64,000 nucleotides of DNA from an uncultured Clostridia bacterium (GTDB lineage Bacteria > Bacillota > Clostridia > Oscillospirales > Oscillospiraceae). The notes beneath the pieces were generated by a model that was not told the origin of the DNA, made no database searches, and saw nothing but the letters and a program-made list of their open reading frames with translations. Below, piece after piece: positions 1 to 64,000 of this stretch (position 1 is the first letter of the stretch; each line of letters opens with the position of its first letter). The DNA is taken from positions 1 to 64,000 of the forward strand of contig CAMFAL010000003.1 of assembly GCA_945948185.1 (NCBI GenBank). Direction: 5' to 3'. Position numbers and translations under genes: made by a program.

Positions 1-13
1 AATCTAAGGATTT

Positions 14-1366
14 CTACAAGGTTTCTCTTTGTAGCAACACTATTGTCTCCACATGCCTGGTCCCCGGGAACATATCCACAGCCACAGCACGCACTGCCTT
101 ATAACCAAGATTCTCAAAAATCTTAATGTCTCTGCCCAGGGTGGCGGGGTCGCAGGAGACGTACACCACCCGATTCGGTCTCATCCCTGCCACAGAGGCA
201 ATTACCTCGGGAGCCAGTCCCTTCCGGGGCGGGTCCACAGTGATGACGTCAGGCCGCAGGCCCTCTCCTTCCAGCTTCGCCGCAATGTCCGCCGCGTCTC
301 CGCAGAAGAACTCCGCATTTCCGATGCCATTCCGGGCAGCGTTCTCCTTGGCGTCCTCAATGGCAGGCGGCACGATCTCCGCGCCGATGGCCCGCTTCGC
401 CTGCTTGGCAAGACACAGGGTGATCGTGCCGGTGCCGCAGTACAGGTCCAGCACCGTCTCCTCCCCCGTCAGCCCGGCAAACTCCAGGGCCTTTCCGTAC
501 AGCACCTCCGCCTGATCCCGGTTCACCTGGTAGAAGGAGGGGACAGACAACTTGAAGGTCAGGCCGCAAAGGGTGTCCATCAGGAAATCCTGGCCCCAGA
601 TGGTGCGGTACTTATCCCCCAGAATCACATTGCTCTTGGCGGTATTGGTGTTCAGTACCACACCCACGGTCCTGGGTGCCGCCGCCCGGATAAATGCCGC
701 CAGCTCCGGCTCCCGGGGGAACTGCTTGCCGTTGGCGATGACGCAGCAGAGGCTTTCTCCCTTTTTGTTTACCCGGACGTAGATGTGCCGCACCAGGCCC
801 TTGCCGGTGCGCTCGTCATAGGCGGAGACGTTGTACCGCTTCATCCAGTCCCCCACGGCCTTGGCCGTCTTGTCGGAAACCTCCGACTGGATCAGGCAGC
901 GGTCGATGGGCACCACCTTGTGGGTCCGGGCCTGGAAAAAGCCGATGGCCCCGTCTGCCCCCACGGGATACTGGCTCTTGTTGCGGTAATGGGCAGGGTC
1001 CTTGGCCCCCAGGATCTCCTCCACCTGGAGGTCGGTCCCGCCCAGACGGGTCAGGGCGTCCTGAACCCGCTGACGCTTGGCCCACAGCTCCTCGGCGTAG
1101 CTCATGTGCTGGAAGTCACAGCCGCCGCATTTTCCGAAATAGGGACACTCCGGCTTTGCCCGCTCCGTGGAGGGATTTTTGATTTTGACGATCTTCCCGG
1201 CGGCGCAAGTCTTCATGACCTTTGTGATCTTCAGGTCGATGGTCTCACCCCGGATAGCCTGAGGCACGAAGACCACGGCGCCCTCCAGGCGCACGATGCC
1301 CAGGCCCTCGCTGGAGTAGCCCTCCACAGTGCCGGTATAGATGTGATTTTCAAGCAGTTTTTCCAT
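14..1366 (-). CDS. rlmD: 23S rRNA (uracil-5-)-methyltransferase, RlmD/RumA family
   Basis: TRAM-like N-terminus, CPYFGKCGGCDFQHM Fe-S motif, DLYCGTGTITL SAM motif and VSCDPATLGRD catalytic motif. Confidence 0.9.
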   Translation of the reverse strand: MEKLLENHIYTGTVEGYSSEGLGIVRLEGAVVFVPQAIRGETIDLKITKVMKTCAAGKIVKIKNPSTERAKPECPYFGKCGGCDFQHMSYAEELWAKRQRVQDALTRLGGTDLQVEEILGAKDPAHYRNKSQYPVGADGAIGFFQARTHKVVPIDRCLIQSEVSDKTAKAVGDWMKRYNVSAYDERTGKGLVRHIYVRVNKKGESLCCVIANGKQFPREPELAAFIRAAAPRTVGVVLNTNTAKSNVILGDKYRTIWGQDFLMDTLCGLTFKLSVPSFYQVNRDQAEVLYGKALEFAGLTGEETVLDLYCGTGTITLCLAKQAKRAIGAEIVPPAIEDAKENAARNGIGNAEFFCGDAADIAAKLEGEGLRPDVITVDPPRKGLAPEVIASVAGMRPNRVVYVSCDPATLGRDIKIFENLGYKAVRAVAVDMFPGTRHVETIVLLQRETL

Positions 1367-1405
1367 AACAACCTCGGTGGGACGGATTTTTGTGCGAAGC
1401 TCCTT

Positions 1406-3010
1406 TTATGCCTCCCACTTCTCCAGCAGTTGCCGCAGTTGGTCGGCAAACCGTGCCAAGCTCTTGTTGTCCCGGCCCTTGGAGCGCTTGATGCTCTCCA
1501 TAAGCATGTTGCCCACAGCCACCAGCCGCTCGTAGGCGGAGGAGGTGCGGACGCCGGTGACGGCGGACTTGATCTTCCGCTCCGGCAGGTAACCAGGCTC
1601 CAGCACCTTGTCGGCGATCAGGTCGTAGACCTCAGTGTACTGAGGCGCATGGGCGGTGAAGCCCAGGTTAGTGATACTCTGGGCAAAGAAGGGCGCCACC
1701 TCCCGGTCACCGTGGACCACGAAGACGTGCTGGGGCTTGGGCGCCTTGAAATTCTGAATCCAGGCCAGCAGGTGATCCCGGTCGGCATGGGAGCTGAGGC
1801 CCTTGAAATTCACGATCTGGGCGTTGACGGCGATCTCCTCACCGAAGAGTTTGACACTCTTGGCCCCCTCCAGCAGGGTCCGGCCCAGAGTGCCCTCCCC
1901 CTGGTAGCCCACGAACACCACAGAGCTCTCCTTCCGCCACAGGTTGTGCTTCAGATGGTGGCGGATACGGCCCGCGTCACACATACCGGATGCGGAGATG
2001 ATCACCTTGGGGGTGGGATCCATATTCAGCAGCTTGGATTCCTCGCTGGTCTCCGTCATGCGCAGGTTGGTAAAGTTGAACATGTGGGTGCCGTCCTGCA
2101 CCAGAGCCAGGGCGTCCTCGTCCAGATAGCCGCGGAGGTCTCCCACAAAAATGGTGGTAGCCTTCTTGGCCAGGGGGGAGTCGATATACACCGGGAAGTC
2201 CGGGTTGCTCTTCACCAGGCCTGCGTCCTTGATCTCCCGGATGAAGTACAGCAGCTCCTGGGTACGGCCCACGGCAAAGGAGGGGATCACCACGTTGCCG
2301 CCCCGGCCGATGGTCTCGTCAATGATCCTGGCCAGGTCATCGGTATAACTCCAGACCTCCGTGTGGTTGCGGTCGCCGTAGGTGGATTCCATAACCACAT
2401 AGTCGGCGCCGTCCAGATAGGTCGGGTCCCGAATGATGGGCTGCTTGATGTTGCCCAGGTCACCGGAGAACACCAGATTCTTAGTAACGCCGTCTTCCGT
2501 GGCGTGAACGATGATGCTGGCGCTGCCCAGCAGGTGTCCCGCGTCCACGAACTCCACCGTGACGCCCTCGCACAGGGGCACCGCCTGGCCGTACTCGCAG
2601 GTGGTAACGAACTCCCGCACCCGGGCCGCGTCCTCAATGGTATAGAGGGGCTCAACCTTGGGAGCACCGGATCGCTCCGCCTTGCGGTTCTTCCACTCGG
2701 CGTCCGACTCCTGGATATGGGCGGAGTCCATCAGCATGATATCCAGCAGGTCCGCCGTCAGCCGGGTGGTCACAATACGGCCCTGGAAACCCTGCTTGAT
2801 GAGCATGGGCACCCGGCCGGAATGGTCGATATGAGCATGGGTGATGAGCACATAGTCAATGCTGCCCGCCGCAAAAGGCAGGGCCTCATTGTCCACCTCG
2901 TCTCTTCCCTGCTGCAGACCGCAGTCCACCAGGATACGCTTGCCGCCTACCTCCAGGCAGTGGCAGCTGCCGGTGACACACTGATCGGCTCCGTAAAAAC
3001 TGAGCTTCAT
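1406..3010 (-). CDS. MBL-fold metallo-hydrolase, beta-CASP/RMMBL RNA-processing type
   Basis: HAHIDHSGR motif, GDLGN, ASGMCDAGRI and HADRDHLL motifs; start trimmed to MKLSFYG from the longer ORF 1406..3232. Confidence 0.88.
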   Translation of the reverse strand: MKLSFYGADQCVTGSCHCLEVGGKRILVDCGLQQGRDEVDNEALPFAAGSIDYVLITHAHIDHSGRVPMLIKQGFQGRIVTTRLTADLLDIMLMDSAHIQESDAEWKNRKAERSGAPKVEPLYTIEDAARVREFVTTCEYGQAVPLCEGVTVEFVDAGHLLGSASIIVHATEDGVTKNLVFSGDLGNIKQPIIRDPTYLDGADYVVMESTYGDRNHTEVWSYTDDLARIIDETIGRGGNVVIPSFAVGRTQELLYFIREIKDAGLVKSNPDFPVYIDSPLAKKATTIFVGDLRGYLDEDALALVQDGTHMFNFTNLRMTETSEESKLLNMDPTPKVIISASGMCDAGRIRHHLKHNLWRKESSVVFVGYQGEGTLGRTLLEGAKSVKLFGEEIAVNAQIVNFKGLSSHADRDHLLAWIQNFKAPKPQHVFVVHGDREVAPFFAQSITNLGFTAHAPQYTEVYDLIADKVLEPGYLPERKIKSAVTGVRTSSAYERLVAVGNMLMESIKRSKGRDNKSLARFADQLRQLLEKWEA

Positions 3011-3172
3011 ACGCGGGACCTCCTTCAGATATTCGATATAGATATTATAGCACGTTCTTTGAAAAAGTACAACGGAAAAGCACATCCCATCCGCCGGAGC
3101 ACATTGTAACCGCTTTGTTCTTGTTTTCCACTCCGCTTTTCGGTATGCTGGAAAGACGGAAGAGGTGATTGT

Positions 3173-4354
3173 ATGGCGCCCCGCACCCTGCTGATTCCGT
3201 CCCTGCTGGACGACTGGTTCCCCCTGCTGCAATACGCCTTCGCGTCAGACCGCTGGGTTCCGGTACTGCTGACAGAAAACGGACCGCATCTGGCCCACCT
3301 GGGCCTGCGGTACATCCATAGCGACATGTGCTATCCTGCCCATCTGGTGGCGGGACAGGTGCTGGCGGCCCTGGGTTCCGGGAAATACGACGTTGCCCGC
3401 TGCGGCGTCCTCATCGGACAGGCGGGGGACGAGTGCCGGGGTTCCTGCTTCATCCGCCTGATGCGGGGTGTCCTGGACCGGGCGGGGTATTCGCAGGTGG
3501 CCCTGGTGTCCCTGAATGTCCGGGACATTGACCGGGAAAACGGCCTGTCCATCCGCCCGTCCATGGTCTGGCAGGCCCTGGCCGCCGCCGTGTGGGGTGA
3601 CGCCTTGGCCATCCTTCGGGACCAGACCAGGCCTTTTGAGGCCGTTCCCGGTTCAGCGGAAGCTCTGTGGCGGGAGTGGATGGAGACCCTGGGAAGGGAA
3701 CTGCAAAGAGGAAAGTCCCTGTCCCGTCGGGCCATCCTTGCCCGGTGCCAGGAGATGGCGGACAGCTTCCGCCGCCTGGATACCGTGGAACGGGATGTGC
3801 AGACCGTTGCTATTGTGGGCGAGATCTACACCCGGAACTGCCGCCTGGGCAACTGGGACCTGAAGCGCTATCTGGCAGCGGAGCATGTCCGCATCTGCGC
3901 CGGGGGCCTGACCTGGCATGCGCTTTACTATATGGACTCCCATGCCCTGAAAGGCCCCGCCGTTCAGCGGGCTTTCTACCGGATCGTACGGAGCTATACC
4001 GCCGCGGTCCAGCGGGAGCTGGTGGACATTCTCCGCCATGCCGGGTTCATCACCCTGCCGCCTCTCCCGGAGCTGAAGCAGCAGGGCCGTGGCTTTGCCC
4101 CGCTGAACGTCACGGTGGCGGACGGCTGGCTGGTGGCCGCCGAGATCGTGGGCTGGGCTGGGCAGGGCGTCCGCAAGGTCCTCTGCATCCAACCCTTCGC
4201 CTGCCTGCCGGGACACATTTTCGGCAAGGGACAGTATGCCGCCCTCCAGCGGAAGCTGCCGGGGACCCGACTGGTCAGCGTGGACTACGACGCCAGTACC
4301 GGCGAAGGCACGGTCCAGAGCCGTGTCCGGATGCTCCTGGACGAGGAGCTGTAA
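3173..4354 (+). CDS. HgdB/DUF2229-like protein, related to the C-terminal part of 2-hydroxyacyl-CoA dehydratase activase proteins
   Basis: TLLIPSLLDDWFPLL, YIHSDMCYPAHLVAGQ, GQAGDECRGSCFIRLMR motifs resemble the non-ATPase part of YjiL/HgdC-HgdB fusions; no BadF-type ATPase domain present. Confidence 0.72.
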   Translation: MAPRTLLIPSLLDDWFPLLQYAFASDRWVPVLLTENGPHLAHLGLRYIHSDMCYPAHLVAGQVLAALGSGKYDVARCGVLIGQAGDECRGSCFIRLMRGVLDRAGYSQVALVSLNVRDIDRENGLSIRPSMVWQALAAAVWGDALAILRDQTRPFEAVPGSAEALWREWMETLGRELQRGKSLSRRAILARCQEMADSFRRLDTVERDVQTVAIVGEIYTRNCRLGNWDLKRYLAAEHVRICAGGLTWHALYYMDSHALKGPAVQRAFYRIVRSYTAAVQRELVDILRHAGFITLPPLPELKQQGRGFAPLNVTVADGWLVAAEIVGWAGQGVRKVLCIQPFACLPGHIFGKGQYAALQRKLPGTRLVSVDYDASTGEGTVQSRVRMLLDEEL

Positions 4355-4396
4355 AAAGGACGCCGACATGATATCCTGTTAGGCCTTCATCACCGA

Positions 4397-4423
4397 GGCC
4401 GCCCCGTGAGGGCGGTCTTTTTA
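4397..4423 (+). terminator. intrinsic terminator
   Basis: GGCCGCCC-cgtga-GGGCGGTC followed by TTTTT. Confidence 0.75.
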
Positions 4424-4563
4424 TGTCCCCGATTGTGAACTTTTTTCGCAGGTGCCTGATTTTCTTTGCATTTTCCGCCAGTTTGTGATATGCTATCATA
4501 GCTTTATTATGGATATACTGAAATCCTGACGCATACAGGATCAGAAAGGATGTTTCAAATATC

Positions 4564-7314
4564 ATGGGTCTGTTGAAAACACTGTTTGGCGATTCCAGTT
4601 CCCGGGAGTTGAAGTCCATCTACCCCATCGTGGACAAGATCGACGCCATGGCCGACGAGTACAAAGCCATGACCGACGCCCAGCTCCAGGCAAAGACCGC
4701 CGAATTTAAGGAGCGTCTTGCGAATGGTGAGACGCTGGACGATATCCTGCCGGAGGCCTTTGCCACCGTGCGGGAGGCCGCTGACCGCGTACTGGGCATG
4801 CGCCCCTACCGGGTCCAGCTGGTGGGCGGCATCGTGCTGCACCAGGGCCGTATCGCCGAGATGAAGACCGGTGAGGGCAAGACCCTGGTGGCCACCCTGC
4901 CCGCCTATCTGAACGCTCTGACTGGCCGGGGCGTCCATATCGTCACCGTCAACGACTATCTGGCCAAGCGTGACTCCGAGTGGATGGGCAAGGTCCACCG
5001 CTTTCTGGGACTGAAGGTGGGCCTGATCGTTCACGGTCTCACCAGCAAGGAGCGCCAGGAGGCCTACGCCGCCGACGTAACCTACGGCACCAACAACGAG
5101 ATGGGCTTCGACTACCTCCGCGACAATATGTGCATCTACTCCAGCGAGCTGGTGCAGCGGGGCCACGCCTTCGCCATCGTGGACGAAGTGGACTCCATCC
5201 TGATCGATGAGGCCCGTACTCCCCTGATCATCTCCGGCCAGGGTGAAAAATCCACCCAGATGTACGACATGGCCGAGATGTTCGTCTCCCGTCTGAAAAA
5301 GCGTGTTGTGGTCCAGGTGGATGACAAGGAGGAAGAGGACACCTCCCTCGACGCCGACTACATCGTGGACGAGAAGGCCAAGTCCGCTACCCTCACCGCC
5401 CGGGGCATTGCCAAGGCGGAGGAGTTCTTCCATGTGGAAAACCTGTCCGATCCCAGCAACGCCACGCTGAACCACCACATCAACCAGGCCCTGAAGGCCC
5501 ACGGCACCATGAAGCGGGACACCGACTACGTGGTGAAGGACGGCGAGGTCATCATCGTGGACGAGTTCACAGGCCGTCTCATGTTCGGCCGCCGCTACTC
5601 CAACGGCCTGCACCAGGCCATCGAGGCCAAGGAACACGTCAGCGTCCGCAGCGAGAACAAGACCCTGGCCACCATCACCTTCCAGAACTATTTCCGCCTG
5701 TACGACAAGCTGTCCGGTATGACCGGTACCGCCATGACGGAGCAGGAGGAGTTCGGCACCATCTACAACCTGGACATCGTGGAGATTCCCACCAACCGCC
5801 CCAACCAGCGTCAGGACCACCACGACGTGGTGTACAAGACTGAGGACGGCAAGTTCCGGGCGGTCATCCAGCAGGTGAAAGAGTGCCACGCCAAGGGCCA
5901 GCCCGTTCTGGTTGGCACTGTGTCCATTGAAAAGAACGAACTGCTCAGCAAACTGCTGGCCCGGGAGGGCATCAGCCATAACCTTTTGAACGCCAAGAAC
6001 CACGAGAAGGAAGCTGAGATCGTGGCCCAGGCCGGTAAGTTCGGTGCCGTCACCGTGGCCACCAACATGGCCGGCCGTGGTACGGATATCATGCTGGGCG
6101 GCAATGCCGAGTATCTGGCCAAGGCCGACCTGGTGAAGGCGGGCTACTCCGAAGAGGTCATCGTGGACGCCACCGGCTATGCCGACACCGATAACCAGGA
6201 TATTCTGGACGCACGGAAGCTCTTTGCGGAACGGATGGCTTACCACAAAGCCATCATCTCCCAGGAGGCCGAAAAGGTCCGTGCCGCCGGCGGCCTGTTC
6301 ATCATTGGCACCGAGCGCCATGAGTCCCGCCGGATTGACAACCAGCTGCGTGGCCGTGCCGGCCGTCAGGGCGACCCCGGCGAAACCCGGTTCTATATCT
6401 CCCTGGAGGACGACCTGATGCGTCTCTTCGGCGGCGAACGCATCAACAACATGATGGAGAAGTTCGACCTGGACGAGGACACTCCCATCGAGAACAAGAT
6501 GCTGACCAAGGCCATTGAGAACGCCCAGACCACCGTGGAGAGCCGGAACTTCCAGTCCCGTAAGTCCGTTCTGGAATACGACGACGTCATGAACAAGCAG
6601 CGCGAGATCATCTATGCCCAGCGCCGCCAGGTGCTGGACGGCATGGATATCAAGGAGACCGTGCTGAACATGATGCACACCTCCATCTCCAATCATGTGG
6701 CCCTGGCCTTCGGCGAAAGCCAGCACCTGGACGCCGCCGGCTACCGGGATATGATGCGGGGTCTGGAGGGCATCTACTTCCTGCCCAGCGCCGTCTGCAT
6801 CCCCGAATCTGAAATTTCCGGCAAGACCCAGGAGGAATTCACAGACCTGTTTATCCAGGCCGCTGAAAAGACCTACGAGGCTAAGGAGGCCGAGATTACC
6901 AGTCCCATCATGCGGGAGCTGGAGCGGGTTATCATGCTGCGTGTGGTGGATGAGTACTGGATGGACCACATCAGCGCCATGGACGATCTGAAGCAGGGCG
7001 TCCGTCTGCAGTCCTGGGGCAACAACAACCCCGTGGATGTCTATAAGCGGGAGTCTCTGGAGATGTTCGAAGAAATGATCTCCGCCATCCAGGACGAGAC
7101 CGTCCGCCGCCTGTACTCCGTCCGTCTGAAGAAGGACGAGGAGGTCAAGCGTGAGCGGGTCGCCAAGGGCATGGTGGAGAACGTGGGCGGCGACGGCACC
7201 ACGCCGAAGAAGCAGCCCGTGAAAAAGACCGCGAAGATCGGCCGCAACGATCCTTGCCCCTGCGGCAGCGGGTTGAAGTGGAAGAAGTGCACCTGCAAAG
7301 AGTACCATGAATAA
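4564..7314 (+). CDS. secA: preprotein translocase ATPase SecA
   Basis: [32 protein letters not shown]-terminal SEC-C zinc motif [17 protein letters not shown]. Confidence 0.98.
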
Positions 7315-7315
7315 A

Positions 7316-7491
7316 GAGGGGACTTCGTCCCCCCTTTAGATTCCCCCTCACCAGTGATATCGGTCACTGGTGTGTGCGCCCCAAGGGCGCACAGGTCGGG
7401 GTATTTTCGCCACGTACACACCGCGGCGAAAATGATTAAATGTCCTTGATTTGCCTCTGGTAAATCAACTGGGGAAACCAACGGTTTCCCC
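7316..7491 (+). repeat. multi-hairpin intergenic region containing repeat copy A
   Basis: Consecutive inverted repeats: GGGGAC/GTCCCC, CACCAGTGA/TCACTGGTG (7349-7372), TGTGCGCCC/GGGCGCACA (7373-7393), ATTTTCGCC/GGCGAAAAT (7403-7433), TTGATTT/AAATCAA (7446-7468), GGGGAAACC/GGTTTCCCC (7471-7491). Confidence 0.8.
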
Positions 7492-7573
7492 TAGTCCTCT
7501 TCCTCATCCAATCACGTCCCCTGTTCTCCTGCCGGAGGGCAGGGGGCGCTTTGCTACCAGAAAGGAGTTTCCC

Positions 7574-7774
7574 ATGAAAGAAAGCGATAATATATTAGTG
7601 CTCCTCCAGGATATCAAAGACATGCTGATGGGCTTGGCTATACTGATCGTTGGCGGATTCATTCTCGTGTGTGGCGGAATTGCGTTTCTCCTAGGGCTTA
7701 TCTTGATGGTCGCCGGTGCAGGCTTTGTCTGGCAGGGCTGGCACAATCATAAAACTGCGAAAAAGCAAGACTGA
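7574..7774 (+). CDS. small membrane protein, unknown function
   Basis: AAAGGAG RBS upstream of ATG; 66 aa with two hydrophobic segments; start trimmed from ORF 7451. Confidence 0.65.
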   Translation: MKESDNILVLLQDIKDMLMGLAILIVGGFILVCGGIAFLLGLILMVAGAGFVWQGWHNHKTAKKQD

Positions 7775-7786
7775 ACGGAGGTCTCT

Positions 7787-8602
7787 ATGTCCTTTGACAT
7801 TCACGAACAAAACGGCCTTGTCTGGCTGTCCTCTCCCCTGCTCTCCGGCATCCACCACGGGTTTTCCACACGGCAGGGCGGTGTCTCCGCCGCTCCCTGG
7901 GATTCTCTGAACCTGGGTGTGGGCCGTGGCGACGACCCCGCCGCCGTAGCGGAGAACTACCGCCGCTTCTGCGGCGCTGTCGGCGCGGACGAAAAGCGGG
8001 TGGTCCTCAGCAAGCAGGTCCATGAGACCACGGTCCGGGTCTGCACCGCTGATGAGGCCGGGAAGGGCCTGTGGTCCTCCCGGGACTACACTGCCGATGC
8101 CCTCATCACCAACGAGCCGAACCTGCCGCTGGTGGTCTTTTCCGCCGACTGCGGCATCATTCTGCTGTACGATTCCCTCCAAAAGGCCATAGGCGCCATC
8201 CACGCCGGGTGGCGTGGATGCGCCGCCGGAATTGTGAAAAAAACAGTGGAGGCCATGGTGGCGGAATACGGCTCAAAACCGGAAAACATACTGGCCGCCA
8301 TCGGCCCCTGCATCGGCCAGTGCTGCTTTGAAACCGACGGTGACGTGCCCGCCGCCATGGAGGCCGCTCTGGGCGATGACGCGGCCCCCTTTGTGGAACG
8401 CCGGGGGGCCAAGTACCACGTGGATCTGGCGGGTCTCAACCGCCAATGGCTGCTGCGGGCCGGCCTGACGCCGGACCATATCGACACCTGCTGTCTCTGT
8501 ACCGCCTGCCGCCCCGACCTGTTCTGGTCCCACCGGAAGATGGGCGAAGCCCGGGGCGCTCAGATAGCTATGATCTCCCTGTGTGAGGATAGTTCTCTAT
8601 GA
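7787..8602 (+). CDS. pgeF: peptidoglycan editing factor / multicopper polyphenol oxidase (YfiH/YlmD) family
   Basis: HHGFSTRQGG, ADCGIILLYD, AIHAGWRG, IGPCIGQCCFE motifs. Confidence 0.9.
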   Translation: MSFDIHEQNGLVWLSSPLLSGIHHGFSTRQGGVSAAPWDSLNLGVGRGDDPAAVAENYRRFCGAVGADEKRVVLSKQVHETTVRVCTADEAGKGLWSSRDYTADALITNEPNLPLVVFSADCGIILLYDSLQKAIGAIHAGWRGCAAGIVKKTVEAMVAEYGSKPENILAAIGPCIGQCCFETDGDVPAAMEAALGDDAAPFVERRGAKYHVDLAGLNRQWLLRAGLTPDHIDTCCLCTACRPDLFWSHRKMGEARGAQIAMISLCEDSSL

Positions 8603-10125
8603 AACGACAACTGCTGAAAATATTCTGCCTTCTGCTGCCGGTTCTGCTGCTGACCGGCTGCTGGCAGGAAGAGCCGCCTCCCTCTGGAGACGGCGAACTG
8701 CTCCAGTCCGACCAGCAGGAAACGGAGTCCTCCGACTCCCGGGTGATCCTGCCGGAACTGTTCTCCCTGCCCTATGCGCCGGAACTGACCCTTGACCCCG
8801 TTACCTGTCCCGACGGAATGCAGCAGGTTGTGTCCTCCCTGATCTGCGAGGGGCTGTTCCGCCTGGGAACTGATCTGGAGCCGGAACCCTGCCTCTGCCA
8901 GAGCTACACCTATGACGACGCTTCGTACACCTACGTCTTTACCCTGCGGAGCGGCGTCACCTTCTCCGACGGCACGCCTGTAACCTCTGCCGACGTGAAA
9001 GCCACGCTGGACCGCGCCAGGAAATCGGAGCGCTACGGTGCCCGTCTCTCCGCTATCTCCGAGCTCATTGCCGGGGACGGCGCCGTGACGGTAGTCCTCT
9101 CCGCCCCCAACACCGGCCTCCCTGCCCTGCTGGACGTTCCCATTATCAAGGCGGGCACAGAGGCTGCCCCCATCGGCACCGGTCCGTACCTGCTCTCCAC
9201 GGAGAGCACCGGAACCTATCTGGTGTCCAACCAATCCTGGTGGCGTGGCAGCCAACCCACTGACCGCATCGCCCTGGTGGAGGCCGGTGACCAGGACACC
9301 ATGCTCTACCGCTTCACCTCCCATGACGTCCAACTGGTGACCGCCGACCTGACAGGAACAGACCCCATCAGCGCCACCGGCAGCGTCAGTTACTGTGACG
9401 CGGATACCACCATTCTGCAATACCTGGGCTGCAATGTGACCCGGGAGCCGCTGGACACCCCAGCCTTCCGTCACGCCCTCTCCTTGGGAATCTCCCGTCA
9501 GACCTTGGTCAGCGCCTTTCTCTCCGGTCACGGCGCCACTGCCCAGTTCCCGGTCTCTCCCGTCTCCCCCCTCTATCCGGAGGACCTGGAAGAATCCGAA
9601 GGTCACGAGTCTTTTTTCGCCGCTCTGAAGGAGAGCGGCTATACCTCCGGCCGCACCCTGACGCTGCTGGTAAATGAAGAAAACAGCTTCAAGGTCTCTG
9701 TGGCCCAGGCTATCGCCAACAGCTTCTCCTCCGATGGCGTGCCCATGACAGTCAAAGTTCTGCCCTGGGAGGAGTATATGGCCACGCTGGCCGCCGGGGA
9801 CTTTGACCTCTACTATGGAGAGGTCAAGCTCACCGCCGACTGGGACCTGCGGCCTCTGCTGTCCACAGAGGGTGCTTTGAATGTCAGCGGCTGGGCCGAT
9901 CCACAGGCAGACCAGTTGTTATCCGCTTTCATCTCCGCCGCAGACCGGCCCTCCGCCATGAAGCGGCTGTGCGCCTATCTGCGGGAACAAGCCCCCATCC
10001 TGCCGATATGCTTCAAGTCCACCTCTGTGCTGATGCAGACGGATGTGCTGACCGGACTGAAGCCCACCATGGCAGAGCCCTTTTACAATCTGTCCGACTG
10101 CACCATCCGCCTCCGGGAGAACTGA
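8599..10125 (+). CDS. ABC transporter substrate-binding lipoprotein, oligopeptide (SBP_bac_5) family
   Basis: Lipobox LLLTGCW; GVTFSDGTPVTSADVKATLDRA motif. Confidence 0.88.
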   Translation: MKRQLLKIFCLLLPVLLLTGCWQEEPPPSGDGELLQSDQQETESSDSRVILPELFSLPYAPELTLDPVTCPDGMQQVVSSLICEGLFRLGTDLEPEPCLCQSYTYDDASYTYVFTLRSGVTFSDGTPVTSADVKATLDRARKSERYGARLSAISELIAGDGAVTVVLSAPNTGLPALLDVPIIKAGTEAAPIGTGPYLLSTESTGTYLVSNQSWWRGSQPTDRIALVEAGDQDTMLYRFTSHDVQLVTADLTGTDPISATGSVSYCDADTTILQYLGCNVTREPLDTPAFRHALSLGISRQTLVSAFLSGHGATAQFPVSPVSPLYPEDLEESEGHESFFAALKESGYTSGRTLTLLVNEENSFKVSVAQAIANSFSSDGVPMTVKVLPWEEYMATLAAGDFDLYYGEVKLTADWDLRPLLSTEGALNVSGWADPQADQLLSAFISAADRPSAMKRLCAYLREQAPILPICFKSTSVLMQTDVLTGLKPTMAEPFYNLSDCTIRLREN

Positions 10126-10167
10126 AAACAAACAAGCCGCTGTCGGCCGACAGCGGCTTGTTTGTTT
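10126..10167. terminator. bidirectional terminator, perfect 42-bp palindrome
   Basis: AAACAAACAAGCCGCTGTCGG directly abutting CCGACAGCGGCTTGTTTGTTT between convergent genes. Confidence 0.85.
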
Positions 10168-10885
10168 ATTGCTTTGCCTTTCCGGAGATCTCCTCCACCG
10201 TGATCCGCCAGATCCCGGTACGGGCCAGACTCCGCCGGATGGCATCCTCAAAGCCTGCCATATTGTCCGGCGTATGGCGCTGGCAGAGAAGCCGCAGTGC
10301 TTCGATCTTCTCGGCCTCCTCCGTCACCTCTTCTGCCGTGCCGAATGCCACCGCGCACTGGTACAGCGTGGTGAACCGGTCCTGCTGGATCTCCGTGTTC
10401 CCCACGCAGGTGAGACATACTCTGGGATTTGCCCGCAGACAGCGGACCTTCCGTCCATCCATGGCACTGTGGAAATACACATTTCTATCCTTTCGGACAA
10501 TGGTAATAGGCAGGCCGTAAGGCGTACCGTCCTCCTCCATCATGGCCAGGAAAGCGTATTCGCATTGATCCACCACATCCCAGGCAAATTCCTCCGGCAT
10601 CTGCCGGTCCTTTCTTCGCATCTCCGTCATCGTCTCTTTCTCCTTTTCCTCTATCAACGCCATCTTCTGCTGCCGGGTCAACCGCTTGATGGCCGCTTCC
10701 CGCCGCAGAGCTGCTGACTTATCCGGCAGTTTCTCCCAATAGGCCAATTCTACGGGCAAATGGCTGCGGGTGTATTTGGCACCTCTGCCGCTTTGGTGGG
10801 CTGCCAGCCGCTTGGAAATATCATCCGTATAGCCCGTATACAGGGAAGCGTCCCCGCAGCGCAGCATATAGACGTACCAACTCAC
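10166..10885 (-). CDS. GIY-YIG nuclease-like domain fused to pyridoxamine 5'-phosphate oxidase-like (NimA-type) domain
   Basis: N-terminus WYVYMLRCGDASLYTGYTDDISKRLAAH (UPF0213/GIY-YIG); C-terminus YAFLAMMEEDGTPYGLPITIVRKDRNVYFHSA (PNPOx-like). Confidence 0.8.
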   Translation of the reverse strand: MSWYVYMLRCGDASLYTGYTDDISKRLAAHQSGRGAKYTRSHLPVELAYWEKLPDKSAALRREAAIKRLTRQQKMALIEEKEKETMTEMRRKDRQMPEEFAWDVVDQCEYAFLAMMEEDGTPYGLPITIVRKDRNVYFHSAMDGRKVRCLRANPRVCLTCVGNTEIQQDRFTTLYQCAVAFGTAEEVTEEAEKIEALRLLCQRHTPDNMAGFEDAIRRSLARTGIWRITVEEISGKAKQ

Positions 10886-10998
10886 GGCCTGGCCCCCTTT
10901 CCCGATCTAGCAGCCAGTATACCACACTTTTCCAACCAATGCAAAGGCACATAGGGACTTCCTCCTTCCGCATAAATAAAAGGGAGAGGAGGAATTCT

Positions 10999-11706
10999 AT
11001 GCTGTCTGCCGCATTGCTGCTGTTTGCCAATACCCTGTTGTTTTCCCTCCGCCTGTCGGGAGGCGGCTCTTTCCCAAAACCGCTGTCTGCCGCCGAGGAG
11101 CGGGAATGGCTGGACCGCTACGCCAAGGGGGACCCCGAGGCGCGGAATGTCCTGATTGAACGGAATCTCCGCCTGGTGGCCCATATCATCAAGAAGTATT
11201 ACACACAAAACGGCGATCAGGAGGACCTGATCTCCATCGGAACTATTGGGCTCATCAAGGGTATTTCCAGTTTTGACCCCTCCAAAGGTGCCCGTCTGGC
11301 GACTTATGCCGCCCGCTGTATTGAAAATGAAATCCTGATGTACTTTCGTGGACAGAAGAAGCTCCAGGGCGAGGTGTCCCTCTCGGACTCCATCGAATCA
11401 GATAAGGAGGGAAACGCCCTGCAGCTGATGGACGTAGTGGGGGTGGATGACACCATGTTGGAGGATATCCACGACCGGGACAGTGCGCTGAAGCTGCGTC
11501 AGCTGGTGCAGGAATACCTCACCCCGCGGGAATCTGAGATCATTCGCCTGCGCTACGGCCTGGGCGGAACCGTTCCTTTGACCCAACGCGAAGTCGCCGC
11601 CTCCTTCGGCATTTCCCGCAGCTATGTATCCCGCATCGAAAAACGAGCTTTGGAGAAGCTGCGGGCGGAGCTGGAACGACCTCAAAGCCAGCGCCGTCAA
11701 ACTTAA
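10999..11706 (+). CDS. sigK: RNA polymerase sporulation sigma factor SigK
   Basis: NLRLVAHIIKKY, EDLISIGTIGLIKGI, ATYAARCIENEILM; hydrophobic N-terminal pro-sequence; GGAGAGGAGG RBS; start trimmed from ORF 10939. Confidence 0.9.
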   Translation: MLSAALLLFANTLLFSLRLSGGGSFPKPLSAAEEREWLDRYAKGDPEARNVLIERNLRLVAHIIKKYYTQNGDQEDLISIGTIGLIKGISSFDPSKGARLATYAARCIENEILMYFRGQKKLQGEVSLSDSIESDKEGNALQLMDVVGVDDTMLEDIHDRDSALKLRQLVQEYLTPRESEIIRLRYGLGGTVPLTQREVAASFGISRSYVSRIEKRALEKLRAELERPQSQRRQT

Positions 11707-11734
11707 AGGGACTGCGAGATACCGCAGTCCCTTT
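11705..11734. terminator. bidirectional terminator hairpin
   Basis: AAAGGGACTGCG-agatac-CGCAGTCCCTTT between convergent sigK and lexA. Confidence 0.75.
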
Positions 11735-11744
11735 CACTTCTTTC

Positions 11745-12335
11745 TCAATAGCGGCGCACCACAGCGGAGACTTTTCCTAAAATTTGGGCATAAGTTCCAT
11801 CAATGGGAGAATAAACCTCATTTTCCGGCAGCAGCCAAATATGCCCGTTCTGCTTGGAAAAACGCTTGACCGTAGCCTCGTCCTCGATCATGGCAACCAC
11901 GATCTCACCATTGCTGCAGGTTTGCTGGCGGCGCACCACCACCAGGTCCCCCGGTAGGATACCTGCGTTCAGCATAGATTCGCCCCGGACACGGAGGGCA
12001 AAATACTCCTCTCCGTGTCCGCCGGTGTCGAAGGTCAGATAATCCTCGATACACTCCTCCGCCAGGATCGGGCTGCCCGCTGCCACATTGCCTACAATAG
12101 GGACCTTATCCTCCTGCGCAGCAGGCGCTGTCAGCGTGATGGCTCTTCCCTTTCCGGCACCTTTTTCGATGACCCCCGCTTCTTCCAAATGCTTCAAATG
12201 GAAATGTACCGTGGATGGGGACTTGAGCCCCACCGCCTCGCCGATTTCCCGCACAGAGGGGGGATAGCCCTGATCCCGAATACAGGACGCAATATACTCA
12301 TAGATTCTCTGCTGCATACTGGTCAGTTCCGCCAT
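11745..12335 (-). CDS. lexA: LexA repressor
   Basis: MAELTSMQQRIYEYI, GYPPSVREIGEAVGLKSPSTVHFHL HTH, RGESMLNAGI and VATVK-type catalytic region; start trimmed from ORF 12458. Confidence 0.95.
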   Translation of the reverse strand: MAELTSMQQRIYEYIASCIRDQGYPPSVREIGEAVGLKSPSTVHFHLKHLEEAGVIEKGAGKGRAITLTAPAAQEDKVPIVGNVAAGSPILAEECIEDYLTFDTGGHGEEYFALRVRGESMLNAGILPGDLVVVRRQQTCSNGEIVVAMIEDEATVKRFSKQNGHIWLLPENEVYSPIDGTYAQILGKVSAVVRRY

Positions 12336-13241
12336 GATGGACCTCCTGTTCTCTTTGCAGCTTTGCAAAATACTTTGTGTATATTGTATCACACTGTTCC
12401 CGCAAATGCAAACATTTGTTCCATATTTCATAGATTTTTTCAGCCGGCAGCTTCGCAAGAAAATGTTCCAGCAATCGGTTTACTTCCTCCGGTGCGTCTA
12501 CGTTGGCATTGTGCGCCGCGCCGCCGACAAGGTGCAGGGGGTACCCCTCACGGCAGCACCATTGCTCATTATAATGCCGGACCCTTCCGGTTCTGTCCCG
12601 CTCCCCCACGGTCAGACAAACCGGACAGGGAACTTTCAGTTCCTGTATCTCCGGGATGAAGCCCGCAAATCCCAGATACATGAGACGGCACAATTCCCTC
12701 CTGTCATACCCTTCCAGCATTTGCAGCATACCGCTCCTTCCCTCCGCCGTGGTACCGCACATGACCGCAATAACACCTCGCAGCATCCGGTCCGGGAAAA
12801 GCGGTAGCATCCATTTTGTCTACCGCAGCCAAAAGAGGTCCGACCGGCTGTAATAGGACGGGCCGTACGGGCATGTGCCGATGGTAAACAATCCCTCCAC
12901 CATGTCCGGGTACTTTGCGATCAGGGACTGTGCCACAGATCCGCCCGCTGACTGCCCGATCAACACGACCTTTTCCAATTGTTCCGCATTCAGGATTTCC
13001 TTCAATTCTTCCGCCAGGCGTGAATAAGAAAACCCTTCGTAGGGTCTGGACCGTCCGTGGATGGTGCATCCCATACTAGCTCGGTGTGCCTCCCTGCGAA
13101 ATACCGCGCCTGGCAATCGAACAAGCGGTGGTCTGCCGTTAATCCCGGCAGGAACACCAGATTTTGGCCATTTTTTTGGTCCGCCCGTTCCAGCCAGTAA
13201 TAAATCTTACCATATGGGGACACTCTGCATCGCTCTTCCAT
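12298..13241 (-). pseudogene. alpha/beta hydrolase, disrupted by one frameshift and one in-frame TAG
   Basis: Frame 1 MEERCRVSPYGKIYYWLE..VWDAP continues in frame 2 as HGRSRPYEGFSYSRLAEEL..LIGQSAGGSVAQSLI..; TAG at 12820-12822 followed in the same frame by TKWMLPLFPDRML.. Confidence 0.8.
12383..12422 (-). promoter_or_regulatory. lexA promoter with SOS box
   Basis: Minus strand GGAACAAATGTTTG (12409-12422) matches GAACNNNNGTTY; overlapping TTGCAT -35 and TACAAT -10 with 17-bp spacer. Confidence 0.82.
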
Positions 13242-13413
13242 TAGCGCACCTCATTTCCCGTCACCCTGCACGGCACAGGGCAGACCTGATTCACGGTTTT
13301 CTGATCATATCACGTTTACCTCATTCCCATCAATACCCGGTACCCTCAGTGGCCATTTTGGCCCCTCAGCCTGCACTGTACCCAAAATGAGGCTCTTTTT
13401 TTGAAAAAAGCCC

Positions 13414-13442
13414 TTGAAAACGCAGAAAAACTATGGTAACAT
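13414..13442 (+). promoter_or_regulatory. sigma-A-type promoter for secG
   Basis: TTGAAA - 17 bp - TAACAT. Confidence 0.5.
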
Positions 13443-13503
13443 GGATTTCTGTGAAGCGACTAAATATGTATCGCGCAAGCGTGAATTTTGGAGGTTGTCT
13501 GTT

Positions 13504-13743
13504 ATGTCTGCTTTGAAGCTCGTTATCACCATTCTGCAGCTGCTGTGCGGTCTGGCTATCATCGTTGCCGTTCTGTTCCAGTCCGGCAAGAGCGCCGGCC
13601 TGTCCGGTGCCATTGGTGGTGTTGCCGATTCCTTCCTGGCCAAGAACAAGGCCAAGACCCTGGATGCCAAGCTGGCCCGCGCCACCAAGTGGGTGGGTGC
13701 TGTTTTCCTGATCCTGACCCTGATTCTGCTGATCATGGGCTGA
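13504..13743 (+). CDS. secG: preprotein translocase subunit SecG
   Basis: ILQLLCGLAIIVAVLFQSGKSAGLSGAIGG; two TM segments; start trimmed from ORF 13414. Confidence 0.9.
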   Translation: MSALKLVITILQLLCGLAIIVAVLFQSGKSAGLSGAIGGVADSFLAKNKAKTLDAKLARATKWVGAVFLILTLILLIMG

Positions 13744-13774
13744 TCCTCTTTTGCGGCGATTATCACAGTTTAAA

Positions 13775-13814
13775 AAAGGAACTCCCCGAAATATCTCGGG
13801 GAGTTCCTTTTTAT
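13775..13814. terminator. bidirectional terminator
   Basis: AAAAAGGAACTCCCCGA-aatat-CTCGGGGAGTTCCTTTTT. Confidence 0.85.
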
Positions 13815-14530
13815 GTTGGCCCGGTACCGGTACGGTACAGCTTTCCCGCCTCCGGCGTCACACCGTTCAGCCGCAGCAATTCTTCCACCGTCACAAAGCA
13901 GTAGCCCTGCGCCTCCAGGGTGTCCACCACCTTCAGGGCGGCATCCACGGAGGTACCATAGATGTCGTGAAGCAGGATGATGCTGTTGGGCTTCACATCC
14001 TTCAGAATGGCCCGCACCACCTTTTCCGTGTTTTTGCTCTCCCAGTCCCGTGGGTCCACGGACCACTTGACCATGGGGACCTGGATCAGCGTTTCCGTGC
14101 CCGGCGTGATCAGTCCATAGGGCGGCCGCAGCCAGTATCCGCTGCCTCCCAGGAGCGTTTCCAGCAGTTCATCATTCTTCCCTACTTCTTCCTGGATAAC
14201 GGCCGCTGAAGCGCCTTCCAACCGCACATGGCTCCAGGTGTGGTTCCCCACCTGATGACCTTCCGCCTGTATCCGCTTCACCAGCTCGGGATACCGCTCC
14301 GCCTGCTCACCCACCAAAAAAAATGTGGCACTGGCGCCCCGTTCCTTGAGGCCATCCAGCAGACGGTCCGTAGTCCCCTGACGGGGGCCGTCGTCAAAAG
14401 TCAGGGCCACATAATGCGTTTCCGCCGGAATTTGGGCCGTACCGTCTACGGCACGGTCAGCCGGCATTTTCCCCACCAAAAGGGACAACAGGCCCACGCA
14501 GAGCCAAAAGCATATCCACTGTTTCCGCAT
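13811..14530 (-). CDS. polysaccharide deacetylase family protein (NodB domain)
   Basis: VALTFDDGPRQGTTDRLLDGL, GHQVGNHTWSH, RPPYG motifs; N-terminal signal/TM segment. Confidence 0.9.
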   Translation of the reverse strand: MRKQWICFWLCVGLLSLLVGKMPADRAVDGTAQIPAETHYVALTFDDGPRQGTTDRLLDGLKERGASATFFLVGEQAERYPELVKRIQAEGHQVGNHTWSHVRLEGASAAVIQEEVGKNDELLETLLGGSGYWLRPPYGLITPGTETLIQVPMVKWSVDPRDWESKNTEKVVRAILKDVKPNSIILLHDIYGTSVDAALKVVDTLEAQGYCFVTVEELLRLNGVTPEAGKLYRTGTGPT

Positions 14531-14612
14531 CCACTTTCATTCCCTCCGTATTTTCAGAGGTAGCTTGTGCAGTCGTGCGGAAAATACCGCTGTCAAAAAT
14601 TTGATTTTAACA

Positions 14613-14651
14613 CAAAAACCGTCCCGGCTCATTAGGCCGGGACGGTTTTCT
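14613..14651. terminator. terminator hairpin
   Basis: AAAACCGTCCCGGC-tcatta-GGCCGGGACGGTTTT. Confidence 0.75.
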
Positions 14652-15040
14652 CACAGGAAAATATAGAAGATCTGGCTCAAAATATTAAATGCTATCACCG
14701 CGAAAACAATCCAGAATACCAGGACCGCGGGATTCTTCTTCCCCGCTCCCTGCCGGGACTGCCTGGCAGGCTGGCGGAAGGTCGGCCGTGTTCCTCGTCT
14801 GAGTATTTCCTCCGCTTCCAAATCTGTGCCGCGGCGCTTCCGGTTTTCCGCATGCAGCTCCGCATGGACAAAGGAATTCCTATGATTCTCTTCATTGATG
14901 CCCTCCACCCGGATCACGGTCCCGTCGGCGCCGATGTCTATTGTCTTGGAGGGCTGCGTAAAGGCACCGCAGCGGGGGCAGAAATCATCCATATCATAGT
15001 TGTACCGCTTTCCGCATTCGTGGCATTGAACCCGCCTCAT
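14651..15040 (-). CDS. zinc-ribbon protein with C-terminal TM helix
   Basis: CHECGKRYNYDMDDFCPRCGAF zinc ribbon; C-terminal VLVFWIVFAVIAFNILSQIFYIFL; start trimmed from ORF 15163. Confidence 0.75.
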   Translation of the reverse strand: MRRVQCHECGKRYNYDMDDFCPRCGAFTQPSKTIDIGADGTVIRVEGINEENHRNSFVHAELHAENRKRRGTDLEAEEILRRGTRPTFRQPARQSRQGAGKKNPAVLVFWIVFAVIAFNILSQIFYIFL

Positions 15041-15125
15041 AGGACCGCCTCCTTTTTTCTTGAAAACATTATAACACAGCGCGTCATGTTTGCAAAGGCC
15101 GCATTTTCTTTCCCGGGAAAACTCA

Positions 15126-15175
15126 AAAAGCCCTTTGTCTTGAGGCCTAGGTCCCCAAGACAAAGGGCTTTTTTG
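15126..15175 (-). terminator. terminator of the ribosomal protein superoperon
   Basis: AAAAAGCCCTTTGTCTTG ... CAAGACAAAGGGCTTTTT, 18-bp perfect arms downstream of rplQ. Confidence 0.85.
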
Positions 15176-15197
15176 AATCAGTCAGCTGAACCTGTGA

Positions 15198-15542
15198 TTA
15201 TTTCACCAGTTCGATGATCGCAGTCTCAGCGGCGTCACCGCGGCGGACGCCGGTGCGCACGATGCGGGTGTAGCCGCCGTTGCGCTCTGCATAGCTGGGA
15301 GCGATCTCCTTGAACAGCTTCTTGCAGACGTCCTCACGGGTGATGAAGCTCATAGCCTGACGATAAGCGGCCAGGTCGTTCTTCTTGCCGAGGGTGATCA
15401 TCTTCTCAGCCATGGGCTTGATCTCCTTGGCACGGGTGACGGTGGTCTCCATCTTCCCGTTGTCCAGGAAATCCGTGACCTGCTGACGCAGCATTGCCAT
15501 ACGCTGGTCAGTGGTCTTGCCAAGTTTCCGAGTTCCGGGCAT
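15198..15542 (-). CDS. rplQ: 50S ribosomal protein L17
   Basis: [22 protein letters not shown]; position after rpoA. Confidence 0.96.
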
Positions 15543-15606
15543 TTCGGTTTCCTCCTTATCAGGATTTTGGTCAGCCGGTGGGTTCTGTCCGCCGGCGTAG
15601 AATCAA

Positions 15607-16557
15607 TTAGTTGTTTTCTTCGTCGGCCAGATGCAGACCCATCATAGCCAGCTTGTTGATGACCTCTTCCAGGGACTTACGGCCCAGGTTGCGGACCTTC
15701 ATCATCTCGTCCTCGGTCTTGGAGATCAAGTCCTCAACGGTGTTGATGTTGGCGCGCTTCAGGCAGTTGAAGCTACGGACGGAAAGATCCAGCTCCTCAA
15801 TGGTCATCTCCAGGACCTTGTCCCGCTGGGCTTCGGCCTTCTCCACCACGGTAGGCTTGCTGCCCACGTTCTCAGAGAGATCGGTGAAGAGAGTGAAGTG
15901 GTCGCACAGGATCTTGGCACCCAGAGACACAGCATCCCGGGCGGAGATGGTACCGTCGGTCCAGACTTCCAGGGTCAGCTTGTCGAAGTCGCTGGAGGCA
16001 CCCACGCGAGTGGGCTCCACGGTGTAATTCACCTTGTACACGGGCGTGTAGATGGAGTCCACGGCAATGGTGCCGATCACGTTCTGCTGGGGCTTGTTGC
16101 GGTCAGCGGGCACATAGCCACGGCCATGGGACAGGGTGATCTCCATGTTCAGAGTGGCACCGTTGTCCAGGGTAGCGATGTGCATATCGGGATTCAGAAC
16201 CTCCACTTCACCGTCGGCCTTGATGTCGCCGGCAGTTACTTCGCAGGGGCCCACCGCCTCGATATAGACGGTCTTAACCGTCTCACTGTGCAGCTTGGTC
16301 AGGAGGCCTTTTACATTCAGGACGATCTCCGTCACGTCTTCCTTCACACCGGGAATGGTGGAAAACTCATGCTGGACACCGGCAATCTTGATGGTGGTCG
16401 GAGCGGTGCCGGGCAGAGAGGAAAGCATAATGCGGCGGAGCGCATTGCCCAGGGTCGTGCCGTATCCGCGCTCCAGGGGCTCCACCACGTACTTGCCGTA
16501 CGTCACGTCGCCGGGCGCCTCGATACATTCGATCTGGGGCTTTTCAATTTCGATCAT
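15607..16557 (-). CDS. rpoA: DNA-directed RNA polymerase subunit alpha
   Basis: [31 protein letters not shown]; alpha-[13 protein letters not shown]; start trimmed to MIEIEKP. Confidence 0.97.
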
Positions 16558-16641
16558 GCAGTTACCCTCCTTCATCTTCTCATTGCGGCCATGCACAGCA
16601 GGCCGCAGGCAGTTTGTATCATCTTCGAGGGTATCCTCCAA

Positions 16642-17268
16642 TTACTTGGAGTACAACTCGACGATGAGATGCTCCTCGATGGGAAGATCAATATCCTCAC
16701 GGGCAGGTTCTGCGATGACCTTGGCCACGTTGTTCTTGTCCATTTCCAGCCACTTGGGGACCACGCGGGAAGCGTTGGCCTCCAGGGAGCCCTTGAACTT
16801 ATCCAGGCTGCGGGAACCTTCCTTCAGCTCCACCACATCGCCGGTCTTCACCAGGTAGGAAGGAATGTTGACCTTCTTTCCGTTGACGGTGAAGTGGCCG
16901 TGCAGCACCAGCTGACGGGCCTCAGCGCGGCTCATGGCGAAACCCAGGCGATACACCACGTTGTCCAGACGGGTCTCCAGAATGGACAGCAGGTTCTCAC
17001 CGGTCATGCCAGCCTTCTTGTTGGCCATCTCGAAGTAGTCATGGAACTGGCTCTCCAGGACGCCATAATAGCGCTTGGCCTTCTGCTTCTCACGCAGCTG
17101 CAGGCCATACTCGCTCAGCTTCTTGTTTCTTGCATTGCCGTGCATGCCGGGAGCGTAACCACGACGCTCGATGGAGCACTTATCCGTGTAGCAGCGGTCG
17201 CCCTTCAGGAAGAGCTTCTGGCCTTCTCTGCGGCAAAGGCGGCAGACTGCGCCGGTATATCTTGCCAT
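16642..17268 (-). CDS. rpsD: 30S ribosomal protein S4
   Basis: [44 protein letters not shown]. Confidence 0.97.
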
Positions 17269-17291
17269 ATTGCTTGTTACCTCCTCTTTTA

Positions 17292-17699
17292 TTACACGCG
17301 GCGACGCTTCGGGGGACGGCAGCCGTTGTGGGGAATGGGAGTGACGTCCTTAATCATGGTCACTTCCAGGCCCACGGCCTGCAGTGCGCGGATCGCAGCC
17401 TCGCGGCCCTGGCCGGGGCCCTTGACGAAGACCTCAACGGTCTTCAGGCCATGCTCCATCGCGGCGCGGGCAGCGGTCTCAGCCGCAGTCTGAGCAGCGA
17501 AGGGAGTGGACTTCTTGCTGCCGCGGAAACCCAGTCCGCCGGAGGAAGCCCAGGAAATGGCGTTGCCCTGGGTATCAGTGACAGTCACCATAGTGTTGTT
17601 GAAAGAAGAACGGATATGGACCTGACCACGCTCGATGTTCTTCTTTTCGCGGCGGCGGCGAATGACTTTCTTGCCGCCGGAAGCCTTAGCAGTTGCCAT
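17292..17699 (-). CDS. rpsK: 30S ribosomal protein S11
   Basis: [37 protein letters not shown]-terminus. Confidence 0.97.
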
Positions 17700-17714
17700 G
17701 TTCGATCTCCTTCC

Positions 17715-18080
17715 TTACTTCTTCTTGTTAGCAATGGTCTTCTTGGGACCCTTGCGGGTTCTTGCGTTGGTCTTGCTGCGCTGGCCGCGGACGGGCAGGC
17801 CCTTGCGGTGACGCAGGCCGCGATAGCAGCCGATCTCGCTCAGACGCTTGATGTCCAGAGCGGTCTGGCGGCGCAGGTCACCCTCGACGACGTACTCGTC
17901 GATGGCGTCACGGAGCTTCTGCTCGTCAGCGTCGGACAGATCCTTCACGCGGGTGTCGGGGTCGACGCCAGTCTTCGCCAGGATATCCTTGGCGCTCTTT
18001 CTGCCAATGCCGTAGATATAGGTGAGGCCGATCTCGATACGCTTATCCTTCGGCAGGTCAATACCGGCAATACGTGCCAT
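17715..18080 (-). CDS. rpsM: 30S ribosomal protein S13
   Basis: [48 protein letters not shown]-type C-terminus. Confidence 0.97.
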
Positions 18081-18106
18081 ACTCTTAAAGCACCTCCAAT
18101 TAAATG

Positions 18107-18238
<132 letters not shown>

Positions 18239-18275
18239 TCAGCGGTTTCAAGTCATTTCTTTCGCCGGACACAGC

Positions 18276-18494
18276 TTACTTGCTGCGCCAGGTGATCCGG
18301 CCGCGGGTCAGATCGTACGGGGACATCTCCACCGTGACCTTGTCGCCGGGCAGAATCCTGATGAAATTCATTCTGAGTTTTCCGGAAATATGCGCCAGAA
18401 TCGTGTGTCCATTTCCAATGTCAACCTGGAACGTCGTGTTGGGCAGGGCTTCCACCACAACACCTTCCACTTCGATCATATCGGATTTTGCCAA
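18276..18494 (-). CDS. infA: translation initiation factor IF-1
   Basis: [32 protein letters not shown]-terminus. Confidence 0.97.
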
Positions 18495-18497
18495 ACG

Positions 18498-18782
18498 TTA
18501 TCCCTCCTGGTCCGGTTGGACTTCCTCGCGGCAGGCGGCGAGGGTCCTTCGAAGTTCACTGTTGGTGATCTTCTCGTTGCCTTTGATCTTTTCAGAAAGC
18601 CGGGTCTCCTCCGCCGACACAAACAGCACATGTCTGCGCTTCTTGCGCTTAGGGTTCTCCACCTTTCTGGATTTACCGTCCGCCAGCAGGAGGTACTCCC
18701 CCTCTGCCGCTAAAACGACAAAGAGCTTGCCCTTGTCCCTGCCGGCGTCGGATCGGACGATATTTGATTTTGCAATTTCCAT
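18498..18782 (-). CDS. KOW domain-containing RNA-binding protein
   Basis: Small basic protein GRDKGKLFVVLA... between infA and map, as in many Clostridia spc operons. Confidence 0.75.
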   Translation of the reverse strand: MEIAKSNIVRSDAGRDKGKLFVVLAAEGEYLLLADGKSRKVENPKRKKRRHVLFVSAEETRLSEKIKGNEKITNSELRRTLAACREEVQPDQEG

Positions 18783-18792
18783 ACGTTTCCTC

Positions 18793-19545
18793 TCAAATGG
18801 CGGGGGCCGTCAGAATCTCGGGCTCGCCGTCGGTGATCAGGACCGTATTCTCATAGTGTGCCGCCCACTTACCGTCCAGCGTCCGGACGGTCCAGCCGTC
18901 AGGCATCAGGTTGATGGCAGCGCTGCCGGCGTTCACCATGGGTTCAATTGCAAGGGTCATGCCCCGCAGAAGCCGCGGTCCCCGGCCGGGATGGCCGTAG
19001 TTGGGGATCTCAGGCGACTCATGCATCTCGGCGCCGACACCATGGCCGACGTACTCCCGGACGATGGAGTAGCCGTGGCTTTCCACATAGGACTGAATGG
19101 CCGCAGAGATATCCTGCAGACGGTGCCCTTCCTTTGCGAACTTAATTCCCTCAAAAAAGCTCTGCCTGGTCACATCGATCAGTTCCTGTGCTTCCTTGGA
19201 AATCTGTCCGCAGGCAAAGGTCGCCGCGCAGTCACCGTGGAATCCTCCGATATAGGCACCCACATCCACGCTGACGATGTCGCCCTCCCGCAGCAACCGT
19301 TTACCGGGAATGCCGTGGATAACTTCGTCGTTGACGCTGATACAGGCGCTGGCCGGATAGCCGTGATAATGGAGGAAGGACGGGACCGCTCCCTGTTTGC
19401 GGATGAAATGCTCCACCGCGCGGTCGATCTCCTGGGTTGTTACGCCGGGTCTTACCATTTCCCCTGCCAAGGCACGGGCAGCCGCGGTAATTTTTCCGGC
19501 CCGACGCATCAAGTCGATCTCATGGGCAGATTTCAGCGTAATCAT
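18793..19545 (-). CDS. map: type I methionyl aminopeptidase
   Basis: MITLKSAHEIDLMRRAGKI; VNDEVIHGIPG; GHGVG; TIEP-like LAIEPMV. Confidence 0.96.
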   Translation of the reverse strand: MITLKSAHEIDLMRRAGKITAAARALAGEMVRPGVTTQEIDRAVEHFIRKQGAVPSFLHYHGYPASACISVNDEVIHGIPGKRLLREGDIVSVDVGAYIGGFHGDCAATFACGQISKEAQELIDVTRQSFFEGIKFAKEGHRLQDISAAIQSYVESHGYSIVREYVGHGVGAEMHESPEIPNYGHPGRGPRLLRGMTLAIEPMVNAGSAAINLMPDGWTVRTLDGKWAAHYENTVLITDGEPEILTAPAI

Positions 19546-19549
19546 CGCT

Positions 19550-20182
19550 TCATCTCCCCAACGCGCGGAGGATGGCCTCAGAGGTCTCCGCCACAGTCGG
19601 CTGGTTCTCTACGGATTTCAGGAGGCCGCGCTTCGCATAGAAGTCCTTCAGGGGTTCGGTCTCCTGGTGATAGACCTCGAGGCGGTGCTTGACCGTCTCG
19701 GGTTCATCATCGTGACGCTGGATCAGTTTGCCGCCGCACTTATCGCAGATACCCTCCTGCTTGGGAGGCACAGCCACCAGATGGTAGCTGGCGCCGCAGT
19801 GCTCACAGACGCGGCGTCCGCTCATGCGCTCCATGATAACCTCGTCGGAGATTTCGATGGAGATGACATCGTCGAACACGATGCCGGCCTTCTCCAGGGA
19901 CTCAGCCTGGGCGATGGTGCGGGGCACGCCGTCCAGGATGTAGCCGTTCTTGCAGTCGTCCTCGGCCACCCGGTCATGGATAATGCCGATAATGACCTCG
20001 TCGGGCACAAGCTTGCCGGCCTTCATATAGGCCTCGGCCTGCTTGCCGGTCTCCGTGCCGGCCTTGATGGCAGCACGGAGCATGTTGCCCGTGGAGATGG
20101 TAGGGATGTCCAGCTCTTTACACAGGATATCGGCCTGTGTTCCCTTCCCGGCGCCGGGGGCGCCAAGCAGGATCAGTTTCAT
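19550..20182 (-). CDS. adk: adenylate kinase
   Basis: MKLILLGAPGAGKGTQA Walker A; zinc-type LID CEHCGASYH..CDKCGG. Confidence 0.97.
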   Translation of the reverse strand: MKLILLGAPGAGKGTQADILCKELDIPTISTGNMLRAAIKAGTETGKQAEAYMKAGKLVPDEVIIGIIHDRVAEDDCKNGYILDGVPRTIAQAESLEKAGIVFDDVISIEISDEVIMERMSGRRVCEHCGASYHLVAVPPKQEGICDKCGGKLIQRHDDEPETVKHRLEVYHQETEPLKDFYAKRGLLKSVENQPTVAETSEAILRALGR

Positions 20183-20198
20183 AAAACTGCCCTCTTTC

Positions 20199-21605
20199 TT
20201 ATTCCAGGAAGCCCTTGTACTGACGCATCAGCATCTGGGATTCCAGAGCCTTGACAGTCTCCAGCGCCACGCCGACCACGATGATGACGGAAGTACCGCC
20301 GATGGCCACGCTGCTGTTGCCGATGAGCTTGCCCGCGATCAGGGGGCAGATGGCCACGATACCCAGGTAGATGGCACCGAACAGGGTGATCTTGTTCAGG
20401 ACCTTCTTGATGAAGTCCACAGTGGGCTTGCCCGGACGGAAGCCGGGAATAAAGCCGCCCTGCTTCTTCAGGTTGTTGGCGATCTCAACGGGGTTGAACT
20501 GGATGCTGGAGTAGAAGTAGCTGAAGCCAATGATCATCACGAAGTACACCACCATATAGATGACGGACTTAGTGTCAATGGCCTGATAGATGGAGTAGGA
20601 CACGGTGCCCTTCTCGGGAACACCGATGAAGCTCCACACGGTAATGGGCAGAGAAGCAATGCTCTGGGCGAAAATGACGGGCAGAACGCCGGCCATGCTC
20701 ACCTTCATGGGCAGATTGCTGCTCTGGCCGCCGTACATCTTGCGGCCCACCTGACGCTTGGCGTACTGCACGGGGATGCGGCGCTCGGCGTCGTTGATGA
20801 AGACGATGAACACGATCAGAGCCAGGATACCCACCAGCAGCAGAATGATGCCCAAGGGGGAGATGGCGCTGTTCATAGTGGAGTCCACCATGGTCTGAAT
20901 CTGCTCTTCGCTGTAATAGGCGTAAGCCGCCTGATAGGAAGCCTTCAGCCCCTCAGCGGTGAGCGCGCCGGACCGGATGGAAGACCAGGTCTGGACGCCT
21001 TTGATCATACCGCTGATCATGCTGGGCACGCGGGCCACGATGCCGGCGAACAGGATGATGGAGATACCATTGCCCACGCCGAATTCATTGACCTGCTCAC
21101 CCATCCACATCACGAAGGAGGAGCCGGCGATTAGGGTCACAATGATGACCAGGGCGGGCCAGATGCCCTCAGCGCCGCTGGCCAACAGGTTGTAACGCTT
21201 GATCATGAAGTAGTAGCCCACAGCCTGCAGGATGGCGATGGCCACCGTGGTATAGCGGGTAATGGACTGAATCTTCTTCTTGCCCTCTTCGCCGCCGTCA
21301 CGGGCCAGCCGCTCCAGAGCGGGAATGGCCACAGTCAGCAGCTGGATGATGATGGAGCTGTTGATATAGGGCTGAATGCTCAGGGCAAATACCGTCGCCA
21401 TGGCGAAGGCTCCGCCGCTGATGGTGTTCAGCAGGCCGAAGTAGGTGCTGCCCATGGACTGCAGCTGCAGTGCCAGAGCACCCTTATCGATATAGGGAAC
21501 GGTGATGGCGTTGCCGATCCGGAAGATCAGCAGAATGAGGAGTGTAAAGATGATCTTCTTCCGCAGCTCAGGGATACCCCACGCCTTGCGAATCGTCTGG
21601 ATCAC
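20199..21605 (-). CDS. secY: preprotein translocase subunit SecY
   Basis: PYIDKGAL, PYINSSIIIQLL, NNLKKQGGFIPGFRPG motifs. Confidence 0.97.
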   Translation of the reverse strand: MIQTIRKAWGIPELRKKIIFTLLILLIFRIGNAITVPYIDKGALALQLQSMGSTYFGLLNTISGGAFAMATVFALSIQPYINSSIIIQLLTVAIPALERLARDGGEEGKKKIQSITRYTTVAIAILQAVGYYFMIKRYNLLASGAEGIWPALVIIVTLIAGSSFVMWMGEQVNEFGVGNGISIILFAGIVARVPSMISGMIKGVQTWSSIRSGALTAEGLKASYQAAYAYYSEEQIQTMVDSTMNSAISPLGIILLLVGILALIVFIVFINDAERRIPVQYAKRQVGRKMYGGQSSNLPMKVSMAGVLPVIFAQSIASLPITVWSFIGVPEKGTVSYSIYQAIDTKSVIYMVVYFVMIIGFSYFYSSIQFNPVEIANNLKKQGGFIPGFRPGKPTVDFIKKVLNKITLFGAIYLGIVAICPLIAGKLIGNSSVAIGGTSVIIVVGVALETVKALESQMLMRQYKGFLE

Positions 21606-21606
21606 G

Positions 21607-22047
21607 TTACTTCACCTCTGCCTTTCCGCCTGCTGCCTCGATAGCCTCCTTGGCAGAAGCGGAGAAAGCAGAAGCCTCCACGTTGACCTTCTTGGTGACC
21701 TTGCCGTTACCCAGAACCTTGTAGCCATACTCACACTTGGAGAGGATGCCCTTGGCCAGCAGGGCCTCGGCGGTAACAGTCTCACCATCTTCGAACGCGT
21801 TCAGGGCGTTCAGGTTGATGATCTCCAGGGGCTTTGCAAAGATGTTGTTGAAGCCGCGCTTGGGGATACGGCGGGCCAGAGGCATCTGGCCGCCTTCGAA
21901 GCCAATGCGGATCTTGCCGCCGGAACGGGCCTTCTGGCCCTTGTGGCCGCGGCCGCCGGTCTTGCCGTTGCCGGAGCCAGCGCCCCGGCCCTTACGGTAG
22001 GCCTGACGGACAGAGCCCTCGGCGGGAGACAGTTCGCTCAGTTTCAT
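21607..22047 (-). CDS. rplO: 50S ribosomal protein L15
   Basis: [36 protein letters not shown]. Confidence 0.97.
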
Positions 22048-22061
22048 AATTCCGTGCCTCC

Positions 22062-22244
22062 TTACTTCACTTCAGTGACCTGCAGCAGATAGCCGATCTT
22101 GGCGATCTTGCCGCGGGTCTGGTCGTTGTCGGGCTGCACGGTGACGTCACCGATCTTGCGCAGGCCCAGGGAATTTGCGGTGGCAACCTGCTTCTCCAGG
22201 CGGCCATTCAGGCTCTTGACGAGCTTAATATTTAAGTTTGCCAT
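22062..22244 (-). CDS. rpmD: 50S ribosomal protein L30
   Basis: [27 protein letters not shown]; start trimmed from ORF 22316. Confidence 0.94.
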
Positions 22245-22257
22245 GTTCAGCGCCTCC

Positions 22258-22758
22258 TTAACCCACGATCTCTTCGACGCTCTTGCCGCGAATGCGGGCA
22301 ACCTCCTCGGGGCCACGCATGTTCTTCAGGCCCTGGAAAGCGGCGGCGACGACATTGTTGGGGTTGTTGGAACGCAGGCACTTGGTACGGATGTCCTTGA
22401 TGCCTGCGGCCTCGACGACGGCACGCACAGCGCCGCCGGCGATCACGCCGGTACCGGGGGCAGCGGGCTTCATCAGCACGCGGCCGGCACCAGCCTCACC
22501 GATGGTCTCATGAGGAACGGTAGTTCCGGACAGAGTCACGGTGATCATGTTCTTCTTGGCGGCCTCGATGCCCTTGCGGATAGCCTCGGGGACTTCGGCG
22601 GCCTTGCCCAGGCCGTAGCCGACCTTGCCCTTACCGTCGCCAACGACGACCAGGGCGGAGAACTTCATAACACGGCCACCCTTCACCGTCTTGGAAACAC
22701 GGTTCAGGTACACGACCTTCTCGATATACTCGCTCTGCTCTCTTTCAAATCTAGGCAT
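22258..22758 (-). CDS. rpsE: 30S ribosomal protein S5
   Basis: [35 protein letters not shown]. Confidence 0.97.
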
Positions 22759-22777
22759 TGTTATCGTTCCTCCTTCC

Positions 22778-23137
22778 TTAGAAATTCAGGCCGCCTTCGC
22801 GGGCGCCCTCGGCCAGAGCCTTCACACGGCCGTGGTACAGGTAACCGCCGCGGTCAAAGACTACGTTCTCGATACCCTTGGCCTTGGCGCGCTCGGCAAC
22901 CAGCTTGCCAACAGCGGTAGCAGCGGCAACGTTGCCGCCGTAACCTTCGATGGCCTTGTCCAGGGAAGAAGCGGAAGCCAGGGTCACGCCGTTGACATCG
23001 TCGATGACCTGGGCGTAGATGTTGGCTTCGCTGCGGAACACATTCAGACGCGGCATCTTGGGAGTGCCGGAAATCTTGGCGCGGACGCGCTTGTGGCGCT
23101 TCAGACGCTGAGCGTTGGTATTGGGTCTCTTAATCAT
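22778..23137 (-). CDS. rplR: 50S ribosomal protein L18
   Basis: [60 protein letters not shown]. Confidence 0.97.
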
Positions 23138-23151
23138 ATCGGCACACCTCC

Positions 23152-23697
23152 TTACTTCTTAGCGCCGGTCTTACCCACCTTACGGCGGATAACTTCGTCA
23201 GTATACTTGATACCCTTGCCCTTATAAGGCTCGGGGGGACGCTTCTCGCGGATCTCAGCGGCAAACTGACCGACAGTCTGCTTGTCGCAGCCGCTGACCA
23301 CGATTTTATTGGGACCGGGGACATCGATGGTGATACCCTCGATCTCAGGAACGATCACCTGATGAGAGAAGCCCAGGTTCATGACCAGGTTCTTGCCCTC
23401 CTTGGCAACACGGTAACCGACGCCGTTGACGTCCAGCTCCTTCTTGAAACCGTCGGTCACGCCGACGATCATGTTGTGGAGCAGAGTACGGGTCAGGCCG
23501 TGCAGGCTGCGGTGCAGCTTGTCATCGGAAGGACGCTCCACGGTGATCGTGTTGCCTTCCTGCTTAATAATCATTTCCGCGCGCAGAGCACGGGTCAGCT
23601 CGCCCTTAGGTCCCTTCACGGTGACCACGTTGCCGTCGGCCACGTTCACGGTAACACCGGCGGGAACGGTAATGGGCATTCTGCCAATTCTAGACAT
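23152..23697 (-). CDS. rplF: 50S ribosomal protein L6
   Basis: [29 protein letters not shown]. Confidence 0.97.
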
Positions 23698-23712
23698 TGT
23701 TAAATACCCTCC

Positions 23713-24111
23713 TTACCAGACGAATGCCAGGACCTCGCCGCCGACATGCAGCTCGCGAGCCTTCTTGTCGGTCATGACGCCCTTGGACGTAGAGATGATT
23801 GCGATACCCAGGCCACGCAGAACGCGGGGCAGCTCATCGGCGCCCACATAGACGCGCAGGCCGGGCTTGGAAACGCGGCGCAGACCGGTGATGACCTTCT
23901 CTTTGCCGGCGTTGTACTTCAGAGTGATGTGGATCATGCCCTGGAGGCCGTCGTCCACCACGGTGAAGTTCTTGATGTAGCCCTCGTCCAGCAGGATCTG
24001 AGCAATGCTCTTCTTCATGTTGGAAGCGGGAACATCAACGGTGTCGTGCTTGGCACTGTTGGCGTTGCGGATGCGGGTCAGCATATCCGCAACAGGATCG
24101 GTGATATGCAT
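23713..24111 (-). CDS. rpsH: 30S ribosomal protein S8
   Basis: [33 protein letters not shown]. Confidence 0.97.
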
Positions 24112-24425
24112 GGTTAAATCCTCCTATTTTAGAGTTGCGGTCCGATGGACCGCTGCGGCAGCGAGGTATCATGGCCAATGGGGTAGTCTGCTCGCGCATG
24201 TGTGCCCAATTGGTCATGACCTTTCGCCATCCGATTATCACCTAAAGCCCCATATCAAAGGCTTTTGGTTACAAAAAAGTTAGGTCGCCAGCTCCTGTTT
24301 CGTGAGAAAACATTTCTGAACATGGCGCAGTGGGCACATTTCCGTAGAAATGTCCCACTTTTCTAGCGTACCAGAAGAACCGCAGTTCGTCAAGTATTTT
24401 TCGCTGCGCCAATTCAATTTTTTTC
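24112..24425 (-). other. 314-bp inverted-repeat-rich spacer between rpsN and rpsH
   Basis: Hairpins GCGGTCC/GGACCGC (24137-24153), TCATGGCCAATGGGG/CCCAATTGGTCATGA (24169-24219, 13/15), AGTGGG(C)ACATTTC/GAAATGTCCCACT (24329-24359); no convincing ORF. Confidence 0.7.
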
Positions 24426-24611
24426 TTAGAAAGAAGCCTTGCGGACACCGGGGATCTCGCCCTTGTAGGCCAGCTCCCGGAAGCAGATACGGCAGACACC
24501 GTAGTCACGCAGGTAAGCGTGGGGGCGGCCGCAGAGCTTGCAGCGGTTGTACTTGCGAGTGGAGAACTTCGCGGGGGCCTGCTGCTTCAGGATCATAGAT
24601 TTCTTAGCCAT
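24426..24611 (-). CDS. rpsN: 30S ribosomal protein S14, zinc-binding (type Z)
   Basis: [61 protein letters not shown]. Confidence 0.97.
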
Positions 24612-24625
24612 TCTTCTCTTCCTCC

Positions 24626-25165
24626 TTAGCGGGCGAAGGGAGCGCCGACCTGCTTCAGCAGCTCGCGGGCCTCTTCATCGGTTTCAGCAGTGGTGCAGAT
24701 GACCACGTCCATGCCGCGGATCTTGTCGATCTTGTCGTACTCGATCTCGGGGAAGATCAGCTGCTCCTTGATGCCCAGGGCATAGTTGCCGCGGCCGTCA
24801 AAGGAGTTGGGGTTGATGCCCTGGAAGTCACGGACACGGGGCAGAGCCACGTTGAACAGACGGTCCAGGAACTCCCACATCTTGTCGCCGCGGAGAGTGA
24901 CCTTGGCGCCGATGGGCATGTCCTCACGCAGCTTGAAGTTAGCGATGGACTTGCGGGCCTTGGTGATGATGGGCTTCTGGCCGGTGATCTTGGCCAGGTC
25001 GCCGACAACGTTCTCCAGGACCTTGGAGTTTTCACGAGCCTCGCCGCAGCCCACGTTCACGACCACCTTGTCGATCTTGGGAATCTGCATGACGCTCTTG
25101 TAGCCGAACTGCTTCATCAGAGCGGGTGCGACTTCGGCATTGTACAGTTCTTTCATTCTAGCCAT
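24626..25165 (-). CDS. rplE: 50S ribosomal protein L5
   Basis: [37 protein letters not shown]. Confidence 0.97.
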
Positions 25166-25185
25166 GTTTGCCTTACGCTCCTTTC

Positions 25186-25497
25186 TTACAGCTCAGCGCC
25201 GCAGTGCTTGCACACACGGGTCTTCTTGCCGCCCTCAACCTTGTTAGCAACGCGGGTAGCCTTGCTGCACTTGGGGCAGACCACCTGCACCTTGCAGGCG
25301 GCGATGGCAGCCTCGCGCTTGACGATGCCGCCCTCCTCGCCCTGACGGCGAGGCTTGACGTGGCAGGTCACCATATTGATGCCTTCCACAACGACCTTCA
25401 GGGAGCCGGGAACGGTGCCCAGCACCTTGCCCTGCTTACCCTTGTCCTTACCGGACAGGACGACAACGGTATCGCCCTTCTTCACGTTCATAGCCAT
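25186..25497 (-). CDS. rplX: 50S ribosomal protein L24
   Basis: [24 protein letters not shown] motif. Confidence 0.96.
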
Positions 25498-25512
25498 TAC
25501 TCGTTGCCCTCC

Positions 25513-25881
25513 TTAAATGACTTCGGGGGCGAGGGACAGGATCTTCATGTAATCCTTGTCACGCAGCTCGCGAGCCACAGGCCCAAAGATACGGGTACCT
25601 CTGGGGTTGTGGTCGTCCTTGATCAAGACGGCGGCGTTGTCGTCAAAGCGGACATAGGTGCCGTCGTTACGGCGGACGCCCTTGGCGCTGCGGACGATAA
25701 CGGCCTTCACGACCTCGCCCTTCTTCACGGTGCCGCCGGGAGTGGACTTGCGGACGGAAGCAACAATCACATCACCGATGTTGCCGAACTTCCGGCCGGA
25801 ACCGCCCAAAACGCGGATGCACTTGATCTCCTTGGCGCCGGTATTATCGGCGACTTTCAGATAAGACTCCTGCTGAATCAT
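25513..25881 (-). CDS. rplN: 50S ribosomal protein L14
   Basis: [27 protein letters not shown]. Confidence 0.97.
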
Positions 25882-25895
25882 ACTTCGGCACCTCC

Positions 25896-26162
25896 TTACT
25901 TCGCTTTTTCAATGATTTCGACCACGCGCCAACGCTTGTCCTTGGACAGGGGGCGGGTCTCCATCACCTTGACGGTATCGCCGATGCCGCAGGCATTCTG
26001 CTCGTCATGAGCCTTCAGCTTGTAGGTACGGCCGACGATCTTCTTATACAGAGGATGGGCGACGCGGTCTTCGATAGCGACGACCACGGTCTTGTCCATC
26101 TTGTCGGAAACAACCTTGCCAACGCGGGTCTTCCGGGAGGAAGTTCTGATTTCTTCGTTCAT
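25896..26162 (-). CDS. rpsQ: 30S ribosomal protein S17
   Basis: [31 protein letters not shown]. Confidence 0.96.
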
Positions 26163-26179
26163 GTTCGCTTACCTCCTTC

Positions 26180-26380
26180 TTACTGCTTGTCGGAAGCGGC
26201 GAGCTCCGCCAGCACGGTCTTGACTCGGGCAATGTCGTGCTTGGTCTCGCGGATCTTCACGGGGTTATCCAGCTGATTGGTAGCGTGCTGCATACGCAGA
26301 TAGAACAGGTCCTTCTTCAGGCCGGCCAGCTTCTCATTCAGCTGCTCGGGGGTCATCTTACGGATTTCACTTGCCTTCAT
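26180..26380 (-). CDS. rpmC: 50S ribosomal protein L29
   Basis: MKASEIRKMTPEQLNEKLAGLKKDLFYLRMQHATNQLDNP; start trimmed from ORF 26503. Confidence 0.95.
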   Translation of the reverse strand: MKASEIRKMTPEQLNEKLAGLKKDLFYLRMQHATNQLDNPVKIRETKHDIARVKTVLAELAASDKQ

Positions 26381-26381
26381 C

Positions 26382-26804
26382 TTACTCACCTGCTTCCTCG
26401 GTGCGGGCGATGATCTTCGTCTTGATGGGCAGCTTGTGGCTGGCCAGACGCAGCGCCTCGCGGGCAACTTCTTCGGGAACGCCGGCGATCTCAAACATGA
26501 CACGGCCGGGCTTCACAACGGCAACCCAGTACTCGGGGTTACCTTTACCGGAACCCATACGGGAGTCGGCAGCTCTCATGGTAACGGACTTATCGGGGAA
26601 AATCTTGATCCAGACCTGACCGCCACGCTTGGTGTAACGGGTCATGGCAATACGGGCAGCCTCGATCTGGTTGCTCTTGATCCAGCCGGGCTCCTCAGCC
26701 ACCAGGCCATACTCGCCGTAAGCGACGGTGTTGCCGCGGGTGGCCTTACCAGTCATACGACCGCGCTGCATGCGGCGGTACTTGACTCTCTTAGGCATTA
26801 ACAT
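26382..26804 (-). CDS. rplP: 50S ribosomal protein L16
   Basis: [25 protein letters not shown]. Confidence 0.97.
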
Positions 26805-27679
26805 TACTGGGCTCCTCCTTCCTTAGCGGGGGCTGCGGGACGGCCCTGGCCGCCGCGGTTGAAACCGCCCTGGGGACGGCCCTGACCGTTGCGGTTGAAG
26901 CCGCCGTTCTGACGATCACGGTTGAAACCGCCCTGGCCGCCGCGGTTGAAGCCGCCCTGACGACGGTCGCCATCACGGCGGGGACGACGCTCACGACGCT
27001 CCTGATAGGGCTTGGAGGTGTCCATGGTGCGGGGAGTGGTGCGCAGGGTCTGAGAGAGAACCTCGCCCTTGTAGATCCAAACCTTCACGCCGATGCGGCC
27101 GAAGGTAGTGGCAGCCTCAGCGAAGCCGTACTCGATGTCGGCACGGATAGTCTGCAGGGGGATGGTGCCCTCGTGATAATGCTCAACGCCAGCGATCTCG
27201 CGGCCGCCCAGACGGCCGGAGCAACAGGTCTTGATGCCCTTGGCACCGGCGCGCATGGCGCGGGCCATGGCGTTCTTCATGGCGCGGCGGTGGGAGATAC
27301 GCTTCTCCAGCTGCTGAGCGATGTTCTCAGCCACCAGCTGAGCGTTCATGTCGGGGTTGCGGACCTCGACGATGTTCAGCTTCACCTTCTTGCCGATCAT
27401 CTTCTCGACAGCCAGACGATACTGCTCGATCTGCTCGCCGCCCTTGCCGATGACAACACCGGGACGGGCGCAGTGCAGATAGATGGTCACGGTATCAGCG
27501 CTGCGCTCGATCTCGATCTTGGGCACGCCGGCACCGTACAGGGTCTTCTTCAGGTACTTGCGGATCTTCTGATCCTCAACGATCAGGTCGCCGACCTTCT
27601 CATCACTGGCATACCAACGGGAATCCCAGTCTTTGATGACGCCCACGCGAAGGCCGTGGGGATTAACTTTCTGTCCCAT
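26804..27679 (-). CDS. rpsC: 30S ribosomal protein S3 with Gly/Asn/Arg-rich C-terminal extension
   Basis: [26 protein letters not shown] region; tail [43 protein letters not shown]. Confidence 0.97.
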
Positions 27680-27697
27680 AAACTGTTCTCCTCTCTC

Positions 27698-28042
27698 TTA
27701 TGCCTTTTCCGCCACAGCCAGGGTGACGTGAGAAGTGCGCTTATTGATACGATAGGCGCGGCCCTGGGCCCGGGGCATCATCCGCTTCAGGATGGGGCCG
27801 GGAGTGGCGAACACCTCGGACACCACCAGCTTGGCGGGGTCCATGCCGAAGTTGTTCTCGGCGTTGGCGCAGGCGGACTTCAGAAGCTTCATCAGAGGCT
27901 CGGAAGCGGCCTTGTTGGTCTGCATCAGGATGGCCATGGCGGTGCCGGCATCCTTGCCGCGGATCAGATCGCACACGATCTGGATCTTGCGGGGAGAAAT
28001 GCGGACATAGCGCAGATGGGCCTTAGCGATCTTGTTTTCCAT
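27698..28042 (-). CDS. rplV: 50S ribosomal protein L22
   Basis: [45 protein letters not shown]. Confidence 0.96.
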
Positions 28043-28060
28043 GTTCAGCATCCTCCTTTA

Positions 28061-28321
28061 TCAGTCTTTGCGATGGCCGCGGAAGGTACGGGTGGGAGCG
28101 AACTCACCCAGCTTGTGACCGACCATGTCCTCCTGGACATAGACGGGCACGTGCTTGCGGCCATCATGAACAGCAATGGTGTGACCGACGAAGGCAGGGA
28201 AGATGGTGGAGCTGCGGCTCCAGGTCTTCAGAACCTTCTTCTCGTTGTTGGCGTTCATTTCCTCGACCCGCTTCAGAAGCTCAGGGGCAACATAGGGGCC
28301 TTTTTTAATAGATCTGCTCAT
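28061..28321 (-). CDS. rpsS: 30S ribosomal protein S19
   Basis: [49 protein letters not shown]. Confidence 0.97.
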
Positions 28322-28335
28322 ATTACCTTGCCTCC

Positions 28336-29169
28336 TTACTTCTCGTTGCGACGCTTCACAATGAACTTATTGGTGGGATTCTTGCCCTTGCGGGTCTTGT
28401 AACCCATAGCAGGCTTGCCCCAAGGAGTGACAGGGCCGGGACGGCCGACAGGAGCGCGGCCCTCGCCGCCGCCGTGGGGGTGGTCATTGGGGTTCATGAC
28501 GGAGCCGCGGACGGTGGGACGCCAACCCATGTGACGCTTACGGCCGGCCTTGCCGATGTTGATGTTCTCGTGCTCGATGTTGCCTACCTGACCGATGGTG
28601 GCATAGCAGTTGGTACGCACGATGCGGACCTCGCCGGAAGGCATACGGATCTGAGCGTCGCCGCCCTCCTTGGCCATCAGCTGAGCGGCGGTACCGGCGG
28701 CGCGGACCAGCTGGGCGCCGTTGCCGGGATGCAGCTCGATGTTGTGGATGATGGTACCAACGGGGATGTTGGCGATGGGCAGAGCGTTGCCGGGCAGGAT
28801 ATCGGCGTCGGGACCGGTCATGATCTTGTGACCGGCCTTCAGGCCGACAGGAGCCAGGATGTAGCGCTTCTCGCCGTCCTCATACTCGATCAAGGCGATG
28901 TTGGCGCTGCGGTTGGGGTCATACTCCAGGCGGAGCACGGTGGCGGAGCCGACCTTGTCGCGCTTGAAGTCGATGATGCGGTACTTGCGCTTGTTGCCGC
29001 CGCCGCGATGGCGAACGGTGATGCGGCCATAGCTGTTGCGGCCGGAGCTCTTCTTCAGAGGCTCGGTCAGGCTGGGCTCGGGCTTGGCCTTCTTGTCGAT
29101 GCCGTCGAAACCGGAGACCGTCATCTGACGGCGGGAGGGAGTCGTCGGCTTAAAGGTTTTGATAGACAT
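28336..29169 (-). CDS. rplB: 50S ribosomal protein L2
   Basis: [42 protein letters not shown]. Confidence 0.98.
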
Positions 29170-29192
29170 ATCGCTTTACTCTCCTTCCGTTA

Positions 29193-29486
29193 TCAGACCA
29201 TGCCTTCGAAGAATTCGATGGTCTTGGAATCAGCAGTCAGCTGGACATAGGCCTTCTTCCAGCTCCGGGTCATGCCGGGGCGGGCAGCGCCCATGCGCTT
29301 GGCCTTGCCGGGAACATTCAGGGTGTTGACGGAAGCGACCTTCACGCCGAAGATTTCCTCAACAGCCTTCTTGATCTCGACCTTGCCAGCATTCTTGGCA
29401 ACTTCGAACACGTACTTCTTGTCGGCGGCGCCGGCCATAGCACGCTCGGTGATGATAGGACGGATAATGATATCGTAAGCAGTCAT
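29193..29486 (-). CDS. rplW: 50S ribosomal protein L23
   Basis: DIIIRPIITERAM..KYVFEVAKNAGKVEIKKAVEEIFGVKVASVNTLN. Confidence 0.96.
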   Translation of the reverse strand: MTAYDIIIRPIITERAMAGAADKKYVFEVAKNAGKVEIKKAVEEIFGVKVASVNTLNVPGKAKRMGAARPGMTRSWKKAYVQLTADSKTIEFFEGMV

Positions 29487-30109
29487 TATGCGTACACCTC
29501 CTCGATGGTAGCGAGGGCAGCCTGATCCACCACCAGGTACTGAGCGTTGATGATGTCATAAACGTTCAGCATGTTGGCAGCGGTGGTCAGCACGCCGGGG
29601 ATGTTGCGGGCGCTCTTGACGATCACGGTGTCAACAGCGGGGGTCACGACCACGGCCTTGCCGTTAACCTGGACGGCGTCCAGGAACTTGCGGAAGTCGG
29701 CGGTCTTGATGGCGTCCATCTTGATGGAGTCGATGACCACCAGCTTGCCCTCGGCAGCCTTGGCGGACAGGACGGACTTCAGAGCCAGACGCTTGACCTT
29801 CTTGTTCAGCACGTAGCTGTAATCCCGGGGCTTGGGGGCAAACACGATGCCGCCGTGAGTCCACTGGGGAGCACGGGTGCTGCCCTGACGGGCGTGGCCG
29901 GTGCCCTTCTGACGCCAGGGCTTTCTGCCGCCGCCGGAAACCTCGGCGCGGGTCAGGGCGCTCTGGGTGCCCTGTCTGCAATTGGCGAGGTGGTTCTTCA
30001 CAACCTCATGCACAACAACGGTATTGGGCTCGATGCCAAAGACCGCGTCGTTCAGTTCCACGGTACCGACTTCTGCGCCGGCCATGTTCAAAACTTTGAT
30101 CGTAGACAT
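29486..30109 (-). CDS. rplD: 50S ribosomal protein L4
   Basis: GRKPWRQKGTGHARQGSTRAPQWTHGGIVFAPKPRDYSY. Confidence 0.97.
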   Translation of the reverse strand: MSTIKVLNMAGAEVGTVELNDAVFGIEPNTVVVHEVVKNHLANCRQGTQSALTRAEVSGGGRKPWRQKGTGHARQGSTRAPQWTHGGIVFAPKPRDYSYVLNKKVKRLALKSVLSAKAAEGKLVVIDSIKMDAIKTADFRKFLDAVQVNGKAVVVTPAVDTVIVKSARNIPGVLTTAANMLNVYDIINAQYLVVDQAALATIEEVYA

Positions 30110-30127
30110 TACTCACGCACCCCTTTC

Positions 30128-30847
30128 TTACTTCGTTCTGGCGGAAGCCTTCTGCGGGTTGCGGCCGGAAGCCTTCTGCGGGTTCTTGCTGATGTCGGCA
30201 CCAGCCTGCTTGACCTTGTGGACCTTGACGGTGGACTTGATGGTCACCAGACCGCCCTTGGGGCCGGGAACGGCGCCGCAGACGACCAGCATGTTCAGCT
30301 CGGGATCAACCTTCACGACGGACAGGTTCTGGACGGTGACCTGGTCAACGCCCATGTGGCCGGCGCCGATCTTGCCCTTGAAGATACGGGAGGGATCGGT
30401 ACCGGAACCCATAGAACCGGCATGACGGTGGACAGGGCCGGTGCCGTGGGTCTCCTTCAGACGGGCAGCGCCGTGACGCTTCACAACACCAGCGTAGCCA
30501 TGGCCCTTGCTGATGCCGGTGACGTCCACGAAGTCGCCAACCTTGAAGGTGTCGGCCTTGACGATGTCGCCGATGTTCAGTTCGGCGGCGTTCTCCAGGT
30601 CGAACTCGCGCAGGTGCTTCTTGGGAGACACGCCAGCCTTGTTCAGGTGGCCCATCTCGGGCTTGGTCAGCTTGCGCTCAGGGACATCCTCATAGCCCAG
30701 CTGAACAGCCTGGTAGCCTTCCTTTTCGGAAGTCTTCTTCTGAACGACCACGCAGGGACCCGCCTCGATGACGGTGACGGGGATCACATGGCCGTTCTCG
30801 TCAAAAATCTGGGACATGCCCACTTTTTTGCCGATGATTGCTTTCAT
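30128..30847 (-). CDS. rplC: 50S ribosomal protein L3
   Basis: [52 protein letters not shown]. Confidence 0.97.
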
Positions 30848-30999
30848 GTATGTTCCTCCTTAAAGGTTATTGGTCGGCTTAGATACGTCCGGGTTGGGTC
30901 CCGGGCCGCATTGCTCTGCCGACATGACCCGTCCGCCTCGCAAGTCGGCGGACATGGACAGCAAACAGGTTTAATAAGGTATTGCGTACGAAACCAGCC
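30848..30999 (-). other. structured intercistronic spacer between rpsJ and rplC
   Basis: Inverted repeats GTCGGC (30873)/GCCGAC (30918), CCGGG (30889)/CCCGG (30900), GTCCGCC (30931)/GGCGGAC (30947). Confidence 0.6.
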
Positions 31000-31311
31000 T
31001 TACAGCTTGATCTCGATTTCCACACCGGCGGGCAGCTCGAGGGCCATCAGAGCCTCGACGGTCTTGGGGGTGGACTTGGTGATGTCGATCAGTCTCTTGT
31101 GGGTGCGGCGCTCGAACTGCTCACGGCTGTCCTTGTACTTGTGCACGGCCCGCAGGATGGTGACGACTTCCTTCTTGGTGGGCAGAGGGATGGGACCGGA
31201 AACCTCGGCGCCGGTGCGCTTGGCGGTCTCGACGATCTTCTCTGCGCTCTGGTCGATGACCTGGTGGTCATAGGCCTTCAGACGAATGCGGATCATTTCT
31301 TTCTGTGCCAT
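31000..31311 (-). CDS. rpsJ: 30S ribosomal protein S10
   Basis: [43 protein letters not shown]. Confidence 0.97.
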
Positions 31312-31417
31312 GGTTTGTTTCCTCCTGATTTCGTACGTAGTTTTGTCGCGGGTCTCGACTCCGTACGGCGAGAGACTTTTTCTATACGCTTATCCGTGCG
31401 TATCATTCCTACTCATG

Positions 31418-31456
31418 AAAAATACCGGCATAAGGAATGCTCCTCCGGCCGGTACC
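31418..31456 (-). promoter_or_regulatory. terminator-like hairpin inside the rpsJ leader (candidate attenuator)
   Basis: Minus strand TACCGGC-18 nt-GCCGGTA-TTTTT; alternative 7-bp pairing AGGAATG (31433-31439) with CATTCCT (31404-31410). Confidence 0.55.
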
Positions 31457-31609
31457 AGATCATGGCGTGGCGATATACGCGACGTACAGATCATCTCAGC
31501 CGCCCGATTATCGGACATACTCCCCGGAAGTTACCTCCTCTCGGAGCAATCTCCCGGTTCATCGCAGTATCCACGTGGCAGGACATGCCCATCCCGCGCG
31601 GACCTACTT

Positions 31610-31638
31610 ATAATAAAAGAAAATCCCCTTGATGTCAA
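31610..31638 (-). promoter_or_regulatory. sigma-A-type promoter of the S10-spc-alpha superoperon
   Basis: Minus strand TTGACA - 17 bp - TATTAT. Confidence 0.8.
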
Positions 31639-31699
31639 GAGGATTTTCTCTGTTTTTGATGAAATTTTTCAGAAAATTTTGGAGGTAATTCCTCTTATA

Positions 31700-31827
31700 T
31701 TTCAATCATTTTCGCCAGGGCATGTATCTGGCGAAAATACATCGACCCAGCCGCCCTGGGCAGCGACACCAGTGAAGAACGCTTCACTGGTGAGGGGGAT
31801 TCTCAAGGGGAAGCCTGCTCCCCCTTG
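31700..31827 (-). repeat. multi-hairpin intergenic repeat copy B (3' of proS)
   Basis: CAAGGGG/CCCCTTG (31804-31827), CACCAGTGAA/TTCACTGGTG (31767-31792), imperfect GCCGCC/GGCAGC, ATTTTCGCCA/TGGCGAAAAT (31708-31738); minus strand aligns with copy A at 7340-7440. Confidence 0.8.
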
Positions 31828-31829
31828 AC

Positions 31830-33269
31830 TCAATAAGCCACGCCCCAATAAATATCGGTGGTGCACTTCTTACCGCACACGGGGCAGACGCCCTCGGTGC
31901 CGGACTGTGCCAGAGGCATACAGCGGGAGCTGACACCGGCCCGCTCCTTCATAGCCATTTCACACTCCAAGCTGCCGCACCACTTGGACCGCAGGAAGCC
32001 GCCCTTGCCGTCGGCGATGGCCTTGGCCTCCTCGGGAGTCTTGATGTCGAAGGTGTTGTCCTCACGGTTCTTCAGAGCCATGGCGTACATGTTGTCATGG
32101 ACCGCGTCCAGCAGCTCCGCCACCTTGGTCTCCAGCTCAGCCAGGGGTACGAACACCTTCTCGCCGGTATCCCGGCGGGCGATGACGCACTGCTCCTTTT
32201 CCATATCCTTGGGACCGATCTCTACCCGCAGGGGCACACCTTTCATTTCATACTCGGCAAACTTCCAGCCGGGAGAGTTGTCGGAATCGTCCAGCTTAGC
32301 CCGGACACCGGCGGCGTTCAGCCGGTCCCGCAGGGCGGCCGCGGCGTCCAGAACGCCGGGCTTGTGCTGGGCCACGGGGATCACGATGGCCTGGATAGGA
32401 GCCACCCGGGGAGGCAGCACCAGGCCGTTGTCATCGCCGTGGGTCATGATGATGCCGCCGATCATGCGGGTAGACACGCCCCAGGAGGTCTGGTGGGGAT
32501 GATGGGGCTGGTTGTCCTTGCCGGCGAAGGTAATGTCGAAGGCCTTGGCAAAGCCGTCGCCGAAGTAGTGGCTGGTGCCGGCCTGAAGGGCCTTGTGGTC
32601 GTGCATCATGCACTCTACGGTGTAGGTCTCCTCGGCACCGTTGAACTTCTCCTTGTCAGTCTTGCGGCCCCGGATGACGGGCATAGCCAGGTAGTTCTCC
32701 ATGAAGTCGGCGTAGATATTCAGCATCTGCATGGTCTCTTCCCGGGCCTCTTCCTCGGTGGCGTGCATGGTGTGGCCCTCCTGCCACAGGAACTCCCGGT
32801 GGCGCAGGAAGGGACGGGAGGTCTTTTCCCACCGCAGGACGGAGCACCACTGGTTGTACTTCTTGGGCAGGTCCCGCCAGGAGTGGATGATGTTGGCGTA
32901 GTGCTCGCAGAACAGCGTCTCGGAGGTGGGACGGACGCAGAGGCGGTCCTCCAGCTTCTCGCTGCCGCCCATGGTGACCCAGGCGCACTCGGGGGCAAAG
33001 CCCTCCACGTGGTCCTTCTCCTTCTGCAGCAGGGACTCGGGGATCAGAACAGGCAGATACACGTTCTCATGGCCGGTCTCCTTGAACCGCTTGTCCAGTT
33101 CCTGCTGGATGTTCTCCCAGATGGCGTAGCCATAGGGACGGTAAATGAACATACCCTTGACGGAGGTGTAATCAATCAGTTCCGCCTTCTTGCAGACGTC
33201 GGTGTACCACTGGGCGAAATCCACATCACGGGCGGTGATGGCGTCCACTTGTCTCTTATCCTGTGCCAT
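31830..33269 (-). CDS. proS: prolyl-tRNA synthetase
   Basis: YVKGMFIYRPYGYAIWENIQ; ARSETLFCEHYANII-like motif 2; KCTTDIYWGVAY C-terminus. Confidence 0.95.
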   Translation of the reverse strand: MAQDKRQVDAITARDVDFAQWYTDVCKKAELIDYTSVKGMFIYRPYGYAIWENIQQELDKRFKETGHENVYLPVLIPESLLQKEKDHVEGFAPECAWVTMGGSEKLEDRLCVRPTSETLFCEHYANIIHSWRDLPKKYNQWCSVLRWEKTSRPFLRHREFLWQEGHTMHATEEEAREETMQMLNIYADFMENYLAMPVIRGRKTDKEKFNGAEETYTVECMMHDHKALQAGTSHYFGDGFAKAFDITFAGKDNQPHHPHQTSWGVSTRMIGGIIMTHGDDNGLVLPPRVAPIQAIVIPVAQHKPGVLDAAAALRDRLNAAGVRAKLDDSDNSPGWKFAEYEMKGVPLRVEIGPKDMEKEQCVIARRDTGEKVFVPLAELETKVAELLDAVHDNMYAMALKNREDNTFDIKTPEEAKAIADGKGGFLRSKWCGSLECEMAMKERAGVSSRCMPLAQSGTEGVCPVCGKKCTTDIYWGVAY

Positions 33270-33456
33270 ATCATTTCTTCCTTTACATCTATATAATAGT
33301 AGTACGCATTCGCGGTTTTCACTGAATTCTTATTTTATCTATTTCAATATAAAATGTCAACTGTCATTGGTTTGTAACCGGCTTTTCCCGCTCTGTAACG
33401 ATTCTTTTGCCGCCGTTTGCTATGATAATCTCAGAAATGATAAAAGGAGGCATTGT

Positions 33457-34424
33457 ATGAAACGGCTTGTTCTGATTCTGCCCCTTCTGCTGCTTCTGAC
33501 CGGCTGCGGCACCCGGGAAGCGGAGTCCCCCGCCTCCACCCCACCCGTGGAAGAACCGCAGCCCGCCCCTGTGACGGAGGAAGCCCTACGGGCGCGGTAC
33601 GAGGCGGAGGGGCTTACTGTTCGGGAGATCGTGCCTTATATGAACGATTTTCTGGTGCACGCCGGCACGGAACCCAACAACGGCCAGTTCATCTGGGTCT
33701 ACGGGGAGACCGGTGAGGCCTGCTTCCTGCTGTTCTCCACCCGGAGCATCCTCTCCTATCAGATCATCGGAACGGGGGAGATCCAGGTCATCCAGGGTCC
33801 GGATAACGTATTCAATGCGGAACGGTACTTTCCCACGGTCGTTCGAGCCTACGCTGCCCGCCGTCTGGACGAAAGCGGCCAGCCGTATCCTGAGGAATGG
33901 CAGGAGGGCAATTCTGTCGAGCGCACCTACTGGGCGCCGGTCAGCGAAGGCCTCATCTTCGGCCGGCCCACAGTCCCACGGCCTTGGTGGACCTCCGAAT
34001 CAGTGTCAGCGGGCTGGAAGCAGTGTTCGGCCCCACCGAGGCCAACATCGGCGAATTCTTTGCCGCCGCAAGCTCCATTCCTCTGACGGACACCGCCTTT
34101 GACGAAGTTGCCCACACCCTGACCCTGACTTTCCACGACACCGCCCTCACCAGCGGTAAACCCATTACTTATGAGGACCCAGCAAAACATGCCTGGCACG
34201 GCCAATATGTCCAACCCTATGTCCTGCCTACCTCCTTCCCTGCCGGGCCTCTGGCGGGCACCAACAGCTTTATCTCCGCCGCAGAGGTACGGGAGGATGA
34301 CGGAAGTGTGCAGGTGGTCCTGACCCTTACCGAGCGTGCGCAGACATACACCGCGGAAAACGGTCAGCTGCTCCGGGACGAGAGCCGCCCCTACCTGCGT
34401 CTGAGTTTCCGGGAGATCTATTGA
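33457..34424 (+). pseudogene. lipoprotein of unknown function, interrupted by a single-base frameshift
   Basis: Lipobox LLLTGCG; frame 1 ends sense at ..SEGLIFGRP and continues in another frame as HSPTALVDLRISVSGLEAVFGPTEANIGEFF..REIY; shift maps to the CCC run at 33967-33969. Confidence 0.75.
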
Positions 34425-34426
34425 GC

Positions 34427-34466
34427 AAAATGCCGCAGGCAGCTTGGCTGTTTGCGGCATTTATTG
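34427..34466 (+). terminator. terminator hairpin
   Basis: AAATGCCGCA ... TGCGGCATTT. Confidence 0.65.
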
Positions 34467-34515
34467 GTACTACCTCTCTATTTACTTTTTGTCTCAGCCA
34501 TGATATGGTAATTCC

Positions 34516-35031
34516 ATGGAAACGTATGAACTGATCCGCTCCCGCCGGAGGACCCTGGCGCTGGAGATTACGAAAGACTGCCGGGTACTGGTCCGGGCGC
34601 CCCTGCGACTGTCTCAGGCCAAGATTGACGCCTTTGTGGCAAGCCACGAATACTGGATACAGACCCATCTGGAGCAGCAGCGGCAGCGGGCGGTCTCCGC
34701 CCCACCGCCCCCCACTCCGGAAGAGATCGCGGCCTTGAAAGCCAAGGCCCAGGCTATTTTGCCCGGGAAAGTGGCATATTGGAGCGCCAAGATGAGCGTC
34801 CGCCCCACTGGGCTGAAAATCACCACCGCCCGGAAGCGCTACGGGAGCTGCAGCGGCAAAAACAGCCTGTGCTTCTCCTGCTTCCTGATGAACAGCCCGG
34901 AGGCGGCCATCGACCTGGTGGTGGTCCATGAGCTGTGCCACATCCGGGAGAAAAACCACGGCCCCCGCTTCTATGCCCTGCTGGAGCAGTACCTGCCTGA
35001 TTACAAGGAACGAAAGAAACTTTTAAAATAA
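34516..35031 (+). CDS. YgjP-like (DUF45) zinc metallopeptidase family protein
   Basis: KRYGSCSGKNSLCFSCFLM; HELCHIREKNHGPRFY metal-binding motif. Confidence 0.85.
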   Translation: METYELIRSRRRTLALEITKDCRVLVRAPLRLSQAKIDAFVASHEYWIQTHLEQQRQRAVSAPPPPTPEEIAALKAKAQAILPGKVAYWSAKMSVRPTGLKITTARKRYGSCSGKNSLCFSCFLMNSPEAAIDLVVVHELCHIREKNHGPRFYALLEQYLPDYKERKKLLK

Positions 35032-35042
35032 GGAGAACGCAC

Positions 35043-35747
35043 ATGGACAAGCTGAATCTCACCGATCTGCTGGAAAGCAACGCCTACCCCGGCCGGGGCA
35101 TCGTCCTGGGCCGCAGCGCCGACAACAAGTATTCCGTGGCCGCCTACTTCATCATGGGCCGTAGCGAGAACTCCCGGAACCGGGTGTTCACCGTCACCGA
35201 GGATGGCATCCGCACCGAGGCCCACGATCCTTCCAAGATGACCGACCCCAGCCTCATCATCTATCACCCCGTCCGCAAGGTGGGTAATGACCTGATCGTC
35301 ACCAACGGCGACCAGACCGACACCATCCGCGACGGCCTGCTGGCAGGCAGGAGCTTTGGTCAGGCGCTGCATACCCGCGAATTTGAGCCGGACGGTCCCA
35401 ACTACACTCCCCGCATCTCCGGCATCCTCTGTGAAAACGGCAGCTTCCGTCTGTCCATTCTGAAGTCCGCCGACGGCGATCCCTCCTGCTGCCACCGCTA
35501 TTTTTACACCTACGACCATCCCCTGGCCGGCGAGGGCCGCTTCATCCACACCTACATGGGCGACGGCACTCCCCTCCCCTCCTTTGAGGGCGAACCGGAG
35601 CGGGTCATCCTGGACGCCCCCAGCGCCGAGGCTCTTGCAGGGCAGATGTGGAACGCTCTGAACCCCGACAACAAGGTGTCTCTGTTCGTGCGCTACACCG
35701 ATCTGGCCACCGGAGAATATCAACAGGTCATCCGCAACAAGTTCTGA
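35043..35747 (+). CDS. IMP cyclohydrolase, PurO-like family
   Basis: YPGRGIVLGRSADNKYSVAAYFIMGRSENSRNRVF; YTPRISGIL. Confidence 0.78.
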   Translation: MDKLNLTDLLESNAYPGRGIVLGRSADNKYSVAAYFIMGRSENSRNRVFTVTEDGIRTEAHDPSKMTDPSLIIYHPVRKVGNDLIVTNGDQTDTIRDGLLAGRSFGQALHTREFEPDGPNYTPRISGILCENGSFRLSILKSADGDPSCCHRYFYTYDHPLAGEGRFIHTYMGDGTPLPSFEGEPERVILDAPSAEALAGQMWNALNPDNKVSLFVRYTDLATGEYQQVIRNKF

Positions 35748-35759
35748 TTGCTGATACAA

Positions 35760-35797
35760 AAGGACACCGCCGAAATGGCGGTGTCCTTGCTTTTTAT
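35760..35797. terminator. terminator hairpin
   Basis: GGACACCGCC-gaaat-GGCGGTGTCC then T-rich. Confidence 0.75.
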
Positions 35798-35806
35798 TCA
35801 TGCGGT

Positions 35807-36181
35807 TCAGTAACCCTGGAAGGGCTCACACACATCCATTGGCAGGTCCGGCCGGACGGTGCGGATGCGGTCCAGGACCTTTTCCGCCACAGCTCGTTTC
35901 TCGAACAGGAAATCCTTGTAAAACTCCCCGTCATAGGAAGCCCGGAGGCACACCATGGGCAGCTGCTTGCCGCAGGTGCCAGTGACACTGAGGGCGGTGT
36001 TCCGCACCTTCACCTGGCTCAGGGCATCAAAGGGGAGATACTGGGTGCCGGGGAACGCCGCAAAATAGATGGCCCTGTCGCTAACCCGGAACTGCTCCAC
36101 CCGAACGGAAGCCTGATAGTCCTGTTCCGCATTCTCCAGCGCATGGCTCTGTGCCAGAGATTTCATCTTGAAGATCGCCAT
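35807..36181 (-). CDS. conserved hypothetical protein
   Basis: Intact 124-aa ORF preceded by AGGAGGG-type RBS; no recognised domain. Confidence 0.6.
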   Translation of the reverse strand: MAIFKMKSLAQSHALENAEQDYQASVRVEQFRVSDRAIYFAAFPGTQYLPFDALSQVKVRNTALSVTGTCGKQLPMVCLRASYDGEFYKDFLFEKRAVAEKVLDRIRTVRPDLPMDVCEPFQGY

Positions 36182-36284
36182 AAGATGCCCTCCTTTGGTT
36201 CTGGATTTTTTTATATAATACGTGTTTTCCCATCTTTTTGTCTATCGCAAATGCAACATTTCGGTAAATTCTCTCACTGACGCG

Positions 36285-36318
36285 CAAAAAAAGAAACCGG
36301 CCTGAAGGCCGGTTTCTC
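36285..36318 (-). terminator. terminator hairpin
   Basis: AGAAACCGGCC-tgaa-GGCCGGTTTCT. Confidence 0.7.
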
Positions 36319-36325
36319 TTATTTC

Positions 36326-36703
36326 TCACTCACCCATGGGGGCGCCGCACTGGGGACAGAACTTGCTGTCAGCCTTGGCGCCGCAGATGGGGCAGGTCTT
36401 TTCCGCCGTGACCACTTCCACCACGGGCTCGTCCTTGGTGGCTTCCTTGGCGGCTTCCATCTCCGCGATCTTGGCCTTGGAGGCGTTGACAGCCTCCACC
36501 ATGTCACGGACGGCGTCGGGGATCTCACCCTCGTACTCGTTGACGAACCACTCGCCGATGATGCGGTAGTTCTTGTCGATCTCCCGCTGCTCGCCGGCGA
36601 TAGCGACGGAGAGCTTGGTCAGTTCAGCGGCGTCCTTTGCCTTGTCCGCGGCGACAGCGGCCACGTCCTTTGCCTTCTTGGTCAGTTCATCAAAAAAAGC
36701 CAT
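36326..36703 (-). CDS. zinc-ribbon domain-containing protein
   Basis: Helical N-terminus; C-terminal CPICGAKADSKFCPQCGAPM. Confidence 0.8.
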   Translation of the reverse strand: MAFFDELTKKAKDVAAVAADKAKDAAELTKLSVAIAGEQREIDKNYRIIGEWFVNEYEGEIPDAVRDMVEAVNASKAKIAEMEAAKEATKDEPVVEVVTAEKTCPICGAKADSKFCPQCGAPMGE

Positions 36704-36800
36704 TTGAAAATCCCCTTTCTATCATGCGGCCTCCGGCCGTTCCTTTGATGCTCTCAGTATATCCGAGTTTTTCCGGAAACGCAACCGCTTTTCCATTTGT

Positions 36801-38312
36801 TTACACATCGTTTTCAATCCAGGTCCGGGCACGCTCTACCGCCCGCAGCCACTGGCGGTAATCCGCCGCGCAGTCCGCCTCCCCCCGCTGGGGTTGGAAT
36901 ACATGCTGACTACGGCGCAGCCCCTCCAGCTCCGGAAGGCCGCTCCAGACACCCGCTGCCAGTCCCGCCAGAGCCGCCGCGCCGAAGGCGGTGGTCTCCA
37001 CCTGGGCGGGTCTGTCCACCGGCAGCCGCAGCAGGTCCGCCTGGGTCTGCATCAGGATATCGCTGACAGAGGCGCCGCCGTCCACCCGCAGGGTGGTGAT
37101 GGGACAGGAGGCGTCCGCGTTCATGGCCCGCACCAGGTCCGTCACCTGGAAGGCAATGGAGTCCAGCACTGCCCGGGCGATATGGGCCTTGGTGGAACCC
37201 CGGGTCAGGCCCACAATGGTGCCCCGGGCATACATATCCCAATAGGGCGCTCCCAAGCCCGTGAAGGCAGGCACGATGTACACACCGCTGGAGGAGGGAA
37301 CGCTCTCCGCCAAGCGGTCGCAGTCCGGCGCGGACTCGATCAGTCCCAGCTCATCCCGCAGCCACTGGATGGTGCTGCCGGCGTTGAACACGCTGCCCTC
37401 CAGGGCGTAGGTGGTCTTTTTATCCAGCACCCAGCCCACAGAGGTCACCAAACCAGATTGGGACCGCACCGCCTGTTCGCCCACGTTCATCAGGGTGAAG
37501 CAGCCGGTGCCGTAGGTGTTTTTGGCCTGACCCGGGGTGAAACACCCCTGTCCGAACAGCGCCGCGGGCTGATCCCCGGCACTGCCGCAGATGGGGATGC
37601 CCGCCAAGTCCTCCAGGCCGGGAATTCCTGCCGCCACCGAGCCGTACACCTCGCTGTTGGACCGGGGCTCCGGCAACAGGGACATGGGGATGTCCAAGGC
37701 CTTGCACAGGTCTGCGTCCCATTGCAGGGTGTGGATATTGAACAGCATGGTGCGGGAGGCGTTGGAGGCATCTGTTACATGGACCTTCCCGCCGGTCAGG
37801 TTCCAGATGAGCCAGGAGTCCACCGTACCGGCACACAATTCGCCCCGCTCCGCCCGCTGCCGGACACCGGGGACATTGTCCAGGATCCATTTGATCTTGG
37901 TGCCGGAAAAATAGGCGTCGATCAGCAGGCCCGTCTTCTCCGTCACCGCTTCGTCCAGGCCCTCCACCTTCAACCCGTCGCAGATAGCGGCGGTCCGGCG
38001 GCACTGCCACACGATAGCGTTGCACACCGGCTTTCCGGTGGCCCGCTCCCACAGGATGGTGGTCTCCCGCTGGTTGGTAATACCCAGGGCCGCGATCTGC
38101 TTGGGATCAATGTGGGCGGTGTCCACCGCCTCCGCCAGAGCCCGCTTCTCCGTGGCCCAGATCTCCATGGGATCGTGCTCCACCCAGCCAGGCTGGGGGT
38201 AAATCTGGCGGAAAGGATACTGGGTGCGGGCCACAATGGCCCCGGTGCGGTTGAACAGGATGGCCCGGGAACTGGTGGTCCCCTGGTCCAGCGCCACTAC
38301 ATAAGTCTCCAT
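36801..38312 (-). CDS. glpK: glycerol kinase
   Basis: YVVALDQGTTSSRAILF; GITNQRETTILWE; TYGTGCFTLMN. Confidence 0.96.
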   Translation of the reverse strand: METYVVALDQGTTSSRAILFNRTGAIVARTQYPFRQIYPQPGWVEHDPMEIWATEKRALAEAVDTAHIDPKQIAALGITNQRETTILWERATGKPVCNAIVWQCRRTAAICDGLKVEGLDEAVTEKTGLLIDAYFSGTKIKWILDNVPGVRQRAERGELCAGTVDSWLIWNLTGGKVHVTDASNASRTMLFNIHTLQWDADLCKALDIPMSLLPEPRSNSEVYGSVAAGIPGLEDLAGIPICGSAGDQPAALFGQGCFTPGQAKNTYGTGCFTLMNVGEQAVRSQSGLVTSVGWVLDKKTTYALEGSVFNAGSTIQWLRDELGLIESAPDCDRLAESVPSSSGVYIVPAFTGLGAPYWDMYARGTIVGLTRGSTKAHIARAVLDSIAFQVTDLVRAMNADASCPITTLRVDGGASVSDILMQTQADLLRLPVDRPAQVETTAFGAAALAGLAAGVWSGLPELEGLRRSQHVFQPQRGEADCAADYRQWLRAVERARTWIENDV

Positions 38313-38345
38313 AAGCAGCCTCCTCTGGCGTTTTTTCGCGGAGTA

Positions 38346-38370
38346 TGATATAATAAGTTACATTATATCA
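38346..38370. promoter_or_regulatory. symmetric divergent promoter/operator region
   Basis: TGATATAAT-aagttac-ATTATATCA gives a TATAAT on each strand between divergent glpK and lipase genes. Confidence 0.55.
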
Positions 38371-38389
38371 CAAGGAGGCGGCGTTTACC

Positions 38390-39328
38390 ATGGTTCAAAA
38401 CGAATTTACTTTTCTCTCCGCCGACAGAAAGACTCCCATCCACGCGGTGGAGTGGCTGCCGGAGGGGCAAGTCCAGGCTGTTCTGCAAATCTCCCATGGC
38501 GTGGCTGAGTACATCCTGCGCTATGAGCCCTTTGCGGAATATCTCACCACCCGGGGCTTCGCCGTGGTAGGCCATGACCACCTGGGTCACGGCCAGTCCG
38601 TGGCAGAGGGCAGTCCCCGGCTGTACTTTGGCCCCAGGGGCAGCTGGAACTGGGTGGTGGATGACATTGACCGCCGTCGGAACCTGGCAAAAGAAAAATT
38701 CCCCCAGGTCCCCTATTTCCTGCTGGGCCACTCCATGGGCTCTTTTCTGGCCCGCACCTACCTGATCCGCTATCCCGGTGCCGTGGATGCGGCGGTCATC
38801 ATGGGCACCGGCCAGATGTCCCCCGCCATCATCGCCGGGGGCAAGGCGGTGGCCGCCGAAGAGGCCCGCCGCATTGGCGAGGACCAGACCAGCTCCCTGG
38901 TGGACAAGCTGGCCTTCGGCGCCTACAACAAGCGCTTCGCCCCCAACCGCACCGGCTTCGACTGGCTGTCCCTCAACCAGGACAACGTGGACCGCTATAT
39001 CGCCGACCCCCTCTGCGGCGGGAATGCTACCATTGGCCTGTTTCGGGAGATGCTGGGGGGCCTGTCCTTCATCGCCAGCCTTCAGAATCTGAAGCGGATG
39101 AACCTGAACATCCCGGTGCTGTTCATCTCCGGCGAGATGGACCCGGTAGGCGACTGCGGCAAGGGCGTGCAGCGGGCCTACGAGAGTTTCCGGAAAGCAG
39201 GCGTCCGGGACGTGTCCCTGAAGCTGTATCCAGAACTGCGGCATGAAATTCTCAACGAAGCCTGCCGGGAGACAGTCTACGGCGACATCTATCAATGGCT
39301 GGCAGCCAAAGTTCCGATTTCTGTATAA
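38390..39328 (+). CDS. alpha/beta hydrolase, monoacylglycerol lipase-like (serine aminopeptidase S33)
   Basis: GHDHLGHGQS; LLGHSMGSFLAR nucleophile elbow. Confidence 0.85.
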   Translation: MVQNEFTFLSADRKTPIHAVEWLPEGQVQAVLQISHGVAEYILRYEPFAEYLTTRGFAVVGHDHLGHGQSVAEGSPRLYFGPRGSWNWVVDDIDRRRNLAKEKFPQVPYFLLGHSMGSFLARTYLIRYPGAVDAAVIMGTGQMSPAIIAGGKAVAAEEARRIGEDQTSSLVDKLAFGAYNKRFAPNRTGFDWLSLNQDNVDRYIADPLCGGNATIGLFREMLGGLSFIASLQNLKRMNLNIPVLFISGEMDPVGDCGKGVQRAYESFRKAGVRDVSLKLYPELRHEILNEACRETVYGDIYQWLAAKVPISV

Positions 39329-39330
39329 AA

Positions 39331-39360
39331 AAAGCGCGGTGCTTTTGCACCGCGCTTCTT
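39331..39360. terminator. bidirectional terminator
   Basis: AAGCGCGGTGC-ttt-tGCACCGCGCTT. Confidence 0.75.
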
Positions 39361-39374
39361 TCATGGGTAACTGC

Positions 39375-41327
39375 TCAGTGGCGGACCTCCACCACACGGA
39401 CAACGCCGTCCCTGACATGCAGGTCCATGGTGCTGGCATAGGCCATCCCCTTGTCCAGAGAGGTCCATTCCTTACTGTCGGCATTATAGCACAGGACATC
39501 CGCAGGCACCGTATAAGTCCTGCCGCCGAAGGTCACCGCCGTCTTGCCGATCCAGGCGCCGAGGGAGACATTCTTCAGCTTCGTCAGCTCCGAGATACCG
39601 GTAAAGCGGCCCTCGCTGTTCAGCGTGGCTGCCACAAATGCTCCGTTCCGCACAGAGAAGGCGGTTTCAATGGGACCGGTGGATTGGCCATTGCCATACT
39701 CGATCTCAACACTTCTCTCCCTCTCATTACCGGCTTCACCTGTGGTCTCATGCACCACTGCCCGGCCGTAAAGTACCGTTCCGCTCTTACTGCTGCCCAG
39801 GGCAATCAGGTCCACATCACCGGCCCAGTTGGTCCGGGCGCAGAGAATCTCGCCGGACTTGATGACACCGGCGGTCAGCTGGCTGAGGCTGATAAGCTCG
39901 CCATTCCGGAATACCATCACATTCTCCGCCAGCTTCTGCTTGCCCAACGTCCGGGCCGCGATATCCAGGTCCCCGGAGACACCGCTGCTGAGAACGGAGA
40001 GATTCAGCGCGCCCTTCTTTACGCCAGAAATACGGACCACCTTGCCAAAGTATTTCTCCTCCGCCTTGGCGGGCAGCTGGATCATGGTGTTTCCGCACAG
40101 CATACGCACAGTGCCGTCCATGGAGACCACACCCAGGGCATTGCCCCGCGCACCGCTGCTGGGTTCCACCGCAGCAGCCACCTGGCCGTCTGCCGTCAGC
40201 AGCAGAGTCATCTGCCTGCCGGGCTTGAAGGTTGCCAGGGAATCTCTGGCCGTGGGCATTACATAGAATTCCGTGCCGTTCAGGACCCTGATCTTGACAG
40301 GGGCGTTGGGATTGGGCTCACAGGATTCATAGTACACCGTCACTCGGGTATCGCATACCAGGATGGAATTGGTAGCGGGGTAATAAGTCGCCACATCGTT
40401 CTTCCGCAGGTCGTTCACTGTGGCCGGAGAGCCGTTCTTGTAAATCTGATAATCGTTGTTTCCGGCCAGGGCGCTGAGTCCCTCGGCGGAGCGGTCAGCC
40501 CAGATGATGACGGCCGCGTCGGCATTGCCGGTGCTTCCGGCGGACTGAGGCAGGAAAGTCAGCGCCTTCTCCTTGCTGAACACCACCCGGCCCCGGGAGC
40601 CCAGCAAGGAGGTGGCGGCCACAGGATGGGTCATGGTGTATTCCTTCCCGTCGGAGGTCTTGAGGATGCCGCTGCCGCCGTCGATGGACAGAAGCTCCGT
40701 CTCCTCTCCCAGCTCATACAGGGTGCCGCCCTCCTTTTTCTCGGCCCGCAGCAGGTTCATGAACAGCTTCGCCGCCTGGGCGCGGGTCAGGGGCGCGTTT
40801 CCGGCGGTGCCCACGCCGTCGGTCAGGCCGGCGGTGGCACCCACGGCCATGTAGCTGTCCGGCCACACGCCGCCCACGTCCTCGTCTTTATAACCCAACA
40901 GCCGCAGCAGAATGGTCACCGCCTGCCCCAGTGTCACAGTCCGTTCCGGATAGAACTTTCCGTCGGGATAGCCTGCGATGATGCTCCGGCCCTTAGCGGC
41001 CAGGTTGATGTACCCGGCAGCCCAGTGGGAGGACTTCACATCCGGGAACACGGTCACGGCCCGGTAGCGGCCCAGCTCATTGGAACCATCCACCATATAC
41101 GTGACCATTTTGCAGAACTGTGCCCGGGTCAGCTTGAGTTCAGGACGGAAGGTGCCGTCGCCATAGCCGTCCAACACACCCATGAGCCGCAGGCTCTCCA
41201 CTGCCACAGCGGTGTTGGTATCCGTCAGATCGGAAAACCGGACGGTCTCCGCGGCGCCTGCCGGGATCACCAGTGTGGCCATCACCATGACAACCGCCAG
41301 CAGGGCTGTCAGGATTCTTTTTTTCAT
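39375..41327 (-). CDS. S-layer homology (SLH) domain-containing protein
   Basis: Signal peptide; repeats FSDLTDTNTAVAVESLRLMGVLDGYGDGTFRPELKLTRAQF and FPDVKSSHWAAGYINLAAKGRSIIAGYPDGKFYPERTVTLGQAV. Confidence 0.9.
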   Translation of the reverse strand: MKKRILTALLAVVMVMATLVIPAGAAETVRFSDLTDTNTAVAVESLRLMGVLDGYGDGTFRPELKLTRAQFCKMVTYMVDGSNELGRYRAVTVFPDVKSSHWAAGYINLAAKGRSIIAGYPDGKFYPERTVTLGQAVTILLRLLGYKDEDVGGVWPDSYMAVGATAGLTDGVGTAGNAPLTRAQAAKLFMNLLRAEKKEGGTLYELGEETELLSIDGGSGILKTSDGKEYTMTHPVAATSLLGSRGRVVFSKEKALTFLPQSAGSTGNADAAVIIWADRSAEGLSALAGNNDYQIYKNGSPATVNDLRKNDVATYYPATNSILVCDTRVTVYYESCEPNPNAPVKIRVLNGTEFYVMPTARDSLATFKPGRQMTLLLTADGQVAAAVEPSSGARGNALGVVSMDGTVRMLCGNTMIQLPAKAEEKYFGKVVRISGVKKGALNLSVLSSGVSGDLDIAARTLGKQKLAENVMVFRNGELISLSQLTAGVIKSGEILCARTNWAGDVDLIALGSSKSGTVLYGRAVVHETTGEAGNERERSVEIEYGNGQSTGPIETAFSVRNGAFVAATLNSEGRFTGISELTKLKNVSLGAWIGKTAVTFGGRTYTVPADVLCYNADSKEWTSLDKGMAYASTMDLHVRDGVVRVVEVRH

Positions 41328-41341
41328 AGTTTTCTTCCTCC

Positions 41342-42604
41342 TTATTCCGCCCGCAGTGCTTCCACAGGCTGGAGCTTCGATGCTTTCGCCGCCGGGTAGC
41401 TGCCGAAGATGATGCCCAGCGCCACAGACAGGGCAAAGGCACCCACCGTCACCTTCACCGGCGGGAAAATGGTCATCTGCATCAGCAGTGTACTGAGAAT
41501 CACACTGCCCGCCGTACCGAACAGGATGCCCACGATGCCGCCGATGCCGCAGAGCATGGCCGCCTCAATCAGGAACTGTGCCACGATGCTGCTGCGCTGG
41601 GCGCCGATGGCCCGGCGGATACCGATTTCCCGGGTTCGCTCGGTGACGGTGACCAGCATGATATTCATAATGCCGATGCCGCCCACTGCCAGAGAAATGG
41701 CGGCAATGCCGCCCAGCACCAGGCCGATCATGCTCAGATACTCATTGGACTGCTCCTGCCACTGGCTCTCGGAATACACGCCAAAGCCGCCGGTATTCTG
41801 ATCCACCAAACCCTTCAAAAAGCCGTTGAGCCGGGAGATGGCCTCGGTCATGGCTTCGCTGCTGCGGGCCTTCACCAGGAACTCCGTGGGCTTCTCGCCG
41901 CCCAGGATGCGCCGGGCGGTATAGGGAAACACGATGAAATTGTCCAGCCGGCTCTGGTCTGCGCTCTCATCGCTGAGGCGGGCAGCATAGACACCCGCCA
42001 CCAGGAATCTGTTGCCGTTGACCGACAGTTCCTTCCCCACTGGGTCAGCGGAACCGAAGAAGGTTTTGGCCGCCTGGGCGCCCATGACACAGACCTGATT
42101 GTACTTCTCAATGTCCAGCAGGGCCAGGTCCCGGCCCTTGGCAATGGTCAGATTGTTGCAGGCGGCGTACTGGTCGCTGCCGTAGTACAGGCTGGGAGGC
42201 ACATCGCCGGTGATGTTGCCCCTCTCGTCCCACTGGTACTGCATATTGGCAGTGGACTTGAGGCCGTAGGACACCGTGGCGTTGCACCAGCCGGTGGGCG
42301 TCACGCCGAGCACATACTCTTTCAATCCGTTGCAGTAATCGTACAGATCCGGGAAGTAGTCCTTGGAGATGTCATTGCCGTCCTCGTCGTACATCCAGCT
42401 GTAAATACTGACGGTGATGCGGTTGCTTCCCATAGCCTCAAACTGTTCCATGGTCTTGAGCTTCATGCCCTCCATGACGGAGACGATGGTCATGACGGCG
42501 GCGATACCGATAAAAATACCCAAAATGGTCAGGGCGGACCGGCCCTTCTTACCCCAAATGGATTTCCATGCCATTTTCACGGCCTGTTGGAGATTCACAG
42601 CCAA
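41342..42604 (-). CDS. ABC transporter permease, MacB/FtsX family
   Basis: MacB_PCD-like N-terminus KGRSALTILGIFIGIAAVMTIVSVMEG; VTERTREIGIRRAIGAQRSSI. Confidence 0.92.
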   Translation of the reverse strand: MAVNLQQAVKMAWKSIWGKKGRSALTILGIFIGIAAVMTIVSVMEGMKLKTMEQFEAMGSNRITVSIYSWMYDEDGNDISKDYFPDLYDYCNGLKEYVLGVTPTGWCNATVSYGLKSTANMQYQWDERGNITGDVPPSLYYGSDQYAACNNLTIAKGRDLALLDIEKYNQVCVMGAQAAKTFFGSADPVGKELSVNGNRFLVAGVYAARLSDESADQSRLDNFIVFPYTARRILGGEKPTEFLVKARSSEAMTEAISRLNGFLKGLVDQNTGGFGVYSESQWQEQSNEYLSMIGLVLGGIAAISLAVGGIGIMNIMLVTVTERTREIGIRRAIGAQRSSIVAQFLIEAAMLCGIGGIVGILFGTAGSVILSTLLMQMTIFPPVKVTVGAFALSVALGIIFGSYPAAKASKLQPVEALRAE

Positions 42605-43296
42605 TCCACCTCCTGGAGCTTATCCTCCACGATCTTGCCGTCCGCCAGCCGCACGCAGCGGCGGGCGGTAGCGGCAATGCCGTTGTCGTGGGTGATGAGA
42701 ATGACGGTGCTGCCCTCCTTGTTGAGCTGCTGGAGGAATTTCAGCACCTCCTGGCCTGTGCGGGAATCCAGGGCACCGGTGGGCTCGTCGGCCATAATAA
42801 TGGGCGGCTTGGTGGCGATGGCCCGGGCGATGGCCACCCGCTGCTGCTGGCCGCCGGACATCTCCGTGGGCTTGTGCTTCACCCGGCCCGCCAGCCCCAC
42901 CCGCTCCAGGGCCTCCATGGCCATGTCGTAGCGGTCATCGGCGTTAATGCCCTGATAGATCAGGGGCAGTTCCACGTTTTCCAGCACCGTCAGGGACTGG
43001 ATCAGGTTGTACTGCTGAAAAATGAAGCCGATCTGCTTGTTGCGGATGCGGGAGAGCTCCTTGTCCGTCAATTCCCGGACGTCCGTGCCGTCCAGGAAAT
43101 AGTCGCCCCGGGTGGGGATATCCAGACAGCCCAGCACGTTCATCATGGTGGACTTGCCGGAGCCGGACTGTCCCACCACGGCCACGAACTCTCCCTGATC
43201 AATGTCAAGGGACACGCCGTCCAAAGCGCGGACCTCGCTCTCCAGGCCCTCGCCGTAGATCTTATACACGTCCCGCAATTGTATCAAGCGTGCCAT
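42595..43296 (-). CDS. ABC transporter ATP-binding protein, LolD/MacB type
   Basis: GQSGSGKSTMMNVLG Walker A; LSGGQ-like MSGGQQQRVAIARAI; start trimmed from ORF 43488. Confidence 0.94.
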   Translation of the reverse strand: MARLIQLRDVYKIYGEGLESEVRALDGVSLDIDQGEFVAVVGQSGSGKSTMMNVLGCLDIPTRGDYFLDGTDVRELTDKELSRIRNKQIGFIFQQYNLIQSLTVLENVELPLIYQGINADDRYDMAMEALERVGLAGRVKHKPTEMSGGQQQRVAIARAIATKPPIIMADEPTGALDSRTGQEVLKFLQQLNKEGSTVILITHDNGIAATARRCVRLADGKIVEDKLQEVDWL

Positions 43297-43300
43297 GGCG

Positions 43301-44965
43301 TCAACCCCAGGCTTCCATGGTCTGGAGCTGAGTGAACACCTCGGTTCCCTCTTCCACACCGGACTTGATCTCCACGTTGTAGTTATCCGAAATACCGATC
43401 TCCACCGGCACGGCCCAGAAGCCGTCGGGGATCTGTTCATCCGCCATGACGCCGTCCAGGGCGTTGTCGGGCCGGTCACCGGAGACATAGACCACCGTGG
43501 CGGCGGAGCCGTCCTCCAGGGACACCGTCCGCACCGCCTGAATGGGCAGGATGAGACAGTTGTCGTTCTGGCTGGCGATCAGGGAGTACTGGATGTTGCT
43601 GTTGACCTGGATCATGCCCTCGGTGTTGTCCATGGACACCACCATGGGGTAGGTGGCCACGCCGTTGTTGACGGTGCTGGACAGGCTGACGCTCTCCACC
43701 ATGCCCATAGCCATATTGCCCCACTGGTCCAGGTCCACCATCATACCGGGCTTGATGTAGCTGATATTCCGCTCGTCCACGTTGGCGTTGACAATGAGCG
43801 TCCTGATATCGGAAATGGTCAGGATCGGCTGCTGGGTGTTGATTTCGTCGCCGGGCTGGATGGACAGGCCGATGACCTTGCCGTCAATGGGCGCCACGGC
43901 ATTGCAGTTGGCCAGGTTCTTTTCCGCCTTCTCCAGCTCCTCCCGGGCCTCTTCCAGGCTTTGCTCAATGCTGAAAATCTCGCTCTCACTGTCCTCGCCG
44001 TCGATGCGCACCAGCACCTGTCCGGCGGACACCTGGAGATAGTTCACCAGGTCGCTGGAGAGAACCGTGCCATTGACGGTGGACTTCAGCTCGCCGGTGC
44101 GGTAGTATTCCAGCTTGCCCGGTTCATAGGGGTAGACGGTCTCACCGTCCACCACGGCGGTGGCGGAGGCCGCCATCTCCGCTGTCAGGGCACCCTCATT
44201 CTCCACGATGATCTCGGCGGAGAACAGCTTGGACCCCTCCGGGGTGATGCGGCTGACCATGTGGACTGCCTCCACCCGGCCAGGAATGGTGGTCATCAGG
44301 GCGGGGACGGAAACCTCCACGGTCTGTCCCACCTTCAGCTCACCGGCATAGGCATAGCTGTAATACTGCTCCAGCCGCAGGCGGGTATCGTCGTTGAGCT
44401 GGGCCACCACCTGACCCTTGGAAATGGTGTCGCCGGGGTTCAGCGTGGCCACCTCCATCAGCTTGCCGGGATAGGACGCTGTCAGGTTCAGACCCGCAAT
44501 GTCCTTCTGTGCAGCGGAGAGCTGCTTCTCGAAGCCCTCCACCTGGCTCCTGGCCTTCTGCACTGCCGCCTGGGCAGCGGGAGAATCCACGGTGAACAGG
44601 GGGGTGCCCGCGGTGACCTCCTGCCCCTCCGTCACCAGCACCTCCAGCACCGTACCGGGGGTGCTGATGGAGATGCTCTCGCTGCTCTTGGCCTTCACAA
44701 TGCCGCTGCCCTCCACCTTGGCAGTGATGGCACCGTACTGGACCACGTCCGTCACCACCTGGGTCTCCTTATTCTTCTTTCCGCCCAGCAGCTTGAACAG
44801 CACACCGCCGATGACAGCAAGCACCACCAAAATAACGCACCAGCGGATGATACGGCGTCGGGTCCTGCGGGACATTTTCTTTTTCACAGGGGTTCCGCCG
44901 GTCCCGGCATCCGTTTCCAGCGGTTCCATCTGGACCTGCTGCTCCTTTTCCATCAATTCAGACAT
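43301..44965 (-). CDS. efflux transporter periplasmic adaptor-type protein (HlyD/MacA family)
   Basis: N-terminal TM; biotinyl-lipoyl-like GTVLEVLVTEGQEVTAGTPLF; coiled coil; IDGKVIGLSIQPGDEINTQQPILTI. Confidence 0.88.
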   Translation of the reverse strand: MSELMEKEQQVQMEPLETDAGTGGTPVKKKMSRRTRRRIIRWCVILVVLAVIGGVLFKLLGGKKNKETQVVTDVVQYGAITAKVEGSGIVKAKSSESISISTPGTVLEVLVTEGQEVTAGTPLFTVDSPAAQAAVQKARSQVEGFEKQLSAAQKDIAGLNLTASYPGKLMEVATLNPGDTISKGQVVAQLNDDTRLRLEQYYSYAYAGELKVGQTVEVSVPALMTTIPGRVEAVHMVSRITPEGSKLFSAEIIVENEGALTAEMAASATAVVDGETVYPYEPGKLEYYRTGELKSTVNGTVLSSDLVNYLQVSAGQVLVRIDGEDSESEIFSIEQSLEEAREELEKAEKNLANCNAVAPIDGKVIGLSIQPGDEINTQQPILTISDIRTLIVNANVDERNISYIKPGMMVDLDQWGNMAMGMVESVSLSSTVNNGVATYPMVVSMDNTEGMIQVNSNIQYSLIASQNDNCLILPIQAVRTVSLEDGSAATVVYVSGDRPDNALDGVMADEQIPDGFWAVPVEIGISDNYNVEIKSGVEEGTEVFTQLQTMEAWG

Positions 44966-45106
44966 GTCAACACTTCTCCTTCATTGGCTGTTTCGATCTG
45001 TACCAACCATGCTAGTACAGTCTATTCCTTAAAACAACAACAAAACGGTTACAGTTTTACCGGATACTTCCCTATTTTATAGACGGAAGGAGCAGCCATT
45101 TGGTTG

Positions 45107-45142
45107 CAAAAAATCGTCCCCAAATCTGGGGACGATTTTTTG
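45107..45142 (-). terminator. terminator hairpin
   Basis: AAAATCGTCCCC-aaatct-GGGGACGATTTT. Confidence 0.8.
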
Positions 45143-45159
45143 TGAAAATATGACGGATA

Positions 45160-47217
45160 TTAAGCCTTTTCGACCTTTTTCTCCATGGCCCGCTGGAACA
45201 GGATGATGCCCACCACCACTGCCAGGCCGATCACATCGGTCAGGGTGCCGGGGATCATCATACACAGGCCGCCGGCTGCCAGGATGACCCGGAACAGGGG
45301 ATTGATGTTCCGGTACAGGAAGCCGTTCAGGGCCGCCGCCACGCCGAACAGGCCCACCAGGGAGCTGATGACGATCTGGACCACCTGGATAGGCGTGGTG
45401 TTGATGAACAACATGGCCGGGTTCAGGGCAAAGATGTAGGGCACGATGAAGGCAGCGATGGCCAGCTTGGTGGCGTTCAGTGCCGTCTTCATGGGCGGTG
45501 CCTTGGCGATGGCGCTGCCGGCGTAGGCCGCCAGAGCCACGGGAGGCGTGATATCGGCCACGATGCCGAAATAGAACACGAAAAAGTGGGCCGCCAGCAT
45601 GGGAATGCCGATCTGATCGCTCATCAGAATGGGCGCGCAGGTGGAGGCCATGATGCAGTAGTTGGCGGTGGTGGGAACGCCCATGCCCAGGACGATGCAG
45701 CACAGCATGGTCAGGAACAGGGCAATGATAGCGGTTCCGCCGGACAGGGACACGATGCCGCGCAGTAGCGTATTAGCGAGGCCAGTGGAGGTGATGCAGC
45801 CCGCCACGATACCGGCCATGGCGCAGGCGGCGGCCACGGTGATGGTTCCCTTGCCACCGGCCTCCAGGGCGTCGACGATCTTGGGCAGGGAGATACTCTC
45901 CGCCCCGCTGTCCCGGCGGACCAGGGACATGACCAGATGCCGGCCGAACCTCTCACCGGCCCGGCTGGCCGTGACGGCGTTGATGATGTTGCCGATCAGG
46001 CCCACCGCGATGGTGACGATGATGGCGATAGCGGCGGAGGACTGCATGGTGCGGGTGCCGTTGGAAACCAGCACCACCAAAATCACCAGAGGCGCCAGCA
46101 GGTAGAGCTTCTTAATGAGGACGCTGAACTTGGGCAGCTCCTCCTTGGGGATGCCCTTCAGGCCCAGCTTCTTGGCCTCCAGATGGACCGCCATGAAAAT
46201 GCCGGTGAAATACAGCACGGCAGGCAGGATAGCCAGCAGGGCGATCCGGGCGTAGGGGATGCCGGTGTACTCCGCCATCAGGAAAGCGGCGGCGCCCATG
46301 ATGGGGGGCATGATCTGGCCACCGGTGGAAGCGGCAGCCTCCACGGCGCCGGCAAACTCACCCCGGTAGCCCGTCTTTTTCATCATAGGAATGGTGACGG
46401 AGCCGGTGGTGACGGTATTGCCCACGGAGGATCCGGACACCATGCCGCACAGGGCGGAGGAGATGACTGCCACCTTGGCGGGGCCGCCGGCAGCGGAGCC
46501 GGCCACGCAGTTGGCCAGGTTGATGAAGAAGTTGGAGATACCGGTACGCTCCAGGAAGGCGCCGAAGATGATGAACACCACGATGTACTTCTGGCAGACG
46601 TTGATGGGGGTACCCATGACGCCGTTGGTGGTAAAGAACAGGTCATAGAGCACCTTGCCGAAGCGGACGTTGGCAAAGGTGTAGACCAGCAGGCAGCCCA
46701 CCACGCACAGGATGGGCAGGCCCACACTGCGGCGGCAGAGCTCCACCAGGGTCAGGATACCCACCACGGCCATAGCCAGCATCAGGGGGTCTTTGGACAG
46801 GACCGTATAGCTGGTGTTGACGATCTTATTGGCATTGAAGGCAAAGTAGAAAAAGGGCAGGCAGCCAACCACCATGATGATGATATCATACCAGGGCATA
46901 TAATTGACCCGGACATGGCCCCGCTTTGCGGGATAGTTCAGATAGCCGATAATGATGATCAGCGCCAGGAAAATGGTCAGGCGGAACTCCGGCAGGCTGG
47001 TGTCAAACAGGGTCAGGTACAGGCAGAACAGGGAAAAACCAGCCATCAGGGCCTTCACAACGATTCCGGGAACGCCTTCCCAGACACGGACATTGGATTC
47101 CCTGTCATACTTTTTCATGACCTCTTCCACATCCGCCGCAGTCCCCACGTCGGCGGAATCCACAGGCGCCGCGGAGGTCTGGGGCGCCGTATCCGGCTTT
47201 CTCTTCAAAAAGCTCAT
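45160..47217 (-). CDS. TRAP transporter, fused small/large permease (TAXI-associated 4TM/12TM)
   Basis: DctM-like region: ERTGISNFFINLANCVAGSAAGGPAKVAVISSALCGMVSGSSVGNTVTTGSVTIPMMK. Confidence 0.93.
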   Translation of the reverse strand: MSFLKRKPDTAPQTSAAPVDSADVGTAADVEEVMKKYDRESNVRVWEGVPGIVVKALMAGFSLFCLYLTLFDTSLPEFRLTIFLALIIIIGYLNYPAKRGHVRVNYMPWYDIIIMVVGCLPFFYFAFNANKIVNTSYTVLSKDPLMLAMAVVGILTLVELCRRSVGLPILCVVGCLLVYTFANVRFGKVLYDLFFTTNGVMGTPINVCQKYIVVFIIFGAFLERTGISNFFINLANCVAGSAAGGPAKVAVISSALCGMVSGSSVGNTVTTGSVTIPMMKKTGYRGEFAGAVEAAASTGGQIMPPIMGAAAFLMAEYTGIPYARIALLAILPAVLYFTGIFMAVHLEAKKLGLKGIPKEELPKFSVLIKKLYLLAPLVILVVLVSNGTRTMQSSAAIAIIVTIAVGLIGNIINAVTASRAGERFGRHLVMSLVRRDSGAESISLPKIVDALEAGGKGTITVAAACAMAGIVAGCITSTGLANTLLRGIVSLSGGTAIIALFLTMLCCIVLGMGVPTTANYCIMASTCAPILMSDQIGIPMLAAHFFVFYFGIVADITPPVALAAYAGSAIAKAPPMKTALNATKLAIAAFIVPYIFALNPAMLFINTTPIQVVQIVISSLVGLFGVAAALNGFLYRNINPLFRVILAAGGLCMMIPGTLTDVIGLAVVVGIILFQRAMEKKVEKA

Positions 47218-47265
47218 ATATTGGCCTCCTCTTAGCGATTTTTTAACGTTCTCTCATAGCACAAG

Positions 47266-47294
47266 GGACTGCGGCGGAAGATCCGCCGCAGTCC
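47266..47294 (-). other. intercistronic RNA hairpin between TAXI SBP and TRAP permease
   Basis: GGACTGCGGCGGA-aga-TCCGCCGCAGTCC, 13-bp perfect stem, not followed by a T-run. Confidence 0.7.
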
Positions 47295-47315
47295 GTTGAT
47301 AGCGCAGTCAACTGC

Positions 47316-48266
47316 TTACTTGGTGGGGACGGTAATGCCCTTCTCACTGAAATACTTGGCAGCGCCGGGATGATAAGGCACAGCAGTGACGGAGGAGGCG
47401 AACTCCAGGCTCAGCTCGTTCTTCTTGTCGTGGGCCAGGGTGTCGATGCTGTTGAAGATGCCGGAGACCACATTGTAGATGTCGTCGTCCTTCACATCGT
47501 TGTTGGCGATAATGACAGCGCCCACGGCCACGGTGGTGGCGTCATGCTCCAGGCCGTAAGCGGCGGCGGGGATCACGTTCTTGCTGTAATAGGGAGAAGC
47601 GGCGATCAGCTTCTCAATGTGGGCGTCGTCCAGTTCCACGACGTACACATCGCGGGTGGCGGCCAGAGAGGTAACGGCGGTGGTGGGAGCGCCAGCCACG
47701 ATGAAGGCGGCGTCGATCTTGCCGTCCTGCAGGGCCTCGGCACTGTCGCCGAAGGACTGGTAGGTGGGCTTGATGTCGTCCAGGGTCAGGTCATAGGCGC
47801 CCAGCACATCCAGAGCGTTGAAGTACACACCGGAACCGGAGTCACCGACGGACACGTTCTTGCCCTTCAGATCGGCAACGGTCTTGATGGTGGGATCCAG
47901 AGTGATGATCTGGACCTGCTCCATGTACAGAGCAGCCACAGTGGAGAAGCTGTCGATCTTGCCGGCCTCCGCAAACAGGTTGGTGCCGTTGTAGGCATAC
48001 GCCATAACGTCGGACTGGACGAAGCCCAGCTGAGCGTCACCGGCAGCCATAGCCTCGATGTTGGCCTTGGAGCCCTTGCCCACGATGGCAGTCACGGTGG
48101 TGTCGGTGGTATCGCTGATCTGGCCGGCCAGAACGCTGCCGAAGCCATAGTAAGTACCCTGGTCACCGCCGGTGGTGAAGGTCAGCTCGGTCTTCTTGCC
48201 GCCGCAGCCAGCCAGAGTGGCAGTCATGGTCAGGACCACCAGCATAAGAGCAAATAACTTCTTCAT
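47316..48266 (-). CDS. TAXI family TRAP transporter solute-binding protein
   Basis: Lipobox TLAGCG; LTFTTGGDQGTYYGFGSVLAGQIS; VSVGDSGSGVYFNA. Confidence 0.93.
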   Translation of the reverse strand: MKKLFALMLVVLTMTATLAGCGGKKTELTFTTGGDQGTYYGFGSVLAGQISDTTDTTVTAIVGKGSKANIEAMAAGDAQLGFVQSDVMAYAYNGTNLFAEAGKIDSFSTVAALYMEQVQIITLDPTIKTVADLKGKNVSVGDSGSGVYFNALDVLGAYDLTLDDIKPTYQSFGDSAEALQDGKIDAAFIVAGAPTTAVTSLAATRDVYVVELDDAHIEKLIAASPYYSKNVIPAAAYGLEHDATTVAVGAVIIANNDVKDDDIYNVVSGIFNSIDTLAHDKKNELSLEFASSVTAVPYHPGAAKYFSEKGITVPTK

Positions 48267-48517
48267 AGTAATATCCTCTTTTCCTTTTTTGATACGGGGG
48301 TCAATGCATTACTTGCACATCATACCGCAACCGCTGTCATTTTTCAAGTCTTTTTTCATATTCCCAGAGATTTTTCTGCAAGTGCATTCGCTTTATCCTG
48401 CATTTTCTTTAACCGGATAAGGTTTTAAAGTCCCAAACCATCCAGGAGGTAGTATCTTTATACAACTCTCCCGGCCCTCTCCACCGCCGGTTTGGGCAAA
48501 TCGACGGCAGTCACCTT

Positions 48518-51500
48518 TCATCGGATGGTAAGCAGCAGCTGGCCGCCCTTGACGGTGTCGCCCTCCTTCACCTCGATGGAGCCCACCACGCCGCTCATGC
48601 GGGCGGTGATGGCTGTCTCCATCTTCATGGCCTCAATGGTAGCTAGAGTCTGGTTCTTCTCCACCGTGTCGCCCACCTTGACGTTGATCTTGCTGACGGC
48701 GCCGGGAATGGAGGCACCCACCTGGCTCTTGTCCTCCGGGTCGGCCATGGGAACCTTGACAATGTTCTTCTGGGCCGCCTCATCGGGCACCTGCACGTCA
48801 CGGCGGATACCGTTGAGCTCAAAGCTAACGGTGCGCATGCCCTCTTTATCGACCTCGCCCAGCCCTAGGTATTTGATGACCAGGGTCTTGCCGTCGGCGA
48901 TGTTGACCTTGTTGGTCTCGCCCACCGCCAAACCGTGGAAGAACACATGGCTGCCCAGCCGCATGATGTAACCGTACTCCTTCTGGCTCTTGACAAAGTC
49001 CTCCACCACCTTGGGATACAGGCAGTAGCTGAGAACAGCCCGCCAGGAGGGATCCGGATCGAAAGCCTGCATCTCCCGCTTCTTTGCCTCAAAGTCCACA
49101 GGCTTCAGCAGTTCGCCGGGGCGGCAGGTAATAGGCTCCTTGCCTTTCAGAACCACCTTCTGCAAGTCCTTGGGGAAGCCGCCGGCGGGCTGGCCCATCA
49201 TGCCGGAGAAGTAGCTGACGGCGCTGTCCGGGAAGGCCAAGCCCTCACCTTTCGTCACAATGGTCTCGGGCGTCAGGCCGTTCTGGGTCATAAAGATGGC
49301 CATGTCGCCCACCATCTTGCTGGAGGGCGTCACCTTCACGATGTCGCCCAGCATCTCGTTGACCACCCGGTAGTTCTCCTTGACCTCCCGGAAGCGGCTG
49401 CCCAAGCCCAGGGATTCCACCTGGGGCTTCAAATTGGTGTACTGGCCGCCGGGGATCTCATAGCGGTAGATGTCGGTGCTGTTGCACTTGATACCGCCCT
49501 CGAAGGAGTCGTAGCGCTTCCGCACATCCTCCCAGTAATCAGTCAGGTACTGCAGGCGGTCCAGGTCCATGCCGGTATCCCGCTCCGTTCCCTGCAGGGC
49601 CGCCACCACGGCGTTCATGGAGGGCTGGCTGGTCATGCCGGCCATGGAACTGACGGCCAGGTCCACCACGTCCACGCCGGCCTCCGCCGCCATCAGGCAG
49701 GTGGCCACCTGGTTGCCGGAGGTATCGTGGGTGTGAAGCTGAATGGGAATGCCGATCTCCTGCTTCAGGGTGGAGACCAGCTTCTTGGCGGCGTAGGGCT
49801 TCAAAATGCCGGACATATCCTTAATTGCCAGCATGTGGGCACCCCGGTGCTCCAACTCCTTGGCCAGCTTCACGTAGTAATCCAGGGGATATTTGTCCCG
49901 CTTGGGGTCCAGGATGTCTCCGGTGTAGCAGATGGTGGCCTGGCAAATCTTGTCCTGATTCAGCACCTCGTCCATGGCCACTTCCATGCCGGGCAGCCAG
50001 TTCAGGGAGTCGAACACCCGGAACACGTCGATGCCGGAGCGGGCGGCTTCCTTGATGAACTCCCGGATCACGTTGTCGGGGTAGTTGGTGTAGCCCACGG
50101 CGTTGGCGCCCCGGAGGAGCATCTGTAAGAGCAGATTGGGTGCCTTTTCCCGAATCAGGTCCAGCCGCTCCCAGGGGGACTCATGGAGGAAACGGTAGGC
50201 CACGTCGAAGGTGGCGCCGCCCCAGCACTCCAGGGAAAATGCGTCCGCCAGAATTTCAGAAGTACCCTCCATGCCCTTCACAATATCACGGGTGCGAACC
50301 CGGGTGGCCAGCAGAGACTGGTGTGCGTCCCGGCAGGTGGTGTCGCAGATCAGCAGCTTCTTCTGATCCAGCACCCAGTCCGCCACGGCCTTGGGGCCCT
50401 TGGAATCCAGCATCTGCTTCAAACCGTCGGGACGGCTGCCGGTGACTGGGGGAAACCGGCACTCGTCATACATCTTGTGCTCTCCCTGCTCCTTCACCAC
50501 GATGTTGCCGACGTATTTCAGCATCTTGGTAGCCCGGTCCAGGCTCTCATCGATCTGGAACAGCTCCGGTGTCTCATCGATGAACTTGGTGTGGCACTTG
50601 CCCGCCATAAAAGTGGGGTTCTTCAGGATGTTGGTGATAAAGGCGATGTTGGTCTTGACACCCCGGACATGGACCTCGTTGATGGCACGGGCCGCCTTGC
50701 GGCAAACACCGGCGAAGGTATTATCCCAAGTGGTGATTTTCACCAGCAGGGAGTCATAGTAGGGAGAGATCACGGCACCGGTGTAGGCGTTACCGCCGTC
50801 CAGCCGGATGCCGAAGCCGCCAGCAGAGCGGTAAGCGGTGATTTTGCCGGTGTCGGGGGCGAAGTTGTTGGTGGGATCCTCAGTGGTGACACGGCACTGA
50901 ATGGCGTAGCCGTTTTGATGGACATCCGCCTGGCAGGTAATGCCGATCTCCGGGTCGCTGAGGGGCCTGCCCTCCGCGATCAAAATCTGAGAGCGCACCA
51001 GGTCGACGCCCGTCACCATCTCGGTGACAGTGTGTTCCACCTGGATGCGGGGATTCATCTCAATAAAATAATGATTTCCGTCCTTGTCCACCAGGAACTC
51101 CAAGGTACCGGCGTTGACATAGCCCACGTATTTGGCGATCTTCACCGCATCCTCATACAGAGCCTGGCGCACCTTCTCGTCCACAGAGAAGGCAGGAGTA
51201 AATTCCACCACCTTCTGATACCGCCGCTGGAGGGAGCAGTCCCGCTCATACAGATGGACCACATTGCCGGATTCGTCGCCCAGAATCTGAACCTCGATAT
51301 GCTTGGGCTCCACCAGGAATTTTTCCATGAAGATATCGTCATTGCCGAAAGCCTTCTTGGCCTCGGCCTTTACCAGGTCAAAATTGACGCCCACCTCTTC
51401 CACGGTGTCGCAGCGGCGCATACCGCGGCCGCCGCCGCCTGCGGCGGCTTTCAGGATGACAGGAAATCCGAATTCCATGGCCAGCTTCTGGGCCGCCTCA

Positions 51501-51934
51501 CGGCTCTTCAGAGGCTCAGTAGTGCCGGGAGTCGTAGGTACGCCGCAGGCCACCGCCATCTGCTTGGCAGAGAGCTTATCACCCATCATGTCCAGGATCC
51601 TGGAGCTGGGACCGATGAACTTGATGCCGGCATCCTCGCAGGCCCGGGCAAAGTCACCGTTCTCGGACAGGAAGCCGTAGCCGGGATGGATGGCGTCGGC
51701 ACCGTGTTTCTTGGCCAGTTCAATGATGCGCGGGATGTTCAGATAGGCTCCCAGAGGGCTCTCGTTTTCGCCGATCAGATAGGACTCGTCGGCGGCAGTA
51801 CGGAAAATACTGTAAGTATCCTCATTGGAATAGATAGCGATGGTCTGCAATCCCAAGTCGTGGCAGGCCCGAAAAATCCGCATGGCAATCTCGCCGCGGT
51901 TCGCTACCAGCACTTTTTTGAACATTTTGCTCAT
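48518..51934 (-). CDS. pyc: pyruvate carboxylase
   Basis: Biotin carboxylase, carboxyltransferase and C-terminal EAMKMET biotin site; start trimmed to MSKMFKKVLVANRGEIAMR. Confidence 0.96.
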   Translation of the reverse strand: MSKMFKKVLVANRGEIAMRIFRACHDLGLQTIAIYSNEDTYSIFRTAADESYLIGENESPLGAYLNIPRIIELAKKHGADAIHPGYGFLSENGDFARACEDAGIKFIGPSSRILDMMGDKLSAKQMAVACGVPTTPGTTEPLKSREAAQKLAMEFGFPVILKAAAGGGGRGMRRCDTVEEVGVNFDLVKAEAKKAFGNDDIFMEKFLVEPKHIEVQILGDESGNVVHLYERDCSLQRRYQKVVEFTPAFSVDEKVRQALYEDAVKIAKYVGYVNAGTLEFLVDKDGNHYFIEMNPRIQVEHTVTEMVTGVDLVRSQILIAEGRPLSDPEIGITCQADVHQNGYAIQCRVTTEDPTNNFAPDTGKITAYRSAGGFGIRLDGGNAYTGAVISPYYDSLLVKITTWDNTFAGVCRKAARAINEVHVRGVKTNIAFITNILKNPTFMAGKCHTKFIDETPELFQIDESLDRATKMLKYVGNIVVKEQGEHKMYDECRFPPVTGSRPDGLKQMLDSKGPKAVADWVLDQKKLLICDTTCRDAHQSLLATRVRTRDIVKGMEGTSEILADAFSLECWGGATFDVAYRFLHESPWERLDLIREKAPNLLLQMLLRGANAVGYTNYPDNVIREFIKEAARSGIDVFRVFDSLNWLPGMEVAMDEVLNQDKICQATICYTGDILDPKRDKYPLDYYVKLAKELEHRGAHMLAIKDMSGILKPYAAKKLVSTLKQEIGIPIQLHTHDTSGNQVATCLMAAEAGVDVVDLAVSSMAGMTSQPSMNAVVAALQGTERDTGMDLDRLQYLTDYWEDVRKRYDSFEGGIKCNSTDIYRYEIPGGQYTNLKPQVESLGLGSRFREVKENYRVVNEMLGDIVKVTPSSKMVGDMAIFMTQNGLTPETIVTKGEGLAFPDSAVSYFSGMMGQPAGGFPKDLQKVVLKGKEPITCRPGELLKPVDFEAKKREMQAFDPDPSWRAVLSYCLYPKVVEDFVKSQKEYGYIMRLGSHVFFHGLAVGETNKVNIADGKTLVIKYLGLGEVDKEGMRTVSFELNGIRRDVQVPDEAAQKNIVKVPMADPEDKSQVGASIPGAVSKINVKVGDTVEKNQTLATIEAMKMETAITARMSGVVGSIEVKEGDTVKGGQLLLTIR

Positions 51935-52141
51935 AAAGCATCCTCCTTTTTCATACAAAACATCCATATAAGCCTCTAATTTTTTACAAGTATACGCTTC
52001 CATTTTTGCCGGTTGCAATGGTTTTTTCCCGTTCAAGTACATTTTCGGAAAAAATTCCAGATTTTTGCGTAACATTACCCGCATTTTTGTCTATTTTTCA
52101 AGGACTAATGTTTGCGTATCAAGGACATTTTGGAGTAGAAA

Positions 52142-52166
52142 CGACCCCGGGCAAATACCCGGGGCC
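52142..52166 (-). terminator. terminator hairpin
   Basis: GACCCCGGGcaaataCCCGGGGCC downstream of thrS. Confidence 0.65.
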
Positions 52167-52183
52167 GCCGCCTGAGATCGTTT

Positions 52184-53977
52184 TTATTTCTTTGCCTTGG
52201 AGTCCACCACGTCCTTCAGCAGGGCGTTGAATTCCTCGAAGGTCATGGCGCCCAGGTCGCCGTCGGCGCGGTGGCGGGGAGACACAGTGCCGTTCTCCAT
52301 ATCCCGGTCGCCCACGACCACCATGTAGGGGATTTTCTCCAGCTGGGCCTCCCTGATCTTCTTGCCGATCTTCTCGTTGCGGTAGTCCACCTCCACGCGG
52401 TAGCCCTGCTCCGTCAGCTTGCGGGCCAGGTCGGCGCAATAGTCGGAGGCACGGTCGGTGACAGGCAGGAAGCGGACCTGCTCGGGAGCCATCCAGGTGG
52501 GCAGGGCACCAGCATACTCCTCGATCAGGTAGGCCAGGGTCCGCTCGTAGCAGCCCAGAGAGGTGCGGTGCAGGATATAAGGCAGAGCCCTCTCACCGTT
52601 CTCGTCGATATAGTACATGCCGAACCGTTCAGCCAGCAGCATGTCGATCTGGATGGTGACCAGGGTGTCCTCCTTACCGTAGACGTTCTTATACTGAATG
52701 TCCAGCTTGGGGCCGTAGAAGGCGGCCTCATCGATTCCAATGGTGTACTCCAGACCCAGGTCGTCCAGAATCTGACCCATGACCCGCTGGGCCTCCTCCC
52801 ACTGCTCCGCGGTACCCTCATACTTGTTGTTGGGGTTGGCGGGGTCCCACTGGGAGAACCGGAAGGTGCACTTGTCCAGCATGCCCACGGTGCCCAGGAA
52901 GTACTTGCACAGGTCCAGGCAGTTCTTGAACTCCTCCTCCAGCTGATCGGGACGGACCACGTTGTGGCCCTCGGAGATGGTGAACTGGCGCACGCGGATC
53001 AGGCCGTGCATTTCGCCGGAATCCTCATTGCGGAACAGCGTGGAGGTCTCACCCAGCCGCATGGGCAGGTCGCGGTAAGAGCGCTGGCGGTTCAGATAGA
53101 CCTGGTACTGGAAGGGGCAGGTCATGGGACGGAGGGCGAAGCACTCCTTGCTCTCGTCATAGGGGTCGCCGATGATGAACATGCCGTCCAGATAGTGATC
53201 CCAGTGGCCGGAAATCTTGAAGAACTCCCGCTTGGCCATCAGGGGGGTCTTGGTCAGAAGGTAGCCTGCCTTCTGCTCGGTGTCCTCCACCCAGCGCTGC
53301 AGCAGCTGGACCACGCGGGCGCCCTTGGGCAGCAGCACGGGCAGGCCCTGACCCAAGGTATCCACCGTGGTGAAATACTCCAGCTCCCGGCCCAGCTTGT
53401 TATGGTCCCGCTTCAGAGCCTCTTCTCGCTCCTTCAGGTAGGCGTCCAGCTCCTCCTTCTTGGGGAAGGCCACGCCGTAGATGCGCTGGAGCTGCTTGCG
53501 GGAGGAATCGCCCCGCCAGTAGGCGGCGTTGCAGGCGGTCAGCTTGATGCCGTTGCCCTTGATGCGGCCGGTGGAATCCAGATGGGGACCAGCGCACAGG
53601 TCGGTGAAATCGCCCTGCTTGTAGAAGGAGATGACAGCGTCCTCGGGCAGGTCATTGATCAGCTCCACCTTGTAGGGTTCGCCCTTCTCCTCCATGAACT
53701 TGACAGCTTCCTCCCGGGGCAGCTCGAACCGCTCCAGCTTCAGCTTCTCCTTGCAAATCTTCCGCATCTCGGCCTCGATCTTTTCCAGGTCCTCAGCGGT
53801 GAAGGTCTCCTCGCTGTCCAGGTCATAGTAGAAACCGTTGTCGATACTGGGGCCGATGGCCAGCTTGGTCTCGGGCCACAGGCGCTTCACGGCCTGGGCC
53901 AGCACATGGGAGCAGGTGTGCCAGTAGGTCCGGCGATACTGCTCATTCTCAAAGGTGTACAGGTTTTCTTCACTCAT
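52184..53977 (-). CDS. thrS: threonyl-tRNA synthetase
   Basis: CSHVLAQAVKRLWPETKLAIGPSIDNGFYYD; MTCPFQYQVY; start trimmed to MSEENLY. Confidence 0.96.
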   Translation of the reverse strand: MSEENLYTFENEQYRRTYWHTCSHVLAQAVKRLWPETKLAIGPSIDNGFYYDLDSEETFTAEDLEKIEAEMRKICKEKLKLERFELPREEAVKFMEEKGEPYKVELINDLPEDAVISFYKQGDFTDLCAGPHLDSTGRIKGNGIKLTACNAAYWRGDSSRKQLQRIYGVAFPKKEELDAYLKEREEALKRDHNKLGRELEYFTTVDTLGQGLPVLLPKGARVVQLLQRWVEDTEQKAGYLLTKTPLMAKREFFKISGHWDHYLDGMFIIGDPYDESKECFALRPMTCPFQYQVYLNRQRSYRDLPMRLGETSTLFRNEDSGEMHGLIRVRQFTISEGHNVVRPDQLEEEFKNCLDLCKYFLGTVGMLDKCTFRFSQWDPANPNNKYEGTAEQWEEAQRVMGQILDDLGLEYTIGIDEAAFYGPKLDIQYKNVYGKEDTLVTIQIDMLLAERFGMYYIDENGERALPYILHRTSLGCYERTLAYLIEEYAGALPTWMAPEQVRFLPVTDRASDYCADLARKLTEQGYRVEVDYRNEKIGKKIREAQLEKIPYMVVVGDRDMENGTVSPRHRADGDLGAMTFEEFNALLKDVVDSKAKK

Positions 53978-54011
53978 GGTAAGTTCCTCCTTCTTGACAA
54001 GGGGTGAAAAG

Positions 54012-54275
54012 CAAAAAATCTCACCCCTGACGAAAATCAGGGGTGAGATACGAAAAACGTATTCCACGGTTCCACCCTGCTTACGGTCCGCAGACCGTCG
54101 CTCGTGTCCTCTGTAACGGGAGGTCCCGTCCCAGCCTACATATCGGTGGGCGGCTCCAAGGCGGTAGCCGGTCCCGGTGCCGACAAGAGCCGTTTGCAGC
54201 CAACGGCGGCTCCTCTCTGGTGTCTTTCCCGGACAGCGTCCTTTTCAAGGCCTTTTCTCAAATCGAAGTTATGAT
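54012..54275 (-). promoter_or_regulatory. T-box leader of thrS with terminator
   Basis: T-box AGGGTGGAACCGTGG (minus, 54064-54078) followed by terminator ATCTCACCCCTGA-ttttcg-TCAGGGGTGAGAT-TTTTT (54013-54049); 5' boundary approximate. Confidence 0.92.
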
Positions 54276-54347
54276 AGCACTTGCTTTTGTTCCTGTCAAG
54301 AGGACAAATCTCACGAAAATGGAACATTTTCGCAGTCATCCGGTCCG

Positions 54348-54869
54348 TCAGGCAGACTGGATAACATCCTTGTTCTTCACAAAATACTCCACGCCGGAAT
54401 ACAGGGTCGTCAGGGTAATGACCCAGCCGCAGACGGTATTCAGAACGGCGGGAATGGGCAGGAACATCACCACGATACACACCATGGTGGAGGCGGTCTT
54501 GACCTTGCCGGACCAGCCGGCGGAAATCACTCTGCCCTTGTCGCTGGCAATCATCCGCAGGCCGCTGACGGCGAATTCCCGGCAGATGACGATCAGCAGC
54601 ATCCAGGCTGCCATCTGGCCGTTCTCCACGAACCACAGCATGGCCGCCGTCACCAGCATTTTATCCGCCAGAGGGTCGGCGAATTTGCCGAAGTCCGTCA
54701 CCAGGTTGTACTTCCGGGCAATCTTGCCGTCCAGCATATCCGTCAGGCTGGCGATAATGAAGATAGCCAGGGCCACCCAAGTGGCGCCAGGGAATCCCCA
54801 ATACAACACTACCATGAATACAGGAATCAGTATAATGCGCAAAAGCGTCAATTTATTGGGCAGATTCAT
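54348..54869 (-). CDS. pgsA: CDP-diacylglycerol--glycerol-3-phosphate 3-phosphatidyltransferase
   Basis: MNLPNKLTLLRIILIPVF; DMLDGKIARKYNLVTDFGKFADPLADK. Confidence 0.95.
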   Translation of the reverse strand: MNLPNKLTLLRIILIPVFMVVLYWGFPGATWVALAIFIIASLTDMLDGKIARKYNLVTDFGKFADPLADKMLVTAAMLWFVENGQMAAWMLLIVICREFAVSGLRMIASDKGRVISAGWSGKVKTASTMVCIVVMFLPIPAVLNTVCGWVITLTTLYSGVEYFVKNKDVIQSA

Positions 54870-54886
54870 AAGTTCCTCCTACTTTC

Positions 54887-56209
54887 TCAGACCATCTCAC
54901 CGGTCAGCTCGCCGTCCATGGTATCGATAAGGCGAACATTCACGAAGGTTCCGGGAGCCACTTCCCCATCGGCGGTGAAGTAAATCCGGCCATCGATATC
55001 CGGGGACTCGGCGTAGCTGCGGCCGAAGAACATCTGGGCCTGGCTGTCGAAGCCCTCACAGAGGACCTCCCGCTCGGTGCCCAGCACCGACTCGTTGTAA
55101 TCGTCGATGATATCGGACTGGACATCCACCGCCAGCTCGGCACGGCGTTTTGCCTCCTCGGTGTCCACGTGGTCCATCTGGGCCGCCTTCGTACCCTCCT
55201 CCGGGGAGAAGGGGAACACGCCAGCCCGCTCGATACGGACCTCCCGCAGGAATTCGCACAGTTCTTCAAAAGCAGCCTCGTTCTCATAAGGCAGGCCGGT
55301 GATAAGACTGGTCCGCAGCACCAGACCGGGGATGCGCTCACGCAGCTTTGTCAGCATGGCCGTCAGGGACGCCTTGGTATCCCGGCGGTTCATGGCCTTC
55401 AAAATGGTGTCGTTGCAGTGCTGGATGGGGATGTCCAGATAGGGCAAAATTTTGGGCTCTGCCGCGATGGTGTCGATCAGCTCGTCGGTGATCTCATCGG
55501 GATACAGGTAGTGGAGCCTGATCCAGTGGAAATCCAGCTTACACAGCTCCCGCAGCAGCTTTGCCAGCTGGTGTTCTCCGTTCAGGTCAGCGCCGTAGCG
55601 GGTGATGTCCTGGGCGATGACCAACAGTTCCTTCACTCCGGCGAAAGCCAGTTCAGCGGCCTCGTCCAGCAGCTCATTCATGGGACGGCTGCGGTACTTA
55701 CCCCGCAGAGAGGGGATAACGCAGTAGGCACAGTGGTTGTCGCAGCCCTCGGCAATACGCAGGTAAGCATACCAGGGGGGCGTGGACAAAATGCGCTCAC
55801 CGCTCTGGTTAGCGGTATGGATGTTGCCGATATGGCAGGGCCGCAAGCCCTGTTCCATGACCTCTGCGATGGCCCCGGCAATGTCATCGTAGCTGCCAGT
55901 ACCCAGAATGCCGTCCACCTCCGGCAGTTCCTTCAGTACATCCTCTTTATACCGCTGGGCCATACAGCCGGTGACGAGAATTTTCTTGATCTGACCTGCT
56001 TTTTTCAGCTCGGCCATCTCCAGAATGTTGTCGATGGCCTCCTCACAGGCGGAGGCAAGGAAGCCGCAGGTGTTGACCACCACCACGTCGCAGCCCTCAG
56101 GGGCGGCCTGGATGTTGTAGCCGGCGGCCTGGCAGGTGGCCATCATCTGCTCGCAGTTCACCTGGTTCTTGGCGCAGCCCAGGGAAATAAATGATACGTC
56201 ATAACTCAA
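54887..56209 (-). CDS. rimO: 30S ribosomal protein S12 methylthiotransferase
   Basis: SLGCAKNQVNCEQM; RIAEGCDNHCAYCVIPSLRGKYRSRP radical SAM; C-terminal TRAM. Confidence 0.94.
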   Translation of the reverse strand: MSYDVSFISLGCAKNQVNCEQMMATCQAAGYNIQAAPEGCDVVVVNTCGFLASACEEAIDNILEMAELKKAGQIKKILVTGCMAQRYKEDVLKELPEVDGILGTGSYDDIAGAIAEVMEQGLRPCHIGNIHTANQSGERILSTPPWYAYLRIAEGCDNHCAYCVIPSLRGKYRSRPMNELLDEAAELAFAGVKELLVIAQDITRYGADLNGEHQLAKLLRELCKLDFHWIRLHYLYPDEITDELIDTIAAEPKILPYLDIPIQHCNDTILKAMNRRDTKASLTAMLTKLRERIPGLVLRTSLITGLPYENEAAFEELCEFLREVRIERAGVFPFSPEEGTKAAQMDHVDTEEAKRRAELAVDVQSDIIDDYNESVLGTEREVLCEGFDSQAQMFFGRSYAESPDIDGRIYFTADGEVAPGTFVNVRLIDTMDGELTGEMV

Positions 56210-56251
56210 GTCTGTATCCTCCGATACATTGATATTTCAATAGTAAGGCGC

Positions 56252-56872
56252 TCAGTCCTCCCAGGTTTCGGATCCCAGGCGGTTCCAGGCGGCTTTTACG
56301 TCGCTCCAGGAATAGCCCCGGCGAAGGAGGGCATCGGTAAGCCGCTTTTTCTCCTTCTCCTCCGGTGCCCGGCCCCGCAGCTTGCTCTGCAGAAAGCGGT
56401 CGATCTGCCCTCCATTATCGGGAAGCTGGTCCAGAGCGTCCTCCCACAGTTCCCGGGGTACCCCCTTTTCATAGAGCTTGTCCCGGACCCGGGCAGGGCC
56501 ATAGCCCATTTCGCCGTAATGCCGCGCCAGCAGAGCGGCATAGTCGGCATCGTTGATGGCGCCGATGGCCTCCAGCCACTCGGCGGCGTAGCGGGCCTCC
56601 GCCTCGGAGGCTCCTTTTTCTTTCAGCTTCTTCTCAAGGGAGGCCCGGCTCATGGCCCGTTTGCCGATCAGGTCCGCGGCGGCGGCCTTCACGTTGGAAA
56701 CGCCCGCCGCCTCCTTCAGCCTTGCCAGAGCTGCTTTGTTCAGGTCGTCCCCGGCCCGCAGGCCAAAGTCCAGCAGCTCCTGCTCCGTGATCTTCAGGCA
56801 GGCGCCGTCCTCCAGGAACACCAGCACCCGCCCCCGCTTATGTTTGGAGGCCTCGACGCGCTCAATCCTCAT
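56252..56872 (-). CDS. recX: regulatory protein RecX
   Basis: [52 protein letters not shown]. Confidence 0.9.
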
Positions 56873-57983
56873 CCTTGAAGTCGTCAGCGCTGACGTCCAC
56901 GGCCTTGCCGGCGGTTCTGCCAGCGGCCTTGGCGGCGGCGATGCGGGACTGGTTGCTCATGAGCTTGTCGAAGTTGGCCCGGATATCGGCCTCCAGCTTC
57001 TCCGCCACCTCCGGGTTATCCTGGAGGTACTTCTTGGCGGCGTCACGGCCCTGGCCAATGCGTGTCTCGCCCATGGAGAACCAGGATCCGGCCTTCTGGA
57101 CCAGGTCCAGCTTCACGCCCAGGTCGATCAACTCGCCTTCGTGGGCAATGCCCTCGCCGTACATGATGTCGAACTCCGCTTCCCGGAAGGGGGGCGCCAC
57201 TTTGTTCTTGACCACCTTGGCACGGGTGCGGCTGCCCACCACCTCGCTGCCATTCTTCAGGGCCTCGATGCGGCGCACGTCGATGCGGACGGATGCATAG
57301 AACTTCAATGCCCGGCCACCGGTGGTGACCTCCGGGTTGCCGTACATGACGCCCACCTTTTCACGGAGCTGGTTGATGAAAATGACAATGGTGTTGGTCT
57401 TGCCGATGGCGCCGGTAAGCTTCCGCAGGGCCTGGCTCATGAGCCGGGCGTGGAGGCCCACATAGCTGTCGCCCATCTCACCCTCGATCTCCGCCCGAGG
57501 CACCAGGGCGGCCACGGAGTCCACCACAATGACGTCGATGGCGCCGGAGCGGACCAGAGCCTCTGTGATCTCCAGAGCCTGCTCGCCGGTGTCCGGCTGG
57601 GCGATCAGCATGTCCTCCACATTGACGCCCAAGGCACGGGCGTAAGTGGGATCCAGGGCGTGCTCGGCATCCACGAAGGCCACCTCGCCGCCCTTTTTCT
57701 GAGCTTCCGCCACCACATGGAGGGCCAAGGTGGTCTTACCAGAGGACTCAGGTCCGTAAATCTCCACAATACGGCCCTTGGGCAGGCCGCCGATGCCCAG
57801 CGCCACATCCAGGGCCAGGGAGCCGGTAGGAATATAATCCACGGCCAGGTTGGTCTGGTCCCCCAAGCGCATAATGGAGCCCTTGCCGTACATCTTCTCG
57901 ATCTGGGCCATGGCGGTGTCGATGGCCCGCTTCTTATCGCTGGCAGGTGCCGCCGCGGGCATGGGCGCTTTCTCTTTTGCCAT
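56862..57983 (-). CDS. recA: recombinase RecA
   Basis: [13 protein letters not shown] Walker [24 protein letters not shown]. Confidence 0.98.
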
Positions 57984-58025
57984 AATCTCGTCCTCCTAAA
58001 TCTCTATGTAAATGCTGCATATCAT

Positions 58026-58892
58026 TCAGATTTCCGTATAAAGGGTGCCGAACACCACTCTCGGGATGTCGTGGTAGTCCTTGACCACCTGAATGTCTCC
58101 AAAGCCCTGGGAACGCATGATGCGCAGGACGCTGTCCGCCTGGCCGATGCCCACTTCGAAGTACAGCCGGCCGCCGGGACGGAGGGCTTCCTTCCACTTT
58201 TCGGAGATGGCGCGGTAGAAATCCAGGCCGTCCTCTCCGCCGTCCAAAGCCAGATGGGGCTCATAGTCCTTCACGGACACATCCAGTCCGGCAATATCTG
58301 CCCGGGGGATGTAGGGCGGGTTGGAGATGATGCAGTCGAACTCTCCCAGGGCCCGCTCCGGCTTGTTCCGCGCGTCTACCTGCATAGGAACCACCCGTCC
58401 GGAGAGGCTGTTGCGGCGGATGTTCTGGCGGCAGATCTTCAATGCCGCGTCGGAATACTCTCCCAGCACCACCCGGCTGCGGGGCAGCTGGGACGCCATA
58501 GCAAGGCCGATACAGCCGCTGCCGGCGCACAGGTCCAGGATACGGCACTCGGGGAGGATGTCGCAGTAGGCCACGGCCTGCTCCACCAGCATCTCCGTGT
58601 CCGGGCGGGGGATGAGCACGTCCCTGGAAATGTCCAGGGGCAATCCGTAGAACTCCCACTCTCCGATCAGGTAGGCCACCGGCTCTCCCGCCAGATGACG
58701 GTCCACCAGATCCCGGACCCGCCGCTCCACCTCCGGAGAGGCATACAGTCCGCCATCCCGCTGGAGCTCCTCCCGGCTCTTGCCGGTGCCGAAACACACC
58801 AGCTCCCGGGCCTCCAGAGTAGCGGCATCGATGCCGCTCTTCCGCAGCTGTTGGCGGATATCCAGATACAAATTGTTATATGTGATTGCCAT
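58026..58892 (-). CDS. prmC: peptide chain release factor N(5)-glutamine methyltransferase
   Basis: ILDLCAGSGCIGLAMAS; IISNPPYIP. Confidence 0.94.
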   Translation of the reverse strand: MAITYNNLYLDIRQQLRKSGIDAATLEARELVCFGTGKSREELQRDGGLYASPEVERRVRDLVDRHLAGEPVAYLIGEWEFYGLPLDISRDVLIPRPDTEMLVEQAVAYCDILPECRILDLCAGSGCIGLAMASQLPRSRVVLGEYSDAALKICRQNIRRNSLSGRVVPMQVDARNKPERALGEFDCIISNPPYIPRADIAGLDVSVKDYEPHLALDGGEDGLDFYRAISEKWKEALRPGGRLYFEVGIGQADSVLRIMRSQGFGDIQVVKDYHDIPRVVFGTLYTEI

Positions 58893-58913
58893 AGCTACGC
58901 TCCGTAATCGTTT

Positions 58914-59888
58914 TTACCAGATATCTTTTCCCTTTTCACTGGGCAGGACCAGCTCCAGAGACCGGATGGCCACCTCGATCATGCCGTCGTCGGGCTCGTT
59001 GGTAGTGAAATTCTGCATCCACATACCCGGGGCCGTCAGGACCTTGGCCAGGCCGCTGTCCTGTACATGGCGGCCCACCCAGCGGTTGAACTCATAGGTG
59101 ACGCCCACGATCAGGGGCAGCAACAGCAAGTGAACCAGTGTTCGCAGCCAGACGTTGGTGATGGGCCAGATGCCGAAAACGACGCTGGAGAAAATGATGG
59201 ATACAAAGATAACCACAAACAGGAAGCTGGTGCCGCAGCGGGGATGGTGCCGGGGCTGAATACGGACGTTCTCCACCGTCAGGGGCAGGCCCGCCTCATA
59301 GCAGAAGATGGTCTTGTGCTCCGCACCGTGGTACTGGAACACCCGGTAAATGTCCTTCTGTTTTGAACAGAAGATCAGGTACAGCAGGAAAATGGCGATC
59401 TTCAGAAGGCCCTCCACCAGGTTCCGGCCCCACATGGGGAAGCCGGGGAAAAAGTGCAGAATGCCGCCGGTGATGAAAGTGGGCAGCACCATGAACAAAA
59501 ACATGCTGAGGCCCACACCCAGTACCACCGCCAGGGCGACGATGGCCTGCTCCAGCTTTTTGCTGGAGAGGTGCTTTTCCAGCCACAGCTCAAATTTGGA
59601 GGGCTGGGCCGCCTGCTCGTCGGGATAGAAGTCCGCGGAGTACATGAGGGCCTTCACACCGTTGACCATGGCCGCCAGGAAATTGACGGTGCCGCGCACC
59701 AGGGGCAAGCCCAGGATGGGGTAGCGGTCCTTGATAAATTTCAGGTCCTCCACCTTTTCCACCAGGTTGCCCTCCTGGTCCCGGACCACAATGGCCTGCT
59801 TCTCAGGCCCGCGCATCATCACGCCTTCGATCAGCGCCTGTCCGCCGATGCTGGTGCGGAAGGCGCAGGATTTGTTTTCTTCTGCCAT
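58914..59888 (-). CDS. DUF1385 domain-containing membrane protein
   Basis: IGGQALIEGVMMRGPEKQAIVVR; YHGAEHKTIFCYE; HPRCGTSFLF; start trimmed to MAEEN. Confidence 0.9.
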   Translation of the reverse strand: MAEENKSCAFRTSIGGQALIEGVMMRGPEKQAIVVRDQEGNLVEKVEDLKFIKDRYPILGLPLVRGTVNFLAAMVNGVKALMYSADFYPDEQAAQPSKFELWLEKHLSSKKLEQAIVALAVVLGVGLSMFLFMVLPTFITGGILHFFPGFPMWGRNLVEGLLKIAIFLLYLIFCSKQKDIYRVFQYHGAEHKTIFCYEAGLPLTVENVRIQPRHHPRCGTSFLFVVIFVSIIFSSVVFGIWPITNVWLRTLVHLLLLPLIVGVTYEFNRWVGRHVQDSGLAKVLTAPGMWMQNFTTNEPDDGMIEVAIRSLELVLPSEKGKDIW

Positions 59889-59911
59889 GGAATTTCCTTT
59901 CTTGCTTTTCA

Positions 59912-59951
59912 AGTATATCACAGTGTTTTATAGAAATCAAACGTTTGTTCT
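59912..59951 (-). promoter_or_regulatory. SOS-box promoter of the DUF1385-prmC-recA-recX cluster
   Basis: Minus strand AGAACAAACGTTTG (59938-59951, GAACNNNNGTTY) overlapping -35 TTGATT, 17-bp spacer, -10 TATACT. Confidence 0.78.
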
Positions 59952-59960
59952 AATTTATTT

Positions 59961-61406
59961 TTATTCCTCCATGGGGAGCCGGATGGTCACCACAGCGCCG
60001 CCGCCCTCGGCGTTGCCGATCTCAAAGGTACCGCCGTGGAGCTTAACGATCTCATCGCAGACCGCCAGGCCAATGCCGCTGCCCCGGGCCTTGGAGGTGC
60101 CCTTGTAAAATTTCTGCTTCACGTAGGGCAGCTCCGCCTCCGGGATGCCGGGGCCGTAGTCCCGGACCCGAATCACCTGTTCCTTCCCCTCCCGGGTCAT
60201 GGAAACCACGATGCGTTTGCCGGCGCCGCCGTGCTTGGCCGCGTTGTCCAGCACATTGCAGAACACCTGCTTCAGCCGCTCGGGGTCGCCCATGATAGCG
60301 GGGAGAAGCTCGTCCCCCGCCTCGTATTCCAGCTGGATGCCATCCTGCCGGAACAGCTCCCGGTAAGTGAAAATGGCGTCCTCCAGCTCCGCCTGCAGGT
60401 CTGTCTCCTCAATATGCAGGGTGAAGCGGCCGTCCTCCATTTTGGAAAAGTCCAGCAGTTCCTCCACCATGGAGGACAGGCGCCGGGACTCATTGAGGAT
60501 AATGCGGATACCCCGACGCAGCTGCACCTGGTCGCCGGTGGGGTCCTCCAGAATGGTTTCGCCCCAGCCGTTGATGGCCGTCAGGGGCGTTCGCAGCTCA
60601 TGGGACACGGAGGAGATGAATTCCGACTTCATCTTTTCGTTCTGGCCAATCTGCATGGACATGTCGTTGATGCTCTCCACCAGTTCGCCCAGCTCGTCGC
60701 TGTACTGCTTTTCGATGCGGAAGCCGTAGCTTCCGGCAGCGATGCGTTTGGCCGCCTCCGTCACCACCGCCACTGGCTCCACCACGTTGTTGATAAAAAC
60801 CAGGTTGGAGATGATGATCAGAGACATGCACAGCAGCGCCACCAGCACGACCATCAGCACCACCATCAGCACCTGGCGGTTCACCTCCCGCAGGGAAGTG
60901 ACCAGGCGCATGACGCCCACCACCTGGCCGTTGAATACCAAGGGATGGGACACCGCCATGATCTCCTCTCCGGTCTCTGGGTCCTGGCCCCGGAAGGGCA
61001 TCATCTGGTTGGCGAAAATGGCTTGCTGGATATCGTCCGTACCGGGGGAGGTGCCCGTGGTCAGGCCGGAGGTGGACACCTGGATGCGTCCCGTCTTGCT
61101 GCTGATGAACTGCAGCTCGATGCGGCCCTTATCCTCAAAGTTCTCCGCCGCCTGGGTGGCCTTCTGGATGTAGCTGCTGTATCCGTTGCTCATGAAATAT
61201 TCATTGAAAGAGTTGCCCATGGTCTGAGCCCGGGTCTCCAGGCCCTCCCGCATGGTGCCGTAATAATAGTTGGAAATGCCGGCGGAGACCGCCAGTACCA
61301 GCAGCGTCAGCAGCAAAAACACCGGCATGACGGTGTTGAATACCCAGCGCTTCCGTAGGCCCCGCAGCCGTAGATGTCCCCATGTTTCCTTGTCTCCTCT
61401 GGCCAC
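59961..61406 (-). CDS. two-component sensor histidine kinase
   Basis: Two TM segments, HAMP, SSVSHELRTPLTAINGWGE H-box, RVRDYGPGIP, KGTSKARGSGIGLAVC. Confidence 0.93.
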   Translation of the reverse strand: MARGDKETWGHLRLRGLRKRWVFNTVMPVFLLLTLLVLAVSAGISNYYYGTMREGLETRAQTMGNSFNEYFMSNGYSSYIQKATQAAENFEDKGRIELQFISSKTGRIQVSTSGLTTGTSPGTDDIQQAIFANQMMPFRGQDPETGEEIMAVSHPLVFNGQVVGVMRLVTSLREVNRQVLMVVLMVVLVALLCMSLIIISNLVFINNVVEPVAVVTEAAKRIAAGSYGFRIEKQYSDELGELVESINDMSMQIGQNEKMKSEFISSVSHELRTPLTAINGWGETILEDPTGDQVQLRRGIRIILNESRRLSSMVEELLDFSKMEDGRFTLHIEETDLQAELEDAIFTYRELFRQDGIQLEYEAGDELLPAIMGDPERLKQVFCNVLDNAAKHGGAGKRIVVSMTREGKEQVIRVRDYGPGIPEAELPYVKQKFYKGTSKARGSGIGLAVCDEIVKLHGGTFEIGNAEGGGAVVTIRLPMEE

Positions 61407-61442
61407 GGACTCACTTCCCTTCTCAGAATTTCATGGTGCTGC

Positions 61443-62129
61443 TCAGAATCCCCACTTGTAGCCGTAGCCCCAAACCGTCGTAATGTACACTGGATTTTGT
61501 ACATTGTCCTCGATCTTCAGCCGCAGGCGGCGGATGTTGACGTCCACGATCTTCAGCTCGCCAAAGTAATCCCGGCCCCATACCCGATCCAGAATCTCCT
61601 CCCGGGACAGGGCCTTGCCGGGGTTCTCCATGAACACCCGCATGATGGAATACTCCACCTGGGTCAGCTTGATGCGCTGGCCGTTTTTCTCCAGGGTCCG
61701 GTTCCGGGTATTCAGCAGGAAAGGGTCCTGGCGAATCTCCCCGGTCTGGACGGGGTCCTCCCCGCCAGCCCGGCGGAACAGGGCGTCCACCCGGGCGGTA
61801 AGCTCCGCCGGAGAAAAGGGCTTGGTCACATAGTCGTCGGCGCCGGTCATCAACCCTGTCACCTTGTCCATCTCCTGAGAGCGGGCGGTCAGCATGATGA
61901 TGCCGATTTTCGTGTTGGTGGCCCGGATGCGGCGGCAGACCTCAAAGCCGTCAATCCCCGGCAGCATGATATCCAGCAGTGCCACCTTGGTGTCTGGGTG
62001 CTCCTTCAGCCGCTCCAGCGCCTCCTCGCCGGTCTCGGCCTCGATGACATCGTAACCGGCCCGGCGCAGGTTGATGACGATAAAACTGCGGATACTGGAT
62101 TCATCCTCCAAAACCAATACTTTTTTCAT
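61443..62129 (-). CDS. OmpR-family response regulator
   Basis: Receiver domain LLDIMLPGIDGFEVCRRIR; winged-helix DNA-binding VDVNIRRLRLKIE. Confidence 0.94.
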   Translation of the reverse strand: MKKVLVLEDESSIRSFIVINLRRAGYDVIEAETGEEALERLKEHPDTKVALLDIMLPGIDGFEVCRRIRATNTKIGIIMLTARSQEMDKVTGLMTGADDYVTKPFSPAELTARVDALFRRAGGEDPVQTGEIRQDPFLLNTRNRTLEKNGQRIKLTQVEYSIMRVFMENPGKALSREEILDRVWGRDYFGELKIVDVNIRRLRLKIEDNVQNPVYITTVWGYGYKWGF

Positions 62130-62150
62130 GGCTTGTATCCTTTCTCATAC

Positions 62151-63515
62151 TCAGTTGTCTCCGGCAGCCCATTCCGTGGTGATGAGGCTGAAAGCCTCCC
62201 GCACCCCGTCTGCCGTGATCCCGTATTTCCAGTTCTCATTGGCGTCCAACAGCTCGGCGGTGTAGATAATCTCTGGCTGCCGGCTCAGCAGGAACCGGTT
62301 GCCCCGCACTGCACGGTACTCCCGGCTGCTACCGGTGATGGCAGTAATCCGCAGGAAGGGCTCCGCCTCTGCTGCATCACCGCCCAGGATATAAAAGATA
62401 GCAGACGCCTCGTCCGGCGCCGTCATCCGGCTGATCCAGATCCGGTTCACCCACTCCTCCGGCAGGCGGAAATACCACTTGTCCTCCATGTTGTGATAGG
62501 TCCGCAGAACCACTGTGCCATTGCCGCCGCTGTCATAGCAGCACCAGTCCACTCGTTGGTAGGAAAGTCCCTCGTTGGCCAGGGACAGCAGCTGAGTAGG
62601 CCAGGGGACCTCTGTCAGGCCGTCACCGTTAATATCCGTGGGATACAGGGAACAGTAGGGCGCGATCTGAGAGGAAACACCCGTGACCTCGGAGAGGACG
62701 ATGTTGCTCAGCTCCCCGTTCCGCACCGCCAGGATATCCGTAATGGCCCGGGGCATCTCCGTAACGCCAGTGACGAACAGGGCCGGGATTTTCCCATCCA
62801 GCATGCCCGTGGTCACGCGTCCCTGCTGACTCAGCTCTGCCATGGTAACAGAAATGCGGGCGGAGGACTGGCTGCTGAAGCTGCCGTCGGGCTGCCAGCT
62901 GTAATAGTCTGCCGTTCCCTCGCCCTCTTCATCTGCCCGGATGACCACCAGCTCCCGCCGCTGGTCCAGGTCCAGATCCATGGTGATATATTTCACATAG
63001 TTGGCCCGCACCAGAGCCTCCATACTGCCCAGGCCCTTGGCATAGACCTCCAACACCTGCTGGTCCACAGCGGCCTTCCAGCCTACCAGCAGCTCCATCC
63101 GTCCGTCGCCATTCAGGTCCTCGTAGGCCATGCTGTAAATGCCGGTGCCGGTGCCCTCGATTAGGTCCGTCTGCTGGTAGCTATCCTCACCCACGGTGAA
63201 AATATATATCTTCAAGGGTTTTTCGTCATTGGGATTGCGGAAAAAGGCCACGGCCTCCTCCCGTCCGTCTCCGTCCAGATCCACCAACTGCACTGGCTGG
63301 GTATTGGTGCCGGATGTGGGGGCGGCGTACTCCGCGCCGCCGTCCAGAATTGCGCCGAGGAGGGTGTTGAGCTCTGTATACTTCTCCGGCAGGGTAGGAA
63401 GCGCGTACAGATCCTGCGGATTTAAGATCATCTTCGGCACACTGCAGCCAGTGAGCAGATACAGTGCCGCCAGCAGTGCGCCGGACAGCACCAGTGTTTT
63501 CCAGCCCTGTCTCAA
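62151..63515 (-). CDS. lipoprotein with integrin/VCBS-like repeats, unknown function
   Basis: Lipobox LLTGCS; VDLDGDGREEAVAFF, EDLNGDGRMELLVGW, TDINGDGLTEVPWP. Confidence 0.75.
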   Translation of the reverse strand: MRQGWKTLVLSGALLAALYLLTGCSVPKMILNPQDLYALPTLPEKYTELNTLLGAILDGGAEYAAPTSGTNTQPVQLVDLDGDGREEAVAFFRNPNDEKPLKIYIFTVGEDSYQQTDLIEGTGTGIYSMAYEDLNGDGRMELLVGWKAAVDQQVLEVYAKGLGSMEALVRANYVKYITMDLDLDQRRELVVIRADEEGEGTADYYSWQPDGSFSSQSSARISVTMAELSQQGRVTTGMLDGKIPALFVTGVTEMPRAITDILAVRNGELSNIVLSEVTGVSSQIAPYCSLYPTDINGDGLTEVPWPTQLLSLANEGLSYQRVDWCCYDSGGNGTVVLRTYHNMEDKWYFRLPEEWVNRIWISRMTAPDEASAIFYILGGDAAEAEPFLRITAITGSSREYRAVRGNRFLLSRQPEIIYTAELLDANENWKYGITADGVREAFSLITTEWAAGDN

Positions 63516-63660
63516 GGTCAGCCCCTCCTTTCCCGAAAAATACGCATAGTTTAACGGATACTATCATAGCACATCCCCCGGTATTTGGGTAGCTTTTCTT
63601 TGGATTTTCCGTGCTTTTAACGGTCTGTTCATTTTTTATGGATACCATGCAAATCTACTC

Positions 63661-63689
63661 TTGAATTTTGCTCCGGCGTCTTGTATAAT
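63661..63689 (+). promoter_or_regulatory. tRNA-Leu promoter
   Basis: TTGAAT - 17 bp - TATAAT. Confidence 0.75.
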
Positions 63690-63704
63690 AGGCAAGTATC
63701 ACAG

Positions 63705-63791
63705 GCCGGTGTGATGGAATTGGTAGACGTGACGGACTCAAAATCCGTTGGTAGCGATACCGTGTGGGTTCGAGTCCCACCACCGGCACCA
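63705..63791 (+). tRNA. tRNA-Leu, anticodon CAA, with encoded CCA
   Basis: Acceptor GCCGGTG/CACCGGC, anticodon arm ACGGA-CTCAAAA-TCCGT, variable arm, TPsiC arm GTGGGTTCGAGTCCCAC, ACCA. Confidence 0.93.
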
Positions 63792-63794
63792 AAA

Positions 63795-63834
63795 AGCGCC
63801 CTTAGAGTTGCAAGGCTCTAAGGGCGCTATAATT
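63795..63834 (+). terminator. terminator after tRNA-Leu
   Basis: AGCGCCCTTAGAG-8 nt-CTCTAAGGGCGCT then ATAATTTTT. Confidence 0.85.
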
Positions 63835-63869
63835 TTTACGAGTACCCACTTAGGTACCCACTTTTGAAT

Positions 63870-64000
63870 TTACTTCACTGCCGGCGACAATCCCGCCGCC
63901 CGCAGCTTCGCATCAAACCCGCCGCCGCGGTACACGAACATCAGCGTCCGCACCTGCTCATGGGTCAGGTTGATGACGTCGCCGTTGCCGTTCGGGTCGC
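63870..64000 (-). CDS. partial CDS, C-terminal fragment of a protein truncated by the window edge
   Basis: Minus-strand read-through DPNGNGDVINLTHEQVRTLMFVYRGGGFDAKLRAAGLSPAVK*. Confidence 0.5.
   Translation of the reverse strand, partial: DPNGNGDVINLTHEQVRTLMFVYRGGGFDAKLRAAGLSPAVK

Follow-up and report, generated by a model that had tools for sequence, protein, structure and literature searches.

Mosaic palindromic elements anchored at stop codons form an uncatalogued repeat family in Oscillospiraceae

The intergenic sequence that follows secA in an uncultured Clostridia bacterium (assembly GCA_945948185.1, contig CAMFAL010000003.1) belongs to a family of mosaic palindromic repeats, interspersed in genomes of the Oscillospiraceae and so far uncatalogued; this member is called copy A. 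Neither Rfam nor the papers searched describe the family, although interspersed palindromic mosaics as such are already known from BIME and BOX. Anchoring at stop codons, a single orientation and conserved sites combined with exchange of modules set it apart from both. Throughout, "the window" denotes the whole stretch of 64,000 nucleotides that was analysed.

Six hairpins begin within the secA stop codon

Copy A occupies window positions 7312-7503 and contains six hairpins in a row, the first of which starts inside the stop codon of secA. The TAA (7312-7314) forms the outer part of the H1 stem, TAAAGAGGGG..CCCCCCTTTA. The RNA of positions 7312-7495 was predicted to fold into six consecutive hairpins with a minimum free energy of -91.6 kcal/mol, compared to -55.0 +/- 4.4 for 200 shuffled sequences (z = -8.4; 0/200 as good), while the corresponding DNA fold gave a z score of -9.5. 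The fold thus confirmed the six inverted repeats noted in the original prediction. Their location after secA also held, whereas the assigned start did not, since the element begins within the stop codon and runs to about 7503. The shorter, terminator-like hairpin that had been listed as a separate item is H1, and therefore part of the repeat.

The core had also been predicted to recur in the opposite orientation behind proS. This second copy (copy B) was confirmed on the minus strand at 31699-31832, where a covariance model built from four copies (R1) matched 31703-31832 and a model of H4 matched 31699-31743. The features of the two copies are as follows (evidence in brackets).

7312..7338, plus strand: H1, stop-codon hairpin with the secA TAA in its stem (fold, alignment of copies)
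7349..7372, plus strand: H2, hairpin CACCAGTGA/TCACTGGTG with perfect 9-bp arms (pattern count, covariation)
7373..7393, plus strand: H3, hairpin GTGCGCCC/GGGCGCAC (covariation, fold)
7398..7443, plus strand: H4 core module, hairpin 7403-7433 with conserved flanks GGTATTTT..AAAATGATT (H4 model)
7446..7468, plus strand: H5, hairpin TTGATTTGCC/GGTAAATCAA (fold, comparison of copies)
7471..7503, plus strand: H6, hairpin GGGGAAACC/GGTTTCCCC (7471-7491) and pyrimidine tail (fold, comparison of copies)
31803..31828, minus strand: copy B H1, adjoining the proS stop codon at 31830-31832 (sequence, R1 model match)
31767..31792, minus strand: copy B H2 (pattern count)
31750..31764, minus strand: copy B H3 (sequence)
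31699..31743, minus strand: copy B H4 core module, hairpin arms 31709-31737 (H4 pattern and H4 model)

The exact H2 pattern and the exact H4 pattern each occurred twice in the 64 kb and never in shuffled sequence. Chance hairpins were ruled out by the shuffle controls together with the copies found genome-wide. A closing helix around H2 and H3 (CCCC/GGGG), predicted by folding, was dropped, as inspection of the alignment revealed no visible covariation between the alleles of its two sides. Nearby features of the window include an S10-Clostridia ribosomal protein leader at 31500-31570 (minus strand), close to copy B; a different element copy, L004, is found immediately upstream of an L10 leader. 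A tRNA-Leu (CAA) was located at 63705-63791 of the window.

The element is dispersed across the genus

A DNA search of the genome detected eight further places at E < 1e-4, and the R1 search identified 14 clear copies. R1 matched 21 of 25 genus genomes in a first sample that included the genome itself and 48 of 61 in a larger sample, with 1 to 31 copies each; the highest numbers were found in G044 (31), G007 (28) and G040 (26). These matches answer the reservation that there might be no further copies in the genome or its relatives, and together with the covarying stems described below they bear out the original proposal of a dispersed repeat family located 3′ of stop codons. A scan of GTDB genomes placed pattern matches in Oscillibacter, Dysosmobacter, Ca. 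Pseudoscilispira and uncultured Oscillospiraceae, as well as in some metagenome-assembled genomes classed only as Clostridia. No Rfam covariance model matched the element, either in the window at the gathering threshold or in a permissive search of five loci from the genome and 20 loci from other genera, and none of the open-licence papers searched described repeats of this kind from Oscillibacter or Oscillospiraceae.

Copies are anchored at stop codons of housekeeping genes

Across 92 copies, the distance between the end of the upstream stop codon and the start of the element was mostly about -6 to +7 nt; H1 abuts the stop codon and often includes it. The exceptions mostly contain another module between the stop codon and H1 or H2. 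Copies read in the direction of their upstream gene, and the order of modules is fixed (H1-H2-H3-H4), with H5 and H6 optional. At one locus (L116, 547-784) two copies are arranged in tandem behind pheS.

Comparing the lengths of sense and antisense frames was uninformative, since these G+C-rich genomes contain long antisense shadow frames, and upstream genes were checked against Pfam instead. The sense upstream ORFs matched housekeeping families, with many of the upstream genes confirmed by Pfam. The 210 copies with a usable upstream gene (identical copies removed, although some assemblies may be present twice) fell into 81 upstream-gene groups, the largest being argG (16 copies), pheS (13), groES (8) and rplA (8). 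Copies within operons separate groES/groEL, pheS/pheT, leuC/leuD, argG/argH, a purH/purD-like pair and other pairs (gene names assigned by inspection). This placement, nearly always right behind stop codons, suggests an action on message ends.

Stems covary but appear to evolve as DNA palindromes

The covariance-model check proposed at the outset showed that the stems covary. Among 101 aligned matches, standard pairs made up 95.2% of cells compared to 80.3% after shuffling, and 33 of the 37 base pairs had changes on both sides. The covariation score was 0.353, compared to 0.106 for shuffled and at most 0.094 for slid alignments; the slid controls carry most weight, since the alignment was fitted to the structure. 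The hairpins occur as discrete paired alleles, exemplified for H4 by TTTTCGCC/GGCGAAAA, TTTTTGTC/GACAAAAA and TTTTCGGC/GCCGAAAA. The description of the repeat as having conserved arms and divergent loops therefore needs amending: divergence of the loops stands only in part, because the stems differ too and the H4 loop is conserved across families.

A sense RNA is expected to tolerate G.U pairs but not A.C pairs. Sporadic stem mismatches over 222 copies comprised 63 G.T and 48 A.C, about 1% of pairs (a hand tally that excludes two recurrent positions), whereas the terminal hairpin of the L10 leader, tallied by the same method in the same genomes as a control, had 15 G.T and 0 A.C. At the two recurrent positions, which lie in H1 and H4, the mismatch reads A.C on the gene strand, such that a G.U pair would form only on the opposite strand. 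The near parity of G.T and A.C, unlike the L10-leader control, and the recurrent A.C on the gene strand indicate that the stems evolve as DNA palindromes. Judging from these substitution patterns, the palindromes appear to be maintained at the DNA level. Covariation is consequently no longer proof of an RNA function, although the element may still have one. Conserved position combined with a free exchange of modules that are always self-complementary offers a natural experiment that sets upkeep of palindromes in DNA against function in RNA, a long-open question for REP-like repeats.

Sites are inherited while modules are replaced whole

Copies at orthologous sites (grouped by protein orthology) were 69.9% identical on average, compared to 68.7% for non-orthologous copies and 86% for the upstream gene ends. 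Copies within a genome were no more alike than copies between genomes, and the alleles of the modules were nearly independent of each other. Close pairs, from closely related species, were informative. Between L106 and L290, whose gene is 97% identical, the flanks and H1-H3 match while H4 differs as a unit in both arms; between L024 and L187, H3 differs as a unit and one of the pair carries an insert in the H4 loop. These comparisons indicate that sites are inherited and modules are replaced whole.

The element can also be absent. The pheS/pheT gap measures 14-20 nt without it (G007, G043, G017, G058, G059, G011, G012) and 185-283 nt with it (G013, G061, G044, G055, G040, G068). Empty junctions of this kind are seen in many genomes, so the element is not essential there. 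No target-site duplication was recognised when occupied and empty pheS/pheT gaps were compared.

Other repeats are nested within the element. In some copies (L067, L094, L095, L096, L070, L083 and L100) a distinct repeat of ~115 bp, itself an imperfect palindrome, interrupts the element between H1 and H2 or within H6. It occurs in both orientations, and its signature was found near 19 of 222 copies. The H4 loop of L002, L009 and L024 contains a third repeat, AGAAGGTGAATTGCC..GGAGGGCGCC, with a signature near 23 of 222 copies.

Comparison with REP, BIME and BOX repeats

The element resembles the REP/BIME repeats and associated RAYT transposases of E. coli, Pseudomonas and Stenotrophomonas in being an extragenic palindrome with a mosaic build, many copies, some stop-proximal placement and compensatory changes, and in that RAYT homologs are present in the genus. 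The original assignment to a REP/MITE-like class was nevertheless not upheld. Following the definitions of PMC2817692 and PMC3733652, REPs carry a GTAG or CGTC tetranucleotide at one palindrome end (PMC3733652), whereas inspection of 92 aligned copies revealed no conserved tag of this kind at a hairpin end. Rather than palindromes of 20-40 bp in alternating orientation, the element is 100-190 bp long, always in the orientation of its gene, and built of four to six different hairpins, with ~30 copies per genome at most. A MITE would be marked by terminal inverted repeats in common with a transposase gene and by a target-site duplication; neither a transposase nor a target duplication was tied to the element.

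The RAYT (TnpA-REP) look-up that had been recommended returned homologs in 15 of 61 genus genomes, one homolog exceeding the NCBIfam cut-off (84.3 against 80 bits); none was detected in the genome itself, the assembly of which is 82% complete. No RAYT gene was flanked by two inverted copies, and the fetched RAYT loci had no adjoining copy except for one 2.3 kb away in G013, leaving a REPtron link unsupported. All 15 genomes with a RAYT carry at least two copies of the element while 13 of the 46 others carry none, a weak association between RAYT and copy number. RAYT homologs lie next to a topoisomerase A-subunit gene in several genomes, and some are broken. At L330, L331, L334, L335 and other loci, from several species of Clostridia, the REP-associated tyrosine transposase gene directly precedes the DNA topoisomerase A-subunit gene; no flanking REP-like pair was seen at these topoisomerase-adjacent genes.

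Pneumococcal BOX (boxA-boxB-boxC), RUP and SPRITE are likewise interspersed repeats of modular build that form extensive secondary structure; they are probably transcribed along with genes and transpose slowly (PMC3049150). They belong to another lineage, and the stop-codon anchor and the set of modules differ here (BOX was compared by description only).

A proposed role at message ends and its alternatives

By analogy, the element may well be a mosaic palindromic repeat that works as an intercistronic 3′-end structure, a proposal to which we give even chances. It would be transcribed together with the upstream gene and would act at the 3′ end of the message or between two cistrons, as do E. 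coli REPs near stop codons. Its hairpins might shield the upstream message from 3′ exonucleases, affect ribosomes at the stop codon and separate the expression of two cistrons, and conversion between copies at the DNA level would both keep the palindromes perfect and exchange them, as whole-module replacement suggests. Earlier work cited in PMC12306157 found that E. coli REPs reduce translation when fewer than 16 nt separate them from a stop codon. As with the E. coli REPs within 15 nt of the stop described there, the hairpin here starts a few nucleotides from the stop codon, but in this family nearly every copy has that placement, and the stop codon itself can be included in the stem. The scarcity of G.U (about 1% of stem pairs) and the lack of a clear sense-RNA bias count against a role at message ends, as do the recurrent A.C mismatches on the sense strand and the junctions at which many genomes have no element. 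If the proposal is right, the element lies within the groESL, pheST, argGH and other housekeeping operons, between genes that are transcribed together.

The element could instead be selfish, non-autonomous DNA with no role for the host. A single-strand transposase (RAYT or IS200-like) recognising hairpins in DNA would copy it, and it would insert behind gene ends because insertions at other places are lost. We regard this as possible, at clearly less than even chances. The RAYT homologs, one above the cut-off, and their association with copy number count in its favour, as do junctions occupied in some species and empty in others, stems that evolve as DNA palindromes, and repeats nested in the copies; pneumococcal BOX repeats have been judged parasitic (PMC3049150). 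However, the RAYT genes are unflanked by the element, the richest genomes (G044, G007, G040) have no detected RAYT, several RAYTs are broken, and no target duplication was recognised. A single orientation and the reuse of the same stop codons across species are also unlike random insertion. A cis-regulatory RNA, in which a protein or ligand is bound through the conserved H4 loop (TACACGC/CACATGT) and its flanks while the other hairpins form a scaffold, is improbable. Conservation of this loop and its flanks across families and the covarying stems speak for it, but the element is located behind, not ahead of, genes of many unrelated pathways, G.U pairs are nearly absent, and a conserved A.C mismatch lies on the sense strand. 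Ordinary intrinsic (bidirectional) terminators that are similar by coincidence are more improbable still. H1 does lie at the gene end, its G-C stems are flanked by A/T, and a terminator pattern scan flags it. Yet only 44 of 183 copies have at least five T among the 8 nt that follow the H1 C-run and 115 have three or fewer, TCGAG-type H1 has no T-tract, copies are present inside operons, the ordinary terminators of the window have other sequences, and H2-H4 are not terminator-like on either strand. The terminator reading is thus largely refuted, and the earlier statement that these are not ordinary terminators is supported by the weak T-tracts and the intra-operon copies.

An H4 core across the order and a mirror-repeat tail

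A model of H4 alone (R2, built partly from copies of G030) matched 36 of 394 genomes of the order, representing 16 of 168 genera in four families, often with at least 15 copies per positive genome (the best 15 candidates were scored). In other genera, H4 is found 40-330 nt downstream of a sense ORF and is preceded by hairpins that differ from those described here. Pfam matches were obtained for 21 of 30 of these ORFs, with GroES represented in two other genera; the two GroES loci, L377 and L378, show the complete order H1-H4. Among the 394 genomes, which included two from the same genus as copy A, the exact H2 pattern occurred only in the genome itself and in one other genus of the family. A multi-hairpin gene-end element of its own is present in a different family of the order (G030; L057, L364-L368); it shares the H4 core, but its other hairpins differ, and it ends in CTCTGCGAGGC.

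It is conceivable, if doubtful, that these elements form an order-wide class in which the H4 core and lineage-specific modules stay in place at the stop codons of housekeeping operons while modules swap, acting as a general 3′-end or intercistronic regulator in Oscillospirales, with a last module that may form an intramolecular triplex. If so, abundant gut bacteria among the Oscillospirales would carry a general gene-end element missing from current RNA and repeat catalogues, and annotators would gain a model for intergenic stretches at present left blank.

A weak mirror signal in H1 was also seen in direct-repeat controls, and a triplex is not claimed there. In the H6 module (window 7471-7503) the pyrimidine tail behind the hairpin and the 3′ arm form a mirror repeat, TTTCCCC-TAG-CCCCTTT. 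The lengths of the A-run in the H6 stem and the T-run in the tail were correlated (Spearman 0.82 and 0.84; 31 distinct types, 64 H6 hairpins in the fetched loci), more weakly so for the G-run and the tail C-run (0.57-0.60). Such co-variation of stem and tail run lengths is a prediction of an intramolecular triplex.
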